DNA from: Acidobacteriota bacterium | GTDB lineage: Bacteria; Acidobacteriota; UBA890; WLXD01 | Direction: 5' to 3' | NCBI GenBank assembly: GCA_012103255.1 | Contig: WLXD01000001.1 | Coordinates: forward strand, 806,001 to 870,000 | DNA: 64,000 nucleotides | In this document: positions 1 through 64,000 of the stretch, in pieces | Numbering within the stretch: the stretch's first letter is position 1 | Layout of the letters: each line of letters opens with the position of its first letter | Notes under the pieces: generated by a model | The model's input: the letters and a program-made list of their open reading frames with translations, nothing else | Database searches by the model: none | What the model was told of the DNA's origin: nothing | Translations under genes and position numbers: made by a program

Positions 1-656
1 GGGTCCACGACGAGAGCCATCGCGGTGGCGTCGACGATCCGGTCGTCGAACTCCACGCGGCCTTCGTACTCCTTCGCGATCTCGCGACCGATTTCGAGAA
101 AGAGCCCGTGGGTGCACTTCAGGATGTTGGCCTTGTGCACCAAAGTGACCTTCTTGCGATCGTTGGCCAGCGCGTACTCGAACGCGTAGCGGATGATCCG
201 TTCTGATCCGTAGCGCGTGATGATCATCACGGACTCGGCCACCGCGTGCGGATCATCGCCGATGCCGATGTAGTTCTCGACGCCAACGTAGAGACCTTCG
301 GTGTTCTCGCGGACGATCACCATGTTGACGTCGTCGTAGCGCGGATTCGGTTGCATCGTGATGGCTGGTCGCACGTTCGCGTAGAGCTCGAAGTGCTTAC
401 GCAAGGCCACATTGATCGACCGGAACCCGGCGCCAATCGGTGTGGTCAGCGGGCCCTTGAGCGCGATGCCGTTGCGCTCGATCGAGTCGAGAGTTTCTTG
501 CGGCAGGGGATTCCCCAGCGCCTCGGCGGCGTGCATGCCTGCGATCTGCCGTTCGAACTCGAGCGGTGCGCCCGCAGCCTCGAGCACGCGCACAGTGGCG
601 TTGACGACCTCGGGGCCGATGCCGTCGCCTGGGATCAGTGTGACCGTCGTAGCCAT
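1..656 (-). CDS. icd: NAD-dependent isocitrate dehydrogenase, N-terminal part (runs off the window)
   Basis: Predicted to oxidise and decarboxylate isocitrate to 2-oxoglutarate in the cytoplasm (TCA cycle). The minus strand reads without a stop from an ATG at 656 to position 1, giving 218 codons. The N-terminus is MATTVTLIPGDGIGPEVV, the usual opening of the isocitrate/isopropylmalate dehydrogenase family. The substrate and cofactor segments RSINVALRKHFELYANVRP and VIVRENTEGLYVGVEN favour isocitrate over isopropylmalate, and VTLVHKANILK carries the conserved Lys. The C-terminal part, with the second catalytic Asp region, lies outside the window. It lies 134 bases downstream of the ABC exporter on the same strand; co-transcription is possible but not shown. 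A tartrate or homoisocitrate dehydrogenase is a less likely alternative. Confidence 0.88.
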   Translation of the reverse strand, partial: MATTVTLIPGDGIGPEVVNATVRVLEAAGAPLEFERQIAGMHAAEALGNPLPQETLDSIERNGIALKGPLTTPIGAGFRSINVALRKHFELYANVRPAITMQPNPRYDDVNMVIVRENTEGLYVGVENYIGIGDDPHAVAESVMIITRYGSERIIRYAFEYALANDRKKVTLVHKANILKCTHGLFLEIGREIAKEYEGRVEFDDRIVDATAMALVVD

Positions 657-790
657 GTTCATCCTCGCAGCAGTACAGACAGAAACTCGACCGCAATGGT
701 CCTCGCTGGAATGCCGCCTCGCAAGCTGGTAATTTGGCCGCGCTCCGGGCTCCCCAACCCGTACACGTCCATCAATCGGTCAGGGCTGTC

Positions 791-2587
791 CTATCGGCCG
801 CTGCCCTTCGTGGGTGCCGCGATTTCGCGGAACTGCGAACGGTACAGCTGCGCGTACAGATCTCCACTCCCCAGGAGGAGGTCGTGCGTTCCACGCTCGA
901 CGACCCGGCCGTCCTCGAGCACCACGATCAGGTCGGCCCCGATGATCGTACTGAGCCTGTGTGCGATGACGATCGACGTGCGCTCGGCCAGGAGCGTGCC
1001 GAGTGCCTCCTGGATCAATGTCTCCGTGCGGGAGTCGAGTGACGAGGTGGCCTCGTCGAGGATCAAGATTGCCGGGTCGCGGAGCAGTTCGCGGGCGATG
1101 GCGAGGCGCTGGCGTTGGCCACCCGAGAGCTTCACTCCGCGCTCTCCGATCACCGTGTCGAAGCCGTCGGGCATGGCCGTGATGAATTCTGTCGCGTTGG
1201 CCGCGGCCGCCGCCTCCTCGATTGTTGCGCGAGTCGCCCCGCGGGCACCGTAGGCGATGTTGTCGGCGACCGAGCGGTCGAACAGAAAGATCTCCTGCGG
1301 TACGAGTCCGACCCGTGATCGATACCAGCGCAGATCCAGGCCGCGTAGGTCGTGGCCGTCGACCAGGATTTGCCCGGCGGTCGGATCGTAGAAGCGGCCG
1401 AGCAGCGACGCGAGCGTGCTCTTGCCCGCGCCCGATGGCCCCACGAGTGCAACCGTCTGACGCGGCGCTACTTCCAGGCTGATGTTGTGCAGAACCGGTT
1501 GCCCGGGTACGTATTCGAAACCGAGGTGATCGAAGCGGACGGAACCGGTGAGTGCCGCGGGGCGTACCGTGCCATCGGCAACGACCTCGGCCTCGGTGTC
1601 CAGCACTTCGTAGATGCGTTCGAGCGAAGCGAGCGAGCGCTGGAGTCGCGGATTGAGTCCAACGATACTGGCCACCGCGCCGAAGAGGCTCGTCAGGTAC
1701 ATGAAGAACGCGAACAGACCACCAACGGTGAAGTCGCTTGTCACGATGAGCCAGACACCTCCGAGCACGATGATGGTCGGGGCCACGCCGCCGATCAGTC
1801 CGAAGACGTGATCGGTGATCAGCGAGAACATGTCGCGTCGCACCGCCGCCCTGACGCTGTGGTGGAGCACGCTCAGAAATCGGAGTGACTCGCGCCGTTC
1901 GGACGCCGTTCCGATGACCAGGGCGTGTCCCGAGAGGCTCTGGTGAAGCGTGCTGCTCACCGCGGTCCACCTTTCCCTGGCTGTCTTCGACAGTCGGCGC
2001 ATGCGTCCGGAAATCAGGTACTGGAACCCGAAGATCATGGCGGCCAGCAGCAGCCCGCCGACTGCCATGCGCCACTCGATGTAGACGATCATGACGGCGA
2101 AACCGATGCCCTTGATCCCGTCGATCAGGGCTCGCGCGAAAGCGTCCGCCATGACGGCATCGAGGCTGTCCACGTCGTCGGTCTGACGCGACATCAGCCA
2201 ACCGGTTTCTTTGTCGTGGTAGTACCCGAGAGAAAGCCCCTGCATGTGGAGATACAGGTCCACGCGTACATCACGAAGGACTTTCGTGTGCAGCAGTGTT
2301 GTGGCGTAGCCGACGCCCAGGCCGAGAAAGATCGCGACGATCGTCATACCGATGAGGACACCACCCCACAGGACGACTTCGCCCGGGTCCGAGCGCAGCA
2401 CCGCATCGTCTACGACGCGTCGGACGATCAAAGGCGATACCAGCGACAGCGGCGAAGACAGCACTAGCAATGCGGCGACGACCCACGCGTAGCGCTGGTG
2501 CGGGCGCACCCACTTCCAGAAACGTTTGATCAGCGGCCAGGCGTGACCCAGACCGGTGCCTTCTTCGGGCGCTGTGTGTTCAGACAC
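791..2587 (-). CDS. ABC exporter, fused membrane and ATPase domains (MsbA/LmrA type)
   Basis: A 598-residue half-transporter expected to act as a homodimer in the inner membrane and export a lipid or hydrophobic compound. Residues about 30-330 form a six-helix ABC membrane domain (it includes the typical GYYHDKETGWLMSRQTDDVD). The C-terminal ATPase domain has Walker A GPSGAGKST near residue 388, signature LSGGQRQR near 487 and Walker B ILILDEATSSLD near 505. The substrate cannot be read from the sequence. It is divergent from a PadR-family gene, with a perfect inverted repeat in between (2676-2698). PadR proteins often repress neighbouring exporters, so control by that regulator is a reasonable inference. 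The start ATG gives the standard family length. Confidence 0.93.
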   Translation of the reverse strand: MSEHTAPEEGTGLGHAWPLIKRFWKWVRPHQRYAWVVAALLVLSSPLSLVSPLIVRRVVDDAVLRSDPGEVVLWGGVLIGMTIVAIFLGLGVGYATTLLHTKVLRDVRVDLYLHMQGLSLGYYHDKETGWLMSRQTDDVDSLDAVMADAFARALIDGIKGIGFAVMIVYIEWRMAVGGLLLAAMIFGFQYLISGRMRRLSKTARERWTAVSSTLHQSLSGHALVIGTASERRESLRFLSVLHHSVRAAVRRDMFSLITDHVFGLIGGVAPTIIVLGGVWLIVTSDFTVGGLFAFFMYLTSLFGAVASIVGLNPRLQRSLASLERIYEVLDTEAEVVADGTVRPAALTGSVRFDHLGFEYVPGQPVLHNISLEVAPRQTVALVGPSGAGKSTLASLLGRFYDPTAGQILVDGHDLRGLDLRWYRSRVGLVPQEIFLFDRSVADNIAYGARGATRATIEEAAAAANATEFITAMPDGFDTVIGERGVKLSGGQRQRLAIARELLRDPAILILDEATSSLDSRTETLIQEALGTLLAERTSIVIAHRLSTIIGADLIVVLEDGRVVERGTHDLLLGSGDLYAQLYRSQFREIAAPTKGSGR

Positions 2588-2675
2588 GATGGCTGTGCTT
2601 CGGGGGATACGGAGCCTCTCGGCACCTTAGCAGGCGCCGGTCGGGCGGCGTGCCTCGACACATCGCACCAACTCG

Positions 2676-2698
2676 GTTATAACCATTGTGGTTATAAC
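2676..2698. promoter_or_regulatory. perfect palindrome, candidate PadR operator
   Basis: Arms GTTATAACCA (2676-2685) and TGGTTATAAC (2689-2698) are exact inverted repeats around a 3-base TTG spacer. Each arm also contains the self-palindrome GTTATAAC. The site is AT-rich in a GC-rich setting and lies between the divergent ABC exporter (start 2587) and PadR (start 2739), where an autoregulatory site is expected. Binding is inferred. Confidence 0.6.
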
Positions 2699-2738
2699 TG
2701 AAATGGTCCTATCGGCCAACTGGTCGCGAGGAGACGTC

Positions 2739-3059
2739 ATGGGTTCAACGCCACTCAAACATCGCGAATTTCTGATGCTGCTCGCTCTGAGTCAGCAACA
2801 GGCTCACGGATACGCGCTCAAGCAGGAAGTGCTCGATCGCTCCGGCGGCAGCATCGATATGGGGCCGGGCACGCTGTACCGGACCATCCGACATCTGGAA
2901 GAGGCCGGGTTCATCGCTGAATCCAACGCCCGCCCCGAGGACGATGACCCGCGCCGGCGCTACTACGCCATCACGGACGCCGGCAAGAGTGCGGCCTCCA
3001 ACGAGGCTCGACGCCTCGACGCGGTGTTGGCCGATGCACGTGCAGGAAAGTTGATTTAG
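2739..3059 (+). CDS. PadR-family transcriptional regulator
   Basis: A 106-residue winged-helix protein, the usual size for a short PadR (subfamily 2) regulator. MGSTPLKHREFLMLLALSQQQAHGYALKQEVL is the N-terminal helix-turn-helix, MGPGTLYRTIRHLEEAGFI the recognition helix and DDDPRRRYYAITDAGK the wing. I chose the ATG at 2739 because GAGGAG lies 6 bases upstream and the family N-terminus aligns there; an upstream in-frame GTG at 2688 would overlap the palindrome. Its stop directly abuts the ATG of the following permease (TAG-ATG), so the two are co-transcribed. It probably represses its own operon and perhaps the divergent exporter; the ligand is unknown. Confidence 0.9.
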   Translation: MGSTPLKHREFLMLLALSQQQAHGYALKQEVLDRSGGSIDMGPGTLYRTIRHLEEAGFIAESNARPEDDDPRRRYYAITDAGKSAASNEARRLDAVLADARAGKLI

Positions 3060-5774
3060 ATGACCCCGTCGGCCGGCGCTCCTCTTCACTACCGCATCCT
3101 CCTAGCGGCCTACCCTCGTAGTTTTCGCGATCGGTACGGGGTCGAGATGCTCACGGCCATGGCAGAGGAGCGCGGACACGACGGGCGCGCCGTGCGCTTT
3201 TGGGCACGGTTGCTGCTGGACACGTTCAGAAACGCGAGCGGCGAACGATTGCGCCGGTTCGACCCCTGGTACCGCCGCCCTGTGTTTCCACACCTTCCCG
3301 ACACTCCCCCCAAAGCACCTGTCGAAATGCTCCAAGACCTCATCCGCGAAGTTCGCTACGTCATACGCAGTCTGTTGCGTAGTCCCGCCTATGCCTCGAT
3401 CGTTGTCATCGTCCTCGCCCTTGGGATCGGCGCTAACACCGTCGTGTTCACCCTCGTGAACTCGCTCTTTCTGAGCGCGCCTCCCGGCATCGCGGATCCG
3501 GACAATCTCGTCAGGGTGACTCGCGTCGAAGAAGGCTCCGTAGCCGGCTCGCTGAGCTACCCGGACTTTGAAGCGTTTCGTGATCGCAACAGAACCTTCT
3601 CGTCGATGGCTGCATACGATCCGGCGATCGTTGCCGTGACTATGGGGCGCTCCGGTTCAGACGAACGCCAGCCGGCCAACGCCATCTACGTCACCGGGCG
3701 GTACTTCGAGGTTCTGGGGGTCGAGCCCCATCTTGGTCGAGTATTCACGGCCGACGAGGACACGGCGCCGCGAGAGGCTCCGGTGGTGGTCGTCTCCTAC
3801 GCGTTCTGGCAAACGGCCCTCGGGGCCGACGCGGATCTCGTGGGCAAGAGCCTGACCCTCAACGGCCATCCTCTCGAGGTAGTCGGCATCGCGCCGCCCG
3901 GGTTCTTCGGTTCGAGCCCGATGGAGTCCCCACCGCAGATCTGGGTGCCGGCCGCGATGGAGCCGGTGATCGACGGACGCGACGATGCGTTTCTGATCCG
4001 CGAGCCTAATCGGACAATTACGTGGCTCTTCGCACTGGGTCGTCTGAATCCCGGCGTCACCATGGAGCAGGCACAGGCTGACCTCGACGGCGTGAACTCG
4101 TATCTTGTCGAGGAGTTCGGCGACTGGAACGAAGGGCTCAGCACCTTTGTGACGCCCCGCTTCATGTATCAGCCGGACGAGGCGGAGGAGCTGGCAGGAC
4201 TGACGACTATGCTGACCGGTGTGGTCTTGGTGGTGCTGCTGATCGTTTGTGCCAACATCGCTGTGCTGCAGCTTGCGCGCGCATCCGAGCGCCAGCGCGA
4301 GATCGGCATCCGAGCCGCGTTGGGAGCGAGTCGTGGGGCTGTGGTCCGACACCTGCTCATCGAGTCCACGACGTTGGCGGTGGCGGGAGCCTCGGCCGGG
4401 TTCGTGGCCACCTTCTGGCTTGCGCGGGTCGCCGCTTCGATGTTGCCGGTGACGCTAACGGCAGAGTTCACACCGGACCTCCGGGTTTTCACGTTCTCGA
4501 TGGCGCTCGCGATTATCTGTGCTGCGGTGTTCGGCCTCGCGCCGGCTGTCAGTGCGGCGCGCAATGACGTGGTCCGCTCGCTGCAGTCGCGCTCGATCGC
4601 GTCCGGCACGTCGCGACTCCGCAACGGGTTGGTGGTGGTGCAGGTCGCGCTGTCGCTCATCCTCGTGACCGGCGCTGCTCTCTTCGTGCGAAGTCTCATG
4701 GAAGCCCAGTCGGTTGACCCGGGTTTTGGCACAGAAGGACGGGTGTTCGTCTCGTTGTCACCGCGAAGTCACGGGTACGGTCCAGAGGAAACGGACCAGC
4801 TCACGCTCGACGTGTTGCGCCGTCTCGAAGGCTCGGCCGCGCTTGAGAACGCGTCCGCCGTTTCAATGGCTCCGTTCCGCGGCAGTTGGTCGGGCAACTT
4901 CGATCCAGACGGCGACGACGGCGATGATGAGAACGACGTGCGCTCGTATTTCAACGCGGTGGCACCAGGGTATTTCGAGACCGTTGGAATTCCGCTGGTC
5001 TCTGGCCGTGCGTTTGATGCCGGCGACGGTCGCGACGGAGACAGGGTGATCGTTCTCAACGAAGCGGCCGCGGAACTCATGTGGCCGGGTGAGAACCCGC
5101 TCGGCAAGGTAACCGGCGCCGTGTCGGGCGACCTGTCGGACCGTGTGGTCGGTGTTGTCGCCAACAGCAACTACCGGAGCCTCGGCGAGGAGCCGTTGCC
5201 GATCATCTACGCGTCGCTGTCCCAGATGACGCCCTTCGGTCTCACCATCATCGGCCATAGCAGCGGCAGTTCGGTGGCCGCCGTGCAGGCGGTCACCCGC
5301 GCGATTCAAGAGGTCGATGCCGATCTCGCTATCACCCGGGTGCGCACGATCGAGGAAACCCTCGATTCTCTTCTCGGCACGTATCGGCTCGGCGCGCGCG
5401 CCGTTGGGTTGTTCGCTCTGTTGGCGGCAGCACTGGCCGCAATCGGGCTCTACGGCGTGCTCACCTACGTGGTCACCGGACAGACCCGGGAGATCGGGGT
5501 GCGACTCGCACTGGGAGCCACGCGACAGGGCGTGACCGGACAGTTCGTGCGACGTGGGTTGATACTCGCTGCGGCCGGAGTTGGTCTGGGCGTCATGTTG
5601 GCCCTGGCCTTCGCCAGCTCGTTGGCGAGCATGCTCTATCGCGTGAGTCCGTATGACCCGGTCAGCTTCATCGTGGTGCCCGTGTTGCTCCTGGGCGTTG
5701 CTGGTCTTGCCAGCCTGATGCCTGCTTTGAGGGCCTCGCAGATCGATCCGATGGAAGCGCTGCGCGCCGACTGA
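3060..5774 (+). CDS. ADOP-type orphan permease (MacB/FtsX family)
   Basis: A 904-residue inner-membrane protein of the duplicated MacB-like permease type that is expanded in Acidobacteria and lacks an adjacent ATPase gene. Residues 1-60 (LLAAYPRSFRDRYGVEML) form the short N-terminal permease-prefix domain. They are followed by a first membrane helix near 117-142 (VLALGIGANTVVF), a periplasmic MacB core, FtsX helices near 383-410 ending in RQREIGIRAALGASR, a second periplasmic core, and a final FtsX unit with TREIGVRLALGATR. It ends in IDPMEALRAD, as usual in the family. It is coupled to the PadR gene just upstream. Transport activity and any partner ATPase are unknown. Confidence 0.9.
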   Translation: MTPSAGAPLHYRILLAAYPRSFRDRYGVEMLTAMAEERGHDGRAVRFWARLLLDTFRNASGERLRRFDPWYRRPVFPHLPDTPPKAPVEMLQDLIREVRYVIRSLLRSPAYASIVVIVLALGIGANTVVFTLVNSLFLSAPPGIADPDNLVRVTRVEEGSVAGSLSYPDFEAFRDRNRTFSSMAAYDPAIVAVTMGRSGSDERQPANAIYVTGRYFEVLGVEPHLGRVFTADEDTAPREAPVVVVSYAFWQTALGADADLVGKSLTLNGHPLEVVGIAPPGFFGSSPMESPPQIWVPAAMEPVIDGRDDAFLIREPNRTITWLFALGRLNPGVTMEQAQADLDGVNSYLVEEFGDWNEGLSTFVTPRFMYQPDEAEELAGLTTMLTGVVLVVLLIVCANIAVLQLARASERQREIGIRAALGASRGAVVRHLLIESTTLAVAGASAGFVATFWLARVAASMLPVTLTAEFTPDLRVFTFSMALAIICAAVFGLAPAVSAARNDVVRSLQSRSIASGTSRLRNGLVVVQVALSLILVTGAALFVRSLMEAQSVDPGFGTEGRVFVSLSPRSHGYGPEETDQLTLDVLRRLEGSAALENASAVSMAPFRGSWSGNFDPDGDDGDDENDVRSYFNAVAPGYFETVGIPLVSGRAFDAGDGRDGDRVIVLNEAAAELMWPGENPLGKVTGAVSGDLSDRVVGVVANSNYRSLGEEPLPIIYASLSQMTPFGLTIIGHSSGSSVAAVQAVTRAIQEVDADLAITRVRTIEETLDSLLGTYRLGARAVGLFALLAAALAAIGLYGVLTYVVTGQTREIGVRLALGATRQGVTGQFVRRGLILAAAGVGLGVMLALAFASSLASMLYRVSPYDPVSFIVVPVLLLGVAGLASLMPALRASQIDPMEALRAD

Positions 5775-5775
5775 G

Positions 5776-7227
5776 TCAGCGTTGCAGTCGGATTCGGCTC
5801 GCCTGCCAGACGCTGCCGCGGCTGTCGCCGATCAGCGTGAGATGCATCCAGGCGGAGCGGCCAATCAACTTGGACGGGTGCTGCGGCGAGACGGCGTCAA
5901 TTTCGGCGCCGGTCTCGCAGCGGTTCTCGACATCTTCTTGATCGTTGACCTGTGCGAGCGTGAGCGTGAGCACTTCGAGGTCAACGTCCCGCTGCACGGT
6001 GCGCGGGAGAGTGTCGCTCGGCAGTAGCGGGCGGCGGTTGGTGATCTCGACGAGGGCCACGCAACCGTTGGGCGCCACGACGTCTCCGACAAGTTCGAGC
6101 TTCCGCACGGCCGCCGCCGCCGCGGCAGCCGTCTCTTCCGAAGTTGCGGGCTGTCGAGTCACTCCACCGAGAGGCGTGATCGTGGTCGTCGTTGCCTGGC
6201 GAGCGGCCTCCTGGATGGCTCGGCGACCGAAGTCGTCGTCGAACTTGCGCCACACCGAGTGGACGTGATCGGTATCTCCGTCGACGTGGCCTTGCTCGAT
6301 GATGAAGTCGCGACCCTGAACGCGGTAGTAGGACGGCGCTGTAGGCTCAACCGATCCGGCCCAGCCGAAACGGACCTCGTCGAAGCCCGCAGCCTCCAGT
6401 GCATCGAGTTCGGCCGATGCGATCCGCGGCTCCCAGCGCGCTGCGTGTGCTGCCACCAGGTCGCGCAGCAGCGTCTGCTGCTCGGGTTCGAGTTCTGCGT
6501 AGCGGATGCCGAGCATCACCGGCCGTGATGCTCGGTCGCTGCTGCCGGTGATGATGTCATCTGGCGGTGTGGCGGAGAAGATCGCGCGGCGTTGGTGCTG
6601 ATCGCTGAGCGACTCGAGCAGGCCCCGCGCTGCCGCCTCCGTGTCGGCAAGAGGACCGCGCACATTCAGTCCGTCTGCGCCCGAGTCGGTTGGCTGCGCA
6701 CCCATGAACAGGGGCGTTGTGCCGATGAGTTCTCCGTCGCGAACCGTGAGGTTCACGGACAGGTGGTTTCCTTCGAACCGAAGTCCCCAATGCCCCGACT
6801 CGGCCGGTACGCCGAACGCGGCGAGGAAGTACCAGTCGGGGTCGCGGGACTCGTCTCGGGTCCGCTCGTAGAACAGGCGTTCAAGATCCATGACTTCCGT
6901 CGCCTTGCCCGCCCCTTCCGTGCCGAGCGCAGCTTCGAGCACGGCATCGAGACGCTCTCGGTCGCCCGACTCGAGTGCAAACAACGGGAGCCCGGAGCGA
7001 GTGACCGGTCGGTAGTCCCAGACGAAACGTTTCGGGTCGTCGAACATCGCTGTGCCGTAGTTCGCGCGTTCCGGCGTCAGGTTCGAAAACAGCTCGCGGA
7101 CGGCATCGCCGATCTGGGTGGTGACGCCAGCGTCTTCGGCATCCTGAGCTCGGACAACGCTAGTCAGAGCGGTGGCGATAACCAGGGCCCCGACAACGCG
7201 AGTGCTCGGTGTGAGTCGATGATTCAC
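5776..7227 (-). CDS. exported DUF3500-family protein
   Basis: A 483-residue protein with an N-terminal signal peptide (residues about 1-27, ending VVRAQ). It matches DUF3500 proteins by the segment ESGHWGLRFEGNHLSVNLTV near residue 150 and by YYRVQGRDFIIEQGHVDGDTDHVHSVWRKFDDDFG near residue 300, which carries several His and Asp residues that could bind metal. The family has no established activity. A further 140 residues after the DUF3500 region (from about residue 340) have no match I recognise. Its stop lies one base from the stop of the convergent permease. It has no obvious operon partner. Confidence 0.8.
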   Translation of the reverse strand: MNHRLTPSTRVVGALVIATALTSVVRAQDAEDAGVTTQIGDAVRELFSNLTPERANYGTAMFDDPKRFVWDYRPVTRSGLPLFALESGDRERLDAVLEAALGTEGAGKATEVMDLERLFYERTRDESRDPDWYFLAAFGVPAESGHWGLRFEGNHLSVNLTVRDGELIGTTPLFMGAQPTDSGADGLNVRGPLADTEAAARGLLESLSDQHQRRAIFSATPPDDIITGSSDRASRPVMLGIRYAELEPEQQTLLRDLVAAHAARWEPRIASAELDALEAAGFDEVRFGWAGSVEPTAPSYYRVQGRDFIIEQGHVDGDTDHVHSVWRKFDDDFGRRAIQEAARQATTTTITPLGGVTRQPATSEETAAAAAAAVRKLELVGDVVAPNGCVALVEITNRRPLLPSDTLPRTVQRDVDLEVLTLTLAQVNDQEDVENRCETGAEIDAVSPQHPSKLIGRSAWMHLTLIGDSRGSVWQASRIRLQR

Positions 7228-7395
7228 GACTGATACTTCCGTTGCAGTGCGGTCAGGGGCAGTGACACGAAATCACCCTAACATCCGAGCCGGGCCGCTC
7301 GCCGGTCCGTTGTGCCGGCTGGGTCCAGAGCCCCAACGACAACGCGGCGGCCGCCGAAGCGGTCGCCGCGCGTCGAATGCCTGGTTGTGACCGGT

Positions 7396-9012
7396 CTACT
7401 GGTCGCCGCGCTCCGCCTTGGCTTCGCGCACCATCTCGCGTACGTCGGCGCGCATCTGTTCAGCGTCGTACACGATGCCGTCCTTGATGACCCACTTGAC
7501 GCCGCCCACGCGATCCACGGTGACGCCGTCGTCGAGGATGCGTTCGTGTCCGGTGCCGTAGAGCACCTTCAGGTTCGCGAGCGGGTTCTTGTCCACCAGG
7601 ATCATGTCGGCGAGATACCCGGGGCGGACGACGCCGACTTTGAGCTGCCGGTCAGCCGGTCGCGCCTTGTTGATCTCCATCGCCGAGTGCATCGTTGCCG
7701 CGCGAATGACTTCCAGCGGATGGAAGCCGGCCTCTTGCAACATCTCGAGTTCGAGGATGTAGCCGAAGCCGTAGAGCTGGTAGATGAAGCCGGAGTCGGA
7801 GCCCGTGGTGACCTTCCCACCGCGGTTCTTGTACTCGTTGAGGAACTGCATCCACACCCGGTAGAAGTTCTTCCAGGCGATCTCGTCGTGGCTGGTCCAG
7901 TCGAACCAGTACGAGCCGTGCGCGGCGCGCGATGGCTGGAAGAAGTCCCACTGGGAGGGCAGCGTGTACTCCTCGTGCCAGTCAGCGTTGCGAGCACGCA
8001 TGACGTCGCGCCCGGCCGAGTAGATCGTCATCGTCGGGTTCAGGTAGAAGTCGAGCTCGAGCATCTCCTTCATCACCGCGTTCCACTTCTCGCCGCCCGG
8101 CGTGATCATGTCCCACTGCCGTGCCACCTGGCCGAAGCGATGCTGCTCGTCCATGTAGTTGTGGTCGACCGGGTACGGCTGCACGCTGTAGTTGTCGTAC
8201 ATCGACTCGAACAGCCCGTAGTAGTGGGTGATTGAGCCCAGGCCGAGTCGAGCGGAATCGAGCGCGTTCATCTGCGCCACGCCGGTCTGCGCCAGATGCG
8301 CCGTCGAGCCCATGCCGTATTTCAGCGACTCATCGATGAGTGCGGCCATGACGTCTGGCGGATAGGACCCGAGCTTGAGGCCGTCGGCCTCGCGTTCCGC
8401 CGCGTAGCGCACCCACTCGCGAGCGGAGGGGTCATCGGTAACCGCCGGGCCGTCGTAGTCGGCGCCGGACCCGGGACGTACGTAGCTGATCATCCGCGGG
8501 GCGACGATCTCGTTGTTCTCCGACCGCTCGCGCTCGTGCACCGAGAACTCGAACGAGCCGTGGCCCACCCCGCGGGAAGTCGTGATCCCGTGCGACATCC
8601 ACAACTTGTAGGTGTACTCGGCCTCGGGCGCCTTACCGCCGCCACCGGTGTGGGCGTGCAGGTCGATGAAGCCGGGCATCAGGTACATGCCGGTCCCGTC
8701 GACTTCGTGGTCCGCGTCGCCAGGCCGGCGGTTTTCGTTGATCGGCAGGCCGGGGTAGCCAACGCCGCGCACCGCGACGATGCGGTTGCCCTCGACCACC
8801 ACGTCGGCCGGTCCGGAAGGCGGTCCGCCGGTGCCGTCGATGACAGTCACGCCACGGATAATCAGGCGATTGAACGGACCCATGCCCTCGTCAGATCGAC
8901 GATCCGGGCCGGGAGTCATCCCGCCAAAGTTGTTGTCCTGGGCGGCAAGCGGCGTGCCGACGGCGAGCGCCAGCGCCACGAGAAGTACTACACGGCCGAG
9001 CTTCGCGAGCAT
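7396..9012 (-). CDS. exported amidohydrolase
   Basis: A 538-residue metal-dependent hydrolase of the amidohydrolase superfamily, predicted periplasmic. I chose the ATG at 9012 because GGAGGAG lies just upstream and the protein then begins with a clean signal peptide (MLAKLGRVVLLVALALAVGTPLAAQ); a longer reading would bury it. The HxH metal motif is LHAHTGG at residues 119-121, and the late Asp lies in KVTTGSDSGFIYQ. The C-terminus has LKVGVVRPGYLADMILVDKNP, the usual beta-sandwich closing segment. Many exported members in this phylum act on acylated amino acids or dipeptides, but the substrate here cannot be assigned. Confidence 0.88.
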   Translation of the reverse strand: MLAKLGRVVLLVALALAVGTPLAAQDNNFGGMTPGPDRRSDEGMGPFNRLIIRGVTVIDGTGGPPSGPADVVVEGNRIVAVRGVGYPGLPINENRRPGDADHEVDGTGMYLMPGFIDLHAHTGGGGKAPEAEYTYKLWMSHGITTSRGVGHGSFEFSVHERERSENNEIVAPRMISYVRPGSGADYDGPAVTDDPSAREWVRYAAEREADGLKLGSYPPDVMAALIDESLKYGMGSTAHLAQTGVAQMNALDSARLGLGSITHYYGLFESMYDNYSVQPYPVDHNYMDEQHRFGQVARQWDMITPGGEKWNAVMKEMLELDFYLNPTMTIYSAGRDVMRARNADWHEEYTLPSQWDFFQPSRAAHGSYWFDWTSHDEIAWKNFYRVWMQFLNEYKNRGGKVTTGSDSGFIYQLYGFGYILELEMLQEAGFHPLEVIRAATMHSAMEINKARPADRQLKVGVVRPGYLADMILVDKNPLANLKVLYGTGHERILDDGVTVDRVGGVKWVIKDGIVYDAEQMRADVREMVREAKAERGDQ

Positions 9013-9125
9013 GGCTCCTCCAGATGTCGGGCCACGTCGTTCATGGGGCGAAACGCGCGGCGGTTGCTGCTGAGTGTGCGGCGCCACTCTAGCCGTGCGC
9101 GTCCCGCTCTGCCACCATCCGCGGC

Positions 9126-9818
9126 ATGCATGATTCATCGCTGGGCCGCGCGCTCGCCTGGGCCGTCCATCTCTTCACGGCCACCGGTGCCGTTTGTGGT
9201 CTGTTTGCCCTCGACGCGATCTCCCGCGGACAGGCCCGCGCGGCGCTTGCCTGGATGTTGGCCGCCGTCGTGGTGGATGCCGTGGACGGGGTCCTCGCGC
9301 GGGCAGTGCGGGTCGATCAGGCGACCCCTGGCTACGACGGAGCTCTGCTCGACAACCTCATCGACTATCTCAACTACGCCGTTGTGCCCGCGTTCTTCGT
9401 GTTGCGCCTCGCGGTCGTCCCGCCGCGGTTCAGTGGCTACGCGGCGATCGCGATCGTGCTGGCGGCGGCCTACCAGTTCGCCCAGCGCGACGCGAAGACG
9501 GCCGATCACTACTTCCGTGGCTTCCCGTCGTACTGGAACGTGGCGGTGTTCTACCTCTACTTCCTGGGCCTGTCGCCGTTCCGCAACCTCGGGATCGTCC
9601 TGCTGTTGCTCGTGCTGACATTCGTGCCGCAGAAATGGGTGTATCCGACCCGCATGAGTCGGCTCCGAAGGACCACGCTGCTCCTGGCTTCAGTCTGGGG
9701 TGCCACGATCGCGTATGCGTTGACGAAGGTACCCACGCCCGTCGATCTGATCTGGGCGTCGCTGCTCTTCGTCGGGTACTACGTGGGAGTCAGTCTGTTT
9801 CTCGCGCGGACACGGTGA
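9126..9818 (+). CDS. pcs: CDP-alcohol phosphatidyltransferase, phosphatidylcholine synthase-like
   Basis: A 230-residue polytopic membrane enzyme. The CDP-alcohol phosphotransferase motif is complete: D54-G55, A58-R59, G72, D76 and D80. The gap between AR and G is 12 residues rather than the common 8; this longer gap is characteristic of phosphatidylcholine synthase (Pcs), which joins choline to CDP-diacylglycerol. The segment DHYFRGFPSYWNVAVFYLY near residues 127-145 also fits Pcs. It ends by overlapping the convergent symporter gene by 29 bases. Phosphatidylcholine production by this organism is therefore predicted. The alternative is another CDP-alcohol transferase acting on serine or glycerol phosphate. 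Confidence 0.82.
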   Translation: MHDSSLGRALAWAVHLFTATGAVCGLFALDAISRGQARAALAWMLAAVVVDAVDGVLARAVRVDQATPGYDGALLDNLIDYLNYAVVPAFFVLRLAVVPPRFSGYAAIAIVLAAAYQFAQRDAKTADHYFRGFPSYWNVAVFYLYFLGLSPFRNLGIVLLLLVLTFVPQKWVYPTRMSRLRRTTLLLASVWGATIAYALTKVPTPVDLIWASLLFVGYYVGVSLFLARTR

Positions 9819-11322
9819 GAGGCGTGACCTCGCCGCCAGGCCAGAGGCGAGATACGACCATCAGGGTCACCAGGCCGCAGAGCATCGTGAATGTCCGGAA
9901 CGGGAACATCGAAACGCCCGTGGCGGCATCGATCATCGGGTAGGGGAGCAGACGGGGGAGTCCGAGTGCCGGTTCGCCGGCCCCGAGACGAAGCAGAACG
10001 GTGACGACGAGGGCCGCCTTGGCGCCGCGTCGGGTTGCCTTCGGATCGAACAGCGCGGCTGTGAGTTGAGGGAAGAGTACGCAATACACGAAGTCGCTCG
10101 AGAGGAACCACAGGCCATAGACGCTTTGTACCCGAAGAGCGAGTAGCAGGGCGGTGGCACCGACGATCGCAATGCCTCCCCGAATGGCTCGGCGCAGCTG
10201 ATTGGCTGTCGCCCGCGGGTTGATCAACGGCTGGTAGATATTCCAAGCGCCCATCGAAGCCGCGGAAAGGATCGACGAATCCACCGATGACATCACCGCG
10301 GCGGCGATCGCGGCGAGTCCCACAGAGGCGACGAGCGGGCCGCCGAGATACCGGAGCACCCACGGCAACACCAGGTTGGCTTCGGGCGCCGCGAGGCCCA
10401 GTGCGCTCCAGTCGGCGACCGTCGCTACGGCGCCGATGAGGACCGCAGGGATCGCCGCAAGGATGCAGACCGGGGCTGCCAGAAGCGAGAGCCAGCGAGC
10501 GGTGCTGGCATCGCGAGAGGCGAGCACACGCTGGAAGTAGACGTGCCAGGGGATGCCGCCGAAGACGAGCAGGAGTGCCGAGTCCCACCAACTCCAGAAC
10601 GATCCGGACCACTCGGGGCGCCGCCAGCCGTCGGCTGGAGGCAGGAGCCTGGCCGCTTCACCGAAGTGAGCCGTGTACGCCGCCCAGGCGGCGTCCATGC
10701 CCCCGAGGTGTGATGCCACGAGCGGCGTTGCAACGGCGAGGCCCACCACGAGCACCAACAGCTGGACGACGTCGGTTACCGCGACGGCCCAGAGGCCGCC
10801 GATCAGCGTGTAACCGATAGCCACTGCCGCCGACACAATGATGCCGAGCTGTACGTCGACGCCGAAGACGACTCCGAACGTCGATCCGAGCGCAGTGAGG
10901 ATCGCAGCACTCCAGAACACTTCGCCCGTGAATGCGGGGAGGTAGAGCACGGACCCGAGCCGATTGCCGAAACGCTGCTGCAGCGGGTCGAGCATCGTCG
11001 TGAATTCCATACGCCGCATGATGGGTGCGTAGAACAGGCCGCCAACCACCAGACTCAGGGCGTATCCCCACGGCGCTTGAACCCAGACGAGGCCCGAGGC
11101 ATATGCGGTCTCGGCAGAGCCGTTGATGTAGCCGCCGCCCACCCAGGTCGCCGCCATCGTGGCGGCGGCGAGACCGAGCGGGAGCTGTCGCCCGGCGAGC
11201 ATGAGATCGGTGGCCGAACTCGCCCTGCGCCGTGAGGCCACCGCGGCCAGCGCGAAGATCGCCGCGTAGAACACCACCAGTGCGGGAACGGCTCCCCAAT
11301 GCACCCCGGCTGAACTGGCCAC
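9790..11322 (-). CDS. sodium:solute symporter (SSS family)
   Basis: About 510 residues with roughly 13 hydrophobic segments. ATDLMLAGRQLPLGLAAATMAATWVGGGYINGSAETAY is the typical early part of the SSS family, and AAIAAAVMSSVDSSILSAASMGAWNIYQPLI carries the conserved helix with Ser residues involved in Na+ binding. The start is uncertain: a GTG at 11322 has GAGG eight bases upstream and gives the first helix straight away (VPALVVFYAAIFALAAV), while an ATG at 11418 would add 32 residues without a recognisable signal. The substrate (choline, proline, pantothenate or other) cannot be read. A choline importer beside pcs would make sense, but that is only a contextual guess. Confidence 0.85.
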   Translation of the reverse strand: MASSAGVHWGAVPALVVFYAAIFALAAVASRRRASSATDLMLAGRQLPLGLAAATMAATWVGGGYINGSAETAYASGLVWVQAPWGYALSLVVGGLFYAPIMRRMEFTTMLDPLQQRFGNRLGSVLYLPAFTGEVFWSAAILTALGSTFGVVFGVDVQLGIIVSAAVAIGYTLIGGLWAVAVTDVVQLLVLVVGLAVATPLVASHLGGMDAAWAAYTAHFGEAARLLPPADGWRRPEWSGSFWSWWDSALLLVFGGIPWHVYFQRVLASRDASTARWLSLLAAPVCILAAIPAVLIGAVATVADWSALGLAAPEANLVLPWVLRYLGGPLVASVGLAAIAAAVMSSVDSSILSAASMGAWNIYQPLINPRATANQLRRAIRGGIAIVGATALLLALRVQSVYGLWFLSSDFVYCVLFPQLTAALFDPKATRRGAKAALVVTVLLRLGAGEPALGLPRLLPYPMIDAATGVSMFPFRTFTMLCGLVTLMVVSRLWPGGEVTPLTVSARETD

Positions 11323-11504
11323 GCGGCATCCTCGTTGGTGTGGGCTACCCGGCTTCCACAGCGTTCCGGTGCCACCGGAAACGGGAGCTAGTGAACATCG
11401 TCCGGTCGCGGCGAGCAAAGTGCACGGGTCGCCAGCCTCGACGGATGGGCCCGTAGCATCCAGAATCCGCTGCGCAGGTTGCTCCTCAACGAAACGGAAT
11501 CGTC

Positions 11505-14500
11505 ATGCCGAATCGCTCCATTGCCCGCCTTCTTCCCGTCCTTGTGCTCGTGATCGCGTTGACCGGATCCACGGCTCGATCTGCCGCCGGCCAGGAGGGA
11601 GGAATCACCGCTTCCGCATCCACAGCCGATCAGGTGAGTCTGGACGGTATGCGCTATCGCAGTGTTGGGCCGTACCGCGGTGGGCGCGTGACGGCGGTCG
11701 ATGGCGTGCCGGGCGAACCGTTCACCTACTTTCACGGCACCACTGGTGGCGGGGTCTGGCGGACCGACAACGCCGGGCACACGTGGGGGAACGTGACCGA
11801 TGGATTTCTCGACGTCGGACCGGTGGGCGCGGTCGAGGTGTCGGCCGCTGACCCGAACGTGATCTATGTGGGCACCGGCTCAACGTGCGTGCGCGGCAAT
11901 GTGTCGATAGGCCGCGGCATGTATCGGTCGACCGACAAAGGGGAGACCTGGTCGTTCATCGGGTTGCCAAACGCGGGGCAGATCGGCCGCGTGCTCACCC
12001 ATCCGGACGATGCCGACCTGGTCTACGCGGCGGTCCTGGGCAACCCGTTTGGTCCGAGCGAAGAGCGTGGCGTCTACAGATCGCGCGACGGCGGCGCCAA
12101 CTGGGAACTCGTGCATTTCGTAGGTGCCGAGACGGGCGCGGTCGAGTTGGCGATGAACCCCGCGAACCCGCGCATCCTGTACGCGGCGATGTGGCGTGCG
12201 GAGCGTAAACCGTGGTCGATGATCTCCGGATCCGAAGATGGTGGTCTGTTCCGCAGCAAGGATGGCGGCGACACCTGGGAGCGTCTCGAGGGCGGATTTC
12301 CGCAGGGACTCGTCGGCCGCATCGGGGTTGCGGTTTCGCCGGCCGACCCCAGCCGCGTATGGGCGATTGTCGAAGCCGATCGGGATCGGAGTGCGGTGTA
12401 TCGCTCAGATGACGGCGGTGACACGTGGAGTAAGGCGAGCACTCAGGGTCGCCTCGTGAGTCGCCCCTGGTACTACATGCATGTGGAACCGCACCCAACG
12501 GATCGCAACACGGTGTTCGTGCTCAACAGCGGGTTCTTCAAGTCCATCGATGGCGGCGAGACGTTCGAGTCGATTTCCATGCCCCACTCCGATCACCATG
12601 ATTTGTGGATCGCCCCGCACAACCCCGACGTCATGCTCATGGGGAACGACGGCGGTGCGACCGTGAGTCTCGACGGTGGCGAAACCTGGTCGCCGCAGTT
12701 CAACCAGCCCACTGCCGAGTTCTATTCGGTAACGGTCGACAACGGCTTCCCGTATCGGATCTACGGGCCGCAGCAGGACAACTCAACGATTTCGGTGCCC
12801 AGCATGGCCAGCTATTCGGGAATCTCGATGCAGCACTGGCGCGCGGTCGGTGGCTGCGAGACCGGACCGATTGCGATCAACCCGGCCAACCCAGAGATCT
12901 TCTACGCGGGCTGCTTCGGCGGCCGCCTCGCGCGTTTCGATCAGAGCACGGAACAGTTCCGGCAGATCCGCGACTACCCGGAGAACATGGCCGGCATGCC
13001 CGAGAGTTCGCTGCGCTATCGGATTCAATGGAACGCACCGATCACCACGTCGCGTCACGACCCGGAAGTGCTCTACCACGGCTCACAATACGTCCACCGC
13101 ACGCGCAACGAAGGACAGAGCTGGGAAGTGATCAGCCCGGATCTCACCGGCAACCACACCGAGATGTTCGGGCCTGCAGGCGGCCCGATCACGAACGACA
13201 TCACAGGCGTCGAAATCTACTCGGCATTGCTCGCGATCGAGGAGGATGTGCTCGACGCCGCGACGATCTGGACCGGTTCGAATGACGGCGTCGTGTCGAT
13301 TAGTCGCGATGGTGGCGACACCTGGGCCAACGTCACCCCGCCCGGTCTACCGGACATTTCGACGGTTAACCGCATTGAGCCATCGGCACACCAGGCCGGG
13401 AAGGCGTACGTGGCTGCGTATCGTTATCGCGTGAACGATTGGGCGCCGTACATCTTCGTGACAGAGGACTTCGGTGCCTCGTGGATGCGAATCGCCGATG
13501 GTACCCGCGGCATCCCCGCCGACTCGCCGGTGCGGGTGGTGCGTGAGGATCCGGAAAGGGAAGGGCTCCTCTATGCCGGCACCGAATTCGGGCTGTACGC
13601 GTCGTTCGATGACGGCGACAGTTGGCGTAGTTTGCAGCTCAATCTTCCGATCAGTCCGGTGACCGACCTGCGAGTGCACTTCGGGGATCTGGTGGTCGCA
13701 ACCCAGGGGCGCTCGTTCTGGGTGCTGGACGACCTGAGTCCGCTACAGCAGATGGCCGCATCACCCGACCTGGCATCGCCGCGGTTGTTCGCGCCGCGGG
13801 CCGCCTATCGCACCAGCGCCACCACGTCCGATCGGAACTACGACCGGGACCGAGTGTTCGGCGCGATGATGCCGCGTGACTGGCTCGGCGAGAATCCGCC
13901 GGACGGTGCGACCATCTACTACATGCTCGGGGCGGATACCGAGGCTGTCGAAATCGAAGTCCTTGACGCTTCCGGAGACTCGGTCCGGAAGTTCGAGTCG
14001 ACGAATCGCCGTGACGGCGTGACGACGACGGCCGGGGTGAACCGCTTCGTATGGAACCTGGCCTACGAGGGGGTGGATCTCGGCGGGCCGTTCTCGCCGT
14101 CGGGGCCGCGTGCGGTGCCTGGCACCTATCGTGTGCGCCTCACGGTCGGCGAGAACGTCCAGGAACAGGAATTCGAGGTGCGCAAGGACCCGCGCCTCAC
14201 CTACATCACCGTGGAGGATCTGCAGGAGCAGTTCGATTTCCTGCAGCGAGGATGGGGTGAGATGAAGCGCCTGCAGGGTGGGCGTCGGCAGATCACCGCG
14301 ATCCGCGACCAACTCGACGCGCTCGAGGCGCGGCTCGAGACCGTCGAACGCGTTGCGGACTTTGAAGAGGACCTTGCCGCCGTGCGCGAACGCCTGACCG
14401 AGATCGAGGGTTTGCTCACCAACACAGAGGGCGGTGGTTGGGAGAGCGAGCCGCAGATCCAGGGGCACCTCAGCTGGGTGCTGACCGCCGCGTCGAGTCA

Positions 14501-14687
14501 GCGCGGCATGCGCACCGATGCGCGGCCTACCGACCAGCTGGTCCTCAGACTCGATGATCTGACGACGGAACTCGACGGCCAGCTTGCCGGGTTGAGGGCC
14601 TTGGTGGACGGCGAGGTTGCGTCGCTGAGTGCCCGGCTCGAGGAAATGGGGCTGCCGGCCGTGGTGACGAAGTCACCGGCCGGCTAG
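11505..14687 (+). CDS. exported sortilin/VPS10-like BNR-propeller protein
   Basis: A 1060-residue protein with a signal peptide (residues 1-29, ending SAAGQ). The middle is a beta-propeller with many BNR/Asp-box repeats of the form S-x-DGG-x-TW, for example STDKGETW, SKDGGDTWE, SLDGGETWS and SRDGGDTWA, as in the sortilin N-terminal and photosystem-assembly-factor-like families. A C-terminal region follows, with a sandwich-like domain (residues about 790-890) and a heptad-rich coiled coil (ALEARLETVERVADFEEDLAAVRERLTEI). Members are often annotated as glycosyl hydrolases, but I see no catalytic evidence for that. It is one of three such proteins in the window. Role unknown, perhaps extracellular binding or proteolysis. 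Confidence 0.85.
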   Translation: MPNRSIARLLPVLVLVIALTGSTARSAAGQEGGITASASTADQVSLDGMRYRSVGPYRGGRVTAVDGVPGEPFTYFHGTTGGGVWRTDNAGHTWGNVTDGFLDVGPVGAVEVSAADPNVIYVGTGSTCVRGNVSIGRGMYRSTDKGETWSFIGLPNAGQIGRVLTHPDDADLVYAAVLGNPFGPSEERGVYRSRDGGANWELVHFVGAETGAVELAMNPANPRILYAAMWRAERKPWSMISGSEDGGLFRSKDGGDTWERLEGGFPQGLVGRIGVAVSPADPSRVWAIVEADRDRSAVYRSDDGGDTWSKASTQGRLVSRPWYYMHVEPHPTDRNTVFVLNSGFFKSIDGGETFESISMPHSDHHDLWIAPHNPDVMLMGNDGGATVSLDGGETWSPQFNQPTAEFYSVTVDNGFPYRIYGPQQDNSTISVPSMASYSGISMQHWRAVGGCETGPIAINPANPEIFYAGCFGGRLARFDQSTEQFRQIRDYPENMAGMPESSLRYRIQWNAPITTSRHDPEVLYHGSQYVHRTRNEGQSWEVISPDLTGNHTEMFGPAGGPITNDITGVEIYSALLAIEEDVLDAATIWTGSNDGVVSISRDGGDTWANVTPPGLPDISTVNRIEPSAHQAGKAYVAAYRYRVNDWAPYIFVTEDFGASWMRIADGTRGIPADSPVRVVREDPEREGLLYAGTEFGLYASFDDGDSWRSLQLNLPISPVTDLRVHFGDLVVATQGRSFWVLDDLSPLQQMAASPDLASPRLFAPRAAYRTSATTSDRNYDRDRVFGAMMPRDWLGENPPDGATIYYMLGADTEAVEIEVLDASGDSVRKFESTNRRDGVTTTAGVNRFVWNLAYEGVDLGGPFSPSGPRAVPGTYRVRLTVGENVQEQEFEVRKDPRLTYITVEDLQEQFDFLQRGWGEMKRLQGGRRQITAIRDQLDALEARLETVERVADFEEDLAAVRERLTEIEGLLTNTEGGGWESEPQIQGHLSWVLTAASSQRGMRTDARPTDQLVLRLDDLTTELDGQLAGLRALVDGEVASLSARLEEMGLPAVVTKSPAG

Positions 14688-14713
14688 CCCACGAGTCCCG
14701 CTGTGCGCGCAGG

Positions 14714-16030
14714 CTAGTTGGCCCGCACGTCGTAGACGTAGATCGCGTCCTGTTCGCGGACGTAGAGACGGCCGTCGGCGATGACCAGATGTGCCCAGGA
14801 AAACTGTGCCGGATTCGGAATCGTGAACGAACCCTTCTCGACGTAGCCGTCGCGCGTCGCCTCGGCCAGCACCATCACACCGTTCTGGTAGCGGTAGTAG
14901 AGGTGGCCGTCGGCATAGAGCACGGAACCCGAGCCATCGCCGTCATTGCGCTCAGGGCCCCAGAGAACCTCGCCGCTCATGAAGTCGACAGCCTGCGGGA
15001 AGCCGCGATTGTGGCCCTGGCCGAGATAGATCGTGCCGTCGTGAATCACCATGCCGCCATGGTGGTTCTGCATCGTACCCGCTTCGTTGAACCAGACTTC
15101 CTCGGCGCGCACGCCATCGCCGTCGGCAACCAGCTGCAGCAAAGCTGCGCCGGAACCGTAGCCGGTCGCGGTGAGCACGTAGTCGCCGTCGATCACCGGG
15201 GTCGGGATATTCGCGACCGGATTGGCCATGCGGGAGTATGTCCACAGCACTCTGCCCGTGGCGGCCTCGACACCGACGATTCCGTTGCCCATCAGTTGCA
15301 CGTACTGGCGTACTCCGGCGCCTTCGGAGATCACGGCCGACGAGTAGCCGGCACCCGGCACTCCCTCTTCGCCAAACTCCGGCACCGCGCTGCTCCACTC
15401 GACTTCACCGGTGTGGCGGTCGAGCGCCGCGATGAAACTGCTCTCGCCGCCTGGGGTGACGACGACGCGGTCACCGTCGACGAGCGGAGATTCTGCGTAC
15501 TTCCAGGTCCACCCGTTGCCAGCCAGCGGCGTTGAGCCGTTGAGGTCGGTTTGCATGTTGAGATGCCAGCGGATCTCGCCAGTGGCCACGTCGAGGGCAA
15601 CCAGGTCGCCCTCGGTGCCGATCGCGTAGGCAACATCGTCGACGACCGTCGGGGTGGCGCGCGGGCCGCCGTACTCGTCTTCCCACGCCGGGCCGATTGC
15701 CGTCATCCACAGGCGCTCCCCGGTCGCGTCGTCGAACGCGACGACGTACTGCTCGTCGTCATGGTCGCCCATCGTGAAGATCCGCCCCCCGGTCACGGAG
15801 ATGCTGGAGAACCCACCGCCGGCACCTTCGGTCGACCACAGAAGCGGGGGGCCGTCATCGCCCCACGAGTCAATCAAACCGGTATCGGGAGCTTTCCCGT
15901 CGCGCTGAACGCCGCGCCATTGTGGCCAGTCGGCCTCCTGGGCGTCGACGGCAGAGGTCGGCATCAGGCCGATCGCGGCAACGAGAAGAAGAGCAAAGAT
16001 CGAGCGTGCGAAACGAACGGTGGGGTGCAC
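14714..16030 (-). CDS. exported PQQ-like beta-propeller protein
   Basis: About 438 residues. The GTG at 16030 is preferred: it has GGAG six bases upstream and gives a signal peptide directly (HPTVRFARSIFALLLVAAIGLMPTSAVDAQ). The mature part begins DWPQWRGVQRDGKAPDTG, typical of the outer-membrane PQQ-like propeller proteins common in Acidobacteria and Planctomycetes. Blade motifs of the form V-A-F-D-x-x-T-G-E-x-L-W recur (VAFDDATGERLW, VALDVATGEIRW, AALDRHTGEVEW, VGVEAATGRVLW). No residues for PQQ or metal binding stand out, so an enzyme activity should not be assumed. It is convergent with the sortilin-like gene, 26 bases apart. Confidence 0.82.
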   Translation of the reverse strand: MHPTVRFARSIFALLLVAAIGLMPTSAVDAQEADWPQWRGVQRDGKAPDTGLIDSWGDDGPPLLWSTEGAGGGFSSISVTGGRIFTMGDHDDEQYVVAFDDATGERLWMTAIGPAWEDEYGGPRATPTVVDDVAYAIGTEGDLVALDVATGEIRWHLNMQTDLNGSTPLAGNGWTWKYAESPLVDGDRVVVTPGGESSFIAALDRHTGEVEWSSAVPEFGEEGVPGAGYSSAVISEGAGVRQYVQLMGNGIVGVEAATGRVLWTYSRMANPVANIPTPVIDGDYVLTATGYGSGAALLQLVADGDGVRAEEVWFNEAGTMQNHHGGMVIHDGTIYLGQGHNRGFPQAVDFMSGEVLWGPERNDGDGSGSVLYADGHLYYRYQNGVMVLAEATRDGYVEKGSFTIPNPAQFSWAHLVIADGRLYVREQDAIYVYDVRAN

Positions 16031-16161
16031 GGACAACTCCAGGGCTAACCGGTTGAGCAGGGTCCCGATAGCGACGGAGGGGACCATCGCGCGCGCTGTC
16101 GAAAGGCGCGCACAGGATTCTGCACGGTTGCCGGGCGCTGATTCAAGGACGCCCGCGACGG

Positions 16162-16923
16162 TCAGCGGATTGCGGTAGCCAAAGTGTCGTGGTGACGAGT
16201 GATCAAAGATCGCAGATACGTGCCGATTGTGGACGTCGATTCAAACCCAGCCGCAACGGCAGCTCGGTCCTCCACGTCCGCGGGGATATCCGCGCTCTCG
16301 GCGAAGTGTTTGATGTCCCGATAGAAGCCAATCGTGTATGAATCCCAGGCTGCACCCGCGGCGCGCGAAAAGATCAGATTGGGTTCGCGCCCGATCTCAT
16401 CGAGATAGACGTTCTCCATGGCACGTTGCTCGAGCAGCTCAGCGCGACGCCCCGCCACCGCGAGGAACACCTCGACGTGGAAATAGCCGGCATCGGCAAA
16501 CCGGTCGGCCACCTCGTCGGCCGACGCGCCCCATACCCAGAGCTCCTCGCGCCAGGCAACGTGAGGGAGCAAGCGCCCCTCGAATTCCTCGTCCGTCTCG
16601 CCGGCGCTTTCCCACGCGGCGTTGTTCCGTGCCGCGGTGGCGTCGTCGAAGTGCGCCGAGAAGTCGTCGCCGACGTGGAACAGCAACATCAGATCCCAGT
16701 GGTCCCCTTGGCTGTGCCGCATGCGGAACGGACCGATTTCGTTCGCGGCCTGCCAGGTGGGCCAGCGCTCCTCGATCAGGTCCAGCACGGTTTGCAACTC
16801 GCCGGGGGCCGCGCGAAGGAACACGGTTCGGTAAAGCTGAGCGTCTCCGTCCTGCGCACTGACGGTTGGAGCGATAGTAGCGATGGCGAGGAGAACGAGG
16901 GCCGTGCGGGCGAGAGTTCGCAT
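16162..16923 (-). CDS. exported protein of unknown function
   Basis: 253 residues with a clear signal peptide (MRTLARTALVLLAIATIAPTVSAQ). I do not recognise the family with confidence. Two segments, RTVFLRAAPGELQTVLDLIEERWPTW and YFHVEVFLAVAGRRAELLEQRAMENVYL, look like the two halves of a dimeric alpha/beta-barrel fold such as those in NIPSNAP or EthD proteins; that is a structural guess. No catalytic motif is apparent. The start ATG has only weak Shine-Dalgarno complementarity. It lies upstream of the PQQ-like gene on the same strand with a 131-base gap. Confidence 0.65.
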   Translation of the reverse strand: MRTLARTALVLLAIATIAPTVSAQDGDAQLYRTVFLRAAPGELQTVLDLIEERWPTWQAANEIGPFRMRHSQGDHWDLMLLFHVGDDFSAHFDDATAARNNAAWESAGETDEEFEGRLLPHVAWREELWVWGASADEVADRFADAGYFHVEVFLAVAGRRAELLEQRAMENVYLDEIGREPNLIFSRAAGAAWDSYTIGFYRDIKHFAESADIPADVEDRAAVAAGFESTSTIGTYLRSLITRHHDTLATAIR

Positions 16924-17172
16924 TGGTAATGCTCCGTGGTTGGACAGACGCCGCAGTGTAATCCCCGAACGTGCTCATCACGCGAATAATGCGCGTGGCA
17001 CCCGTAGCGTGGACGGCACTCCGATTGCTAGCATCGCCGAGTGGGCAACTCGCGATGATCGCGGGTTGCCGGGTGATTCACGTAATCCGGAGGATTGACG
17101 TGGCGGTTCTGCCGGGGCATCGAGCGGCCCACAGAGAACCGGGCGACACTGGGACCCGCCGATACGGTCGCG
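16924..17172. other. gene-free stretch before the structured RNA
   Basis: No convincing gene on either strand. There is a 6-bp-arm inverted repeat, CACGCG (16979-16984) and CGCGTG (16992-16997), with an AT-rich spacer. A TTGACG at 17095-17100 could be a -35 element for the RNA that follows, but the expected -10 region near 17118 (CATCGA) is poor, so the promoter is not established. Confidence 0.4.
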
Positions 17173-17192
17173 CTCAGAAAGGAGGTGATTTG

Positions 17193-17237
17193 GTGTTATC
17201 TGACAGATACAGCTTTACGGAGGTGGCAGCCCCGTAG
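17193..17237 (+). CDS. candidate 14-residue micro-ORF (leader peptide)
   Basis: GTG start followed by codons for LSDRYSFTEVAAP and a TAG stop. Upstream, AAAGGAGGTGAT (17178-17189) is complementary to the 3' end of 16S rRNA over 12 bases, far stronger than any other ribosome site in the window. The spacing to GTG is 7 bases; a TTG at 17190 would add one residue. The peptide has no run of one amino acid, so classical amino-acid attenuation is not suggested. The last third of the ORF is one arm of the long-range RNA pairing, so a translating ribosome would change the fold. Translation is inferred. Confidence 0.45.
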   Translation: MLSDRYSFTEVAAP

Positions 17238-17337
17238 GGGTCTTCTTTCTGAGTCCCGGGAGCCTCGGCTTTCGGGTTTGGTGTGGTTGCACCCTGGAGA
17301 CGGGGAGTCCCACTGCCACTTACGAGAAGCACAAAGG

Positions 17338-17370
17338 GCCCCGGCGTTCGAACGCGAGCGCCGGGGCTTT
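17338..17370 (+). terminator. intrinsic terminator between the structured RNA and the lipid kinase
   Basis: A 13-bp stem (17338-17350 with 17355-17367, one G-U pair), loop AACG, followed by TTTC. The stem is very GC-rich; the T tract is short. It ends 31 bases before the kinase ATG. Confidence 0.8.
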
Positions 17371-17401
17371 CTCGTGCCCTCTGCTAGGCTCAGCAGCCGT
17401 C

Positions 17402-18310
17402 ATGAAAGCCTTGATCATCGTGAACCCGGTGGCCGGCGAGCAGCGCCCGCTGCAAATCGCCGAGAACGCGCGAGCCTTCCTCGACGGCGCGGGGTGGGAA
17501 GCTGAAATCCGCGCCACGGAGCGCGGCGGCCACGCCACCGAACTCGCTCGCGACCGAGGCGCGGTGGATCGCGTGATCGTGGTGGGTGGCGACGGCACGC
17601 TGCGCGAGACAGTCGCGGGCCTGGACGGTGCTCCCGTACCCGTGGGCTTCATCCCTACGGGCAAAGCCAATGTGATGGCGCGCGAACTGGGCATTCCCCG
17701 CACGCCGGCGCAGGCAATTCGCCTCCTCGCCACCGGCGAGCCGAAAGCGATCGACGCGGGCACGGTTGGCGAGCGTATTTTTCTGGCGATGGTCGGCGTC
17801 GGGTATGACGGCTGGGTGACGAGCGGTGTCGACGCGTTTCGCGCCCGCCCGTGGGGACAGTGGATCTACCGCCATAGCGGTTCCACGTTGCTCTATGTGC
17901 TCGCTGGAATCCCGGCATTGCTTCGCCTGCGACCGACGCGCGCGCGCATCGAAGCCGACGGCCAGCAGCTCTCGGCGGCCTACCCCTCGCTCACCATCAG
18001 CAACGCTGCGACGTACTCGATTGGCTGGGAGATGACTCCTGGTGCACGAACCGATGATGGAATGCTGGATCACCAGGCGAATCGAAGAGCCGCGCCGTGG
18101 TTCGTGGCATGGACGATCGTCGCTTCGATCCTGAAGGTCCGACTGCCGGGTCTTGTGGCGACCTACGGCAGAGCACGAAGCTATCGAGTGACGGCCGACG
18201 AACCCTTCCGTTGGCAAGTGGACGGCGACCCGATGCCGCCTGCGCGTGAACTCGAGATCGGACTCCTGCCGGGCCACGTCCAGCTCATTGTTCCGGCCAC
18301 GGCCGACTGA
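17402..18310 (+). CDS. diacylglycerol/lipid kinase family protein
   Basis: A 302-residue soluble or membrane-associated kinase of the DagK/YegS family, which phosphorylates diacylglycerol or related lipids with ATP. The N-terminus KALIIVNPVAGEQRP and the ATP motif VVGGDGTLRE (GGDGT at residues 62-66) are typical, as are VPVGFIPTGKANVMARELGIP and the late segment PFRWQVDGDPMPP. The length is normal for the family. There is no clear Shine-Dalgarno before the ATG, and a strong terminator ends 31 bases upstream, so expression may depend on read-through or on a promoter inside the terminator region. The 3' end overlaps the convergent glycosylase by 26 bases. Substrate specificity cannot be assigned. 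Confidence 0.88.
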   Translation: MKALIIVNPVAGEQRPLQIAENARAFLDGAGWEAEIRATERGGHATELARDRGAVDRVIVVGGDGTLRETVAGLDGAPVPVGFIPTGKANVMARELGIPRTPAQAIRLLATGEPKAIDAGTVGERIFLAMVGVGYDGWVTSGVDAFRARPWGQWIYRHSGSTLLYVLAGIPALLRLRPTRARIEADGQQLSAAYPSLTISNAATYSIGWEMTPGARTDDGMLDHQANRRAAPWFVAWTIVASILKVRLPGLVATYGRARSYRVTADEPFRWQVDGDPMPPARELEIGLLPGHVQLIVPATAD

Positions 18311-18905
18311 CATGCGGATTGCCGCGTAGCGCGAACCGGAGCGGCTTGTCAGCCCAGTCCCCGGCGTAGTCCACACCGATCCGCGGCCCGACGGCGATCT
18401 GGTGGCTAGGAGGCGCTCGGTGTCGAACCTTCTCGATGAAGAGCTCAGGATCGCTGGTGAAGTCGATGCCGTCCTGATGCCGGTCGATCCCGAGGGCTGC
18501 ACACAGCTTGCCTGGACCCGAACACAGATCATGGGTTCGCCGCGCGGCGGGCCGGCGCACGCGCATGCTCGTGAGTTCGCCCTCGGGTTGCAGCGCGCGA
18601 ACAAGCACGGCGACGGGCTCGCCGGCTTCGCCAGCCACCACGTTCACGCAATGGTGCAAACCGTAGATCTGGTAGACGTAGGCGTGCCCTCCTGCCAACC
18701 ACATGCTGGCGTTGCGTTCGGTACGGCGACCACCGAAAGTGTGGGCCGCCCGGTCGCGTACGCCCAGGTAGGCCTCGGTCTCGACGATGAGTCCGGCAGA
18801 GCGACCTGCGGAGGTCTGGTGAATCAGGCGCTGGCCCAGGAGGGCGCGCGCGACAACGCGCGGGTCACGCGTGAAGAAGTCGCGGCCAAGGCGCCCTTCA
18901 CTCAC
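18285..18905 (-). CDS. DNA-3-methyladenine glycosylase (AAG/MPG type)
   Basis: A 206-residue base-excision repair enzyme that removes alkylated purines. RLGRDFFTRDPRVVARALLGQRL is the standard N-terminus. VETEAYLGVRDRAAHTFGGRRTERNASMW carries the catalytic Glu and the conserved DxAxH segment, HAYVYQIYGLHHCVNVV follows, and HDLCSGPGKLCAALGI is the other family hallmark. The start is a GTG at 18905 that overlaps the stop of the upstream PAP2 frame (GTGAGTGA), so the two are translationally coupled. Much longer in-frame readings upstream are the PAP2 gene in another frame and are not part of this protein. Confidence in function is high. Confidence 0.92.
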   Translation of the reverse strand: MSEGRLGRDFFTRDPRVVARALLGQRLIHQTSAGRSAGLIVETEAYLGVRDRAAHTFGGRRTERNASMWLAGGHAYVYQIYGLHHCVNVVAGEAGEPVAVLVRALQPEGELTSMRVRRPAARRTHDLCSGPGKLCAALGIDRHQDGIDFTSDPELFIEKVRHRAPPSHQIAVGPRIGVDYAGDWADKPLRFALRGNPHVSRPWPEQ

Positions 18906-19787
18906 GACTGAAACGCAGATCGGGCTCCACCAGTGCAGCCGCGTAGTAGCCGAAAACACCAAGGGCCAGCCCGGCGAGCGGATCCATCGCATGGTGATAC
19001 CCGAGGTACACGGTCGCGACCGCCATGCCGGCGAGCAGCACAGCCAGGACTCGGCTGAGCGCCGGCAAGAACCGGAACGCCACCAGTGTGCAGACCATCG
19101 AACCTGCGATGTGCGACGAGGGAAAGGCGGCGCCCACGACACTGTCGCTGGCCTGCAGACTGCGCACCACATCGCCGAGCACGATTCCCTTGAATGGACT
19201 GGCCACGAGTTCGGGGTATTGGTCGAGGATCTGCGGTGGGCTCTTCGCCGGTAACAGAACGAAGAGCGCGAAGTTGAGGGCATAGGTCGTCGCGATCGCC
19301 CCGTACGCAGCGATTGCACAATCGAGTTGTCGGCGGGCCACGAGCACGACTGGCGCAGCCAGGAACAGGTAGTAGCTGAGGTACGAGAAGACCAGCACTT
19401 CGTCAAGAAGCGGCGTCATCCAGGCCTGTACGAGCACCGTCGGGAAGCCGCCGAAAATCGCCAGGTCGGCGGCGACCACGCAGTCCGTGGCCCAGCGACC
19501 ACGCAGTCCGTGGCCCAGTAGTTGCCCCAGAGGAGTGGGATCTGGAACTCTAGTTGGCCCCACCGGAACAGGAGCAACGGGAGCGGGTAGAGGGCGCGCG
19601 CCGTCACCAGAGCCTTGCCGGCGTGCTGGTATCGCAGGATCAGAAGAATGCCGACCACAACTGCGGCATGGATCAGTAGCCGCGGCCCCAGGCCGGGTGC
19701 TCCGGCACCGCCAACGGCCATGAGTCCGGACATCCCGAGCGTGTAGGCGATTGCGACGCGGTCTACGAGTCGCATGGTACGAATCAT
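18898..19787 (-). pseudogene. PAP2-family membrane phosphatase, split by a 23-bp tandem duplication
   Basis: The gene should encode about 288 residues: the N-terminal half reads from the ATG at 19787 (GGAG six bases upstream) through LEFQIPLLWGNYWATDCVVA, and the C-terminal half continues in another frame as ADLAIFGGFPTVLVQAWMTP to the stop at 18898. The two frames meet at an exact 23-bp tandem duplication (19473-19518); deleting one copy restores one open frame. The C-terminal half has the phosphatase signatures AFPSSHIAGS and GYHHAMDPLAG; the Lys/Arg-Pro motif is degenerate. The C-terminal part alone (from 19563) lacks the first membrane helices and is unlikely to work. The enzyme would dephosphorylate a lipid phosphate or transfer an inositol-phosphate-like head group. 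Confidence 0.82.
19473..19518. repeat. exact 23-bp tandem duplication inside the PAP2 gene
   Basis: Two perfect adjacent copies, 19473-19495 and 19496-19518, each starting CGACCACGCAGTCC. Because 23 is not a multiple of three, the copy breaks the reading frame. It is either a recent mutation, a reversible switch or an assembly error. Confidence 0.95.
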
Positions 19788-19933
19788 GAGTATCTCCGCG
19801 GCGCGGGCGGTCTTGGGGGCGTGTCCGCGATGGGTACCGCTGGGGACGAAGTCTATTTGCTAGGTGCGTCTCGAGAATGCATCGAGTACCATCTTTTAGA
19901 CCGCTAGTAGCTCACGTTTGGAGTCTTGGTTTC

Positions 19934-20221
19934 GTGAAGAGAATTTATGTAGGCAACCTATCCTGGAGCACCTCGGACGAGGAGCTCCGTGAATTTTTCT
20001 CCCAGTACGGCAACGTGAATGACGCTAGCGTCATCACCGACCGGGACACGGGACGCTCGCGCGGCTTCGGATTCGTCGAGATGGATGACGCTGATGGTGA
20101 TCGAGCCATCGAAGAAGCGAACGGCGCTTCGCTCGGCGGTCGCAATCTCCGAGTCAACGAAGCCCAGCCTCGCGGATCGCGCGGCGGCGGTGGCGGCGGT
20201 GGCGGCGGAGGCCGCTGGTAG
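19934..20221 (+). CDS. RNA-binding protein with one RRM and a glycine-rich tail
   Basis: 95 residues from the GTG at 19934 (GGAG about 10 bases upstream); the protein then begins VKRIYVGNLSW, as usual in bacterial RRM proteins. RNP2 is IYVGNL at 4-9 and RNP1 is RGFGFVEM at 43-50. It ends in a 10-Gly run and RW, as in cold-induced RNA-binding proteins of cyanobacteria and other phyla. It probably binds single-stranded RNA in the cytoplasm. A longer reading from 19877 adds residues outside the domain and is unlikely. It is monocistronic, with a strong terminator 24 bases downstream. Confidence 0.9.
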   Translation: MKRIYVGNLSWSTSDEELREFFSQYGNVNDASVITDRDTGRSRGFGFVEMDDADGDRAIEEANGASLGGRNLRVNEAQPRGSRGGGGGGGGGGRW

Positions 20222-20245
20222 GTCTAGCCGACCAAAAGAGTTGAG

Positions 20246-20279
20246 CGGGCGGTCCGGAAACGGATCGCCCGTTTTTTTT
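20246..20279 (+). terminator. intrinsic terminator of the RRM gene
   Basis: An 11-bp stem, CGGGCGGTCCG (20246-20256) with CGGATCGCCCG (20261-20271), closing a GAAA tetraloop and followed by eight T. This is the strongest terminator in the window. Confidence 0.95.
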
Positions 20280-20374
20280 GTCCGGCGCGTAAACGATTCG
20301 GCCGATCCATGGGTACGGAACGAGTGACAGCCCCGCGAGGGGTGCATTCACGTAGATCCCAATCGGAGAATTCC

Positions 20375-20782
20375 ATGAAATCGATGCATCGGGCATTTCA
20401 CCGCGCGCTCATGGGCGGTCTTCTCTTGGCTGTTCTGGCCACCGGCGTTGGCGTCATGCAGCCGTGGGCCGGCACCGCGTCGGCGCAGCATGGCGGCGAT
20501 CACCAGACAACGCCTGCTGAGCACTACACAGCGATCGCCGGGTATCTGGAGCTGAACGAGGAACAAGAAGACTTCCTCCGCGGCCCCGTGATGAACGCAT
20601 TGCAGAAGATGGAGGAACTAGGGCAACTCCACGCGGTGATCGCGGCCGAACTCAGTGAAGACCAGAAGACCAAGTTCGCCGGAATCGTGAAGGGCACGCT
20701 CGAAGCATCGCTCGGCGGCGGCGCGGGTCACGATGGCGAGGCACACCACGATGGCGGGCATCATGGTGAGGGACGCGACTAG
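20375..20782 (+). CDS. exported His-rich Spy/LTXXQ-like protein
   Basis: 135 residues from the ATG at 20375, which has GGAG six bases upstream and starts a signal peptide (cleavage after SAQ near residue 38). The mature part is small and helical: LELNEEQEDFLRGPVMNALQKMEELGQL and LSEDQKTKFAGIVKG resemble the paired helices of periplasmic Spy-like proteins. The C-terminus is HDGEAHHDGGHHGEGRD, a likely metal-binding tail. It lies 53 bases upstream of the ECF sigma operon, which also encodes a Spy/CnrX-like protein, so a role in envelope or metal stress is plausible but inferred. Confidence 0.7.
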   Translation: MKSMHRAFHRALMGGLLLAVLATGVGVMQPWAGTASAQHGGDHQTTPAEHYTAIAGYLELNEEQEDFLRGPVMNALQKMEELGQLHAVIAAELSEDQKTKFAGIVKGTLEASLGGGAGHDGEAHHDGGHHGEGRD

Positions 20783-20835
20783 GTCATCCGGGGTCGCGAC
20801 CGCGGGGGCGTGCACTATGCTCCGGACTGAGAGCC

Positions 20836-21390
20836 ATGAACGACGTGCGGACGCAGACCGATGAGCAGCTCGTGCGCGCCGCGCGGCGTGGCGACGCGGA
20901 GGCGTACGATCGCCTTGTCCGTCGCTACATGCGGCCGGCGATGGCGCTTGCCTGGCAGTACACCCACAGCGTCCCTGATGCCGAGGACGTGGTGCAGGAG
21001 GCTTTCCATCGCCTGGTGCGGGCTCTCGACCGTTTCGATGACGCTCGATCGTTCAAGACCTGGTTCTACACGATCCTCAGGAACGTGGCTCGAACGTCGG
21101 TCGGGCGTGACCGTCGTCGGTCGGCACTGGCACCTCTTACCGTGTTGGAAGAGGAGCCTCCGGCGCCCACAACACTCGAGCCCGGTGACGTCCGGGACGT
21201 GGTCAGGGCGCTGGAGGATCTCTCTCCGATGCAGCAAGCCAGCATCCGACTCTGTGACGTTGAGGGGTATACGAGTGGCGAGGCTGCGACGATGCTCGGC
21301 GTGAGCGAAGGCACCGTCCGAACCCATTTGCATCGCGGACGGGGACGTCTCCGTACCGCGGCGCACGATCAGCAAGGTATCCTGCCGTGA
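20836..21390 (+). CDS. ECF-type RNA polymerase sigma factor
   Basis: 184 residues, the usual ECF size, with only regions 2 and 4. Region 2 is YDRLVRRYMRPAMALAWQYT followed by DAEDVVQEAFHRLVRALDRFD and SFKTWFYTILRNVAR. Region 4 is LEDLSPMQQASIRLCDVEGYTSGEAATMLGVSEGTVRTHLHRGRGRLR, with the helix-turn-helix that reads the -35 element. It directs transcription of a small regulon. It overlaps the next gene (GTGA or TGATG), so it is translationally coupled to a membrane protein that is the best candidate for its anti-sigma factor. Confidence 0.94.
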   Translation: MNDVRTQTDEQLVRAARRGDAEAYDRLVRRYMRPAMALAWQYTHSVPDAEDVVQEAFHRLVRALDRFDDARSFKTWFYTILRNVARTSVGRDRRRSALAPLTVLEEEPPAPTTLEPGDVRDVVRALEDLSPMQQASIRLCDVEGYTSGEAATMLGVSEGTVRTHLHRGRGRLRTAAHDQQGILP

Positions 21391-21743
21391 TGGCTGAACG
21401 ACCTGCATCCGAGTTGCCCGAGGATCCCGGCTACTGGGACGAGTTGGCGACGAGGATCACGCAAGACGCTGCCGGTCCTTTGGCGGGCTATGCCCAGCAA
21501 GACCTCTGGTACGGCGCTCTGGCGCGTCGGGCGCCGTGGGTAGCTGCGGCGTCCGTCGCCGCGATCTTGCTGCTATGGCTGAGTCTTCCGGGATCCGATC
21601 CCGGGGCAGGGGTGTTCCGGTCAATCGAACGCGCCCTGGCGCCCGATGATCCGGCCGGCGTTCTGGTTGCGGGTGAGTCAGCACCTCCAGTGGCGACCCT
21701 GATGGCGGAGTTCCCGCCGGCCATGCACGGAGAGCAACGATGA
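21387..21743 (+). CDS. single-span membrane protein, candidate anti-sigma factor
   Basis: 118 residues: a cytoplasmic N-terminus of about 48 residues with a short helix (YWDELATRITQDAAG), one membrane helix at about 50-68 (APWVAAASVAAILLLWLSLPG) and a short periplasmic tail. There is no HxxxCxxC zinc motif, so it is not a classical ZAS anti-sigma factor; it is more like the small CnrY/NccY type. The assignment rests on position: it overlaps both the sigma gene and the following periplasmic sensor-like gene (ATGA). The start may be the GTG at 21387 or the ATG at 21390. Confidence 0.65.
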   Translation: MMAERPASELPEDPGYWDELATRITQDAAGPLAGYAQQDLWYGALARRAPWVAAASVAAILLLWLSLPGSDPGAGVFRSIERALAPDDPAGVLVAGESAPPVATLMAEFPPAMHGEQR

Positions 21744-22123
21744 CCGGGCTCGGAGTTCGGGCGGCGGGCGCGCTCCTTTGCGTGTTCGTGCTGGGCGTTG
21801 TCACGGGCCTCGCGATCGAGCGGCATCTCGTTGCGCGACCCACGGTGACCCTGATCGCTGGGGCGGGGGAGCACGACCGGCGCATGGGCGAACTCCGTGA
21901 CGCGCTGGATCTGGACGAGGCTCAGGTTGACGAGATCAACGCACTTGTCGCGACGCATCAAACGGCGGTGCAGGTGCTTTGGGAACAGCTTCGGCCGGAG
22001 GTTCAGGCTGCCATGCAGGATGTCCATCTGGAGATTTCGGAGCTACTCCGGCCCGAGCAACGCGAGCGCTTCCACGACTGGCTGATGAGCCATCAGGAAG
22101 CAGCAGCCGAAGGGCACCACTAG
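21740..22123 (+). CDS. membrane-anchored CnrX/Spy-like periplasmic helical protein
   Basis: 127 residues with an N-terminal membrane anchor (about 6-27) and a helical periplasmic domain: LRDALDLDEAQVDEINALVATHQTAVQVLWEQLRPEVQAAMQDV, then LEISELLRPEQRERFHDWLMSHQ. This layout and the closing L-x-P-E-Q-R-x-R-F motif match periplasmic heavy-metal-resistance/CnrX and Spy-like proteins. It ends in EGHH, and several His residues could bind metal. Its start overlaps the previous stop (ATGA). With the sigma factor and small membrane protein it resembles cnrYXH, in which CnrX senses metal and CnrY holds the sigma factor; that parallel is inferred. Confidence 0.75.
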   Translation: MTGLGVRAAGALLCVFVLGVVTGLAIERHLVARPTVTLIAGAGEHDRRMGELRDALDLDEAQVDEINALVATHQTAVQVLWEQLRPEVQAAMQDVHLEISELLRPEQRERFHDWLMSHQEAAAEGHH

Positions 22124-22188
22124 CCGAGTCGCACCTCCTTCCAACTTGACGTGCCGGCGTTGGTGCCGAGCGTCCGAGGAGCAGACAC

Positions 22189-24585
22189 ATGGACAACTTC
22201 AAGGTAGCAGTGCGGGCTCTGCGCGCGACTCCGGTGCCGACGTTGGTCGTCATCGTGACTCTTGCGATCGCCATTGGGGCGAACACCGCGATTTTCACTG
22301 TGGTCAACGGCGTGCTTCTCGAGCCCATCTATGGGGACGACGAGAGCCTGATGGTTCTCTGGGCCACGACAGGTTCGGAGACATCACGCCTGTCGCCGCC
22401 GGACTACCGCGATCTACGTGACACGACAGATGCGTTCGATGGGCGCGTGGCTCTCTACCGTTCTATCGGCTCCACGCTCACAGACTTCGAGGAGCCGGTG
22501 CAAGTCGGCTCCTACACCGTGACGGCCCGGTTGTTCCGCACGCTGGATGTGTCCCCCGCATTGGGCCGCTTCTTCACGGATGCTGACGAAGTGCCCGGCG
22601 GTCCACGTCGAGTGGTCATCACTCACCAGTCCTGGACGCGGCGCTTCGGATCAGACCCCAACATCATCGGCACTACCGTCGGCCTGGACGGTCGTCCCTT
22701 CGTTGTGGTCGCAGTCACTGAGCCGGGGTTCCAGTTCCCTCCAGGCGACGACGAGGCAGAGATGTACTTCGCCATGCCACTGAGCGACCAGGTGCTTCTC
22801 GATCGCGATCACCGCATGTTCGACGCGATTGGCCGCCTTGCTGATGGAGTTACACAGGAATCGGCGCAGGCAGAGATCGGCGCCATGGCCGCGGAGCTGT
22901 CACGTCGGTTCCCCGACTCCAACGAAGGCTGGGGCATGACGCTGCGCCCGCTGCGGTCGGAGTTGCTCGGGGACCTGGGCCCGACATTGTGGGTCCTTGC
23001 CGGCGCAGTGTTCATGGTGCTGCTCACCGCCTGCGCCAACATCGCGAACGTCCTCGTCGCGCGATCGAGCGCGGCAGGTCGAGAGTTTGCGGTACGCGCC
23101 GCTCTGGGCGCCCGCCCGAGTGATCTTTGTAAGCGATCCCTGGCGGAGAGCGCGGTGCTCGGGGGGCTCGGTGGCCTGGGTGGTATCGGCGTGGCGTTCT
23201 GGGGCGTCAGCATTCTGCGCGGTGTGATGCCGGCCGACATCCCCCGCGCAGCGACGATCTCAATCGACGGCCGGGTGCTGGTTGTTGCTCTCGGACTATC
23301 GCTCGGAGCCACGTTGTTGTTCGTGTTGCTGCCGGCTTTGCGGAGCATGAGTCCGCAACTGCACGACCTACTGAAGCCCGCGGGCGCTTTACAGGCTCAG
23401 AGTGGGAGCGCCGCGCGCGTCCGCGAGGTGATGGTGGTGGCCGAAGTTGGTCTGGCCATCGTGCTCCTCGTGGCCGCCGGTCTCATGGTGCGCAGCTTCG
23501 CGCGGCTCAGTCGCGTGGATCCCGGTTTCGCCCAGGACGGAGTGGTGGCCGCAGCGGTGAAGGTGCCGACGACCCGCCAGGGTCGCGCCGAATGGCGCCC
23601 CTTCTTCGAGGGGGTCGTGGATCAAGTCGGACGCGCTCCGGGTGTGCTCGCCGCGGGTGCCGTCAGCGACCTGCCCATGAGCGAAGTCGGTATCGGTCTC
23701 GAGCTCGAGTTCGCGGTGGAGGGCTACGACGCCGTCGATCGGACAGCGAATCCCTACGGTAACGTGCGCCTGGCAACCCCGGGCTACTTCGACGCGATGG
23801 GCATGCGGATTGTGGCTGGAAGGACCCTGCGATCCGGCGACTCCGTGGCGGAGCGCATGCCCGCCGTGGTCAACGAGACATTGGCCAATCGCTATTTTCA
23901 GGAACACGACCCGATCGGCCGCTCGATCACAATCGAGAGTCTCGGCCCGGTCGAGATCGTTGGTGTTGTCGCCGACATCCGGCATGGGGGACTCGCCTCG
24001 AAGTACGAGTCCGAGATCTTCGTTCCCTACGGGCGGATCGCCGGCCCCGAGATGCACATTGTCGTGCGATCCAGCCTGGATACGGCCGCCGCCGCCGCGG
24101 TGATCCGCGACACGCTGAAGCGAATTGATCCGGAGATTGCACCTCGCGATGCAGCAGCCATCTCGGACCTTCTCTGGGAGTCAGCGGCGCGCCCGCGGTT
24201 CAACACGGCACTTCTGAGCGGGCTCGCACTGTGCGCCGCGCTGCTGGCCGCGGTGGGGACCTACGGCATCGTGGCCTATTCGGTCTCGCAGCGAGTCGCC
24301 GAAATCGGCATTCGCATGGCGCTAGGAGCTGATTCCGCGGCAACTCGCGGCATGATCGTGAAGCAGGCGTTACGGATCGTGGGCATCGGGGCGCTTGTTG
24401 GTTTGCTGGGCGCATTGGGGGCAACCCGGTTCCTCACACAACTCCTGTTCGAAACCGGTCCGACGGATCCATTGACCTACCTCGTGGTCCTTGGCGCTGC
24501 CCTCGCTGTGGGGCTTGTGGCGGCCTGGGTGCCGGCGCGGCGCGCGACGAAGATCGATCCTGTGGTGGCGCTTCGCGAGAGGTAG
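22189..24585 (+). CDS. ADOP-type orphan permease without prefix domain
   Basis: 798 residues, MacB/FtsX type with two permease units. It starts MDNFKVAVRALRATPVPTLVVIVTLAIAIGANTAIF, so it lacks the extra N-terminal domain seen in the other family members here. Middle FtsX helices follow GPTLWVLAGAVFMVLLTACANIANVLVARSSAAGREFAVRAALGARP, and the last unit has RVAEIGIRMALGADS, ending IDPVVALRER. It lies 65 bases after the CnrX-like gene on the same strand with a Shine-Dalgarno (GAGGAG) before the ATG and no PadR gene beside it. Co-transcription with the ECF operon is likely; an export or repair role under sigma control is a guess. Confidence 0.88.
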   Translation: MDNFKVAVRALRATPVPTLVVIVTLAIAIGANTAIFTVVNGVLLEPIYGDDESLMVLWATTGSETSRLSPPDYRDLRDTTDAFDGRVALYRSIGSTLTDFEEPVQVGSYTVTARLFRTLDVSPALGRFFTDADEVPGGPRRVVITHQSWTRRFGSDPNIIGTTVGLDGRPFVVVAVTEPGFQFPPGDDEAEMYFAMPLSDQVLLDRDHRMFDAIGRLADGVTQESAQAEIGAMAAELSRRFPDSNEGWGMTLRPLRSELLGDLGPTLWVLAGAVFMVLLTACANIANVLVARSSAAGREFAVRAALGARPSDLCKRSLAESAVLGGLGGLGGIGVAFWGVSILRGVMPADIPRAATISIDGRVLVVALGLSLGATLLFVLLPALRSMSPQLHDLLKPAGALQAQSGSAARVREVMVVAEVGLAIVLLVAAGLMVRSFARLSRVDPGFAQDGVVAAAVKVPTTRQGRAEWRPFFEGVVDQVGRAPGVLAAGAVSDLPMSEVGIGLELEFAVEGYDAVDRTANPYGNVRLATPGYFDAMGMRIVAGRTLRSGDSVAERMPAVVNETLANRYFQEHDPIGRSITIESLGPVEIVGVVADIRHGGLASKYESEIFVPYGRIAGPEMHIVVRSSLDTAAAAAVIRDTLKRIDPEIAPRDAAAISDLLWESAARPRFNTALLSGLALCAALLAAVGTYGIVAYSVSQRVAEIGIRMALGADSAATRGMIVKQALRIVGIGALVGLLGALGATRFLTQLLFETGPTDPLTYLVVLGAALAVGLVAAWVPARRATKIDPVVALRER

Positions 24586-24744
24586 CCCGTCGACCGTCGC
24601 CTTTGCGAAGTAGCTTGGCGGGTCGCGGAATGCTATTGCTAGAGGGTAGGGCTGGTCGCTCAGGCGACTGTCCGCTCCCACCGTGCTCCGGCGGCCAGCT
24701 CCGCCGGTACGCGCACCGCCATCACGTTTGCTACCGCCGAGCCC

Positions 24745-25881
24745 ATGTCCAATCGACCCTCACGACGCCTATTTGCCGCGGTTCTGACAGGCCTGCTTCT
24801 GGTCGCAGTACCCGCACTGGCCGCATTTGCCGAACGGTGGTCTGTCGAACTCGACAAGGGCGTGGCCGGCGGTCTCGCCGCGGATGGCATGGGACGCGTC
24901 TTTGCCACGGTTCAGAAGAACTCGGGAAGCCTTCTGCACGCCTTCGATGCCGACGGCTCGGCACTCTGGGAAGTGAAGCGCAAGGACACCCTTGCGGGCG
25001 TTGCGATGTCTGCGGATGAGAGTTCGGTGATAGTGGCCGGCCACGCGAAGTCCGGGAAGATCGTGGTCGAGGCGTTCGACCCAGCCACGGGCGACAGCCA
25101 GGGAGTGACCTCGTTCAATCCCGCGAACAACTACAAGGCGCGCGATGGCGCATTCGTGTCGGTTTCGGACAAGACCGGCGTGGTCTACGTCGCCGCCCCG
25201 ATTCGCAAGTCCGGTGTTTGCTGCGCGTACATGATCGGGCAGCTCGACGCAGACGGAACGCTTCAGTGGAACCACCGCACCGGCTCAGCGGACGGCGCCA
25301 CGGCCACCGTAGCCTCGATCGGCGCAGACCCAAAGGGGAAGGGCGTCTTCGTCTCCGGGAGTGCCCTGGTGGATGGCGTGGATACGCCGTTCATGGCTCG
25401 CTACGCCGCGGACGGCTCGGAGAAGTGGCGCACGTTCCGAGACCCGACTTCCACGGCTGCCGGAATCACGGTGTCCAACAACGGGAAGAAGATCTTCTTG
25501 TTCAACAAGAAGCCGGGGGCGAACTTCTTCGAGGTGGGGCTGTTCAACAACAAGGGGAAGTCGAAGTGGTTGCGGCCTCTCTTGCTGACCGGCTCGGCCG
25601 GGTCTCGTGGCTCGATTCAGCTGTCCGACAACGGCAAGTTACTCTACATGGTCGCAAGCGTGCTCGATAACTCCTTTGCCGAGCATGGCTTCATGATGCG
25701 CACTGATACGAAGACCAGCGGTCCCATGATTGTCAGGACGGAGTCCGAAGACGCCACCCTCTCCAGCTGGTTCCGACACGTGGCGCTCGACTCCAACGGG
25801 GAGCCCGTTGTTTTCGAGCAACGCTTCAACGTGGAGACGGGCGCGCAGCTCCCCCCCAACGTCATTGCCTACGACGAGTAG
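24745..25881 (+). CDS. exported beta-propeller protein of unknown function
   Basis: 378 residues with a signal peptide (residues 1-29, RRLFAAVLTGLLLVAVPALAAFA). The rest repeats a pattern of about 50 residues with a hydrophobic strand, a D-A-D-G-S-A-L-W or D-A-D-G-T-L-Q-W turn and a following strand, the signature of PQQ-like or SBBP-type propellers (FDADGSALWEV, LDADGTLQWNH, YAADGSEKWRT, NNKGKSKWLRP). A Cys pair (VCCAY) near residue 159 may form a disulfide or bind metal. No catalytic motif is visible. A 159-base gap with small GC-rich hairpins separates it from the permease upstream; it probably has its own promoter. Confidence 0.7.
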   Translation: MSNRPSRRLFAAVLTGLLLVAVPALAAFAERWSVELDKGVAGGLAADGMGRVFATVQKNSGSLLHAFDADGSALWEVKRKDTLAGVAMSADESSVIVAGHAKSGKIVVEAFDPATGDSQGVTSFNPANNYKARDGAFVSVSDKTGVVYVAAPIRKSGVCCAYMIGQLDADGTLQWNHRTGSADGATATVASIGADPKGKGVFVSGSALVDGVDTPFMARYAADGSEKWRTFRDPTSTAAGITVSNNGKKIFLFNKKPGANFFEVGLFNNKGKSKWLRPLLLTGSAGSRGSIQLSDNGKLLYMVASVLDNSFAEHGFMMRTDTKTSGPMIVRTESEDATLSSWFRHVALDSNGEPVVFEQRFNVETGAQLPPNVIAYDE

Positions 25882-25894
25882 CCCGGCGCTGCGC

Positions 25895-28594
25895 TCAGTC
25901 CGCGCGTAGGGTCTTGACGGGGTCGATGGCGATGGCACGTCGCGCCGGAATCAGACTGGCCAGCACCGCCACTATCGCGAGAACGCCAGCACCCGAGGCA
26001 TAGGTGACGAGGTCAGTCGGTGCTACTCCGTAGAGCAGCGAACTGATGAGCCGCGCGGCTCCAGCGGCGGCCACCAGGCCGATCGCGATGCCAGCCGCAA
26101 CCCAGACCATGCCCTGGCCGACTACCCAGCGCGCGACGTCAGCGCCACGGGCGCCCAAGGCCATGCGGATTCCGATTTCTCGATTCCGCTGAGCTACCGA
26201 ATTAGCTACGACTCCGTAGATTCCGATGGCCGCGAGCGTCATTGCGAGCCCGGCGAAGAGCGTAACGAGCCGAGCGGCAAAGCGTTGCTCCGCGACCGAC
26301 GACTCCACAAGGGCATCCAGCGTGGTCACACCCTCGATCGTCTGATCAGGATTCACCGCCCAGATCGCTTCATTGATTGCTCGTTGGGCCTCGCTCGGGA
26401 GGCCGCGCGTCCGGACGACGAGTGTCATTCCCGATCTCGTGACCTGCTTGTGCGGCGCGTAGACCACGTTCGCTACCTCTTCATCGAGGCTCGATTGCTT
26501 TACATCGCCGACGACGCCGATGACGGCGATCTCGAACGACGACCCCACAGCTTGAATACGCTGCCCGATCGGGTCGCCGTCAAAGTGCCTTGCGGCGAAC
26601 GACTCGTTGATGATGCCGCGCACCTCGCCGGCGTCACGGTCATCGCGGAGATCGAAGTCGCGGCCCGCCACCAGCGGAATGCCCATGGCGTCGAAGAGGC
26701 CGTCGGAGGCGAATCGCAAGGCCGCGGCCGGCTCCTGCCCTTCGGGCGCGGCCGGCTGCCCGGCGACGCCGAAGCGGAAATCCTCACCCTGGAACGTGTC
26801 CGGCGTGAGCGGCATTGGCCGAACGACTCCGGCCGCAAGCACGCCCGGTTGTTGGCGGACCTCGGTCAGAACCTCGGTGAAGAAGCGCTCCGTGTCTCCT
26901 GACTCGGTCAGCTTGTAACTCGGGGCTGCCACGCGCATCGCAACTGTGCGCTCCATCGCAAACCCAGGTTCGACGTTCAAGAGTTCGTCGAGGCTTCGGA
27001 GCAGAAGTCCGGCGCCGATTGCCAGCACCAGAACGAGCGCAACCTCTGCGATCACGAGCGCGCCGCGTAGACGGTTGCGCGAGCGTGATTCGCCACCCGC
27101 TCCGCTACCGAGGCGCAGACCTGTCTGGAGATCGCCTCGCCAGACGGAGAGCGCTGGTGCGAGTCCGAAGAGCAGGCCTGTCAGGAGGGATGTGGTCATG
27201 GCCACTACGACGACGACGGGATCCATCCCGACCTCGGAAAGACGGGGGACCTCCGCGGGCGCGACCGCCACCAACGCTTGGACCGAAGCTCGACCGATGA
27301 CCAGGCCCACGAGCCCTCCAAGCACTGCGATGAGTGCTGACTCGGTGATGAGCTGGCGTACCAGGCGGGCACGACCTGCGCCGAGCGCCGAGCGCACGGC
27401 AAACTCTCTGGCGCGTCCCTGTGCCCGCACGAGCATCAGATTGGCGATGTTCGCGCAGCAGATAAGGAGAACCCCGCCCACGGCGCCCAGAAGGGCCAGC
27501 AGCGGCGTCCGCACCTGTGCGGTTAGCTGCTGCTGCAACGGGAGCATGGCGACCGCCGTGAGGCGCTCGTTCGAGTCGGGATATTCAGTGGCCAGGCGCT
27601 GCGCGACGCTCGTGAGGTCGGCCTGCGCGGCTTCGAGTGTGACGCCGGGCCGCAGCCGGCCCACCACGGCAAGAAACCGGATGTAGCGCTGCCGAGGAAT
27701 CCCGCTCTCCGGGATGATCGAAAGCGGCACCCAGATCTCGGCATCCTTGGAGGGATATTCGAAGCCCGGAGGCATGACACCGATCACCTCGAACGGTGTG
27801 TCGCTCAGCGTGATCGTTGAGCCGACCACGTCGGATCGTCCTCCGAAACGGTTTTGCCAACTGCTGAAGGAGAGCACGGCAACCCGATTTTCGCCGTCGG
27901 CGTGGTCGGCGTCGGTGATTGTGCGCCCGTCTAGCGGCGCCGCGGCGAGTGTGGTGAAGAAGCCCTCCGCCACATAGTGCGCTGCGATCCTCTGCGGCTC
28001 GCCGTCGCCGGTGAGCACGAACCCGCCGACGTCGACGTTCGGGAATGCGGTGATCTCGGTGAACGAGGAGTTCTGCTCGCGCCAGTCCGCCAGATCCGGC
28101 GGGGACACGGTGCCGCGCCGGAGGTCGCGCTCAGGATAGGCGGCATAGATCCGGACGAGTTCGTTGGCGTCAGGATAGGGGAGTGGTTGCAGCAACACCG
28201 CATTCACCATGCTGAAGATCGCGGAGTTGACTCCGATCCCGAGAGCGATGGTCAGCAGCGCCGCGACCGCGAAGACGGGGCTCTTCAGCAACGAGCGGAA
28301 GCCGAAATGGACGTCTTTCAGAATCGAGATCAACACTTCAACGAGTCCGGAGTGGGGAGATTGGGGCGACAGGAGTGGGGGGCGCCGGAGCGGGCGCGAC
28401 GCGCGCGAGGAGCCAAGCCGAAAGACCTGGCCGCAATACCAGACGGTGGCGAGGAGCCGCCGGCCTGAGGCTCGCAGCGCCGCGTATTCCTCGCGTAGAT
28501 CACCGATGACGAAGTCGGCCTGCCCGGATGGAGCGAGGCGGTGGCGCAGCCAGGTCTCGGCCAACGCGGGAGGAACGGATCGGTGGGGTTTCAT
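25895..28594 (-). CDS. ADOP-type orphan permease (left module)
   Basis: 899 residues. The N-terminal ~75 residues (PPALAETWLRHRLAPSGQADFVIGDLREEYAALRASG) are the second type of permease-prefix domain. A MacB-like permease follows with LLTIALGIGVNSAIFSMVNAVLLQPLPYP, a central FtsX part (LLICCANIANLMLVRAQGRAREFAVRSALGAGR) and a final unit with NREIGIRMALGARG, ending IDPVKTLRAD. Its start codon overlaps the stop of the upstream PadR gene (ATGA), so the pair is translationally coupled. No ATPase gene is near. The module faces away from a second one (29094-32032). The transported molecule is unknown. Confidence 0.9.
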   Translation of the reverse strand: MKPHRSVPPALAETWLRHRLAPSGQADFVIGDLREEYAALRASGRRLLATVWYCGQVFRLGSSRASRPLRRPPLLSPQSPHSGLVEVLISILKDVHFGFRSLLKSPVFAVAALLTIALGIGVNSAIFSMVNAVLLQPLPYPDANELVRIYAAYPERDLRRGTVSPPDLADWREQNSSFTEITAFPNVDVGGFVLTGDGEPQRIAAHYVAEGFFTTLAAAPLDGRTITDADHADGENRVAVLSFSSWQNRFGGRSDVVGSTITLSDTPFEVIGVMPPGFEYPSKDAEIWVPLSIIPESGIPRQRYIRFLAVVGRLRPGVTLEAAQADLTSVAQRLATEYPDSNERLTAVAMLPLQQQLTAQVRTPLLALLGAVGGVLLICCANIANLMLVRAQGRAREFAVRSALGAGRARLVRQLITESALIAVLGGLVGLVIGRASVQALVAVAPAEVPRLSEVGMDPVVVVVAMTTSLLTGLLFGLAPALSVWRGDLQTGLRLGSGAGGESRSRNRLRGALVIAEVALVLVLAIGAGLLLRSLDELLNVEPGFAMERTVAMRVAAPSYKLTESGDTERFFTEVLTEVRQQPGVLAAGVVRPMPLTPDTFQGEDFRFGVAGQPAAPEGQEPAAALRFASDGLFDAMGIPLVAGRDFDLRDDRDAGEVRGIINESFAARHFDGDPIGQRIQAVGSSFEIAVIGVVGDVKQSSLDEEVANVVYAPHKQVTRSGMTLVVRTRGLPSEAQRAINEAIWAVNPDQTIEGVTTLDALVESSVAEQRFAARLVTLFAGLAMTLAAIGIYGVVANSVAQRNREIGIRMALGARGADVARWVVGQGMVWVAAGIAIGLVAAAGAARLISSLLYGVAPTDLVTYASGAGVLAIVAVLASLIPARRAIAIDPVKTLRAD

Positions 28595-28923
28595 TGGTCG
28601 CGCAGTGCCTGCTCGAGACCCTCGGACAGGTTTGCGATCGCGCGTTGCGATGCACGCAGCGCCTCGACACCGTCGGCGGTCACCGTGAACCTGCGACGCG
28701 GTATCCCGCCTCGCTCAGGCGTCGACTCCTCGACTTGCCAGTCGAGAAATCCTTTCTCTTGCAGGCGAGTCAGCGTTCCGTAGAGTGCGCCCCGGGCCAC
28801 CCGTCGATCGGCGCGCCCTTCGATCTGTTCGCGAACGCGAATGGCGTGCGCGTCATCGGTGAGCTGCATCACGGCGAGGAGCACGAGGTGCTCGAACTCA
28901 CCCAGGAAAGTATTGGAGCCCAT
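28591..28923 (-). CDS. PadR-family transcriptional regulator (left module)
   Basis: 110 residues. LGEFEHLVLLAVMQLTDDAHAIRVREQIE is the start of the winged helix, RVARGALYGTLTRLQEKGFLDWQVEES the recognition helix, and PRRRFTVTADGVEAL the wing. It overlaps the permease start by four bases. Inverted repeats in the 170-base divergent promoter region probably bind it, and it may control both modules. It is closely similar at its N-terminus to the PadR protein at 31697 (EFEHLVLLAV in both), which suggests duplication of a whole module. Confidence 0.9.
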   Translation of the reverse strand: MGSNTFLGEFEHLVLLAVMQLTDDAHAIRVREQIEGRADRRVARGALYGTLTRLQEKGFLDWQVEESTPERGGIPRRRFTVTADGVEALRASQRAIANLSEGLEQALRDQ

Positions 28924-29093
28924 GGATTCGATGTCCTTGTAAGTCGGTGTCTAGAATCAAGACATCGACTACATTACAGACACCGCGCGATGGGCGCAAG
29001 GGACTTCCGACCCGACAGCTATCTACCCAGCGAGCGGTTACTGTACGATGTACACAAACGTCGCAAGTATCCCTATCTGGCCCCAAAGGAAGT
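28924..29093. promoter_or_regulatory. divergent control region with nested inverted repeats
   Basis: Between two divergent PadR/ADOP units. TCGATGTC (28928-28935) and GACATCGA (28961-28968) are exact inverted repeats. TGTC (28948-28951) also pairs with GACA (28961-28964) at close spacing. TGTAC-GAT-GTACA (29042-29054) is a compact palindrome of the kind PadR proteins bind. The -10 and -35 elements are not clear. Confidence 0.5.
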
Positions 29094-31682
29094 ATGCGTT
29101 CAACGATCTTGCTGCTGGCACGGACGTATCTCCGTCTGTGCGGATCTCGGTATCCGGCTGAAGTATTGCTGGATGTTCGCGAGGAACTCGAGCGCCGTCG
29201 CACAGCCGGGCTAGGGGCGCTGCGAGCCTTTGTCTGGGCGCTCCGACAGGTAGCCGTTGTCGGGCTCTACGAGCTCCGCGACTGGTATCGACTTCCGCGG
29301 CAGGTTCGGCCCGGACTCGCCTTCGCGTTGAGCGTTCGCAGTATCTGGAGACGGCCCGCCGTACCCCTCGTGGCCGCCACGACACTCGGGCTCGGTTTCG
29401 GCGCCGCCGCGGCCATCTACGGGACCTATGCCGGCTTCAATCGCCCGCTTCCGTTGCCCGACGGCGATGGAGTGCGGTGGGTACGGCTTCTGGACGATCG
29501 CGGCCGCGCCGTGTCGATCGATGGGGAGGATCTGCGACTCGTAGCGGACTTGCCTGAAGCGTTCGATCAGGTCGGCGCCATGCAGACCGCTTCGTTGAGC
29601 CTTCGTTCGCGACTCGGCTATCCCGTGCGGGTTCCCAGCGCCGCCCTCACGCCGGAGTTGTTCGAACTTCTCGGAGCGGCGCCCGCGTTGGGTCGCCTGC
29701 CGGCGCTTGGCGAAGAGGATGTAGTCGTTCTTGGACACGAAATCTGGCGCGACCATTTCGAATCCGATCCAGCCGTCATCGGTCAGGAAGTTCGAGTGGA
29801 CGGAGTCCCGCGCCCGATCGTCGGCGTGATGCCGCCGGGGCATGAATTCCCGTTCAGCGAGCGCGTCTGGACCTCTCTGAGTCCAACGGCAGAAACTTCC
29901 GGCATGGAGATCGTGGGCCGCCTGGGAGCTGGGGTTGAGGTCCAAGGCGTGGCCGACGCGATCTCGAGCCGGCTGCATGCGCGGCGACTGGCCAGAGACG
30001 ATACGGCCTCCTCGCTTCGCGTGGAAGTCCCGCCATTCACCGAGAAGCGCGGCGAGGGCGGGGAGAATCTGATTCTGGCCACGTTGCTGGTCCTGGTCGT
30101 CGCCCTTGTGCTGGTGTCGTGTTCCAACGTCTCCAACCTGCTGCTGGCACGTGCCCTCGGTCGTGTAGATCTGCTAGCTGTTCACGCCGCGATCGGCGCT
30201 GGCCCAGCGCAGGTATTCGTGCAGATGCTCACCGAGGCCTTGCTGATTTCTCTGGCGGGAGCGGTGGTTGGTCTTGGGCTTTCAGCTGCGGCCATCAACT
30301 ACATCCAGAGCACGCTGTCCGGTCACTGGGGCTACTACTGGATGCGTGTTCAGTTCGAGCCCGCCGTGGTGCTGTTCACGCTCGGGCTTGCTGTGGTTGC
30401 GGGGACGGTCGCGGGTCTACTGCCTGCCGTTCGGTTGTTCCGCACAGATCTCAGCGACGTCTTGCGGGCCGGGTCCGCGGCGGTGGCTGGGAGCGGTCGC
30501 GGACGGCTGTCTGCTGGACTGTTGAATGTGCAGGTAGCGGTCTCCGCCCTGGCCCTGATCATCGCGAGCCTCATGGGGGGCGCCTTGTTGCGCTCGAGAC
30601 CTGCGCCAGAGCTCCGCGCAGACGACGTTTTCATACTCAGTGTTTTCCTGGACGGCGCGCGCTACGAGGAGTCCGAGGACCGCCGAACGTTCCGCGATGC
30701 TGTGGCCGCCGGAGTGGCAGCGCGCGGCGAGGTTTCGGAGGTTGCCTGGGCCAATGTCGTTCCGGGCCTTGCGAATTCTTTCGAACGCTTCGAAATCGAG
30801 GGAGTCGACCGCGACCCAGACACACGGCCGGTGGGTGCTCCGGTGATCGTCGCGGACGCCGGCTACTTCGAGATCTTTGACGTTCGGCCGGTTGCCGGCG
30901 AGGGGCTGGACGGTTTCTCGGGAACTGACGAACTCGTTGCCGTGGTGAATAGCAGTTTCGTTGAGGCGCACTTTGCTGGACGCCCCCCACTCGAGCAGCG
31001 CCTCCGACTGCAACGCACGGGCAACGAACGTTGGGCGCGCATCGTGGGCGTAGTTGCGGACTTGCCGGCGTACCGCGGTGAGGACGCCCGATCGCGCGCC
31101 CGGATTTATGTGCCCTTCGAGGCGGTCGAGCCCCGCTCCTTCCACGTGCTCTTCACGGGCACGGACGATGCGACCCAAGCCGTGCACGCCGAGTTGTCGA
31201 GTATCGAGCCGGACCTCGGCGTGAGCCCGCTGTTTGGGCTCGGCGGGCAGACGCGAGTGAGCGACGTCGTGGCGTTCATCAGTCGCATTTACCAGACCGG
31301 TGGACTCCTCGCGGTGCTCGGCGGCGTGAGCACCGCGTTGGTTGCGCTGATCGGTCTCTACGGAGCCCTGGCATTCGAGGTGCAGCGGCGGCTGGCTGAG
31401 ATTGGAGTGCGGAAGGCGCTGGGCGCCGACCGTAATTCAGTGTTGCGGTTTGTCTGCCGAACCGGGTTGCGGGGCGTCGCGCCGGGTCTCCTTCTGGGCC
31501 TTCTCATGAGCGCGGGATTCAGTCCACTGCTCGGGGTGTTTCTTGGCCGCATGAACGCGCGCGATCCGTTCGTGTATAGCGGCGTGTTCCTGGCCTTCGT
31601 GGCCGTTGCGGCGGCCGCGACACTGGTTCCGGGTATGCGCGCGGCCCGGGTCGACCCGGTCGAAGTCCTACGGGCCGATTGA
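29094..31682 (+). CDS. ADOP-type orphan permease (right module)
   Basis: 862 residues from the ATG at 29094, which has AAAGGA at the right distance; an upstream GTG would add 49 residues of no family character. After a short prefix (LLARTYLRLCGSRYPAEVLLDVREELERRR) the MacB-like permease begins with LVAATTLGLGFGAAAAIYGTYAGFNRPLPLP. Central helices follow (LVVALVLVSCSNVSNLLLARALGRVDLLAVHAAIGAG), and the last unit has RLAEIGVRKALGAD, ending VDPVEVLRAD. The sequence is more divergent than the other three in the window. Its PadR gene comes after it, starting 14 bases past the stop, the mirror image of the left module. Confidence 0.88.
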   Translation: MRSTILLLARTYLRLCGSRYPAEVLLDVREELERRRTAGLGALRAFVWALRQVAVVGLYELRDWYRLPRQVRPGLAFALSVRSIWRRPAVPLVAATTLGLGFGAAAAIYGTYAGFNRPLPLPDGDGVRWVRLLDDRGRAVSIDGEDLRLVADLPEAFDQVGAMQTASLSLRSRLGYPVRVPSAALTPELFELLGAAPALGRLPALGEEDVVVLGHEIWRDHFESDPAVIGQEVRVDGVPRPIVGVMPPGHEFPFSERVWTSLSPTAETSGMEIVGRLGAGVEVQGVADAISSRLHARRLARDDTASSLRVEVPPFTEKRGEGGENLILATLLVLVVALVLVSCSNVSNLLLARALGRVDLLAVHAAIGAGPAQVFVQMLTEALLISLAGAVVGLGLSAAAINYIQSTLSGHWGYYWMRVQFEPAVVLFTLGLAVVAGTVAGLLPAVRLFRTDLSDVLRAGSAAVAGSGRGRLSAGLLNVQVAVSALALIIASLMGGALLRSRPAPELRADDVFILSVFLDGARYEESEDRRTFRDAVAAGVAARGEVSEVAWANVVPGLANSFERFEIEGVDRDPDTRPVGAPVIVADAGYFEIFDVRPVAGEGLDGFSGTDELVAVVNSSFVEAHFAGRPPLEQRLRLQRTGNERWARIVGVVADLPAYRGEDARSRARIYVPFEAVEPRSFHVLFTGTDDATQAVHAELSSIEPDLGVSPLFGLGGQTRVSDVVAFISRIYQTGGLLAVLGGVSTALVALIGLYGALAFEVQRRLAEIGVRKALGADRNSVLRFVCRTGLRGVAPGLLLGLLMSAGFSPLLGVFLGRMNARDPFVYSGVFLAFVAVAAAATLVPGMRAARVDPVEVLRAD

Positions 31683-31696
31683 GGAGGGCGCGAGCC

Positions 31697-32032
31697 ATGG
31701 CACACGACTATCTCGGCGAATTCGAACACCTGGTGCTGCTCGCCGTGATTCGGCTCGACTCCGAAGCCTACGGCGCTCCGATAAGGCGCCTGATCGCCGA
31801 ACGAGCTGAGCGTGATGTCTCATTCGGTGCCGTCTACTCGACACTGCGCCGCCTGGAGGCGAAGGGCTACATCGGGTTCACGGTCGAGCCCTCGACATCT
31901 CCCGAAGGCGGACGACCACGGCGAATCGCGCACCTCACAGAGTCAGGGCAGCAGGCCGTGGATGCCGCGCGGCGACGGTTGGAGCGCATGTCGGATTCGT
32001 TGTCGGAACGAATTCCGGTGGGGCCGAACTAG
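31697..32032 (+). CDS. PadR-family transcriptional regulator (right module)
   Basis: 111 residues. YLGEFEHLVLLAVIRLDSEAYGAPIRRLIAERAERDVSFGAVYSTLRRLEAKGYI is the winged-helix domain and GGRPRRIAHLTESGQQAV the wing. The ATG at 31697 is preferred over one six codons upstream because the family N-terminus is MA-HDYLGEFEHL and GGAGG lies about 9 bases upstream. It is downstream of the permease rather than upstream, which is the reverse of the usual order. The TAG stop shares the bases CTAG with the stop of the convergent gene. Confidence 0.88.
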   Translation: MAHDYLGEFEHLVLLAVIRLDSEAYGAPIRRLIAERAERDVSFGAVYSTLRRLEAKGYIGFTVEPSTSPEGGRPRRIAHLTESGQQAVDAARRRLERMSDSLSERIPVGPN

Positions 32033-32397
32033 CCGAGGCGTTGGGCTTCCGTTTCGTCCGGCGGCGCACCTTCCTGGGGAATCTCGTCCTCAGGCGCCAC
32101 AGGCGCGCCCGCCGCTGGTGGCTCGTAGATGCCGGATCCCTGTCCAACGGAGCGGAGCAACCACCACATGCCGAACGCAACGGCTAGCAGCGCCCCCAAC
32201 ATGACCACGATGGAGATCTTGTTCCACTTCGACAGCTTGAACGGCTCGGGTTCGGGTCCATGCTCGCGCGCCGCCTCGATCAACCGGTCGGCGCACTCCG
32301 GGCATTCCTTGCAGTGCTCGATGATCCTGAACTTCTTGTAACGCCCGAGTTCTTCGCGGGCGTAGTTGATCAGGTCGCGTTCCGACGGATGTTCCAT
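32029..32397 (-). CDS. single-span membrane protein with HxxxCxxC zinc motif
   Basis: 122 residues. The N-terminal cytoplasmic part has HCKECPEC near residues 28-35, an HxxxCxxC arrangement as in zinc-binding anti-sigma (ZAS, zf-HC2) domains, followed by one membrane helix at about 63-82 (ISIVVMLGALLAVAFGMWWLL) and an acidic, Pro-rich tail. No sigma factor gene is adjacent, which is unusual for a true anti-sigma factor, and the domain is short. It may be an orphan regulator or simply a zf-HC2 membrane protein. It is convergent with the PadR gene, and the two share four bases. Confidence 0.68.
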   Translation of the reverse strand: MEHPSERDLINYAREELGRYKKFRIIEHCKECPECADRLIEAAREHGPEPEPFKLSKWNKISIVVMLGALLAVAFGMWWLLRSVGQGSGIYEPPAAGAPVAPEDEIPQEGAPPDETEAQRLG

Positions 32398-32475
32398 GGC
32401 GTGGATTGTAACCGTTGAGCCGTTTCACATGGCGGCGCTGGCCATGGTGGGGGTGGCGGGCTAGGCTCCGGGCCC

Positions 32476-33483
32476 ATGCAGACGACAGATATCCAATTGG
32501 CGCCGGTCCGCCGCTCGGCGCGGCGACGTCCTGGACCCACTTTGGCGGTCGCGGCTCTCGCGATGGTCGCGATCGTCTCGACGACTGCGGGCGGAGTTCT
32601 GGGCCAGGATGCCGAGGCACCGCGGCGCGAAGTCACCATTCCTGGCACCGACATCGCCTTTCACCTTGTCCGCCTGCCCGGGGGAGCGTTCGACCAGGGC
32701 ACTGCGGACGCGACCGTGGGCGATGATGACGAGCGCCCGCTGCGGACAGTGGAACTGTCGCCGTTTTGGATCGGCATCCATGAGGTCACCCACGACGAGT
32801 ACGAGGTGTTCCGCTTTCGTGGACTCGATGACCATATTGGTGAGCCCGGGATCGATTTCGACGCGGACGGAGTAAGTCGGCCTACACCGCCCTATGAAGA
32901 CCCAGCGCACGGGCTTGGCAAGGAAGGTCACCCCGCGACGGGCATGACGCGTCGTGCCGCGCTCGAGTACGCCCGCTGGTTGTCTCTCAAGACCGGACGA
33001 CTCTTCCGGCTACCCACCGAGGCGGAGTGGGAATATGCCTGTCTGGCCGGCGCTTCCGGCGCCGGCACCGCGTGGACCGACCACCAGAGTTCGGGCGCAC
33101 ATCAGCGAGTCGGCGAGACGACGCCAAACGGTTGGGGCCTGTTCGATATGCAGGGCAACGTGTCGGAATGGGTACTCGACTCGTACGACGACCAGGCTTA
33201 TGCAGTGCTCTCCGATCCACAACCCGCCGCCGATCCAGTGGCGGGTAACCCTCCGCGTGGTCGCGGCATCGTCCGGGGCGGGGGATTCGACGACCCGCTA
33301 CTCCGCTGCGCCGACCGATTGCCGGAGCAGGCCGCGTGGAAACGCCGCGATCCACAAATCCCCAAGAGTCCGTGGTGGAATACGGACTCGCCGCACGTTG
33401 GCTTTCGACTCGTGAGCCCCGATGAGGACCTGACCCTGGATCAGATCAGCAACTACTGGAAGGATTTACTCGGCGCGCAGTAG
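32476..33483 (+). CDS. exported SUMF1/formylglycine-generating-enzyme-like protein
   Basis: 335 residues with an N-terminal hydrophobic signal or anchor (about 22-43, LAVAALAMVAIVSTTAGGVLGQ). The SUMF1 domain runs from FHLVRLPGGAFDQGT to HVGFRLV, with FWIGIHEVTHDEYEVF, GRLFRLPTEAEWEYACLAG, NGWGLFDMQGNVSEWVLDSY and RGIVRGGGFDDP as family landmarks. Only one Cys (LLRCADR) remains in the region where true formylglycine-generating enzymes have the copper-binding pair, so it is probably not a sulfatase activator. It precedes the Tat-exported oxidoreductase by 24 bases, and such genes often travel together in this phylum. Function unknown. Confidence 0.82.
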   Translation: MQTTDIQLAPVRRSARRRPGPTLAVAALAMVAIVSTTAGGVLGQDAEAPRREVTIPGTDIAFHLVRLPGGAFDQGTADATVGDDDERPLRTVELSPFWIGIHEVTHDEYEVFRFRGLDDHIGEPGIDFDADGVSRPTPPYEDPAHGLGKEGHPATGMTRRAALEYARWLSLKTGRLFRLPTEAEWEYACLAGASGAGTAWTDHQSSGAHQRVGETTPNGWGLFDMQGNVSEWVLDSYDDQAYAVLSDPQPAADPVAGNPPRGRGIVRGGGFDDPLLRCADRLPEQAAWKRRDPQIPKSPWWNTDSPHVGFRLVSPDEDLTLDQISNYWKDLLGAQ

Positions 33484-33507
33484 CGTCCGTTGTAACTGGA
33501 GACCGAG

Positions 33508-34833
33508 ATGAACCGACGCGATTTCATGCGCACAGGGACGTTCGCCGCGATGGCGGGCGTTCCCATGAACGTCCGCACCGAGCCTCTGAATGTGACCCCC
33601 GCAACCGCCGATGCGATCCGGGTTGGCGTGGTGGGATGCGGCGGACGCGGCACGGGAGCCACCGTGCAGGCATTGAGTACCAAAGCTGATGTGAAGCTCG
33701 TTGCGATGGCGGACGCCTTCGCGGACCGTCTCGACGGGGCCTACGAAGTGCTTACGAGCTACGAGCGCGAAGACTGGATGGGCGGCAGCGGCGATCTCAC
33801 CGCGCGGATCGACGTGCCGGAAGAACGTCGATTTGTTGGTTTCGACGCTTACAAGGATCTGTTGCCCCACGTCGACGTCGTCCTGCTCGCGACACCGCCG
33901 GCATTCCGACCGATCCATTTCGACGCCGCGGTCGAGGCCGGCAAACATGTCTTCATGGAAAAGCCGGTCGCCACCGACGCACCCGGGATCCGGCGGGTCC
34001 TCGACGCGGCCGCTCGTGCCAAAGACTCGAAACTCAACGTCGTGGTCGGCCTCCAACGACGCTACCAGTCGATCTATCGCGAGTGGGTCGATCGGCTCCA
34101 TGCCGGGATGATCGGAGACATGGTGCTCGGGCGCGTGTACTGGAACAGCGCCGGGGTCTGGGTGAAGGAGCGCGAGCCGGGCCAGACCGAAATGGAGTAC
34201 CAGATGCGCAACTGGTACTACTTCAACTGGCTGTGCGGCGACCACATCGTGGAGCAGCACATCCACAACCTCGACGTGGCCAACTGGGTGATGCAGGGGA
34301 ACCCGGTGCGCGCGCAGGGACAAGGCGGTCGACTCGTACGCCGCGGTAAGGAATTCGGCGAGATTTTCGATCACCACTTCGTCGAATTCGAATACGACAA
34401 CGGCGGCCGCGTGCTGAGTCAGTGTCGGCACATGCCCGACTGCATGCACCGGGTGACCGAGGGCTTCCATGGCACCAGTGGCACGGCTCCGCGCCCGGGC
34501 ACGATCGTGTCCTCGACGGGGAACACCTTGTTCGAGCACGACGACTCTGAAGACCCGAATCCGTATCAGGTCGAACACGACAAGCTGTTTGATGCACTCA
34601 CTGCGGGGGAGCATCGCTACGCTGATGGCGAGACGGGCGCGCACGCGACGATGACCGCAATCATGGGTCGCATGGCCACGTACTCTGGCCAGGTCATCGA
34701 GTGGGATGAAGCGCTCGAGTCGGACTTGAAGTTGGTCCCCCACGCGTTCGCCTGGGACGCCACGCCGCCCGTCGTGCCCGACGCGGATGGGCGGTACGCC
34801 GTGCCGCATCCCGGCAAGACCCGCGCGATGTAG
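33508..34833 (+). CDS. Tat-exported Gfo/Idh/MocA-family oxidoreductase
   Basis: 441 residues. MNRRDFMRTGTFAAMAG is a twin-arginine signal. The Rossmann fold begins IRVGVVGCGGRGTGATVQ (NAD(P)-binding), with VVLLATPPAFRP and GKHVFMEKPVATDAPG, where the conserved Lys in EKP is catalytic in the family. The C-terminal domain carries CGDHIVEQHIHNLDVANW. These enzymes oxidise or reduce sugar-like substrates, often with tightly held cofactor when exported. It lies in a plus-strand run with the SUMF1-type gene upstream and the TIM-barrel gene 8 bases downstream, which suggests a carbohydrate-modifying operon. The substrate is unknown. Confidence 0.9.
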   Translation: MNRRDFMRTGTFAAMAGVPMNVRTEPLNVTPATADAIRVGVVGCGGRGTGATVQALSTKADVKLVAMADAFADRLDGAYEVLTSYEREDWMGGSGDLTARIDVPEERRFVGFDAYKDLLPHVDVVLLATPPAFRPIHFDAAVEAGKHVFMEKPVATDAPGIRRVLDAAARAKDSKLNVVVGLQRRYQSIYREWVDRLHAGMIGDMVLGRVYWNSAGVWVKEREPGQTEMEYQMRNWYYFNWLCGDHIVEQHIHNLDVANWVMQGNPVRAQGQGGRLVRRGKEFGEIFDHHFVEFEYDNGGRVLSQCRHMPDCMHRVTEGFHGTSGTAPRPGTIVSSTGNTLFEHDDSEDPNPYQVEHDKLFDALTAGEHRYADGETGAHATMTAIMGRMATYSGQVIEWDEALESDLKLVPHAFAWDATPPVVPDADGRYAVPHPGKTRAM

Positions 34834-34841
34834 GAGCGATC

Positions 34842-35759
34842 ATGAAACGACGTGATTTCGTTCGCACTTCGTTGGCCACCATTGCCGCGGGAGCCGTTGC
34901 CGGCTCTTCCGAGGCGGCGTCGCGAGGCCAGGCCGCGGGCGAGCCGTTCACATGCGACTTCGCGCCGCACTTCGGCATGTTCCGCGAGCACACCGGCGAG
35001 GACGTGGTGGCACAGCTTGAGTTCATGGCCGACCAGGGGTTCAGGTCGCTCGAAGACAACGGCATGAAGGGTCGGTCGGTGGCGGACCAGGAGCGCATCG
35101 CCAACGAAATGACGCGGCTGGGGATGCGCATGGGCGTGTTCGTGGCGCACACGATCTACTGGAACGAACCCAACCTCGCCAGCGGTGATGCCGAGCACCG
35201 CGCGGAGTTCCTGCGGGAGGTGGAGGAGTCGGTTGAGGTCGCCAAGCGGGTGAACGCTCGCTGGATGACGGTGGTGCCGGGGCATGAGGATCTGCGTCAG
35301 AGTCCCGAGTTCCAGTTGGCGCACGTGGTGGAGACGTTGAAGCAGGCGTCGGCGATTCTCGAGCCGCATGGGCTGGTGATGGTTCTCGAGCCGCTGAACC
35401 CGCGCAGCCATCCGGGGCTCTTCCTGAAGCGAATCCCTCAGGCCTACGTGATCTGCAAGGCGGTGGATTCTCCGGCCTGCAAGATCCTCAATGACCTGTT
35501 CCACCAGCAGATTACGGAGGGCAATCTGATCCCGAATCTGGACGATGCCTGGGACGAGATCGACTACATCCAGATCGGCGACAACCCTGGCCGCAAGGAG
35601 CCGACCACAGGTGAGATCAACTACGCGAATGTGTTTCAGCACATCCGCGACAAGGGGTTCACAGGCATCTACGGGATGGAGCACGGCAACTCGCGCGAAG
35701 GTCGCGAGGGAGAACGAGCCGTGATCGACGCCTATCGCAGCGTCGACGCGAGAGGCTAG
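34842..35759 (+). CDS. Tat-exported TIM-barrel protein (hydroxypyruvate/xylose isomerase-like)
   Basis: 305 residues with a twin-arginine signal (MKRRDFVRTSLATIAAGAVAG). The rest is an AP-endonuclease-2-type TIM barrel: FAPHFGMF, WMTVVPGHEDL, HGLVMVLEPLNPRSHPG, ILNDLFHQQITEGNLI, YIQIGDNPGRKEPTTGEINY and GIYGMEHGNSREG, with Glu, Asp, His and Glu residues placed as in the metal site of hydroxypyruvate isomerases. It follows the oxidoreductase by 8 bases and precedes the acylase by 2. It probably isomerises or epimerises a sugar acid in the periplasm together with the oxidoreductase; the substrate is not known. Confidence 0.88.
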   Translation: MKRRDFVRTSLATIAAGAVAGSSEAASRGQAAGEPFTCDFAPHFGMFREHTGEDVVAQLEFMADQGFRSLEDNGMKGRSVADQERIANEMTRLGMRMGVFVAHTIYWNEPNLASGDAEHRAEFLREVEESVEVAKRVNARWMTVVPGHEDLRQSPEFQLAHVVETLKQASAILEPHGLVMVLEPLNPRSHPGLFLKRIPQAYVICKAVDSPACKILNDLFHQQITEGNLIPNLDDAWDEIDYIQIGDNPGRKEPTTGEINYANVFQHIRDKGFTGIYGMEHGNSREGREGERAVIDAYRSVDARG

Positions 35760-35761
35760 AC

Positions 35762-37981
35762 GTGTTTCGCCAAGCTTGCTGGCGGTGGGTTGGCGTTGTC
35801 AGCCTGGCGTTGTGGCTCGCGGCCTCCGTAGCCGCCGCGCCGGTTATCCCCGCGAGCTACGAAGTCACGATTCGTCGCGACGCGTTCGGTGTTCCGCATA
35901 GCCATGGCGCGACGGACGCCGATGCGGCCTACGGGTACGCGTGGGCGCAGGCGGAGGACAACTTCTGGCAGATCGAGGAGAATTTCCTGCGCGCCTCGGG
36001 ACGAGCGGCCGAGGTTCATGGCGAGACGGCGTTGCTCGACGACTGGGTGAACCATTCGATGCGGGTCGTGGCGCTCGCACAAGACGAGTACGCGGGCGCC
36101 GACTCGTCGCTGCGCGCGATTCTCGACGCATACGCGGCCGCCGTGAACGACTGGGCGGCGTCGACCGGGACCGCCTTCCGGGCGCTCGATCGGGTCGAGC
36201 CGTGGCACCCGTTAGCCCTGATCCGCTACCTGTACTTTCAGCGCGGCTTTCTCGGCGCCGCGCGCTTGCAAGGCGTCGAATACCGGGAGGCCTTCGAGTT
36301 CCTGAACGGGGAGGTCGACGGCGCCGCCGCCGACCCGCGCGATTCGACCCGCTACCTTGCCCTCGCAACCGACCCGCGGGACGACTGGCTGGCCGCTGCT
36401 GCCGACAGCGCGGTCTGGCCGGATCGTCACGGCGGGCAGGGCTCTAATTCCTGGGCCGTGAGTCCCGCGCGGAGCGCATCCGGCAATGCGCTGCTGTTCA
36501 TCAACCCGCACCTGCCGCACTTCGGTCCCGCACAGGTGTACGAAGCGCACCTTTCGAGCGACGCTGGGTGGAACTTCACCGGGTACGGCAGGTTTGGGTT
36601 CCCGATGCCGTATGTCGGCCACAACCCTGACCTGGGGTGGGCCAGCACCGACAACGCGGCCGACCTTACCGACGTGTACGTCGAGCACTTCGTCGGCGTG
36701 GGCTCGGCGCCGAAGTACCGCTGGGGTCAGGAATGGCTCGACCCCGACAAATGGTCGAGCACGGTACGCGTGCGTCGCGGCGACCGGCTGGATGAGGTGG
36801 AACTGCACCACCTCGCGACGCGCCACGGCCCGGTGCTCGGCCATCGCAACGATCGCATGCTCAGCGTCCGCATGGCAAAGCTCGATGGGCATGGCTGGTT
36901 GGCTCAGTGGTACGCGATGGGGAAGGCACGATCGCTCGACGAGTTCCGGGCGGCGGTCCAGCCCCTCGACATGCTCTTCGGCAACTATCTCTACGCCGAT
37001 CGCGCGGGGAACATCTTCTACGTCTACAACGCCGCCATTCCGATGCGCGAGGAGTCCCTCGACTGGACGCTGCCGGTGGACGGTTCCGACCCGGCGACCG
37101 ACTGGCGCGGCTACCACTCCATGTCCGAGCTGCCGCAGTTGCTGAATCCGGCTGCGGGCTGGATCCAGAACTGCAACTCCACGCCGTTCCTGTCGAGCGC
37201 CAGCGACAATCCGCTGCCCGCCGACTTCCCGTCGTACATGGCGCGCGAGCCCGACACCGCCCGCGCCATGGGTGCGCGAGCGATCCTGAGTAGTCGCGCG
37301 ACCTTCGACTTCGAGGAGTGGACTCGGCTGAGCTACGACACGCGCATGGCGGCTGCAGATGAACTCGTGCCGCGGATTCTCGATGCGGCGACCGCCGCAT
37401 CACTATCCACCGATGCGGAGGACGCAGTCGAGGTTCTCCGAGCGTGGAATCGGCGCGCCGCACTCGACTCAGTCGCGACAACGCTCTTCGTCACCTGGGG
37501 CGAGCAGGGCGGACTGCAGGCCGGTGACGCCATGGCCACCCTCGCGGCACTCGAGATGGCAATCGAGGTGCTCCAAGCCGATTGGGGAAACTGGCGCGTG
37601 GCGTGGGGCGAGATCAATCGTGCCCAGCGCGTGCACTCCAGCGGCGACGAGCCGTTCGACGATTCCCGCCCGAGCCATCCGGTGGTCGGCGTGCCGAGCT
37701 GGGCGGGGGCAAGTTTCACGTTCTGGTCGGCGCCTCGCGAGGGCCTCGGGCGGCGCTACGCGACGGGCGGGAACTCGTATGTCTCGGTGGTTGAATTCGG
37801 CGAACGTGTACGCGGGCGCTCGCTGATGCCGTTCGGTCAGTCGGCCGACCCGGCGTCGCCGCACCACCTGGATCAGATCGCGCGCTACGCGAACGGATTC
37901 TACAGAAGCGCATGGCTCTATCTCGACGATGTGAAAGCCCATGCTGCGCAGGAATATCGCCCGGGTCACGAGCCATCCTAG
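35762..37981 (+). CDS. exported penicillin-amidase-family acylase (Ntn hydrolase)
   Basis: 739 residues with GTG start and a signal peptide (LWLAASVAAAPVIP). The single chain should self-cleave before Ser228 in GQGSNSWAV, whose Ser becomes the N-terminal nucleophile. VTIRRDAFGVPHSHGATDADAAYGYAWAQAEDNFWQIEENFLRASGR is the typical alpha-chain start, and NALLFINPHLPHFGPAQVYEAHL and GFPMPYVGHNPDLGWASTDN follow the nucleophile. Members cleave amides such as acyl-homoserine lactones, aculeacin or beta-lactam side chains in the periplasm; specificity cannot be read here. Its 3' end lies 10 bases before the LanC-like lipoprotein gene, so the two are probably co-transcribed. Confidence 0.9.
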   Translation: MFRQACWRWVGVVSLALWLAASVAAAPVIPASYEVTIRRDAFGVPHSHGATDADAAYGYAWAQAEDNFWQIEENFLRASGRAAEVHGETALLDDWVNHSMRVVALAQDEYAGADSSLRAILDAYAAAVNDWAASTGTAFRALDRVEPWHPLALIRYLYFQRGFLGAARLQGVEYREAFEFLNGEVDGAAADPRDSTRYLALATDPRDDWLAAAADSAVWPDRHGGQGSNSWAVSPARSASGNALLFINPHLPHFGPAQVYEAHLSSDAGWNFTGYGRFGFPMPYVGHNPDLGWASTDNAADLTDVYVEHFVGVGSAPKYRWGQEWLDPDKWSSTVRVRRGDRLDEVELHHLATRHGPVLGHRNDRMLSVRMAKLDGHGWLAQWYAMGKARSLDEFRAAVQPLDMLFGNYLYADRAGNIFYVYNAAIPMREESLDWTLPVDGSDPATDWRGYHSMSELPQLLNPAAGWIQNCNSTPFLSSASDNPLPADFPSYMAREPDTARAMGARAILSSRATFDFEEWTRLSYDTRMAAADELVPRILDAATAASLSTDAEDAVEVLRAWNRRAALDSVATTLFVTWGEQGGLQAGDAMATLAALEMAIEVLQADWGNWRVAWGEINRAQRVHSSGDEPFDDSRPSHPVVGVPSWAGASFTFWSAPREGLGRRYATGGNSYVSVVEFGERVRGRSLMPFGQSADPASPHHLDQIARYANGFYRSAWLYLDDVKAHAAQEYRPGHEPS

Positions 37982-37991
37982 AATCGCCCAC

Positions 37992-39383
37992 ATGAAACAC
38001 AAGCGGATTATCAGCAGCGCACTGGTACTGGGAGCGCTCGCAGCGTCGCTATCGTGTGGCGAGCGCCCGGAAGACGTGGAATCCGTGAGCGTGGAGGTCA
38101 CGCCGTACTTCGCTGCGGCGATCCAGGCTGGCAACTGGATCCGCTCCACAGCGATCGATTCGGAAGCGGGCCGGGCGTGGCCCGCCGACCCGCTCGACAC
38201 CGCGACCGTCGTCACGAACCTCTACACCGGCACGCCGGGCGTGGTGCTCTTCTTTCTCGAGTTGGCGTCGCACACGGGTGACGTCGGGTATCTCGACGAT
38301 GCCCGCGCCGGTGCCGACTATCTGCTGGCGCGACTAGTGGCCGATCCGTCGCCGGGCGAGGACGGCGCCGTCGTGGATGCCACAGTCCAGAGCGCGGGGC
38401 TGTACACCGGTGTCGCGGGAGTTGGTTTCGCTCTTCACCAGACGTACCGCGCTACCGGCGAGGCGAAGTACCTGGCTGGCGCCGAGCGTGCCGTCGCCGC
38501 GATCCATGCTCAGGCGCGCGAGCACGATGCTGGCGTTGACTGGATCGACTCCACGGACATCGTGAGCGGCGCTGCGGGCACAGGATTGTTCCTGCTCTAT
38601 GCGGCCCGCGAGATGGGTGATGCCGCCTCGCTTGAACTCGCCGAGAGCGCCGGACGCCTGCTGCTGACCCAGGCTGAGGAGGGGGAGGGTGGCGCGAGCT
38701 GGCGAATCAACGCCGACTATCCGCGCGTGATGCCGAACTTCTCGCACGGCACCGCCGGCGTGGCCTACTACATGGCAGCGCTCTATGAGGCGACCGGCGA
38801 GGTCGCGTTTCTCGATGCGGCAACCTCCGGGGCGCGGCAGCTGCTCGCCCTGGCCGAGACCGAGGGCGACATCTGCCTGGTGTTTCATCACTCGCCCGAC
38901 GGCGAGAACCTGCAGTACCTAAGCTGGTGCCATGGCCCGGCTGGCACCGCGCGGACTTTCTACAAACTGTACGAACTGACCGGTGACCCCGAGTGGATGG
39001 ACTGGGTTCGGCGCTCGGCGAACGGCGTCTATCAGAGCGGCGTGCCCGAGCAACTCACGGAAGGGTTCTGGAACAACGTCGGTCAATGCTGCGGGTCCGC
39101 CGGGGTTGCCGAATTTTCACTGGCCATGCACCGACTCACCGCTGACCGCGAACACCTCGGCTTCGCTCAGCGTGTGGCGGACGACCTGTTAGCTCGCGCC
39201 ACCGTGTCGCCTGAGGGGCTGATGTGGGTGCAGGCAGAGAATCGCGTCCAGCCGGACTTTCTCGTGGCCCAGACCGGGTACATGCAGGGCGCAGCCGGGA
39301 TCGGAATCCTGCTGTTGCACATGGACGCCGCCGTTCGCGGCGAGCCTCATCAGGGCATCGTGTTTCCCGACGCCCCCTACTAG
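37992..39383 (+). CDS. LanC-like lipoprotein with altered metal site
   Basis: 463 residues from the ATG at 37992. The signal peptide ends in a lipobox (LAASLSC), so it is a predicted lipoprotein. Seven GxxG-type repeats follow (LYTGTPGVVLF, LYTGVAGVGFA, IVSGAAGTGLF, FSHGTAGVAYY, WCHGPAGTARTF, CCGSAGVAEF, MQGAAGIGILL), the pattern of the alpha/alpha toroid of lanthionine cyclases. LanC enzymes bind zinc through Cys, Cys and His. Here Cys313 and Cys366 fit the first two ligands, but the third position is Cys367 instead of His. No lantibiotic precursor or LanB gene is near. Cyclase activity is therefore doubtful; a secreted thiol or peptide-processing role is possible. Confidence 0.8.
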   Translation: MKHKRIISSALVLGALAASLSCGERPEDVESVSVEVTPYFAAAIQAGNWIRSTAIDSEAGRAWPADPLDTATVVTNLYTGTPGVVLFFLELASHTGDVGYLDDARAGADYLLARLVADPSPGEDGAVVDATVQSAGLYTGVAGVGFALHQTYRATGEAKYLAGAERAVAAIHAQAREHDAGVDWIDSTDIVSGAAGTGLFLLYAAREMGDAASLELAESAGRLLLTQAEEGEGGASWRINADYPRVMPNFSHGTAGVAYYMAALYEATGEVAFLDAATSGARQLLALAETEGDICLVFHHSPDGENLQYLSWCHGPAGTARTFYKLYELTGDPEWMDWVRRSANGVYQSGVPEQLTEGFWNNVGQCCGSAGVAEFSLAMHRLTADREHLGFAQRVADDLLARATVSPEGLMWVQAENRVQPDFLVAQTGYMQGAAGIGILLLHMDAAVRGEPHQGIVFPDAPY

Positions 39384-39396
39384 TCAGGAGTCCACT

Positions 39397-42075
39397 GTGC
39401 GTCGTGTCCGAATATGTGCGCTGGTCGTGGCCGCGATATCGCTGGTCCCTGTGGCGGGTGTCGCCCAGCAGGGCTCGAACCTGAACGCGGTTCTCGAGGC
39501 TGTCGAGTTCCGCAATCTTGGGCCGTTCCGAACGTCGGCATGGATCACGGAAGTCGCGGTGCCCGAGGCTCCCCTGCATGAGCACCTCTACACGATGTAC
39601 GCGGCGACACGGAGCGGCGGGCTCTGGAAGACGACGAACAATGGCGTCACCTGGAACAACGTTTCCGATGCCGTCGACGTGGCGGCTGTTGGTGCAGTGG
39701 AATTGTCGCCGTCGGATCCAGATCAAGTCTGGATGGGCACGGGCGCCAACGATCTGGCGCGCTCGTCGTACTCCGGCAAGGGGCTCTACAAGTCGACGGA
39801 TGCTGGCGAGACGTGGCGGCACGTCGGGCTAGGGGACTCGCATCACATCGCGCGGATTGTCGTGCATCCGACCGACCCGGACACCGTGTGGGTGGCCGCG
39901 ATGGGCCACCTGTTCTCGCGCAACGAGGAACGCGGCGTTTTTCGCACCCGCGATGGTGGCGCGACCTGGGAGAAAGTTCTCTACATCGACGACGGGACGG
40001 GCGCGGTCGATCTCGTCATTGACCGAGATCAGCCGGAGACGCTTTTCGCGGCGATGTACGAAAAACACCGTTCCGACTGGCGCCTCGTCCTCGGCGGGCC
40101 GGGTACCGCCGTCTATCGGACCGATGACGGTGGTGACGACTGGGTAAAGCTCGGGGGCATTCCCGGCGGCGACGTCGGCCGTATTGGACTCGACTACAAC
40201 CAGGCATCCGACATGCTGCATGCCATCGTCGAGAACGTGAACCCGCGGCCTGACGGCTGGCCCGCCCGCACCGACGCCTGTTCGCCGGAACGCGAGATCG
40301 GTCGCGACATGATCGGCAACGAGGTCTATCGCTCGTCGGATCACGGCCAGAGCTGGAACAAGACGCACGGCGACGGCGTGGATGTGGCCGGCTCCAAGGC
40401 GCCGTACTCGTTCAACCAGCTCATCACCAACCCCGCCGATCCCGATCACATCCTGGTGGTCAGCGACACGATGTACGAGTCGCGGGATGGCGGCGCCACC
40501 TGGAGCTGCGACTTCTTCAACAGCGTCTTCGGTGATTTCCGCACGCTCTGGTGGGATGAGCAGGACCCCGAGCGCATCGTGATTGGATCCGATGGCGGCG
40601 TGAACATCTCGTGGGACGGAGGCGTCACGGCTGACTATTCGGTCAACATTCCCATCGGGGAGGTCTACGCGGTCGGGGTCGACATGGACGATCCGTACAA
40701 CGTCTACGCCGGCCTTCAGGACCATGACTCGTGGAAGGGCCCGAGCAACGCATCGAGCGGCCGGATCATGCTCGAGGACTGGACCACCGTCGGTACGGGC
40801 GACGGCATGTACAACCAGGTCGATCCCACCGATTCGCGCTGGGTTTACAACTCTTGGCAGACGGGTGGGCAGCGAAGGTTCGATCAGGAGACTGGGCGCC
40901 AGACGAACATCCAACCGGAGCGCGACGACGGGGCGCCGACACTGCGCTACAACTGGATCACGCCGCTGATCCTCTCGCCGCACAACCCGCGGATCCTCTA
41001 CACGGGTGCGCAGGTGCTCTTCCGGTCGCTCGATCGCGGTGATGACTGGCGCGAGATCAGTCCCGATCTGACGTCGGACGACGAACGCTGCGGCCTCAAT
41101 TCCGGCTACGTCCCGTTTTGCACGATCACCTCGATTTCCGAGTCGCCGTTCGAGCCAGGAATGCTTTGGGTGGGGACAGACGACGGACGAGTTCATCTGA
41201 CGCGCGATGGCGGCGCCACCTGGACCGATCTCACCGAAGCGGTGGCATCTGCCGGAGGTCCCGAGGATCGGTACGTGAGCCGGGTGTTCGCGTCGCCGCA
41301 CAATCCCGCGGCGGCGCTGGTAGCCAAGAGCGGTTTTCGCAACGACGACTTCCGGCCCTATCTGTTCCGCACGAAGGACTACGGCGCAACGTGGGAGTCG
41401 ATCGGCAACGGGCTCCCGGACGCGCCTATCAACGTGGCGATGCAGGACTCCGTGAATCCGCAGCTTCTCTACGTGGGCAACGACCTCGGGGTGTGGGTCT
41501 CGGTCGATGGCGCCGAATCGTGGCACCGGCTGCGAGGCAACCTGCCCGTCGTGCCGGTACACGATCTGACCGTCCATCCGCGCGAGGCCGACCTGGTGCT
41601 CGGCACCTACGGCCGTGCGGTGTGGAGCGGTGACGTCACGGCGCTGCGCCAGTTCAGCGGCGAGGTTTCAGAAACGGCCTTCCACGTCTTCACTCCGGAG
41701 CCGCGTGCGTTCTACGGAATGCGGGCGCTCGGCAACTACCACCTCTTCGGCGACCGCTACCAATCGACGCCGAACGAAGCCGACGCGCTGACGATCGAGT
41801 ATCTACTAGGCGAGTCCGCTCGCGATGGTGCGACAATTGTCGTGTCCGACGGAGCTGGCAACGAGATCGCGACCCTGGTGGGGCCTGCAGAGGCGGGGCT
41901 CAATCGAGTGCGCTGGGACATGCGTCCGGGGGCCGCGCCCGCTGGCGATGACTGGCAAAGCCGGATGCGCCGCTTCCGGACGGAGCCGTTGCCTCCGGGG
42001 GATTACGGGATCATGGTCCGTGCCGGAAGCCACAGCGCCACCGTCACGGGGACGATCCGCGCCCGCATTCCGTAG
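39397..42075 (+). CDS. exported sortilin/VPS10-like BNR-propeller protein
   Basis: 892 residues from a GTG with CAGGAG upstream; signal peptide RICALVVAAISLVPVAGVAQQ. Asp-box repeats (KTTNNGVTWNN, STDAGETWR, TRDGGATWEK, TDDGGDDWVK, SRDGGATWS, TRDGGATWTD) form the propeller. The last 150 residues resemble the sandwich domain of the 11505 protein (TIEYLLGESARDGATIVVSDGAGNEI, LNRVRWDMRPG). It lacks the long coiled coil of that paralogue. Four Cys residues in short pairs could form disulfides. It follows the LanC-like gene by 13 bases, so the acylase, lipoprotein and this protein may be one exported unit. Confidence 0.85.
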   Translation: MRRVRICALVVAAISLVPVAGVAQQGSNLNAVLEAVEFRNLGPFRTSAWITEVAVPEAPLHEHLYTMYAATRSGGLWKTTNNGVTWNNVSDAVDVAAVGAVELSPSDPDQVWMGTGANDLARSSYSGKGLYKSTDAGETWRHVGLGDSHHIARIVVHPTDPDTVWVAAMGHLFSRNEERGVFRTRDGGATWEKVLYIDDGTGAVDLVIDRDQPETLFAAMYEKHRSDWRLVLGGPGTAVYRTDDGGDDWVKLGGIPGGDVGRIGLDYNQASDMLHAIVENVNPRPDGWPARTDACSPEREIGRDMIGNEVYRSSDHGQSWNKTHGDGVDVAGSKAPYSFNQLITNPADPDHILVVSDTMYESRDGGATWSCDFFNSVFGDFRTLWWDEQDPERIVIGSDGGVNISWDGGVTADYSVNIPIGEVYAVGVDMDDPYNVYAGLQDHDSWKGPSNASSGRIMLEDWTTVGTGDGMYNQVDPTDSRWVYNSWQTGGQRRFDQETGRQTNIQPERDDGAPTLRYNWITPLILSPHNPRILYTGAQVLFRSLDRGDDWREISPDLTSDDERCGLNSGYVPFCTITSISESPFEPGMLWVGTDDGRVHLTRDGGATWTDLTEAVASAGGPEDRYVSRVFASPHNPAAALVAKSGFRNDDFRPYLFRTKDYGATWESIGNGLPDAPINVAMQDSVNPQLLYVGNDLGVWVSVDGAESWHRLRGNLPVVPVHDLTVHPREADLVLGTYGRAVWSGDVTALRQFSGEVSETAFHVFTPEPRAFYGMRALGNYHLFGDRYQSTPNEADALTIEYLLGESARDGATIVVSDGAGNEIATLVGPAEAGLNRVRWDMRPGAAPAGDDWQSRMRRFRTEPLPPGDYGIMVRAGSHSATVTGTIRARIP

Positions 42076-42141
42076 GGTGGGGGAGTCCTAAGCACGCGTT
42101 TCCGGCGGGTGCCTGAGGCCATCTCGCGATAGCCTCGGGAT

Positions 42142-43047
42142 ATGGAACGCGCGCGTCGGATATCCATCGTCGCACTCGGGATCAACCTGGTGGTGATCCT
42201 GCTCGGTGCCCTCGTCCGGGCCACGGGTTCGGGCGCCGGATGCGGTCGCTCGTGGCCCACGTGCAACGGCACCCTCGTGCCGGAATTGCAGGGCGCCACG
42301 GCGATCGAGTTCACGCACCGTGCCTCAAGCGGAATCGCGTTGATCGCGGTCGCGGTCATGTTCTGGGCTGTCTACCGCGCGACCGAGCGCGGGCACCCGG
42401 CCCGCACCGGGGCGGTTGTGTCGGGGATCTCCATCGTGATCGAAGCGCTCATTGGCGCCGTGATCGTGCTCGCGGAATGGGTGGCGAACGACGCCTCCGT
42501 CGCCCGTGCGGTGTCCGTGCCAATCCATCTGGTGAGCACGTTCGTGTTGCTGGGCGGACTCGTGCTCACAGTGTTCTGGCTGTCGGGCGGACGCCGTGTT
42601 CGGCTCGCCGACCATGGCAGCCTTTCGCGAGGTTGGGGTCTTCTCGCCATCGGCATGCTGGCCATCGGCGCCACTGGCGGAGTGACCGCACTCGCGGACA
42701 CGGTGTTCCCGAAGGAGTCCTTCGACGTCGCGGGGCTCTTCGCCACGGATGCCACCGAGCACTTCCTCACTCGACTTCGAGCAGTGCATCCCGTCGTTGC
42801 GACGCTGATCGGCGCGCTGGCAGCTCGGTGGGCCTATCGCAATGTCTGGCAGCGCTCGGGGGCGGCGGGAAAGGCGGCGCGGATCGTTGTCGCGTTGGTC
42901 GCCATCGAATTCGCGCTCGGGATCGCCAACGTGTTCCTACTCACGCCGGTGTGGCTATCGCTCACGCACCTCGCCGTCGCCGATGGCCTCTGGATGGCCT
43001 GGGTCTGGCTTGGTGCGGAGATGTTCCAGGAACCCGGCGCGGGCTAG
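42142..43047 (+). CDS. ctaA: heme A synthase (CtaA/COX15 family)
   Basis: 301 residues with eight predicted membrane helices. LGALVRATGSGAGCGRSWPTCNG carries the conserved Cys pair and the first loop, EFTHRASSGIALIAV the first heme-ligand His, and LTRLRAVHPVVATLIGAL and SLTHLAVADGLWMAWVW the later His residues. The enzyme oxidises the methyl group of heme O to give heme A for aa3-type cytochrome oxidases, so an aa3 oxidase is expected elsewhere in the genome. It stands alone here; no heme O synthase or oxidase subunit lies next to it. The last four bases (CTAG) are shared with the stop of the convergent gene. Confidence 0.92.
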   Translation: MERARRISIVALGINLVVILLGALVRATGSGAGCGRSWPTCNGTLVPELQGATAIEFTHRASSGIALIAVAVMFWAVYRATERGHPARTGAVVSGISIVIEALIGAVIVLAEWVANDASVARAVSVPIHLVSTFVLLGGLVLTVFWLSGGRRVRLADHGSLSRGWGLLAIGMLAIGATGGVTALADTVFPKESFDVAGLFATDATEHFLTRLRAVHPVVATLIGALAARWAYRNVWQRSGAAGKAARIVVALVAIEFALGIANVFLLTPVWLSLTHLAVADGLWMAWVWLGAEMFQEPGAG

Positions 43048-44762
43048 AGTTCGGGAGTTTCAGGAGAGCCGGACGGCGGGAACAGCAGCTTTCCTTCGTC
43101 CGGACCCGCCGTGATGAGCCCGTCATCGATACCAACGCCGCGAAGTAGGCTGAGTTCGGGGACCACTGGCGGCAAGCGGTGTTCCATGACTTCGGGGTCG
43201 TCGAAGATATGTGAGAACACGGCTGGGAACGTGTCCTGCACGATCTTGAGTCCGGATTGTTCGTGGTCTTCGGGCCAGCGAATAGCCAGAAACGCGCCGA
43301 ACGCGTCGCGCATGTCGGCCGCATGAACCCCGCCCGGATCTCCGGCCAGTCGGGCCGCGCAATCGCCTCGCAAGAACGGGCCATGGTCACCGTGGATCAC
43401 GATGATCGAGGTCCGCCCGGAATCGGTCGCAGCGGCCACGTCACCGCGCATCTCCTCGTTCGCGGCTTCCAGACGGCTCGCGTATCGCTCGGTTTCATCT
43501 GGCAGGCAACGACCCGAGCGTTGACTATGGTGGGGCCCCGTGTGATTCCACAGAAATCGTGGCGGTCCGGCGGTCATGGCCATCACCTGGCGTTTGGCAT
43601 CGACCTCAAGCCCGTGGTCGAGCCCGACCCATTGCTGGTCGAACCGAAACCTCCCAGCCGCAAGCGCCTCGAGGAGAAGCTTGCTTCCCCAGGCATCTTC
43701 CTGAAAAAAGGGCTCGTCGAACTGCGACTCGAAAGGACCTCGGAAGAACGGATTGACAACCGAGTATGTGCGGTACCCCGATCGTTTCAGAGTGCGGAGG
43801 ACGGCTGAGTTTCCTGCCGTAACCCGTGTCCGATCCACGTACGAGTATTCCGACACTAGGCCGAACATCGCAGACATCGAGCGCTTCGATCCTGGCCCGA
43901 TGGAGTAGGTGTTCCTGTAGATCGTGAAACCCCGCTCGATCAACCATTCTTCCTGTTCGTGGTTGTCGAGTCCGTACTCCTGCATCAGTTCATTCGCAAC
44001 GTAGGAGTCATACGTAAGAAGGTAGACATCCGGCGTTCGGACTGGGGGCCGTTGGCCAAGTTGAGCTTCGAACGCCCACTCAGCTCTCGGGTCGGGGGGC
44101 ATGTCCAGGCTGCGCGACCAAAGCGTGTAGGCGGCGTTGCCGGCGAATAAGAGGATGACCAGCGGGTACACGACCTGCGTTCGGGCTGCGTAGCTCGCGA
44201 ACAAGATCCCCGCGACAAGTCCGAAAACCGTGACCTGGGTGAGGAAGCTGCCTTCCTCGACCCACGCGTTCTGTCGCGTCAGCGTCGGCATCATGCAATA
44301 CAAGTAGCCAAGGCCCAGTCCGACGGAGAGACTGGTCCTCCGCGACACAAAGGGCGACAGCAAGCTAGGGACCACGGTTGCGAGTCCAATGGCCAAAATC
44401 GCGTTGGGCAGCAGGAAGAAGATGTTGCCTGCTAGCGACAATAGATCTTGATTGAGGAGTGCGTAGTTCGAGATCGGTATCAGCGGTAGCAGCGCGAGAA
44501 TTGCGTGAGCCGGCTCTAGATGCTCTCTCACAGAGCGTCGAGCCAGCAGTTGACTTCCTCGTCCAGTTAGCGCGAGCGCCGCGCCGATCACCGCTGCGAC
44601 CGCCGCCCCAGCAGGTGCGGCCATCAGACTAAATCCGCGACTGACACCTGCTGGCAGCAGCACGGCAGCCCCCGTGGTCATCAGCGCGAGCAGCACAGCT
44701 CCGTGGAACGCCTCCACCGCGCGCGGTCGCTCCAAGGAGTAGCTTCCCATGTTACTTTCCAT
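43044..44762 (-). CDS. membrane-anchored sulfatase-like (alkaline-phosphatase superfamily) enzyme
   Basis: 572 residues. The first ~200 contain five to six membrane helices. The periplasmic domain has the metal-binding motifs of sulfatase-fold enzymes: DVYLLTYDSYV (first Asp), a putative nucleophile region SIGPGSKRSMSAMFGLV, and the late IIVIHGDHGPFLRGDC (Asp-His pair). There is no C-x-P-x-R, so it is not a classical sulfatase; a phosphoglycerol or phosphoethanolamine transferase, or a hydrolase of the LTA-synthase type, fits better. It may modify a surface polymer. Starts at 44762 or 44750 are both possible. It is divergent from the small membrane protein and methyltransferase genes. Confidence 0.8.
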   Translation of the reverse strand: MESNMGSYSLERPRAVEAFHGAVLLALMTTGAAVLLPAGVSRGFSLMAAPAGAAVAAVIGAALALTGRGSQLLARRSVREHLEPAHAILALLPLIPISNYALLNQDLLSLAGNIFFLLPNAILAIGLATVVPSLLSPFVSRRTSLSVGLGLGYLYCMMPTLTRQNAWVEEGSFLTQVTVFGLVAGILFASYAARTQVVYPLVILLFAGNAAYTLWSRSLDMPPDPRAEWAFEAQLGQRPPVRTPDVYLLTYDSYVANELMQEYGLDNHEQEEWLIERGFTIYRNTYSIGPGSKRSMSAMFGLVSEYSYVDRTRVTAGNSAVLRTLKRSGYRTYSVVNPFFRGPFESQFDEPFFQEDAWGSKLLLEALAAGRFRFDQQWVGLDHGLEVDAKRQVMAMTAGPPRFLWNHTGPHHSQRSGRCLPDETERYASRLEAANEEMRGDVAAATDSGRTSIIVIHGDHGPFLRGDCAARLAGDPGGVHAADMRDAFGAFLAIRWPEDHEQSGLKIVQDTFPAVFSHIFDDPEVMEHRLPPVVPELSLLRGVGIDDGLITAGPDEGKLLFPPSGSPETPEL

Positions 44763-44983
44763 TGCTCTGGCAGTTAGACGGCACCGGCCGCGTATTCTGA
44801 CACAGGCTCACATGGCGTCGGGCACTTTGTGCGTGCGGTCCATTGTTTGATTCAACAGCGAGAGAAAGTACGTGCACGAGTCGCATCGGGTGGATAGATG
44901 TGGACGCCTGCGCACCTTCGTTTGGGCGGTCAAGCCGTTGGCGATCACGGCGGCCCTCGCTTTCGCCGCAGTCATCGGGGTAG

Positions 44984-45187
44984 GTGATCAGGCCGCCGTC
45001 AATCGTGCTTCATATCGACCCGGGTACCGGCAGCCTGGTAATCCAGGCAATTGCTGCCGCTCTCGCCGTTGGCGGGCTGGCGGTCCGCAACTACTGGCAC
45101 CGCATCACGGTGTTCTTCGGTGGGCGAAAGCAGCGCTCGAATGATCCAGGCGGTTCATTCGAAGGCTCGACCATCGAGGATGACTAG
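44984..45187 (+). CDS. small membrane protein with IDPGTGS motif
   Basis: Up to 67 residues. LHIDPGTGSLVIQAIAAALAVGGLAVRNYWHRITVFFGG is the pattern of a family of small single-helix proteins often found beside surface-polymer genes. The GTG at 44984 has a poor ribosome site. In related proteins the IDPGTGS segment often follows a signal-like helix; such a helix (VKPLAITAALAFAAVIGVG) is encoded just upstream in another frame from the GTG at 44872, so a one-base frame error or a second small ORF is possible. The stop overlaps the ATG of the next gene (ATGACTAG), so the two are coupled. Function unknown. Confidence 0.65.
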   Translation: MIRPPSIVLHIDPGTGSLVIQAIAAALAVGGLAVRNYWHRITVFFGGRKQRSNDPGGSFEGSTIEDD

Positions 45188-46620
45188 GGGCGCCGGCAGT
45201 CGCGTCGCGGGTTCTTTCCGGGATCCCAGCGGGCACGTGCCGGGATCCCAGCGGGCACGTGTTCAATCGCGACGGCGAGATTTATCGTCGCGTAAACACC
45301 TCCTACGCTGAGCACTATGACGCGCTCGTTGACTCGGGCCTCCTCGAACAGCTCGTAGACCGACGTCTGTTGGTTGGACACGAAGAGGTGTCGTCCTTTG
45401 ACTCGCCGGATCCCGCCCCCCACCGGACGCTGCGACCCGAGCGGATCTCCTTCATTTCGTATCCCTACGAATGGTCGTTTTCGCAACTGAAGGACGCGGC
45501 GCTGACCACTCTTGAGATCCACGACGTTGCGCTCCGTCATGGAATGACTCTGAAAGATGCAACGCCCTACAACATTCAGTTCCGGCAAGGGCGCGCGATC
45601 TTCATCGACACGCTCTCCTTCGAGAGGTATGTGGAAGGCTCCTCGTGGGTCGCGTACCGCCAGTTCTGTCAAGGGTTCTTGGCGCCGTTGGCGTTGATGG
45701 CGATGGTCGATGTCCGACTCGGACAGATGTTACGAGTGCACCTCGATGGGGTTCCGTTGGACCTTGCGTCCGCGATGCTTCCGGCTCGGACATGGTTGGT
45801 CCCGGCTCTTCTGCTGCATCTGCACATGCACGCGCGGTATCAAACGCGATACAAAGATGCTGGAGCGGTTCGTCCGGATGGTACGAAGGCTGGAACTGCA
45901 CCGAGCGTTCGGCCGATGTCCAAGACGGCGCAGATTGCTCTGATCGATGGGATTCGTCGGGCAATTCAGAAACTGACTTGGACACCCGCGGGAACGGAGT
46001 GGGCGGACTACTACTCAGCCGAGAGCTACCAGGACCAGGCGCTTGCGGACAAGAAGACGGTCGTTCAGGAAATGCTTGGCAGCGTGGAGCCGGGCAAGGT
46101 CTGGGACATCGGGGCGAATACCGGCGTCTACAGTCGCCTCGCGGCGGAGGCCGGGCATGGCGTGATTTCGTTTGATGTTGATCCGGCCTGCGTCGAGCAG
46201 AACTATCGCATCGTGCGGGAAAAGAAGGAGCCGGGCGTGCTGCCTCTTCTTTTGGATCTCGTGAATCCGCCCCCTGGGAGTGGGTGGGCCCACGAGGAAC
46301 GCGAATCTCTTGCAGACAGAGCAGACGCCGATGTCGTGCTCGCACTCGCCTTGGTGCACCACATAGCGATAAGCAACAACGTGCCGCTACGGATGATCGC
46401 GGAGTACTTTGCGCGGCTCGCGCCGAAGCTGATCATCGAGTTTGTGCCGAAGAGCGACCCGAAGGCAGCTACCCTGCTGGCAACAAGGGACGATGTATTC
46501 CCCAGCTACACCCAGGACGGCTTTGAGGAAGCGTTCGGGGCCGTCTTTGACATTGAGGAATCGCGCGCGATTCGCGAATCACAGCGGGTTCTCTATCGAA
46601 TGACGCGGCGGCTTGCCTAG
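45180..46620 (+). CDS. two-domain SAM methyltransferase, 5' end frame-broken by a 22-bp duplication
   Basis: The intact gene should start at the ATG at 45180 (overlapping the small protein) and encode about 472 residues beginning MTRGAGSRVAGSFRDPSG, the usual N-terminus of this family. An exact 22-bp duplication (45218-45261) shifts the frame; only a reading from the GTG at 45259 onward (453 residues) is open. Residues about 90-150 look like a divergent kinase-like fold (TLKDATPYNIQFRQG, AIFIDTLSFERY). The C-terminal half is a class I methyltransferase with VWDIGANTGVYSRLAAEAGHGVISFDVD for SAM binding. It probably acts on a surface glycan, given its neighbours. Confidence 0.8.
45218..45261. 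repeat. exact 22-bp tandem duplication at the methyltransferase 5' end
   Basis: Copies 45218-45239 and 45240-45261, each starting CCGGGATCCCAGCGGG. Removing one copy joins SFRDPSGHV to FNRDGEIYRRVN in one frame, the sequence expected for the family. Confidence 0.95.
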
Positions 46621-47259
46621 ACGGCTGGTCCGGCCCCGCACTGTGCGGCGCGCCGAGTAGCCAGTTCCAGCCGCTGCGCGGTGAGATCGACATCACGCTG
46701 GGCCGTTAGTAACTGCTGCACCGAGGCGATGTCGCTCTGCCGCAGATTCTGCGCGCTCACGAGAACCTCGTCCTGGTATTCGAGATCGACCTGAAATTGT
46801 TCGACCTCCAGGCCCCGAATGGCGCACTCGGCCGCATCGTAGTCACGCTGCAGTTGCTCCAGCGCGCCGTGCTCGGTGCCGTCGTCGTGGTCGGCGGTGC
46901 TGCAGGCCACATGGTGTTGCTCCAGCACGGCTTGCTGACGCTCCGCTCGATATCGCGACGTCCGCAGACTGATCGCCGACGAGTCGCGCCGGTGCTTCAC
47001 GGCCTTGTAGATCAAGCGCTCGATGAGCTCGTTCTCCCAGAGTTCATCGAGGAGGCCGAAGATACGCTCGTCGACCGCGAGCCGGGTGGCGTCCGTTTCC
47101 ACGGCGAGTTCAAGATCTTCGAGCTGAACCTGCGCCTGGTGAGTGAGCAGCGCGCATAAGGCGGCAAAGCCTTCCTGGGCGGTGGCACGGGAGGGGGGGG
47201 GGGGGCGCACCGACGGCAACAACAAACAGCATCAATCCGGATAGACGACGGCCTGACAT
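46617..47259 (-). CDS. exported helical protein, signal peptide split by a poly-C tract
   Basis: The start ATG at 47259 has GGAGG upstream and begins a signal peptide (MSGRRLSGLMLFVVAVGA). It then runs into 13 consecutive C on the coding strand (47193-47205), after which the main body is in another frame; 12 C would give one open frame of 213 residues. The mature part has long helices rich in Glu, Gln and Leu (QLEDLELAVETDATRLAVDERIFGLLDELWENEL, SDIASVQQLLTAQRDVDLTAQRLELATRRA) and a few Cys. I do not recognise the family; the helices resemble periplasmic coiled-coil or TolC-like segments. It follows the cytochrome gene by 36 bases on the same strand. Confidence 0.6.
47193..47205. repeat. homopolymer of 13 G (poly-C on the coding strand)
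   Basis: The longest single-base run in the window. It lies directly after the signal-peptide codons of the minus-strand gene 46617-47259 and is one base longer than the length that would keep the frame. Such tracts slip during replication and are also prone to sequencing error. Confidence 0.9.
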
Positions 47260-47295
47260 CAGGCGGTGCCTCCGTTGCGGGGATGCTTCAGAAAA

Positions 47296-48369
47296 CTAGC
47301 GGCCGCGCGCCGCTTCCTCTCGATCGTAGTAGACCGCGTCGATTGGGCGGGGTTCCGTCTGATAATCCTGCGCTTTGTACGGATAGGACGGACGCGGTTT
47401 CGAAGTGATGAACGCCGCGATCTGTTGGGCTTCCTCATCCGTCAGCACGCCGGGATTCAGGTACGGCATCATGAAGCGGATGATGCCGGCCAGCGTGTAG
47501 ACGCGAGCGGCGCCGGCGCCGTCGTTCCATGACCGCGGACCCCAGAGCGGCCCAGCCAGCTTGTCGCCGATCTGCACTCCCTGACCGTCTGCACCGTGGC
47601 ACTGCGTGCAGTGCGTCGTAAACAGTTCTTCACCGCGGATAGGGTCGAGTTCATCGATCGGGATCAACGCCTCGGGTGGGATGCGGTTCTGCTTTCGCCA
47701 GGCAGGGTTTTCCCCTTCAGAGTGATTGCGCGACACCCAACGGATGTAGTCGGCCAGCGCGCCGATCTCATCGAGTTCGGGCGATGGCGTCACCCGGCCG
47801 TCGGGTAGCGCACCATCTTCGTCGACACCGTCGGTGGCGTTCATGCTGCGCATAAAACACCCCACGATGCGGTCCTCGAGACTGAAGTCGTACCCGGCCC
47901 GGCGGTTGTACTCGGGGAACATGCCGGCCGACCCCACCAATGGCAACGCGAGTTCGCGCTGGCCGGCGTTGAGGTGACAGTTGCCGCACGACATGCCGCT
48001 CGGCGTGAGTCGTGAGGCCTCCACCGAGGTGTTCATGAAGAGGCGGTAGCCGCGGCGGACGCGCGCACTGACCTCTGCGCCATCGAGTTCCGTCGACGTG
48101 GGCGGATGATCCGGGATATCCCAGGCCGACACCATGCTGGCGGTGGCTGGCACCAGCGGACCGTTCAACTCGTAGGGCCGGAGATTCGGGTCGAGCAAGA
48201 GAGGCTCAGCGGCGCTGGCTTCAACTTCTACGGCCGGCTCGGCAGGTGGCGCTTCAGGCGCCGACGGCGCGCATGCTCCCGCTGCTACGATCGCGGTGAC
48301 GCATAGCGAACGGGCGACGAGCAAGCTCGCCGCCCGATGCTGAGTGCTTTCTTGGCGCGCTACCGACAC
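47296..48369 (-). CDS. TsdA-like diheme cytochrome c lipoprotein (thiosulfate dehydrogenase family)
   Basis: 357 residues with a lipoprotein signal (VAAGAC, Cys33). Heme sites are CGNCH (128-132) and CTQCH (254-258). The segment SCGNCHLNAGQ ... FPEYNRRAGYDFSLEDRIVGCFMRSMN is the hallmark of TsdA, where the Cys in this CF-x-RSMN motif (Cys171) is the axial ligand of the active heme. TsdA joins two thiosulfates to tetrathionate, or does the reverse, in the periplasm. The Tat-exported gene lies 10 bases upstream and the poly-C gene 36 bases downstream, forming a three-gene minus-strand unit. The assignment is by motif; the reaction direction is unknown. Confidence 0.87.
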   Translation of the reverse strand: MSVARQESTQHRAASLLVARSLCVTAIVAAGACAPSAPEAPPAEPAVEVEASAAEPLLLDPNLRPYELNGPLVPATASMVSAWDIPDHPPTSTELDGAEVSARVRRGYRLFMNTSVEASRLTPSGMSCGNCHLNAGQRELALPLVGSAGMFPEYNRRAGYDFSLEDRIVGCFMRSMNATDGVDEDGALPDGRVTPSPELDEIGALADYIRWVSRNHSEGENPAWRKQNRIPPEALIPIDELDPIRGEELFTTHCTQCHGADGQGVQIGDKLAGPLWGPRSWNDGAGAARVYTLAGIIRFMMPYLNPGVLTDEEAQQIAAFITSKPRPSYPYKAQDYQTEPRPIDAVYYDREEAARGR

Positions 48370-48379
48370 GCGGAAGGCT

Positions 48380-49048
48380 CTAGCCCGCGTAGAGCAGGCT
48401 GTAGCCGTATTCCTGCGCGCGCGTCATCGCGACCACGCCGGCCGACATGAAGTGACTGTTCGGGATGGCGTTGGCTTTGAGCTCCTCGTAGATCTCCGAA
48501 GCCTCGCCACCCGTCGCCCCCGCGATACCCCGCGAGAAGAAGCTGGTCGCCGCATCGCAGACCGCGAACTCGACACCATTCTCGATATGGGCCGAGACGG
48601 TCAGTCCGTAGCTCGGGAGCTGGTCTGCGAACTCATCCGTGTCCACCGGGTTGACCGACGGAGCCTCATCCAGGGCGTCGAAGCCCGATAGTTCCGTGAA
48701 CTGCTCGCCGTACTTGGCCCACATGTCGTGGTTGTAGGCGAAGACCGTGCTGAAATGGCGGAAGCAGATGACGATCGCCAGGTCGCTCGGCATCAACCCG
48801 TAGGCTGGTTCCTGCGTGCGGAAGAGATTGTTCGCGTAGAGCACCGCTTCCATGCCGCCATGTGTGGTCGCGGAGTCGATGAAGACGCGATGTTGGCCGG
48901 TCATTTCGCCGAGCCAGGCGTCCAGCGCATGGCGCGTCGGCACGAATCCGTCCTGGGCGCGTGCAGCGGACGGAGCGAGCGCCATCGCGGGGACGGCGGC
49001 GCCCATGCCTGTCATCAAAGAGCGGCGTGTCCAGTTGTCTTTCTTCAT
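48380..49048 (-). CDS. Tat-exported protein, possibly DsrE-like
   Basis: About 222 residues from the ATG at 49048 (GGAGG nine bases upstream), with a twin-arginine signal (MKKDNWTRRSLMTGMGAAV ... ARAQ). The mature part, with LYANNLFRTQEPAYGLMPSDLAIVICFRHFSTVFAYN and the closing HFMSAGVVAMTRAQEYGYSLLYAG, has the alternating strands and the late V-V-x-x-x-x-x-Q-E-x-G-Y segment of DsrE/DsrF-type folds, sulfur-carrier proteins. A single Cys (FAVCDAATSFF) could carry sulfur. Its place just before a TsdA-like cytochrome supports a sulfur role, but the family match is by eye only. Confidence 0.6.
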   Translation of the reverse strand: MKKDNWTRRSLMTGMGAAVPAMALAPSAARAQDGFVPTRHALDAWLGEMTGQHRVFIDSATTHGGMEAVLYANNLFRTQEPAYGLMPSDLAIVICFRHFSTVFAYNHDMWAKYGEQFTELSGFDALDEAPSVNPVDTDEFADQLPSYGLTVSAHIENGVEFAVCDAATSFFSRGIAGATGGEASEIYEELKANAIPNSHFMSAGVVAMTRAQEYGYSLLYAG

Positions 49049-49142
49049 GACCTTGATCCTCCGGACCAGTAGCTGCCGCGCGGTCTCAACCGAGGGCCTT
49101 CGTGAGTTCGCGGACTGCGTGAAATTCTTCATGCAGATGCTA

Positions 49143-49171
49143 TCGTGCCGGAGCCTCGAAATCCGGCACGA
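49143..49171. promoter_or_regulatory. perfect 10-bp inverted repeat before the 49179 start
   Basis: TCGTGCCGGA (49143-49152) and TCCGGCACGA (49162-49171) are exact inverted repeats with a 9-base spacer. The repeat ends 7 bases before the ATG at 49179 and sits between divergent genes, so it could be an operator or an mRNA hairpin covering the ribosome site. Confidence 0.55.
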
Positions 49172-49178
49172 GAGCTAG

Positions 49179-51662
49179 ATGTCGGCCGCCGAGAGCCCCG
49201 ACCCTCAACAGCGGATGCGCCTTGGCCACGTGACGATGCCCAGACGAAGTCCCGGACCGGCCGTTGTTATCGCCGCGGGAACCCTGTTGATCGCCCTGGT
49301 CGCCACGGGCTTCGCGCGGGTTGCTGATGCCCGCGACGCAGTCGTCCGCGGCTTGGTCCGCACCGTGGGTGGCGACGAAGGGTCGGCTACGCTCGTGACC
49401 GATTTCGCGTTGCCGGATTCGCTTCCGGCGGCCGAGAACCTGATCCGCTGGCGCGGGTTCTGGTATGTGGCGGAGGCAAGTGCTTTCGAACTTCACGCGA
49501 CCACAAATGGTTCGGTCACGATACGAGTCGACGACGAGAGAGTGCTTACGCGCCGCAGTCACGAAGATGTGCGAGTGCTCCCGCCAGTCGTGAGCATGGA
49601 GAGCGGCGTCCATGCGGTGGTGATCACGGCCCGATTGCCGGCCGATGGACTCCTCGATCTACGGGCTTCCGCGCCGGACTCCTGGCCGTATCCGCTCAGC
49701 GACGGCGTCTTTCTCGCCGAGCGTCCGTCCGACGCTGATCTGGAACGTGTCGACCGTTCACGCCGCTGGCGCCGGGTCGCGTTCTGGGCGTGGTGGTTGG
49801 CGGTGGGCGTATGCGCTACGACCAGCCTCTATCGGATGCGTAGAACTCTGCTAGCAATATTGCGCGAGCCGCGTATCGCGCGGATTGCCTACGCGGCCGC
49901 AGCTTTCGCCTACGTGGCGTTCCTGTTTGTCTGGTTTCGCGACCCCGGGCTTCCAGCAACGAATGCTCTTCGTGCGTGGCGGTCCGCAGCGATGGTTGTC
50001 GGATGCCTGACGATCGGCATGTTGTGTGCGGCGATTGTGGCCGCCGGAGTTCGCATTCGCGGCATGGCCGTTGAGTTACGGGCCGCGATCTGGATGCCCC
50101 GATCGTCTTGCGTTGCGCTGGCGGCGCTCGTCGCGGTCGCCGCAGTGACGTTGTCTGCGCCGTTGTTCTGGCCGGTAGGGGCCATGGATGCAGATACGAC
50201 GATCAGCGCCCTCGCCGGCAAGCACATCGCAGATGGGCGTATCGCCCCGGCGTTCTACTACGGCACGTTCAAGTCGGGCACGATCTCGAGCCATGTGGTC
50301 GCGCTACGCACAGCGTTGTTCGGCGCGAGTACGACGACGCTGATGGAAGTGACACGTCTGACGTACTTGCTCCTGATGGTCGTGGTGTTCCTCCTCGTCA
50401 GGATGGGAGTCGGAGCCGTCGTCGCGGTCGGCACTCTCGTTTGGTTCGCGTTCCCGCCGCTGCAGCTGGCCTTGTTTTCGGCCCACAACGAGTACCTGGA
50501 ACCACTTGTCTTCGTCGCGACGACATTCTTGCTAGGTGTGTCGATCCTCAGCGGACGCCTCCATGGTCGAGCCTGGTGGTTCGTGCTGGGGAGCGTCATG
50601 GGGCTGGGCATGTGGTCGAATCCGCTGACGATCTCAGGCGTGATCGCACTGGTGTTCGTAGCGTTGACCCATCGTGGTCCGCGGCGACTAGAGACTGCGG
50701 TGGTCCCGACGCTGGCAGGAGCACTCCTGGGCTACATGCCGGCGCTCATCGGAATGGGGGCTGAACTCACGGGGCTGGCTGGCTTTTTGTTCGGAGGCGA
50801 GAGCGGGGCAGGAGCGAGTCCGAGCCCGGGCCTGGCCGCTGCGCTGCTCGACTCGCTCGGCGGAATGTTCTCGGTGTCGTTTCCTGTCCTGCTGCTTGGG
50901 TTCCGGCATGCCGCAGGGCCCACGCTCATGTGGGCCATTGCGGCGTTGATGGTGGTCGTCGCGGCAGTGGCTGCTGGCGTCATGCGCACTAGCCAGACAC
51001 GAGCCGTTGCGGCCGAGAGCGCGAACTCGGCGCAGCACCTCGTGCCGTTTATCTTGACGACCTACGCGGCGTGCCACTTTGCGGTCTTCTGGTTGTCTCC
51101 GTTCCGTTCGTTGGTGTTCCCGCCTCGATATCTGTTGCCGATCTATCTCGGGCTCCTGCCGCTCGCGGTCCTGGCCGTCTGGATGATTGCTCGGAGAGTC
51201 GCCAGCTCCGACGGGCTCGTCGCCGCGCTCACGTTTGCGGCCGTAGCTGGCATCGCCGCACCCGGATTCGTCGGCACCCTCGCCTCGTATGAGGAGATCC
51301 GTCGGGACGACACGGCGATCATGGCCAGCCTCGAGATCCTTGGCGAGGCGGGTATCGACCACTGCGAAGGCCCCTACTGGGACGCATACCGGATCACTCA
51401 CGCGACGCTGGAAGCAACGATCTGCAATCCATCGGACTTCCGGCGTGTGCCGTTTTATCGGCGCATGCTGCAGCAACGCCAAGACGACCCGATCTCGCCG
51501 TTCGTTAGCGACCCCGTCCGCACACACGTCGGAGAAGGTCGTCGCCGCTGGCTACTGGACGGCGACTACTCCTACGAGACGCTGCCCACGCCCTATTTTC
51601 GACGTGGTACTGCCAATCCCGCCCGAGCAGTAGCGAGGACGCGCACTAGCAGCCGGCTCTGA
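49179..51662 (+). CDS. polytopic membrane protein, GT-C glycosyltransferase-like
   Basis: 827 residues. A first helix (about 28-47) is followed by a soluble domain (about 60-180; FWYVAEASAFELHATTNGSVTIRVDDERVLTR) that resembles a PA14-type carbohydrate-binding fold, then about twelve membrane helices. After the fourth helix, GAMDADTTISALAGKHIADGRIAPAFYYGTFKSGT fits the acidic first loop of GT-C glycosyltransferases, which use lipid-phosphate sugars. A short periplasmic tail ends the protein. The exact donor and acceptor are unknown, and the family match is by layout only. It overlaps the convergent aminotransferase gene by 17 bases. Confidence 0.6.
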   Translation: MSAAESPDPQQRMRLGHVTMPRRSPGPAVVIAAGTLLIALVATGFARVADARDAVVRGLVRTVGGDEGSATLVTDFALPDSLPAAENLIRWRGFWYVAEASAFELHATTNGSVTIRVDDERVLTRRSHEDVRVLPPVVSMESGVHAVVITARLPADGLLDLRASAPDSWPYPLSDGVFLAERPSDADLERVDRSRRWRRVAFWAWWLAVGVCATTSLYRMRRTLLAILREPRIARIAYAAAAFAYVAFLFVWFRDPGLPATNALRAWRSAAMVVGCLTIGMLCAAIVAAGVRIRGMAVELRAAIWMPRSSCVALAALVAVAAVTLSAPLFWPVGAMDADTTISALAGKHIADGRIAPAFYYGTFKSGTISSHVVALRTALFGASTTTLMEVTRLTYLLLMVVVFLLVRMGVGAVVAVGTLVWFAFPPLQLALFSAHNEYLEPLVFVATTFLLGVSILSGRLHGRAWWFVLGSVMGLGMWSNPLTISGVIALVFVALTHRGPRRLETAVVPTLAGALLGYMPALIGMGAELTGLAGFLFGGESGAGASPSPGLAAALLDSLGGMFSVSFPVLLLGFRHAAGPTLMWAIAALMVVVAAVAAGVMRTSQTRAVAAESANSAQHLVPFILTTYAACHFAVFWLSPFRSLVFPPRYLLPIYLGLLPLAVLAVWMIARRVASSDGLVAALTFAAVAGIAAPGFVGTLASYEEIRRDDTAIMASLEILGEAGIDHCEGPYWDAYRITHATLEATICNPSDFRRVPFYRRMLQQRQDDPISPFVSDPVRTHVGEGRRRWLLDGDYSYETLPTPYFRRGTANPARAVARTRTSSRL

Positions 51663-52893
51663 CTTCCGCGCGGTACTCGTCGAGTACCTGCCGGAACAGC
51701 GCGACGTCCGCCTCGAAAGTTTCGGGCAGCAGCGGCCCGAACGAGAACCGGAACCACGAGCGGTACGGCGACACGTAGGTTGGGTCCTTGTCGTGCGGCC
51801 GGGCCATGTCGCAGTCCACACCCTCGAGAATCGCGGCGCCGTGCTTGAAGAGCCGGCGGTTCAGTTCGCCCGCGTCGAGGCCCTCCGGCAGCTTCATCCA
51901 GTGGTAGAAGCCACCGTCGCCAGTGTGGACATCCAGGCCCATCTCGCGGAACGCGGCGCCGTAGCGTTCACGCTGCATGCCGTAGTGCTGCTCCACGGCG
52001 TCACGCGCCAGGGCGACGCGCGCGGGTTCGAGTAACTCGACCGCGTATAGCTGCGAGGGGTGGCTCACGCCGCCCATACCGAAGCTCGAGAAGTTCGACA
52101 GGGTCTGAATGTTCGTTTTGCTGGCGATGATCCAGCCGATGCGGATTCCGGGACACTGGAGGCCCTTCGTGCAGGCACCCGAAAGGAACACGTTGCTGTT
52201 GTCGAGATCCTTCACGTAACGGATGCCACTCACACCCTTTGACGAGTGGAACATCTCGTAGGCCTCGTCGAGCAGGATGCCGTTGCCTGGCTGTTCGGCC
52301 AAAGCAATGAGTTCTTCCAGTTCGGCGCCTGCGCGCGTGTGACCGGTGGGGTTGCCTGGATTCGAGATGACCGGAAACAGGTGCGTCTTGTGGTTGAGGC
52401 CGGTGCGGTCGAAATACGCCGAGTTCGGGGGATGGAAGCCGTTCTCTTCGGTGAACGGCACGACCCGCCAGCTGGTGTCGGTTTGCGTCATGATGTCGAG
52501 GTAGGCGGGCCACTCGGCGTTGCCGATGCGGACCTCGACGTGACGTTTCAGAAACGCAAGCACCGCGAAGATCCCAGGACGGCCGCCGCCGAACACCATC
52601 ACGTTGTCGGGCGCGATGTTCGAACCGTAGAAGTCGTTGTAGTGCGCCACGATCGCGTCGCGCAGCTGCGGGTGCCCCCACGCCTTCGGGTAGAAGCGGT
52701 CTTCAAAAGTGACCCCTACTTCGCTCGGTAGTGGCGGCCCGCCGTCGAGCTGGGTAGTCAGCGGGAAACCCTGCGACCATGGGTGCGTGCCCTCCGTTCC
52801 CATGAACTGCCCGAAGGTGTCGTGGAACGCGTAGAGGGTCTCGTAGATGCCCATCGGAGGGCAGTCGTCCGACAGGAAAGAGGCGCGCTGCAT
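51646..52893 (-). CDS. class I/II PLP-dependent aminotransferase
   Basis: 415 residues from the ATG at 52893 (AAGGAG about 9 bases upstream; the longer reading from 52941 adds non-family residues). The fold-type I landmarks are present: NVMVFGGGRPGIFAVLAFL for cofactor binding, PVISNPGNPTGHTRAG, GNGILLDEAYEMF (Asp that binds the pyridine nitrogen), and SGACTKGLQCPGIRIGW with the Schiff-base Lys. Near the C-terminus WFRFSFGPL carries the Arg that binds the substrate carboxylate. It transfers amino groups from an amino acid to a 2-oxo acid in the cytoplasm; specificity cannot be assigned. No biosynthetic neighbours are visible. Confidence 0.9.
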   Translation of the reverse strand: MQRASFLSDDCPPMGIYETLYAFHDTFGQFMGTEGTHPWSQGFPLTTQLDGGPPLPSEVGVTFEDRFYPKAWGHPQLRDAIVAHYNDFYGSNIAPDNVMVFGGGRPGIFAVLAFLKRHVEVRIGNAEWPAYLDIMTQTDTSWRVVPFTEENGFHPPNSAYFDRTGLNHKTHLFPVISNPGNPTGHTRAGAELEELIALAEQPGNGILLDEAYEMFHSSKGVSGIRYVKDLDNSNVFLSGACTKGLQCPGIRIGWIIASKTNIQTLSNFSSFGMGGVSHPSQLYAVELLEPARVALARDAVEQHYGMQRERYGAAFREMGLDVHTGDGGFYHWMKLPEGLDAGELNRRLFKHGAAILEGVDCDMARPHDKDPTYVSPYRSWFRFSFGPLLPETFEADVALFRQVLDEYRAEVRAGC

Positions 52894-53123
52894 GGGACCG
52901 TGCTCCTTGTGAGAAACGGTCGGGCGCCCGACCGTCGCCAAAGGCTACGGCTCGCGTCGGCATCCCGTCAAACACATGGGCTCGAAGGCAGCCTCTAGCG
53001 CTTCCAGGTGGCACTAGTCTGGCGATTCGTCGTCCGCCACAGAGACGCCCGCGCCATTGTGAACACCGACCCGGGCGACTACCTTCTTAGCGCTGTGCAC
53101 ACCTCCAACGGGCCTAGGTACTG

Positions 53124-54017
53124 ATGCAATTGCGGATCGAGAACCTGTCGAAGACCTATCCGAACGGGACGCGGGCGCTACGCGACGTCAGCCTGTCGAT
53201 CCCGACGGGGATGTACGGGCTCCTCGGCCCCAACGGCGCGGGAAAGTCGACGCTGATGCGCGTCCTGGCTACGCTCCAGGACCCGGACGAAGGCACGGTG
53301 CAGTTCGGTGACATCGATGTGCTTCAGCAGAAGAGCGAACTGCGCCGAACGCTGGGCTACCTGCCGCAGGAGTTCGGCCTGTATCCGAAGGTCTCGGCGA
53401 TTCGGCTGCTCGACCACTTTGCGGTTCTCGAGGGGATCCTCAACCGCGGCGAACGCAAGGCGGTGGTCGAGTCGTTGCTCAAGCACACCAACCTGTGGGA
53501 CGCCCGCAAGGTAAAGGTGGGGGAGTACTCGGGCGGCATGCGTCAGCGCTTCGGCATCGCGATCGCCCTGCTGGGTGACCCCAAGCTGATCATCGTCGAC
53601 GAGCCGACGGCCGGCCTCGATCCCGAAGAGCGCGTGCGGTTTCTGAATCTGCTGGCGGAACTCGGCCGTGACAGCGTGGTGATTTTGTCGACCCATATCG
53701 TCGATGACGTCGCCGAGCTTTGCAGCCGGATGGCGATCATCAACAAGGGTCAGATCATGCTCGAGGCGGAGCCTCCAGCGGCGGTCGAAGAATTGCGCGG
53801 GCGCGTCTGGCGCAAGCTGATCGACCACGAACAACTCGAGGAGCACCGCGCGCGCTACCACGTCCTTTCGAACCGTCTGAATCTCGGCCGGAGCGCCGTC
53901 CGAGTTCTCAGCGACTCCTTACCGGGCGAGGGATTCGAAGCGGTCGAGCCCGATCTCGAGGATGTCTACTTCTCGACCCTCAGGCCGCCGGCCGAGGCAT
54001 CCGAGCAGGTCGCCTGA
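53124..54017 (+). CDS. ABC transporter ATP-binding protein
   Basis: 297 residues. Walker A GPNGAGKST is near residue 37, the signature YSGGMRQRFGIAIALLG near 136, and Walker B LIIVDEPTAGLDPEER near 156; the switch His follows in VVILSTHIVDDVAEL. The final 80 residues form a small accessory domain. The stop codon overlaps the start of the following gene by one base (TGATG), so it works with the permease-peptidase fusion downstream. It is likely to power export or an envelope process rather than import, since no binding protein is near. Substrate unknown. Confidence 0.93.
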   Translation: MQLRIENLSKTYPNGTRALRDVSLSIPTGMYGLLGPNGAGKSTLMRVLATLQDPDEGTVQFGDIDVLQQKSELRRTLGYLPQEFGLYPKVSAIRLLDHFAVLEGILNRGERKAVVESLLKHTNLWDARKVKVGEYSGGMRQRFGIAIALLGDPKLIIVDEPTAGLDPEERVRFLNLLAELGRDSVVILSTHIVDDVAELCSRMAIINKGQIMLEAEPPAAVEELRGRVWRKLIDHEQLEEHRARYHVLSNRLNLGRSAVRVLSDSLPGEGFEAVEPDLEDVYFSTLRPPAEASEQVA

Positions 54018-57000
54018 TGCAGCGAACCCTCGCGCTCACCGCCTTCGAGCTGCGCTACTACCTGCGCCGCATCTCGACATGGGCCTACTTCGCGGTGCTC
54101 GTGGCTGTTTCGTTCCTGATGATGAGCGTCTTCGGCGGCGCCGTCACCGGGGCTACGGCCTCCATCGGGGGCACGGACGGCACGGTCTTTGTGAACTCGC
54201 CGTTCGTGCTGATGACGCTGATCTCGATCTTCTCGATTTTCGGAACCTTGGTTGTCGCCGCGGTTTCCGGCAACGCGGGCTACCGCGATTTCGGCGAGAA
54301 GATGCACCCCCTCGTGTTCACCACCACGACCAGCAAGACGGAATTCATCGTCAGCCGCTTCGTCGGCATCACGATCGTGAATGCCGTCGTGTTGTCGGGC
54401 ATCGGGGCAGGCCTGTGGCTCGGCTCACTCTCGCCGTTTGTGCGCCCTGAGCTGTTCGGGCCCAATCGCCTCGTGGCGTACCTGCAGCCGTATCTCCTGA
54501 TCGTCATCCCGAACGTGCTGTTCGCCTCCGCGATCTTCTTTTCGATGGCCCTGCTCACGCGCAAGCGGCTGCCGCACTACCTCGGCGGCGCCGGCATGCT
54601 GCTCGGCTATCTGATCGCCGGGAGCTTGGGCGGGGATCTGGAGCGCAAGTGGATCGGGGTGCTGGTGGACCCGTTCGGCGGCAGCGCCTTCGGGTTGGTT
54701 ACCGAGTACTGGACGCCGATCGAGAAGAACACGCAGATCCTGGGCCTCGAAGGCTGGCTGCTGTGGAATCGCTTGCTCTGGGTCGCGGTAGCCGTGGCGA
54801 TCGTGGCCGTTGCGGCCACGCGGTTGCGGTTCAGCCAATCGGCCGGCGAGGGAAGGAAACGGCGCGTTGCTGACGAGTCCGAGGCAAGCGTGCCGCTCGT
54901 CGTCGCCACCCGAATTGAGCTGCCACCCACCGAACGTACCTTCGGGTGGAGGGCCGACATGGCCCAGCTCCGCGCGCTCACCACGCAGGGTTTCCGCGAG
55001 GTGATTCTCAGTCCGTACTTCTTCGCCATCCTGATGGCATCGGCGCTCTTCCTCGTGATGAGCGCCATGCAGCTGGAGACAATCTTCGGCACGCGGACAT
55101 GGCCGATGGCATGGAAGGTCATCGAGGTGCTCGGCGGCAGCTACGGCCTCTTTGTCGTGATTCTGCTGACGCTCTACAGCGGCGAGCTTGTCTGGCGTGA
55201 ACGCGATCTGAAGCTCGACCAGATCGTCGATTCCACACCGACGCGGTCGTGGGTGGCCTTCGCCTCGAAGCTGATCGCGCTGTGTGCGGTTGTGTTGATC
55301 CTTCTGGTGGTCGTCACCTTTGCGGGCCTCCTCACGCAGTCGGTACTCGGCTTCTTCCGCTTCGAGTTGGGCCTCTACATGCAGAAGTTGTTCGGCATGC
55401 AGCTGATCGACTACGTCCTCCTGGCGATCTTCTCGCTCGCTGTGCACACGGTCGTGAATCACAAATACACGGGCCACTTCTTGCTGATCCTGTTCTATGT
55501 AGGCATCGACCTGTTGCCGCTGATGGGGATCGAGCACTCGCTCTGGCGATACGGCTCGGATCTGGGTCAGTCGTACTCGGACATGAACCAGCATGGGTGG
55601 TTCCTCGACCCCTTCATGTGGTTCAAGGCCTACTGGGCTGGGTTCGCGATTCTGCTGGCGGTGCTCTCCAACCTGCTTTGGCCTCGCGGCGTCGATGGGC
55701 GCATCCGTGGCCGGCTGTCGGAGGCGAAGCTCCGGGCCCGCACGGCCTCGCTCGCACTCGGGTGCGTCGGCGGGTTTCTAGCCGTTGGCGCGGGCGGTTA
55801 CGTCTTCTACAACACCAACGTACTCAACGAATTCACAACGTCGGTGCAGGCCGAACGCGCCGCGGTGGCCTACGAGACGACCTACAAGCAATACGAGGAC
55901 TTACCGCAGCCTCGCATCACGGCCGTCAGTCTCGAGGTGGATCTCTATCCGCGCGAGGGCGATGTTTCCGCACGCGGTACCTACCGCTTCATCAATCGGA
56001 CCGAGGTGCCGATTCCGGCCATCCATGTGCTCATCGACGACGGCGCCGAGGTCCGCGATCTGACCTTCGCGGGTGGCGCCGAGATGACGCACGAGGACCT
56101 CGCGTATGCGTATCGGATTTTCGAACTGACGCAGCCGCTCCAGCCGGGGCAGGAGTCGACACTGACCTTCGACCTCTTCTGCGGCCAGAACGGTTTCGCG
56201 CACTCGCTTCAGAACCAGGTTGTCGAGAACGGCACTTTCGTGAACAGCGGCGTTCTGCCGAGCTTCGGCTACGCGCCCGGCGGCGAGTTGTCGCTCGACC
56301 GCACGCGGGAGAAGTACGGTCTCGAGCCCAAGGCGCGGATGGCCGACCTCGACGACGAGGTGGCGCGCAACGACAACTACATCTCGCGCGACGCCGACTG
56401 GGTCGATTTCGAGGTTGTCCTGAGCACGAGCGCCGACCAGATTGCATTGGCGCCCGGCTACATTCAGCGCGAGTGGGAGGAGGATGGCCGTCGCTACTAC
56501 CACTACGCGATGGACGCGCCGATTCTGAACTTCTTCTCGTTCCTGTCGGCCCGCTACGAGGTCGTGCGTGACAGCTGGAACGATGTGGCGATCGAGGTCT
56601 ACTACCACCCCGGGCACGAGTTCAATCTCGACCGCATGGTCGACGGCGTGAAGAAGTTGCTCGAGTACTTCTCGCGCGAGTTCTCTCCGTACCAGCATCG
56701 GCAGATGCGCATCCTGGAGTTTCCGCGCTACGCGTCGTTCGCACAGTCGTTCCCCAACACCGTTCCTTACTCCGAGAGCATCGGTTTCATCGCGCGGGTG
56801 GGGGAGGACGACATCGACTATCCCTTCTACGTGACCGCGCACGAGGTCGCGCACCAGTGGTGGGCTCACCAGGTGATCGGCGGCAACCTGCAGGGCTCCA
56901 CGGTTCTTTCCGAAACTCTGGCGCAGTACTCAGCCCTCATGCTCATGGAGCAGGAGTTCGGCGCCGACAAGATCCGTCGGTTCCTGGCCTTCGAGCTGGA

Positions 57001-57616
57001 CAACTACCTGCAGGGGCGTTCGTTCGAAACCAAGAAGGAAGTCCCGCTACTGCGCGTCGAGAACCAGCCCTACATTCACTACCGCAAGGGTTCGCTGATC
57101 ATGTACGCGATCCGCGACGCCATTGGCGAGGATGCGGTGAATCGGGCGCTGGCGAACCTGCTCGACGAGTGGGCGTTCCAGGGTCCGCCGTATCCAACGT
57201 CACGAGCTCTGCTCGAGGCTTTGCTTGCCGAGACACCGGACGACCTGAAGGCCTGGGTCAGCGACCTGTTCGAACACATCGTGATCTACGACAATCGCGC
57301 CACGGCCGCCACGGCCCGCCCGATCGAAGACGGCCGCTACGAGGTCACGCTGACGTTCGAGTCGCGCAAGCTGCTTGCCGGCGAACAGGGCGAGGAAACC
57401 GAGGCGATTCTCGACGATCCGATCGACATCGGCGTCTTCGACGCCGACGAGAATCCTCTCTACTTCGAGAAGCTGCGCATCGACAGCTCGATGACTGAGA
57501 TCACCGTAGTGGTCGACGGCCTGCCGGCCCGCGCCGGCATCGATCCGTACAACAAGTTGATCGACCGGTTCCCGGACGACAACGACACTCGCGTGGAGAT
57601 TGCGACGCAACCTTGA
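54017..57616 (+). CDS. ABC-2 permease fused to an M1-family metallopeptidase
   Basis: 1199 residues from the ATG that overlaps the ATPase stop. Two ABC-2-type membrane blocks come first (residues about 1-300, from LALTAFELRYYLRRISTWAYF, and about 315-590), with a large hydrophilic linker between. From about residue 600 there is a periplasmic domain of the M1 aminopeptidase type: the zinc motif HEVAHQWW has His942, Glu943 and His946, and a Glu follows about 20 residues later in VLSETLAQY. YIHYRKGSLIMYAIRD is the family's late Tyr segment. Such fusions are known in Acidobacteria and Bacteroidetes; the transporter may supply or remove peptides at the membrane. Confidence 0.92.
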   Translation: MQRTLALTAFELRYYLRRISTWAYFAVLVAVSFLMMSVFGGAVTGATASIGGTDGTVFVNSPFVLMTLISIFSIFGTLVVAAVSGNAGYRDFGEKMHPLVFTTTTSKTEFIVSRFVGITIVNAVVLSGIGAGLWLGSLSPFVRPELFGPNRLVAYLQPYLLIVIPNVLFASAIFFSMALLTRKRLPHYLGGAGMLLGYLIAGSLGGDLERKWIGVLVDPFGGSAFGLVTEYWTPIEKNTQILGLEGWLLWNRLLWVAVAVAIVAVAATRLRFSQSAGEGRKRRVADESEASVPLVVATRIELPPTERTFGWRADMAQLRALTTQGFREVILSPYFFAILMASALFLVMSAMQLETIFGTRTWPMAWKVIEVLGGSYGLFVVILLTLYSGELVWRERDLKLDQIVDSTPTRSWVAFASKLIALCAVVLILLVVVTFAGLLTQSVLGFFRFELGLYMQKLFGMQLIDYVLLAIFSLAVHTVVNHKYTGHFLLILFYVGIDLLPLMGIEHSLWRYGSDLGQSYSDMNQHGWFLDPFMWFKAYWAGFAILLAVLSNLLWPRGVDGRIRGRLSEAKLRARTASLALGCVGGFLAVGAGGYVFYNTNVLNEFTTSVQAERAAVAYETTYKQYEDLPQPRITAVSLEVDLYPREGDVSARGTYRFINRTEVPIPAIHVLIDDGAEVRDLTFAGGAEMTHEDLAYAYRIFELTQPLQPGQESTLTFDLFCGQNGFAHSLQNQVVENGTFVNSGVLPSFGYAPGGELSLDRTREKYGLEPKARMADLDDEVARNDNYISRDADWVDFEVVLSTSADQIALAPGYIQREWEEDGRRYYHYAMDAPILNFFSFLSARYEVVRDSWNDVAIEVYYHPGHEFNLDRMVDGVKKLLEYFSREFSPYQHRQMRILEFPRYASFAQSFPNTVPYSESIGFIARVGEDDIDYPFYVTAHEVAHQWWAHQVIGGNLQGSTVLSETLAQYSALMLMEQEFGADKIRRFLAFELDNYLQGRSFETKKEVPLLRVENQPYIHYRKGSLIMYAIRDAIGEDAVNRALANLLDEWAFQGPPYPTSRALLEALLAETPDDLKAWVSDLFEHIVIYDNRATAATARPIEDGRYEVTLTFESRKLLAGEQGEETEAILDDPIDIGVFDADENPLYFEKLRIDSSMTEITVVVDGLPARAGIDPYNKLIDRFPDDNDTRVEIATQP

Positions 57617-57687
57617 CGGGCGCGGCGAGCAAGGTGAGGCGGGCCGGCGGCACTGAACCCGCCCTAGTTTCCTTCACCCAAACCAAA

Positions 57688-57716
57688 GAAGCCGAGACGC
57701 TGAGCGCCTCGGCTTC
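57688..57716 (-). terminator. intrinsic terminator of the tRNA-Glu gene
   Basis: GAAGCCGAG and CTCGGCTTC form a 9-bp stem extended by CGC/GCG beyond one mismatch, loop TGA. On the minus strand it is followed by TTTGGTTT. It ends the tRNA transcript and may also end that of the convergent peptidase fusion. Confidence 0.7.
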
Positions 57717-57724
57717 TCGGAAGG

Positions 57725-57799
57725 TAGCCCCAACGGGATTTGAACCCGTGTCTCCGCCTTGAGAGGGCGGTGTCCTGGGCCAGGCTAGACGATGGGGCC
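57725..57799 (-). tRNA. tRNA-Glu (anticodon CTC)
   Basis: 75 bases forming a full cloverleaf: acceptor GGCCCCA with TGGGGCT (first pair G-U), anticodon stem CCGCC/GGCGG with loop CTCTCAA (anticodon CTC), and T arm GGGTTCAAATCCC-type. The discriminator base is A, whereas bacterial tRNA-Glu more often has G. CCA is not encoded. Confidence 0.95.
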
Positions 57800-57841
57800 A
57801 CGTCGTGTCCGTGCACCTGCCTGGCCGGCGCACGAAGCAGG

Positions 57842-57861
57842 AAAAGTAGCCCCGCGGGGGC
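57842..57861 (-). terminator. weak intrinsic terminator after the 57887 lipoprotein gene
   Basis: GCCCC/GGGGC 5-bp stem with a 3-base loop, followed on the minus strand by TACTTTTCC. Short, so termination may be partial and reach the tRNA. Confidence 0.45.
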
Positions 57862-57886
57862 CTCGGCGCAAGCCCGATCTCCCGTA

Positions 57887-58399
57887 CTAGTTGGCGGCTT
57901 CGCGGGCTATCAGCGGTTCCCACAGGATGCCCATCAGCATCCCGTCGATCAGTTCGCCACCGCCCTTGGTCTTCAGGTCGATGCACATCTGGCCGCCGGT
58001 CGGCACCACGTAGTCCTTCGAAACCTTCACGGTCTCTTCGACGCGACCGGTCTGCTTGTTCACCTTCCAGGCCTTGGGCTTGAACGTGAAGACCTTCTTG
58101 CCATCGCTGTCGGTGGCTTCGAGCGCCACCTGCATCTTGGCGGGGAACGAGGCCAGCCGGGCGGCGGCTTCGTCGATGTCGATCTCCAGCTTGTAGTTGC
58201 CGGCGTAGAGCTCGAACGGGCTGCTGACGAATGTCGTGCAGCGAATGCGGTTCCAGCGGTTCTTCGGGTAGCACCGGAGCGGACCGTCTTCGTCGTACGG
58301 ACATTCCACGGTGAACGCGAGGAAGAAGTAGTCGAAGGTGCAACCCCCACCGAGGAGCAGAAGGGCCAGGACGGGGAGAACGCGTGCACGACGTAGCAT
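57887..58399 (-). CDS. lipoprotein of unknown function
   Basis: 170 residues from the ATG at 58399, with GAGG five bases upstream. The signal peptide ends in a lipobox (LLLLGGGC), so Cys20 should be lipidated. The mature protein has four further Cys (CPY, RCY, RCTTF and MCID), possibly two disulfides, and a strand-rich pattern (YKLEIDIDEAA, MQVALEATDSDGKKVFTFKPKAWKV). I do not recognise the family. It has no operon partner; the response regulator gene begins 83 bases upstream on the same strand. Confidence 0.65.
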   Translation of the reverse strand: MLRRARVLPVLALLLLGGGCTFDYFFLAFTVECPYDEDGPLRCYPKNRWNRIRCTTFVSSPFELYAGNYKLEIDIDEAAARLASFPAKMQVALEATDSDGKKVFTFKPKAWKVNKQTGRVEETVKVSKDYVVPTGGQMCIDLKTKGGGELIDGMLMGILWEPLIAREAAN

Positions 58400-58481
58400 G
58401 ATCACCTCGCGGGTCGAGAGAGCTGGCGCGGACGCGCGTCCAGATTTCAACGACGAAGTTAGGCGTCCGCGCAGGTCAGGG

Positions 58482-59159
58482 CTATCGCCGGATCCGGGTA
58501 TTCGAGCCCACCAGGCGTCGCTCGTAGGCCACGCGCACGGCCGCTGCGCGCGAACTCACCTCGAGCTTTCGGTAGATGTTCTTCACATGCGTACGCACCG
58601 TGTGGGGGCTGATGCACAGTCGCTCGGCGATTGCGGCCTCGGTGTCGCCGGCAACGATGTGCTCGAGCAACTCCACCTCGCGTGGCGACAGTGGCATGTC
58701 TTCAGGCTCGGGTTTCGCGTCTGGCGAGGTCTCTCGATTCAGGAGCTGCAGCACGCGTCGGGCGACGGTTCGCGAAACCGGCGCCCCGCCTTGCTGCACT
58801 TCCGTGATGGCCTCGACGATCCGGTCTGCGGACGCGTCCTTGAGCATGTAGCCCTCCGCTCCCGCCTGGATCGCCGCGAGAATGGTGTCGGGCGCTTCGA
58901 ACACGGTGAGCATCAGGATCCCGATGTCGGGGTGACTTGCGCGCAGTCGCGCCGCGAGTTCGATGCCGTCGACGTCGGGCAGGTCGATATCTACCAGCGC
59001 AACATGCGGCTCCTCGGCGCAACTGCCCACATCCGCTAGGAACTCCGTGGCGTTGTCGGCTTCCACGACCACATCGATCTGGCCAAAGAACCCGAGTCGC
59101 TGCACGAGGCGTTTGCGGAAGTCGTCGTTGTCATCCACCAGAGCGACACGTGTCTTCAT
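58482..59159 (-). CDS. NarL/LuxR-type response regulator
   Basis: 225 residues from the ATG at 59159, which starts the family N-terminus MKTRVALVDDNDDFRK. The receiver domain has the acidic pair at its start and the phosphorylated Asp57 in ALVDIDLPDVDG; the conserved Lys is in GYMLKDASADRI. The C-terminal helix-turn-helix is LSPREVELLEHIVAGDTEAAIAERLCISPHTVRTHVKNIYRKLEVSSR. It lies 75 bases downstream of the histidine kinase gene on the same strand, so it is its likely partner. Target genes are unknown; the divergent sortilin-like gene is one candidate. Confidence 0.93.
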   Translation of the reverse strand: MKTRVALVDDNDDFRKRLVQRLGFFGQIDVVVEADNATEFLADVGSCAEEPHVALVDIDLPDVDGIELAARLRASHPDIGILMLTVFEAPDTILAAIQAGAEGYMLKDASADRIVEAITEVQQGGAPVSRTVARRVLQLLNRETSPDAKPEPEDMPLSPREVELLEHIVAGDTEAAIAERLCISPHTVRTHVKNIYRKLEVSSRAAAVRVAYERRLVGSNTRIRR

Positions 59160-59234
59160 GCGATCAGGGTGCCTCCGGCCCGGGGCCTGCCGCAATCCCC
59201 AGGTCCGGGTATGCGAACGGAGCCAAACCGCGCA

Positions 59235-62200
59235 TCACATCGGCGCTCGTAGGGTGACCGTCGTGCCGCCGGCCGCGTTGCGCTCGACAAGGAGGTCTCC
59301 GCCGAGTCGCTCGGCGCGCTGGGCCATCCCGCGCACGCCGTTGCCTTGCGGACGATCTGCGGGGTTGCGGTGGGTGCCATCGTCTTCGACCTGAAGCGTG
59401 ATGTTGCCGTCTCGGCTCGCCAGGCGGACGGTGACAGCTGCAGCGGCCGCATGTCGGATCGCGTTGCGGACCGCTTCCTGGATGATGCGGAACATGTCGA
59501 GGCCTCGCTCGGATCGTAGCGAGCACGTTGGATCGTCCACGACGTCGCGTCGCAGTTTCGGGCGCTCACGAAATCGACCTTGTTCGAGCAGATACTCGTC
59601 TACTTGCTCGGCCAGATCGCCGAGCGAAACGCGTTCGCGGTTGAGCGACCAGACGGTCTCGTGGAGTTGCTCCATCGTCCGTTGCGCTTCGCCACGCAGC
59701 GCGCCGAGGTGACCGTCTAGGTCGTCGGCGCGCTCGGACCGCGCGGTGAGCTGAGCCAGTTCGACACCGGCCAGGAACGTTGATACCCGCGCGCCTACGT
59801 TGTCATGCAGGTCACGCGAGATGCGCTCGCGCTCGAGCCGAATCTCACGATCAAGTTCGAGCTGCCGCACCCGGAGCCGGAGATGGCGAGTCGAGTAGTG
59901 ACGTACAGCTAGACCGAGTCCCAGAACCGAGGTCAGGAGCACGAGCGCCCGAAACCATGTGGTGGCGAACCAGGCAGGTTCTACGCGGAGTCGCACGTTG
60001 GCGCCGTCTTCGTTCCAGACCCCATCGCCATTGGCGGCGCGGACGGTTAAGGTGTAGTCGCCCGCGGGCAGTGCCGGATAGCGCGCATATCGATCCGGGC
60101 CTACGTCGTGCCAGGCCGCGTCGAAGCCATCGAGTTTGTAGGCGTAGCGGGTCTTGGTCGGGTCGCCGAGTGTCATCGCGGCGAAGCGGAATGTCAGCCC
60201 GGTGTCGTGATGTGGCACGACCACTGTGGCATCCGAAGGGTTCTCCTGGCGCACTATCCCCTCGCGGGCGGCGCGCTCCACGGCGAGCACTCGGACTGGC
60301 GGCGGGAATGGGTTGGAGTTGGCACCGCCTGGATCGACCACCGTGACGCCACCGAACCCACCGAAGGCCAGTCGCCCATCCGGCAGCCGCGCGAAGGCTC
60401 GACGATTGAACTCGAAATGCGGCAGTCCGTCCGCCACCGTGTAGCGTCGCGCCCGGACCTGATCGGGCGCCGACTCCAGGCGCAAGAGGCCATTGTTGGT
60501 GCTCAGCCAGACGCTGCCTGCCGCGTCACGGGCGATCGCGTAGACTGGGCCGGTGTCCACGCCTGCACTGACTTCGGCGGGAGTCAGGGACTCTTTGTCC
60601 GAAGCGAAGTCGAACAGGCCGCGGTCGCTGCCGACCCAATATTGGTTCGAGGAACTGGGCCGGATGGTCCAGAACCCCTCGCTCCCGCGGAAAGTATCCG
60701 CCTGACCAACCGCGTGCAGCCTTGGGCGGGCAGCACCCTCCGCTAGATAGAGCAGGTCGCTCTCGAGCGTGCCGATCCAGATGCCGCCATCTGCGTCGCG
60801 CTGCATGCCCTGGATCCCGTGTGGAACCGGCAGAGGCACGCGTCTCACAGCGTGCGAGGCGGTGTCGAATTTGAACAGGCCGCTGAGAGATCCAACCCAG
60901 AGTTCGTTCGGCCCGTTGGGGAGAATTGCCTGGACGGATTCGGTGAACGGATCGGCGCCATTCACCAACCGGATACGGGCCGCGGTCCCACTGCGTCGAT
61001 CGACGTGGCAGAGGCCGCGACTCGTTCCAACCCAGAGCGCGTCCCGGTCGCTGGCCTCGAGCGACCAAATCTCTTGTCCACAATCGGAGTCGGCCACCGC
61101 GAAGCGCGCTCCGATCTGGCCGTCGGAGCCAATCTGAGTCACGTTCCCGGCCAGGGTGCCGGCCCACAGATCACCGTCGCCGTCTGCGTGGAGAGCGGTA
61201 ACCGGCCCGGCGCCGACCGACGCCGGATCACCGGGGTCGTGGGTGAAATTTACGAACGGCCCGGCGTACGGGTCGAGTCGCCGGAGTCCCACGACCGTCG
61301 CGATCCAGAGCCCGCCCTCGCGGTCCACCATCATGTCCCAGAACCTGGAAGAGAGCGGCGCCGCTGCGGGGCCGTCATCGAGACGAGCTACGCGCGGAGG
61401 GTGGCCGGGTACCATGCGGTACAGACGGTCCGAGCCGATCCATACCTCGCCCTCTTCGGTCGCAACCATCGGCAGGACATGGCGGGTGAACGTGGCCATC
61501 TCAGGCGGCGTGAATGTCTCGCCGGTTGCCGGGTCGAATATGCCGAGACCACGCTCGTGGCCTACCCAAAGACGCCCTTCGGGATCTTCGAATCCCACCG
61601 AAGCGGGTGCGAACGGGGTTTCGAACTCGGCCACTTCATCGTTCGGATCGAGTCGTAGCAGTCGTCCCCCCGCCGTGCCTATCCAGACGTTCCGGTTCCG
61701 GTCGAGAAGCATCCGCCACACCGGATCCTCCGCAAATCGCCACGACGTCGCCAGGCTCGAAACGGCTTCGAAGCTGTCGGTGCCGGGTACGTAGCGGAAC
61801 AGCCCCTCGTCAGCAGCCATCAGGAGCCGGCCCTGCGCGTCATCGACGAAGTCCTGGCCCAGGAAGTCGTAGTGGTGGAACTCGCCGGTGGCCGGGTCGA
61901 GGCGGTCGGTACCCACACCGGTTCGCATCCAGATGTTGCCGTCCGGGTCGTCCCACAACTGCCGGATCGAGTTGTTGGAGATTGACGTGGGGTCGTCCGG
62001 GCCATGTCGGAAGATCCGGAAGTCAGCTCCGTCGAAGCGGTTGAGGCCGTCTATCGTTCCGATCCAGACGAAGCCCTGGTCGTCCTGCAACACCGCGAAA
62101 GTGGTGTTGCTCGAGAGCCCACGACGAGTGTCGATCGCCTGCACGCCGTAGTTGAGCGCCACCTCGGCCGCAGGACTTGTAGAGGTCTGGGCGGCCGCGC

Positions 62201-62267
62201 CTGCAGCACTCGCGAGCGTCGCGGCTGCGGCCACCGCGCGCAGACCGCAGGCGGGGGGGCAGTTCAT
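59235..62267 (-). CDS. histidine kinase with periplasmic two-component propeller sensor
   Basis: 1010 residues with a signal peptide (AAAATLASAAGAAAQ). The periplasmic part has about a dozen short repeats of the Reg_prop type (GFVWIGTIDGLNRFDG, DGDLWAGTLAGNV, GGIWIGTLESDLLYL) forming a double propeller, then a Y_Y_Y domain (PALPAGDYTLTVRAANGDGVWNEDG) and one membrane helix near 750-770. Inside, RERISRDLHDNVGARVSTFL is a HisKA_3 domain with phospho-acceptor His821; NAIRHA and GNGVRGMAQRAERLGG are the ATP-binding boxes. It lacks a fused receiver, unlike many Bacteroides relatives. It should sense an extracellular, perhaps polysaccharide, signal and act on the next regulator. Confidence 0.93.
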   Translation of the reverse strand: MNCPPACGLRAVAAAATLASAAGAAAQTSTSPAAEVALNYGVQAIDTRRGLSSNTTFAVLQDDQGFVWIGTIDGLNRFDGADFRIFRHGPDDPTSISNNSIRQLWDDPDGNIWMRTGVGTDRLDPATGEFHHYDFLGQDFVDDAQGRLLMAADEGLFRYVPGTDSFEAVSSLATSWRFAEDPVWRMLLDRNRNVWIGTAGGRLLRLDPNDEVAEFETPFAPASVGFEDPEGRLWVGHERGLGIFDPATGETFTPPEMATFTRHVLPMVATEEGEVWIGSDRLYRMVPGHPPRVARLDDGPAAAPLSSRFWDMMVDREGGLWIATVVGLRRLDPYAGPFVNFTHDPGDPASVGAGPVTALHADGDGDLWAGTLAGNVTQIGSDGQIGARFAVADSDCGQEIWSLEASDRDALWVGTSRGLCHVDRRSGTAARIRLVNGADPFTESVQAILPNGPNELWVGSLSGLFKFDTASHAVRRVPLPVPHGIQGMQRDADGGIWIGTLESDLLYLAEGAARPRLHAVGQADTFRGSEGFWTIRPSSSNQYWVGSDRGLFDFASDKESLTPAEVSAGVDTGPVYAIARDAAGSVWLSTNNGLLRLESAPDQVRARRYTVADGLPHFEFNRRAFARLPDGRLAFGGFGGVTVVDPGGANSNPFPPPVRVLAVERAAREGIVRQENPSDATVVVPHHDTGLTFRFAAMTLGDPTKTRYAYKLDGFDAAWHDVGPDRYARYPALPAGDYTLTVRAANGDGVWNEDGANVRLRVEPAWFATTWFRALVLLTSVLGLGLAVRHYSTRHLRLRVRQLELDREIRLERERISRDLHDNVGARVSTFLAGVELAQLTARSERADDLDGHLGALRGEAQRTMEQLHETVWSLNRERVSLGDLAEQVDEYLLEQGRFRERPKLRRDVVDDPTCSLRSERGLDMFRIIQEAVRNAIRHAAAAAVTVRLASRDGNITLQVEDDGTHRNPADRPQGNGVRGMAQRAERLGGDLLVERNAAGGTTVTLRAPM

Positions 62268-62439
62268 CGGGACTCAATTCGCGTCGTGGTGGTGCGCATA
62301 CTCGGGTCCATTCCAGCGAGTCTCGGCACACTTGTAAAGCGGGATGAGTTCCGTACCCGTGCCGACGCCAGCCATTGTGCCGGTGTGGATCGGTATAGTG
62401 TCGGCGCATTCCCCGCGCCCCCACCCGGAGTGGTTCCCA

Positions 62440-64000
62440 ATGAAGTTGTTTGTGCGTTCGCTGTTCGTGCTCCTGCTGATCGCGGCCGTCGCGTCGCTGC
62501 CCGGCAATCTGGCCGTAGCGCAGGAAGAGGATTCTGAGGAAGCCGAGGGTCCGGATGTGGCGGCGCAGGTCGCTGGCCTTTCGTGGCGCGGGATTGGGCC
62601 GGCCTTCATGTCGGGTCGCATCTCGGACATCCAGGTGCATCCTGACGACAAGTACACGTGGCTCGTGTCGGTGGCGTCGGGCGGGCTCTGGAAGACGACG
62701 AACGGCGGTATCCACTGGAAGCCGGTTTTTGATCGATACGGCTCCTACTCGGTGGGCACAGTGACGATCGATCCAAACAACCCGCTGACCGTCTGGGTGG
62801 GCACTGGGGAGAACAACAGCCAGCGCTCGGTGGCCTACGGCGACGGCATCTACAAGTCGGTAGACGGCGGCGAGTCGTTTACCAAGATGGGGCTCGAAGA
62901 CTCCGAACATATCGCGCGCATCATCGTGCACCCTGAGGACTCGAACACGGTCTATGTCGCGGCGCAGGGGCCGCTATGGCGTGAGGGCGGCGATCGCGGC
63001 GTCTACGTGACCGGCGACGGCGGTGCCAACTGGAGCAAGATTCTCGAGATCAGCGACAACACGGGCGTGACCGATCTCGTGATCGACCCGCGTGACCCCG
63101 ACGTGATGTTTGCAGCGGCGTACCAGCGTCGCCGGCACCAGTGGACGTTGCTCGATGGCGGCCCGGAGGCTGGCATCTACAAGACCACCGATGGCGGCGA
63201 AAACTGGAACAGGCTCAGCCGCGGCCTCCCCAATGGCGATGTCGGCCGTATCGCGCTCGCGATCTCGCCGCAGCGGCCGGACGTTGTGTACTCGCTCATC
63301 GACGCAGCCGAGGGCCGTGGCACCTACGTGTCAATGGACGGTGGTGCCACCTGGACCAAGCGCAGCAGCTACGTGTCGGGTAGCCCGCAGTACTACCAGG
63401 AACTGATCGTCGATCCGCACGAGTTCGATCGCGTGTACTCGATGGACACGTTCGCGCAGGTGACCGAGGACGGCGGGCGCACATGGAACGCGGTGGGTGA
63501 GCAGGACAAGCACATCGACAACCATGCACTGTGGATCGATCCGGATGATGCCCGTCACCATCTCAACGGCAATGACGGTGGTCTGTACGAGAGCTTCGAT
63601 AGCGGCCAGACCTGGCGCTTCATCCCGAATCTGCCGATCACGCAGTATTACAAGATCGGTGTCGGCAACGACGCGCCCTTCTACACGGTCTGTGGCGGCA
63701 CTCAGGACAACGCCACGCACTGTGGCCCGGCCCGCACCGACACGATCAACGGCGGACGCGACGCCGACTGGTACGTGCCGGTCTTTGGTGACGGCTTCGA
63801 TCCGGTGATCGATCCCACCAACTCCGACATCATCTACGCGCAGTGGCAGCACGGCGGACTGGTTCGCTACGACGACAAGACGGGCGAGAGCATCGACATC
63901 AAGCCGCGCGAGGCGGCCGACGGTCCGCCCCTGCGCTGGAACTGGGATGCGGCGATCATCATCAGCCCGCACGACCACGAGCGGATCTACTTCGGCGCGC
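62440..64000 (+). CDS. exported sortilin/VPS10-like BNR-propeller protein (runs off the window)
   Basis: At least 520 residues, open to the window end. The start ATG at 62440 has GGAG about 9 bases upstream; signal peptide KLFVRSLFVLLLIAAVASLPGNLAVAQ. The propeller begins at once with KTTNGGIHWKPV, and Asp-boxes follow (KSVDGGESFTK, TGDGGANWSK, KTTDGGENWNR, SMDGGATWTK, TEDGGRTWNA, SFDSGQTWRF). It is the third member of this family in the window and the closest in layout to the 11505 protein. It is divergent from the histidine kinase, with 172 bases between the starts. Confidence 0.85.
   Translation, partial: MKLFVRSLFVLLLIAAVASLPGNLAVAQEEDSEEAEGPDVAAQVAGLSWRGIGPAFMSGRISDIQVHPDDKYTWLVSVASGGLWKTTNGGIHWKPVFDRYGSYSVGTVTIDPNNPLTVWVGTGENNSQRSVAYGDGIYKSVDGGESFTKMGLEDSEHIARIIVHPEDSNTVYVAAQGPLWREGGDRGVYVTGDGGANWSKILEISDNTGVTDLVIDPRDPDVMFAAAYQRRRHQWTLLDGGPEAGIYKTTDGGENWNRLSRGLPNGDVGRIALAISPQRPDVVYSLIDAAEGRGTYVSMDGGATWTKRSSYVSGSPQYYQELIVDPHEFDRVYSMDTFAQVTEDGGRTWNAVGEQDKHIDNHALWIDPDDARHHLNGNDGGLYESFDSGQTWRFIPNLPITQYYKIGVGNDAPFYTVCGGTQDNATHCGPARTDTINGGRDADWYVPVFGDGFDPVIDPTNSDIIYAQWQHGGLVRYDDKTGESIDIKPREAADGPPLRWNWDAAIIISPHDHERIYFGA

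Follow-up and report, generated by a model that had tools for sequence, protein, structure and literature searches.

A stand-alone structured RNA gene with a conserved micro-ORF in Acidobacteriota and other bacterial lineages

Introduction

RNAIII/hld and SgrS/SgrT are structured stand-alone RNAs that carry a small ORF led by a Shine-Dalgarno (SD) sequence, and their peptides have known roles of their own. The messenger-like part of tmRNA has a pseudoknot just before a short ORF and a stop codon placed in a hairpin. As a kind, the stand-alone structured RNA with a micro-ORF is loosely known.

Here we describe an RNA of this kind from an Acidobacteriota bacterium. Coordinates refer to the window, the whole 64,000-nucleotide stretch of DNA that was analysed, in which positions 17079-17376 constitute a stand-alone RNA gene of about 300 bases. 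Comparative sequence analysis confirmed it as a structured RNA with a real, conserved micro-ORF, absent from Rfam.

Results

Comparison with described RNA families

Permissive cmscan of 15-20 kb in the window returned no Rfam family, in agreement with an earlier sequence-only reading (the first-pass annotation) that had been unable to match the RNA to a known class, and the RNA was described nowhere in the open-licence papers searched. Among the families scanned, the nearest in layout is CC2171 (RF01867). Like the new RNA, it is a stand-alone RNA with a short ORF that begins at the GTG of GAAAGGAGGTGATCCAGTG (VSHC..., 24-26 codons), and at four alphaproteobacterial loci its ORF codons pair with a strand just before the terminator. 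The layout of SD, short GTG-initiated ORF and 3' strand paired to the ORF ahead of the terminator is thus present in both, but different codons are paired: codons 2-5 in CC2171, the second half of the ORF in the new RNA. CC2171 also has no 5' pseudoknot domain, its Rfam model starting just before the SD, and the peptide and the taxa differ. CC2171 gave no match in the window at E<=5; in two Acidobacteriota homologues it scored 31.3 and 19.3 bits, below the gathering score of 75 that defines membership, and the model of the new RNA scored only 7-13 bits at CC2171 loci. Because CC2171 is without the 5' domain and neither model matches the other above threshold, we keep the two apart and file the new RNA as a new family rather than as a member of CC2171.

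The CC2171 loci themselves (L130:2001-2174, L131:2001-2181, L132:2001-2171 and L133:2001-2171) each hold an SD-led GTG ORF of 24-26 codons that starts VSHC and has TAA or TAG as its stop (for example VSHCLTPRSNALVTWMLASGEACAA). CC2171 is catalogued simply as an sRNA but may, from these ORFs, also be translated.

With tmRNA the new RNA shares a pseudoknot ahead of a short ORF and a stop codon in a hairpin; it differs in having an SD and a start codon and in lacking a tRNA-like domain. tmRNA was rejected as an identity, with no RF00023 match at the locus, no ARAGORN prediction, and the full tmRNA of the genome located on another contig. 6S RNA (RF00013) is likewise a single-copy, stand-alone structured RNA of similar size, but its structure differs. 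It was also rejected: RF00013 has no match at the locus, and each of the 24 carrier genomes tested from other orders has a separate 6S RNA. The idea that the new RNA replaces 6S RNA or tmRNA was likewise rejected.

As a separate observation, 6S RNA (RF00013) went undetected in G000 and five other genomes of the window's order (0 of 6) and was present in most other tested members of the window's phylum. It may have been lost, or have diverged highly, in this order.

Extent and architecture of the RNA

The first-pass annotation had described a structured RNA beginning at 17161. A direct sequence check located all of its listed elements where it had placed them, and its structured RNA stands, but alignment of relatives moves the start of the conserved RNA to near 17079. 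The parts of the gene and its neighbour are as follows.

17079..17102, + strand: P0, 5' terminal hairpin (CACGTAATCC / GGATTGACGTG), read from sequence
17105..17140, + strand: P1 hairpin (17105-17110 with 17135-17140); 7 of 8 pairs changed on both sides in 54 homologues
17122..17126, + strand: pseudoknot 5' strand GAGCG in the P1 loop, pairing with 17171-17175
17142..17160, + strand: P2 hairpin (GGCG 17142-17145 / CGCC 17157-17160); 7 of 7 pairs changed on both sides, 92% paired
17171..17175, + strand: pseudoknot 3' strand CGCTC, immediately 5' of the SD; pairing test in homologues
17178..17189, + strand: extended SD AAAGGAGGTGAT; a strong SD lies here in all homologues
17193..17237, + strand: micro-ORF with GTG start, 14 codons and TAG stop (VLSDRYSFTEVAAP); frame kept in 62 of 62
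17212..17229, + strand: P4 5' strand, the second half of the ORF (17222-17229 GGTGGCAG plus GCTT 17212-17215); covariation and shuffles
17230..17240, + strand: small hairpin with the stop codon (CCCC-GUA-GGGG); helix 4, 74% paired, 3 of 4 pairs changed on both sides
17241..17254, + strand: anti-SD strand past the stop, pairing with 17172-17185; count of SD-complementary 4-mers
17290..17305, + strand: P6 hairpin (CCCTG / CGGGG) within the weaker P5; helix 6, 5 of 5 pairs changed on both sides
17313..17330, + strand: P4 3' strand (CTGCCACT..CG..AAGC); covariation and shuffles
17338..17376, + strand: intrinsic terminator (GCCCCGGCG..CGCCGGGGC, then TTTCT); sequence, and T-run in homologues
17402..18310, + strand: neighbouring YegS/DAGK-type lipid kinase (PF00781, 2.7e-29), outside the RNA

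The terminator hairpin occupies about 17338-17367. The micro-ORF, of 14 codons as originally claimed, runs from the GTG at 17193 to the TAG at 17235-17237. Pairing is exact both at 17173-17181/17245-17253 and at 17223-17229/17313-17319, and these two pairings cross. For the second of these, between the ORF and the 3' strand, comparative support is very strong; its proposed extension (17230-17235/17300-17305) gives way to two local hairpins. The first survives as an anti-SD that follows the stop codon in most homologues, and a competing conserved pseudoknot (17122-17126/17171-17175) had been overlooked.

The extended SD is the sole match in the 64 kb with up to one mismatch allowed (0.13 expected by chance). 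One explanation built on this element is that the RNA binds ribosomes: its extended complement to the 16S 3' end would titrate or report free 30S subunits, and the ORF would release the bound ribosome. The complementarity is far above that of normal genes and unique in the 64 kb, and several homologues read AGAAAGGAGGTGRTCCAG, nearly the entire complement of the usual 16S 3' end. This explanation leaves the pseudoknot domain and the ORF/3' helix unaccounted for, however, and a single-copy gene would require very high expression; we consider it improbable.

Folding and covariation

The fold of 17161-17376 has an energy of -107 kcal/mol, compared with -82.4 +/- 4.7 for shuffled sequences (z -5.2; 0 of 200 shuffles). 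The structure was assessed in an alignment of 54 homologues (median identity 59%) that was itself fitted to the structure. Over 41 pairs, 86.4% of cells were paired, versus 35-50% in slid controls, and the covariation score was 0.338 versus 0.172 in shuffles (0 of 500). Of the 41 pairs, 34 had changed on both sides, against 19.1 +/- 1.9 in shuffles, these being counts of sequences and not of independent events. An unfitted MAFFT alignment, A6, agreed (82.6% paired, 22 pairs changed on both sides, slid controls 34-51%).

Individual helices behaved consistently. In P4a, 425 of 432 cells are standard pairs, with CG/UA, GC/AU and UA/GC/AU exchanges; P4b reached a pairing score of 14.1, compared with 11.5 for shuffled partners (0 of 500). 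The pseudoknot is absent from every model used, and its three variable positions pair in 48 of 52 homologues (mean 38.5 and maximum 43 over 5000 shuffles). A 4-mer complementary to the SD lies within 28 nt past the stop in 46 of 54 homologues, where 13 were expected; in the window, the corresponding anti-SD helix (17172-17185/17241-17254) and the pseudoknot are mutually exclusive. The P0 hairpin recurs at the same position with altered bases (CCAUG..CAUGG in L074, CCUUUGACUC..GAGUCGAAGG in L089), as judged by eye. Thermodynamic folding, which ignores pseudoknots, gave a clear P4 for no more than about half of the homologues (median probability 0.85, mean 0.58, window 0.07).

Three close relatives had pointed to a closing stem, GTGGCGGT/ACTGCCAC, which was dropped since its varying 3' bases covary with the ORF and not with the 5' end. 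No convincing covariation was found among the homologues for any alternative partner of the released 3' strand. The hairpin between the anti-SD and P5 often has the loop GTGGCG (A6 columns 200-206; for example L045, L069 and L089), in which the sequence paired with the 3' CGCCAC occurs for a third time; it is a possible alternative partner, without clear covariation.

The micro-ORF is conserved in frame and not in peptide

An uninterrupted frame of 13, 14 or 15 codons lies directly past the SD in all 62 homologues, comprising 57 examined in detail and five added from other phyla that agree on the frame (L137, L138, L143, L145 and L146). In the 57, the distance from the start to the block GAGGTGGC is 21, 24 or 27 bases, in every case divisible by three, and the start codon (GTG in 54, TTG in two, ATG in one) keeps a fixed spacing to the SD. 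Among the 50 distinct variable parts, in-frame stops number 0 in 398 variable codons, versus 25 and 40 of 348 in the other frames. Some of the loci came from a pattern scan that fixed a start codon, the GAGGTGGC block and the first two stop bases (TA), leaving the frame and the third stop base free; since the ORF block was pre-set, only the frame, the third stop base and the remaining RNA count as independent evidence for those hits. Together these comparisons provide strong sequence evidence, although not proof, that the micro-ORF is translated.

The stop codons of the 57 are TAG (41) and TAA (16), with no TGA, which terminates 147 of 264 long ORFs nearby (56%). Across all 62 homologues the stops are UAG or UAA, the codons read by release factor 1 (RF1), and never UGA, although UGA is the commonest stop in the genomes. 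Either a constraint on the loop or a connection with RF1 could account for this.

The encoded peptide is conserved at its EVA end only. Codons 2-5 vary freely (VDDLTS, VYLLRC and VIYFYQ are examples). In the constant GAG-GTG-GC(G) segment silent variants are nearly absent, and changes are compensated in the partner strand: in L137, L138 and L143 the GCG has become GTG or GTA with the partner bases changing too, despite the altered amino acid, as in the A-to-V replacements with compensated pairing GGUGGUGU/ACACCACC in L138 and GGUGGUGA/UCACCACC in L137. This covariation indicates that the EVA end is set by P4 base pairing. We conclude from the comparison that selection keeps the open frame and the pairing, rather than the peptide. 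Stalling at rare codons is not claimed: codons rare in these genomes make up 21% of those in the ORFs, versus 1.8%, but the low GC content of the ORF codons (42%) alone predicts about 15%.

These observations bear on two explanations in which the peptide is a product. The first is a small-protein gene, whose 13-15-residue peptide (ending EVA[SA][SP]) is the output while the structure only governs how it is made or how stable its mRNA is. Conservation of the SD, start, frame and stop throughout, and the nearly constant C-terminal EVA, fit this explanation; residues 2-8, in contrast, are conserved neither in kind nor in charge, the constant end shows almost no silent variation and changes A to V or E to G in some lineages with pairing kept, and the transcript has several times the length required, with helices that covary strongly on either side of the ORF. 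We regard a small-protein gene as unlikely. The second, which we judge to be no likelier, is a dual-function sRNA in which the structured RNA regulates targets on its own and the ORF yields an independent peptide. A stand-alone gene with its own terminator, structure and ORF is the layout of known dual-function sRNAs, but here one strand serves both functions, the peptide varies, and no conserved single-stranded seed was found. Whereas the peptides of RNAIII/hld and SgrS/SgrT have roles of their own, the new RNA conserves frame and pairing and not peptide; instead of a conserved peptide product, only the pairing-dictated EVA end is kept.

The first-pass annotation had offered a ribosome-controlled switch and an sRNA that also encodes a peptide. 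Both remain, and since it is the frame and not the peptide that is conserved, the data favour the switch.

An independent transcription unit

At 33 of 55 loci, where 0.04 were expected, P0 is directly preceded by a perfect TTGACA followed by NANNNT at 16-18 bases, and 46 of 54 homologues have a T-run after the P4 3' strand. No recognisable sigma-70 promoter was present upstream of the RNA in the window (17020-17079) or in the window's own family and order, whereas most other lineages carry the perfect TTGACA box; the window's order may use a different sigma factor for this RNA.

The proximity of the lipid kinase raises the explanation of a cis-acting leader or riboswitch. The kinase lies close by on the same strand in the window and two relatives, but a terminator intervenes, and the class of the downstream gene is not conserved: elsewhere it is DHDPS and glucose dehydrogenase in opposite orientation, or else sensor kinases, malate synthase, CarB or an M48 peptidase. 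The kinase is a neighbour in the window's family only; outside it, unrelated genes follow, often in the reverse direction, which leaves a connection with the kinase unsupported. The RNA's own promoter and terminator, together with unrelated downstream genes, argue for an independent RNA gene with the lipid kinase as a bystander. Control of the kinase by the RNA is unlikely, and a cis-acting role in general very improbable.

Distribution across bacteria

A blastn search in relatives found the region in one congener (80% identity) and one further family member, in both just upstream of the same lipid kinase; congener G001 (92% complete) gave no match. A covariance model built from the window and the two matching relatives recovered full-length members in distant families, and the DNA pattern scan added about 45 further named loci in Vicinamibacteria, Thermoanaerobaculia, other Acidobacteriota and one Krumholzibacteriia MAG, as well as one MAG each named 'Gemmatimonadetes', 'Deltaproteobacteria' and 'Proteobacteria'. 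Model R2 (44 sequences) found the RNA in 42 of 396 genomes of the window's phylum, one copy each, mostly at E 1e-20 to 1e-42, with two weak matches. Model R3 detected it in 4 of 5 genomes of the phylum holding L082 and L078, and, within the phylum to which L055 and L064 belong, in a few members at E 1e-10 to 1e-22. Contamination is unlikely because several independent genomes represent each group, though MAG names may be wrong. Besides Acidobacteriota, no fewer than two or three further bacterial lineages have the RNA gene.

Two sets of candidates were discarded as chance: short blastn matches of 19-38 bases each in phylum members L007-L012, L016, L017 and L019, of which those read lacked the remainder of the RNA, and pattern hits in Microbacterium, Streptomyces, Micromonospora and others.

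Discussion

In our view, held at slightly below even confidence, the RNA is best explained as acting in trans, with a fold that ribosomes gate by translating the micro-ORF. Comparative evidence supports the structure, the open frame and the separate promoter and terminator; actual translation, switching and any trans target or bound factor are what we infer, and no target or partner for the switch was found. The transcript would present a pseudoknotted 5' domain, then a strong ribosome-binding site, then the ORF of 13-15 codons. A 30S subunit would be captured by the extended SD and initiate at the GTG. Because the second half of the ORF forms the 5' strand of P4, P4 must open when a ribosome reads to the stop; the ribosome would unwind it there and halt at the UAR codon within the adjacent hairpin. 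This would set one of two states, with P4 closed, or with P4 open and the 3' strand and anti-SD free, and the anti-SD past the stop could in turn cover the SD. A P4 strand within the ORF, and an anti-SD able to cover the SD, make a translation-gated switch the most economical reading.

More tentatively still, and with distinctly less than even probability, the RNA may be a kind of RNA machine not described before and common to several phyla. Its conserved input would be the translation of a near-arbitrary micro-ORF, not its peptide, with the ribosome opening a helix that covaries. Initiation or termination (the latter always at a UAR codon read by RF1) would then be coupled to a trans-acting output. 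In the Alphaproteobacteria, CC2171 may represent a similar solution reached independently.

It is rare for an RNA gene this large and intricately folded to span several phyla and yet be missing from the RNA-family library. The models and alignments suffice to design decisive mutants and to search existing RNA-seq of cultured Acidobacteriota. With its structure and frame conserved and its peptide not, this RNA offers a clean, testable case of the ribosome as the switch for a stand-alone RNA.
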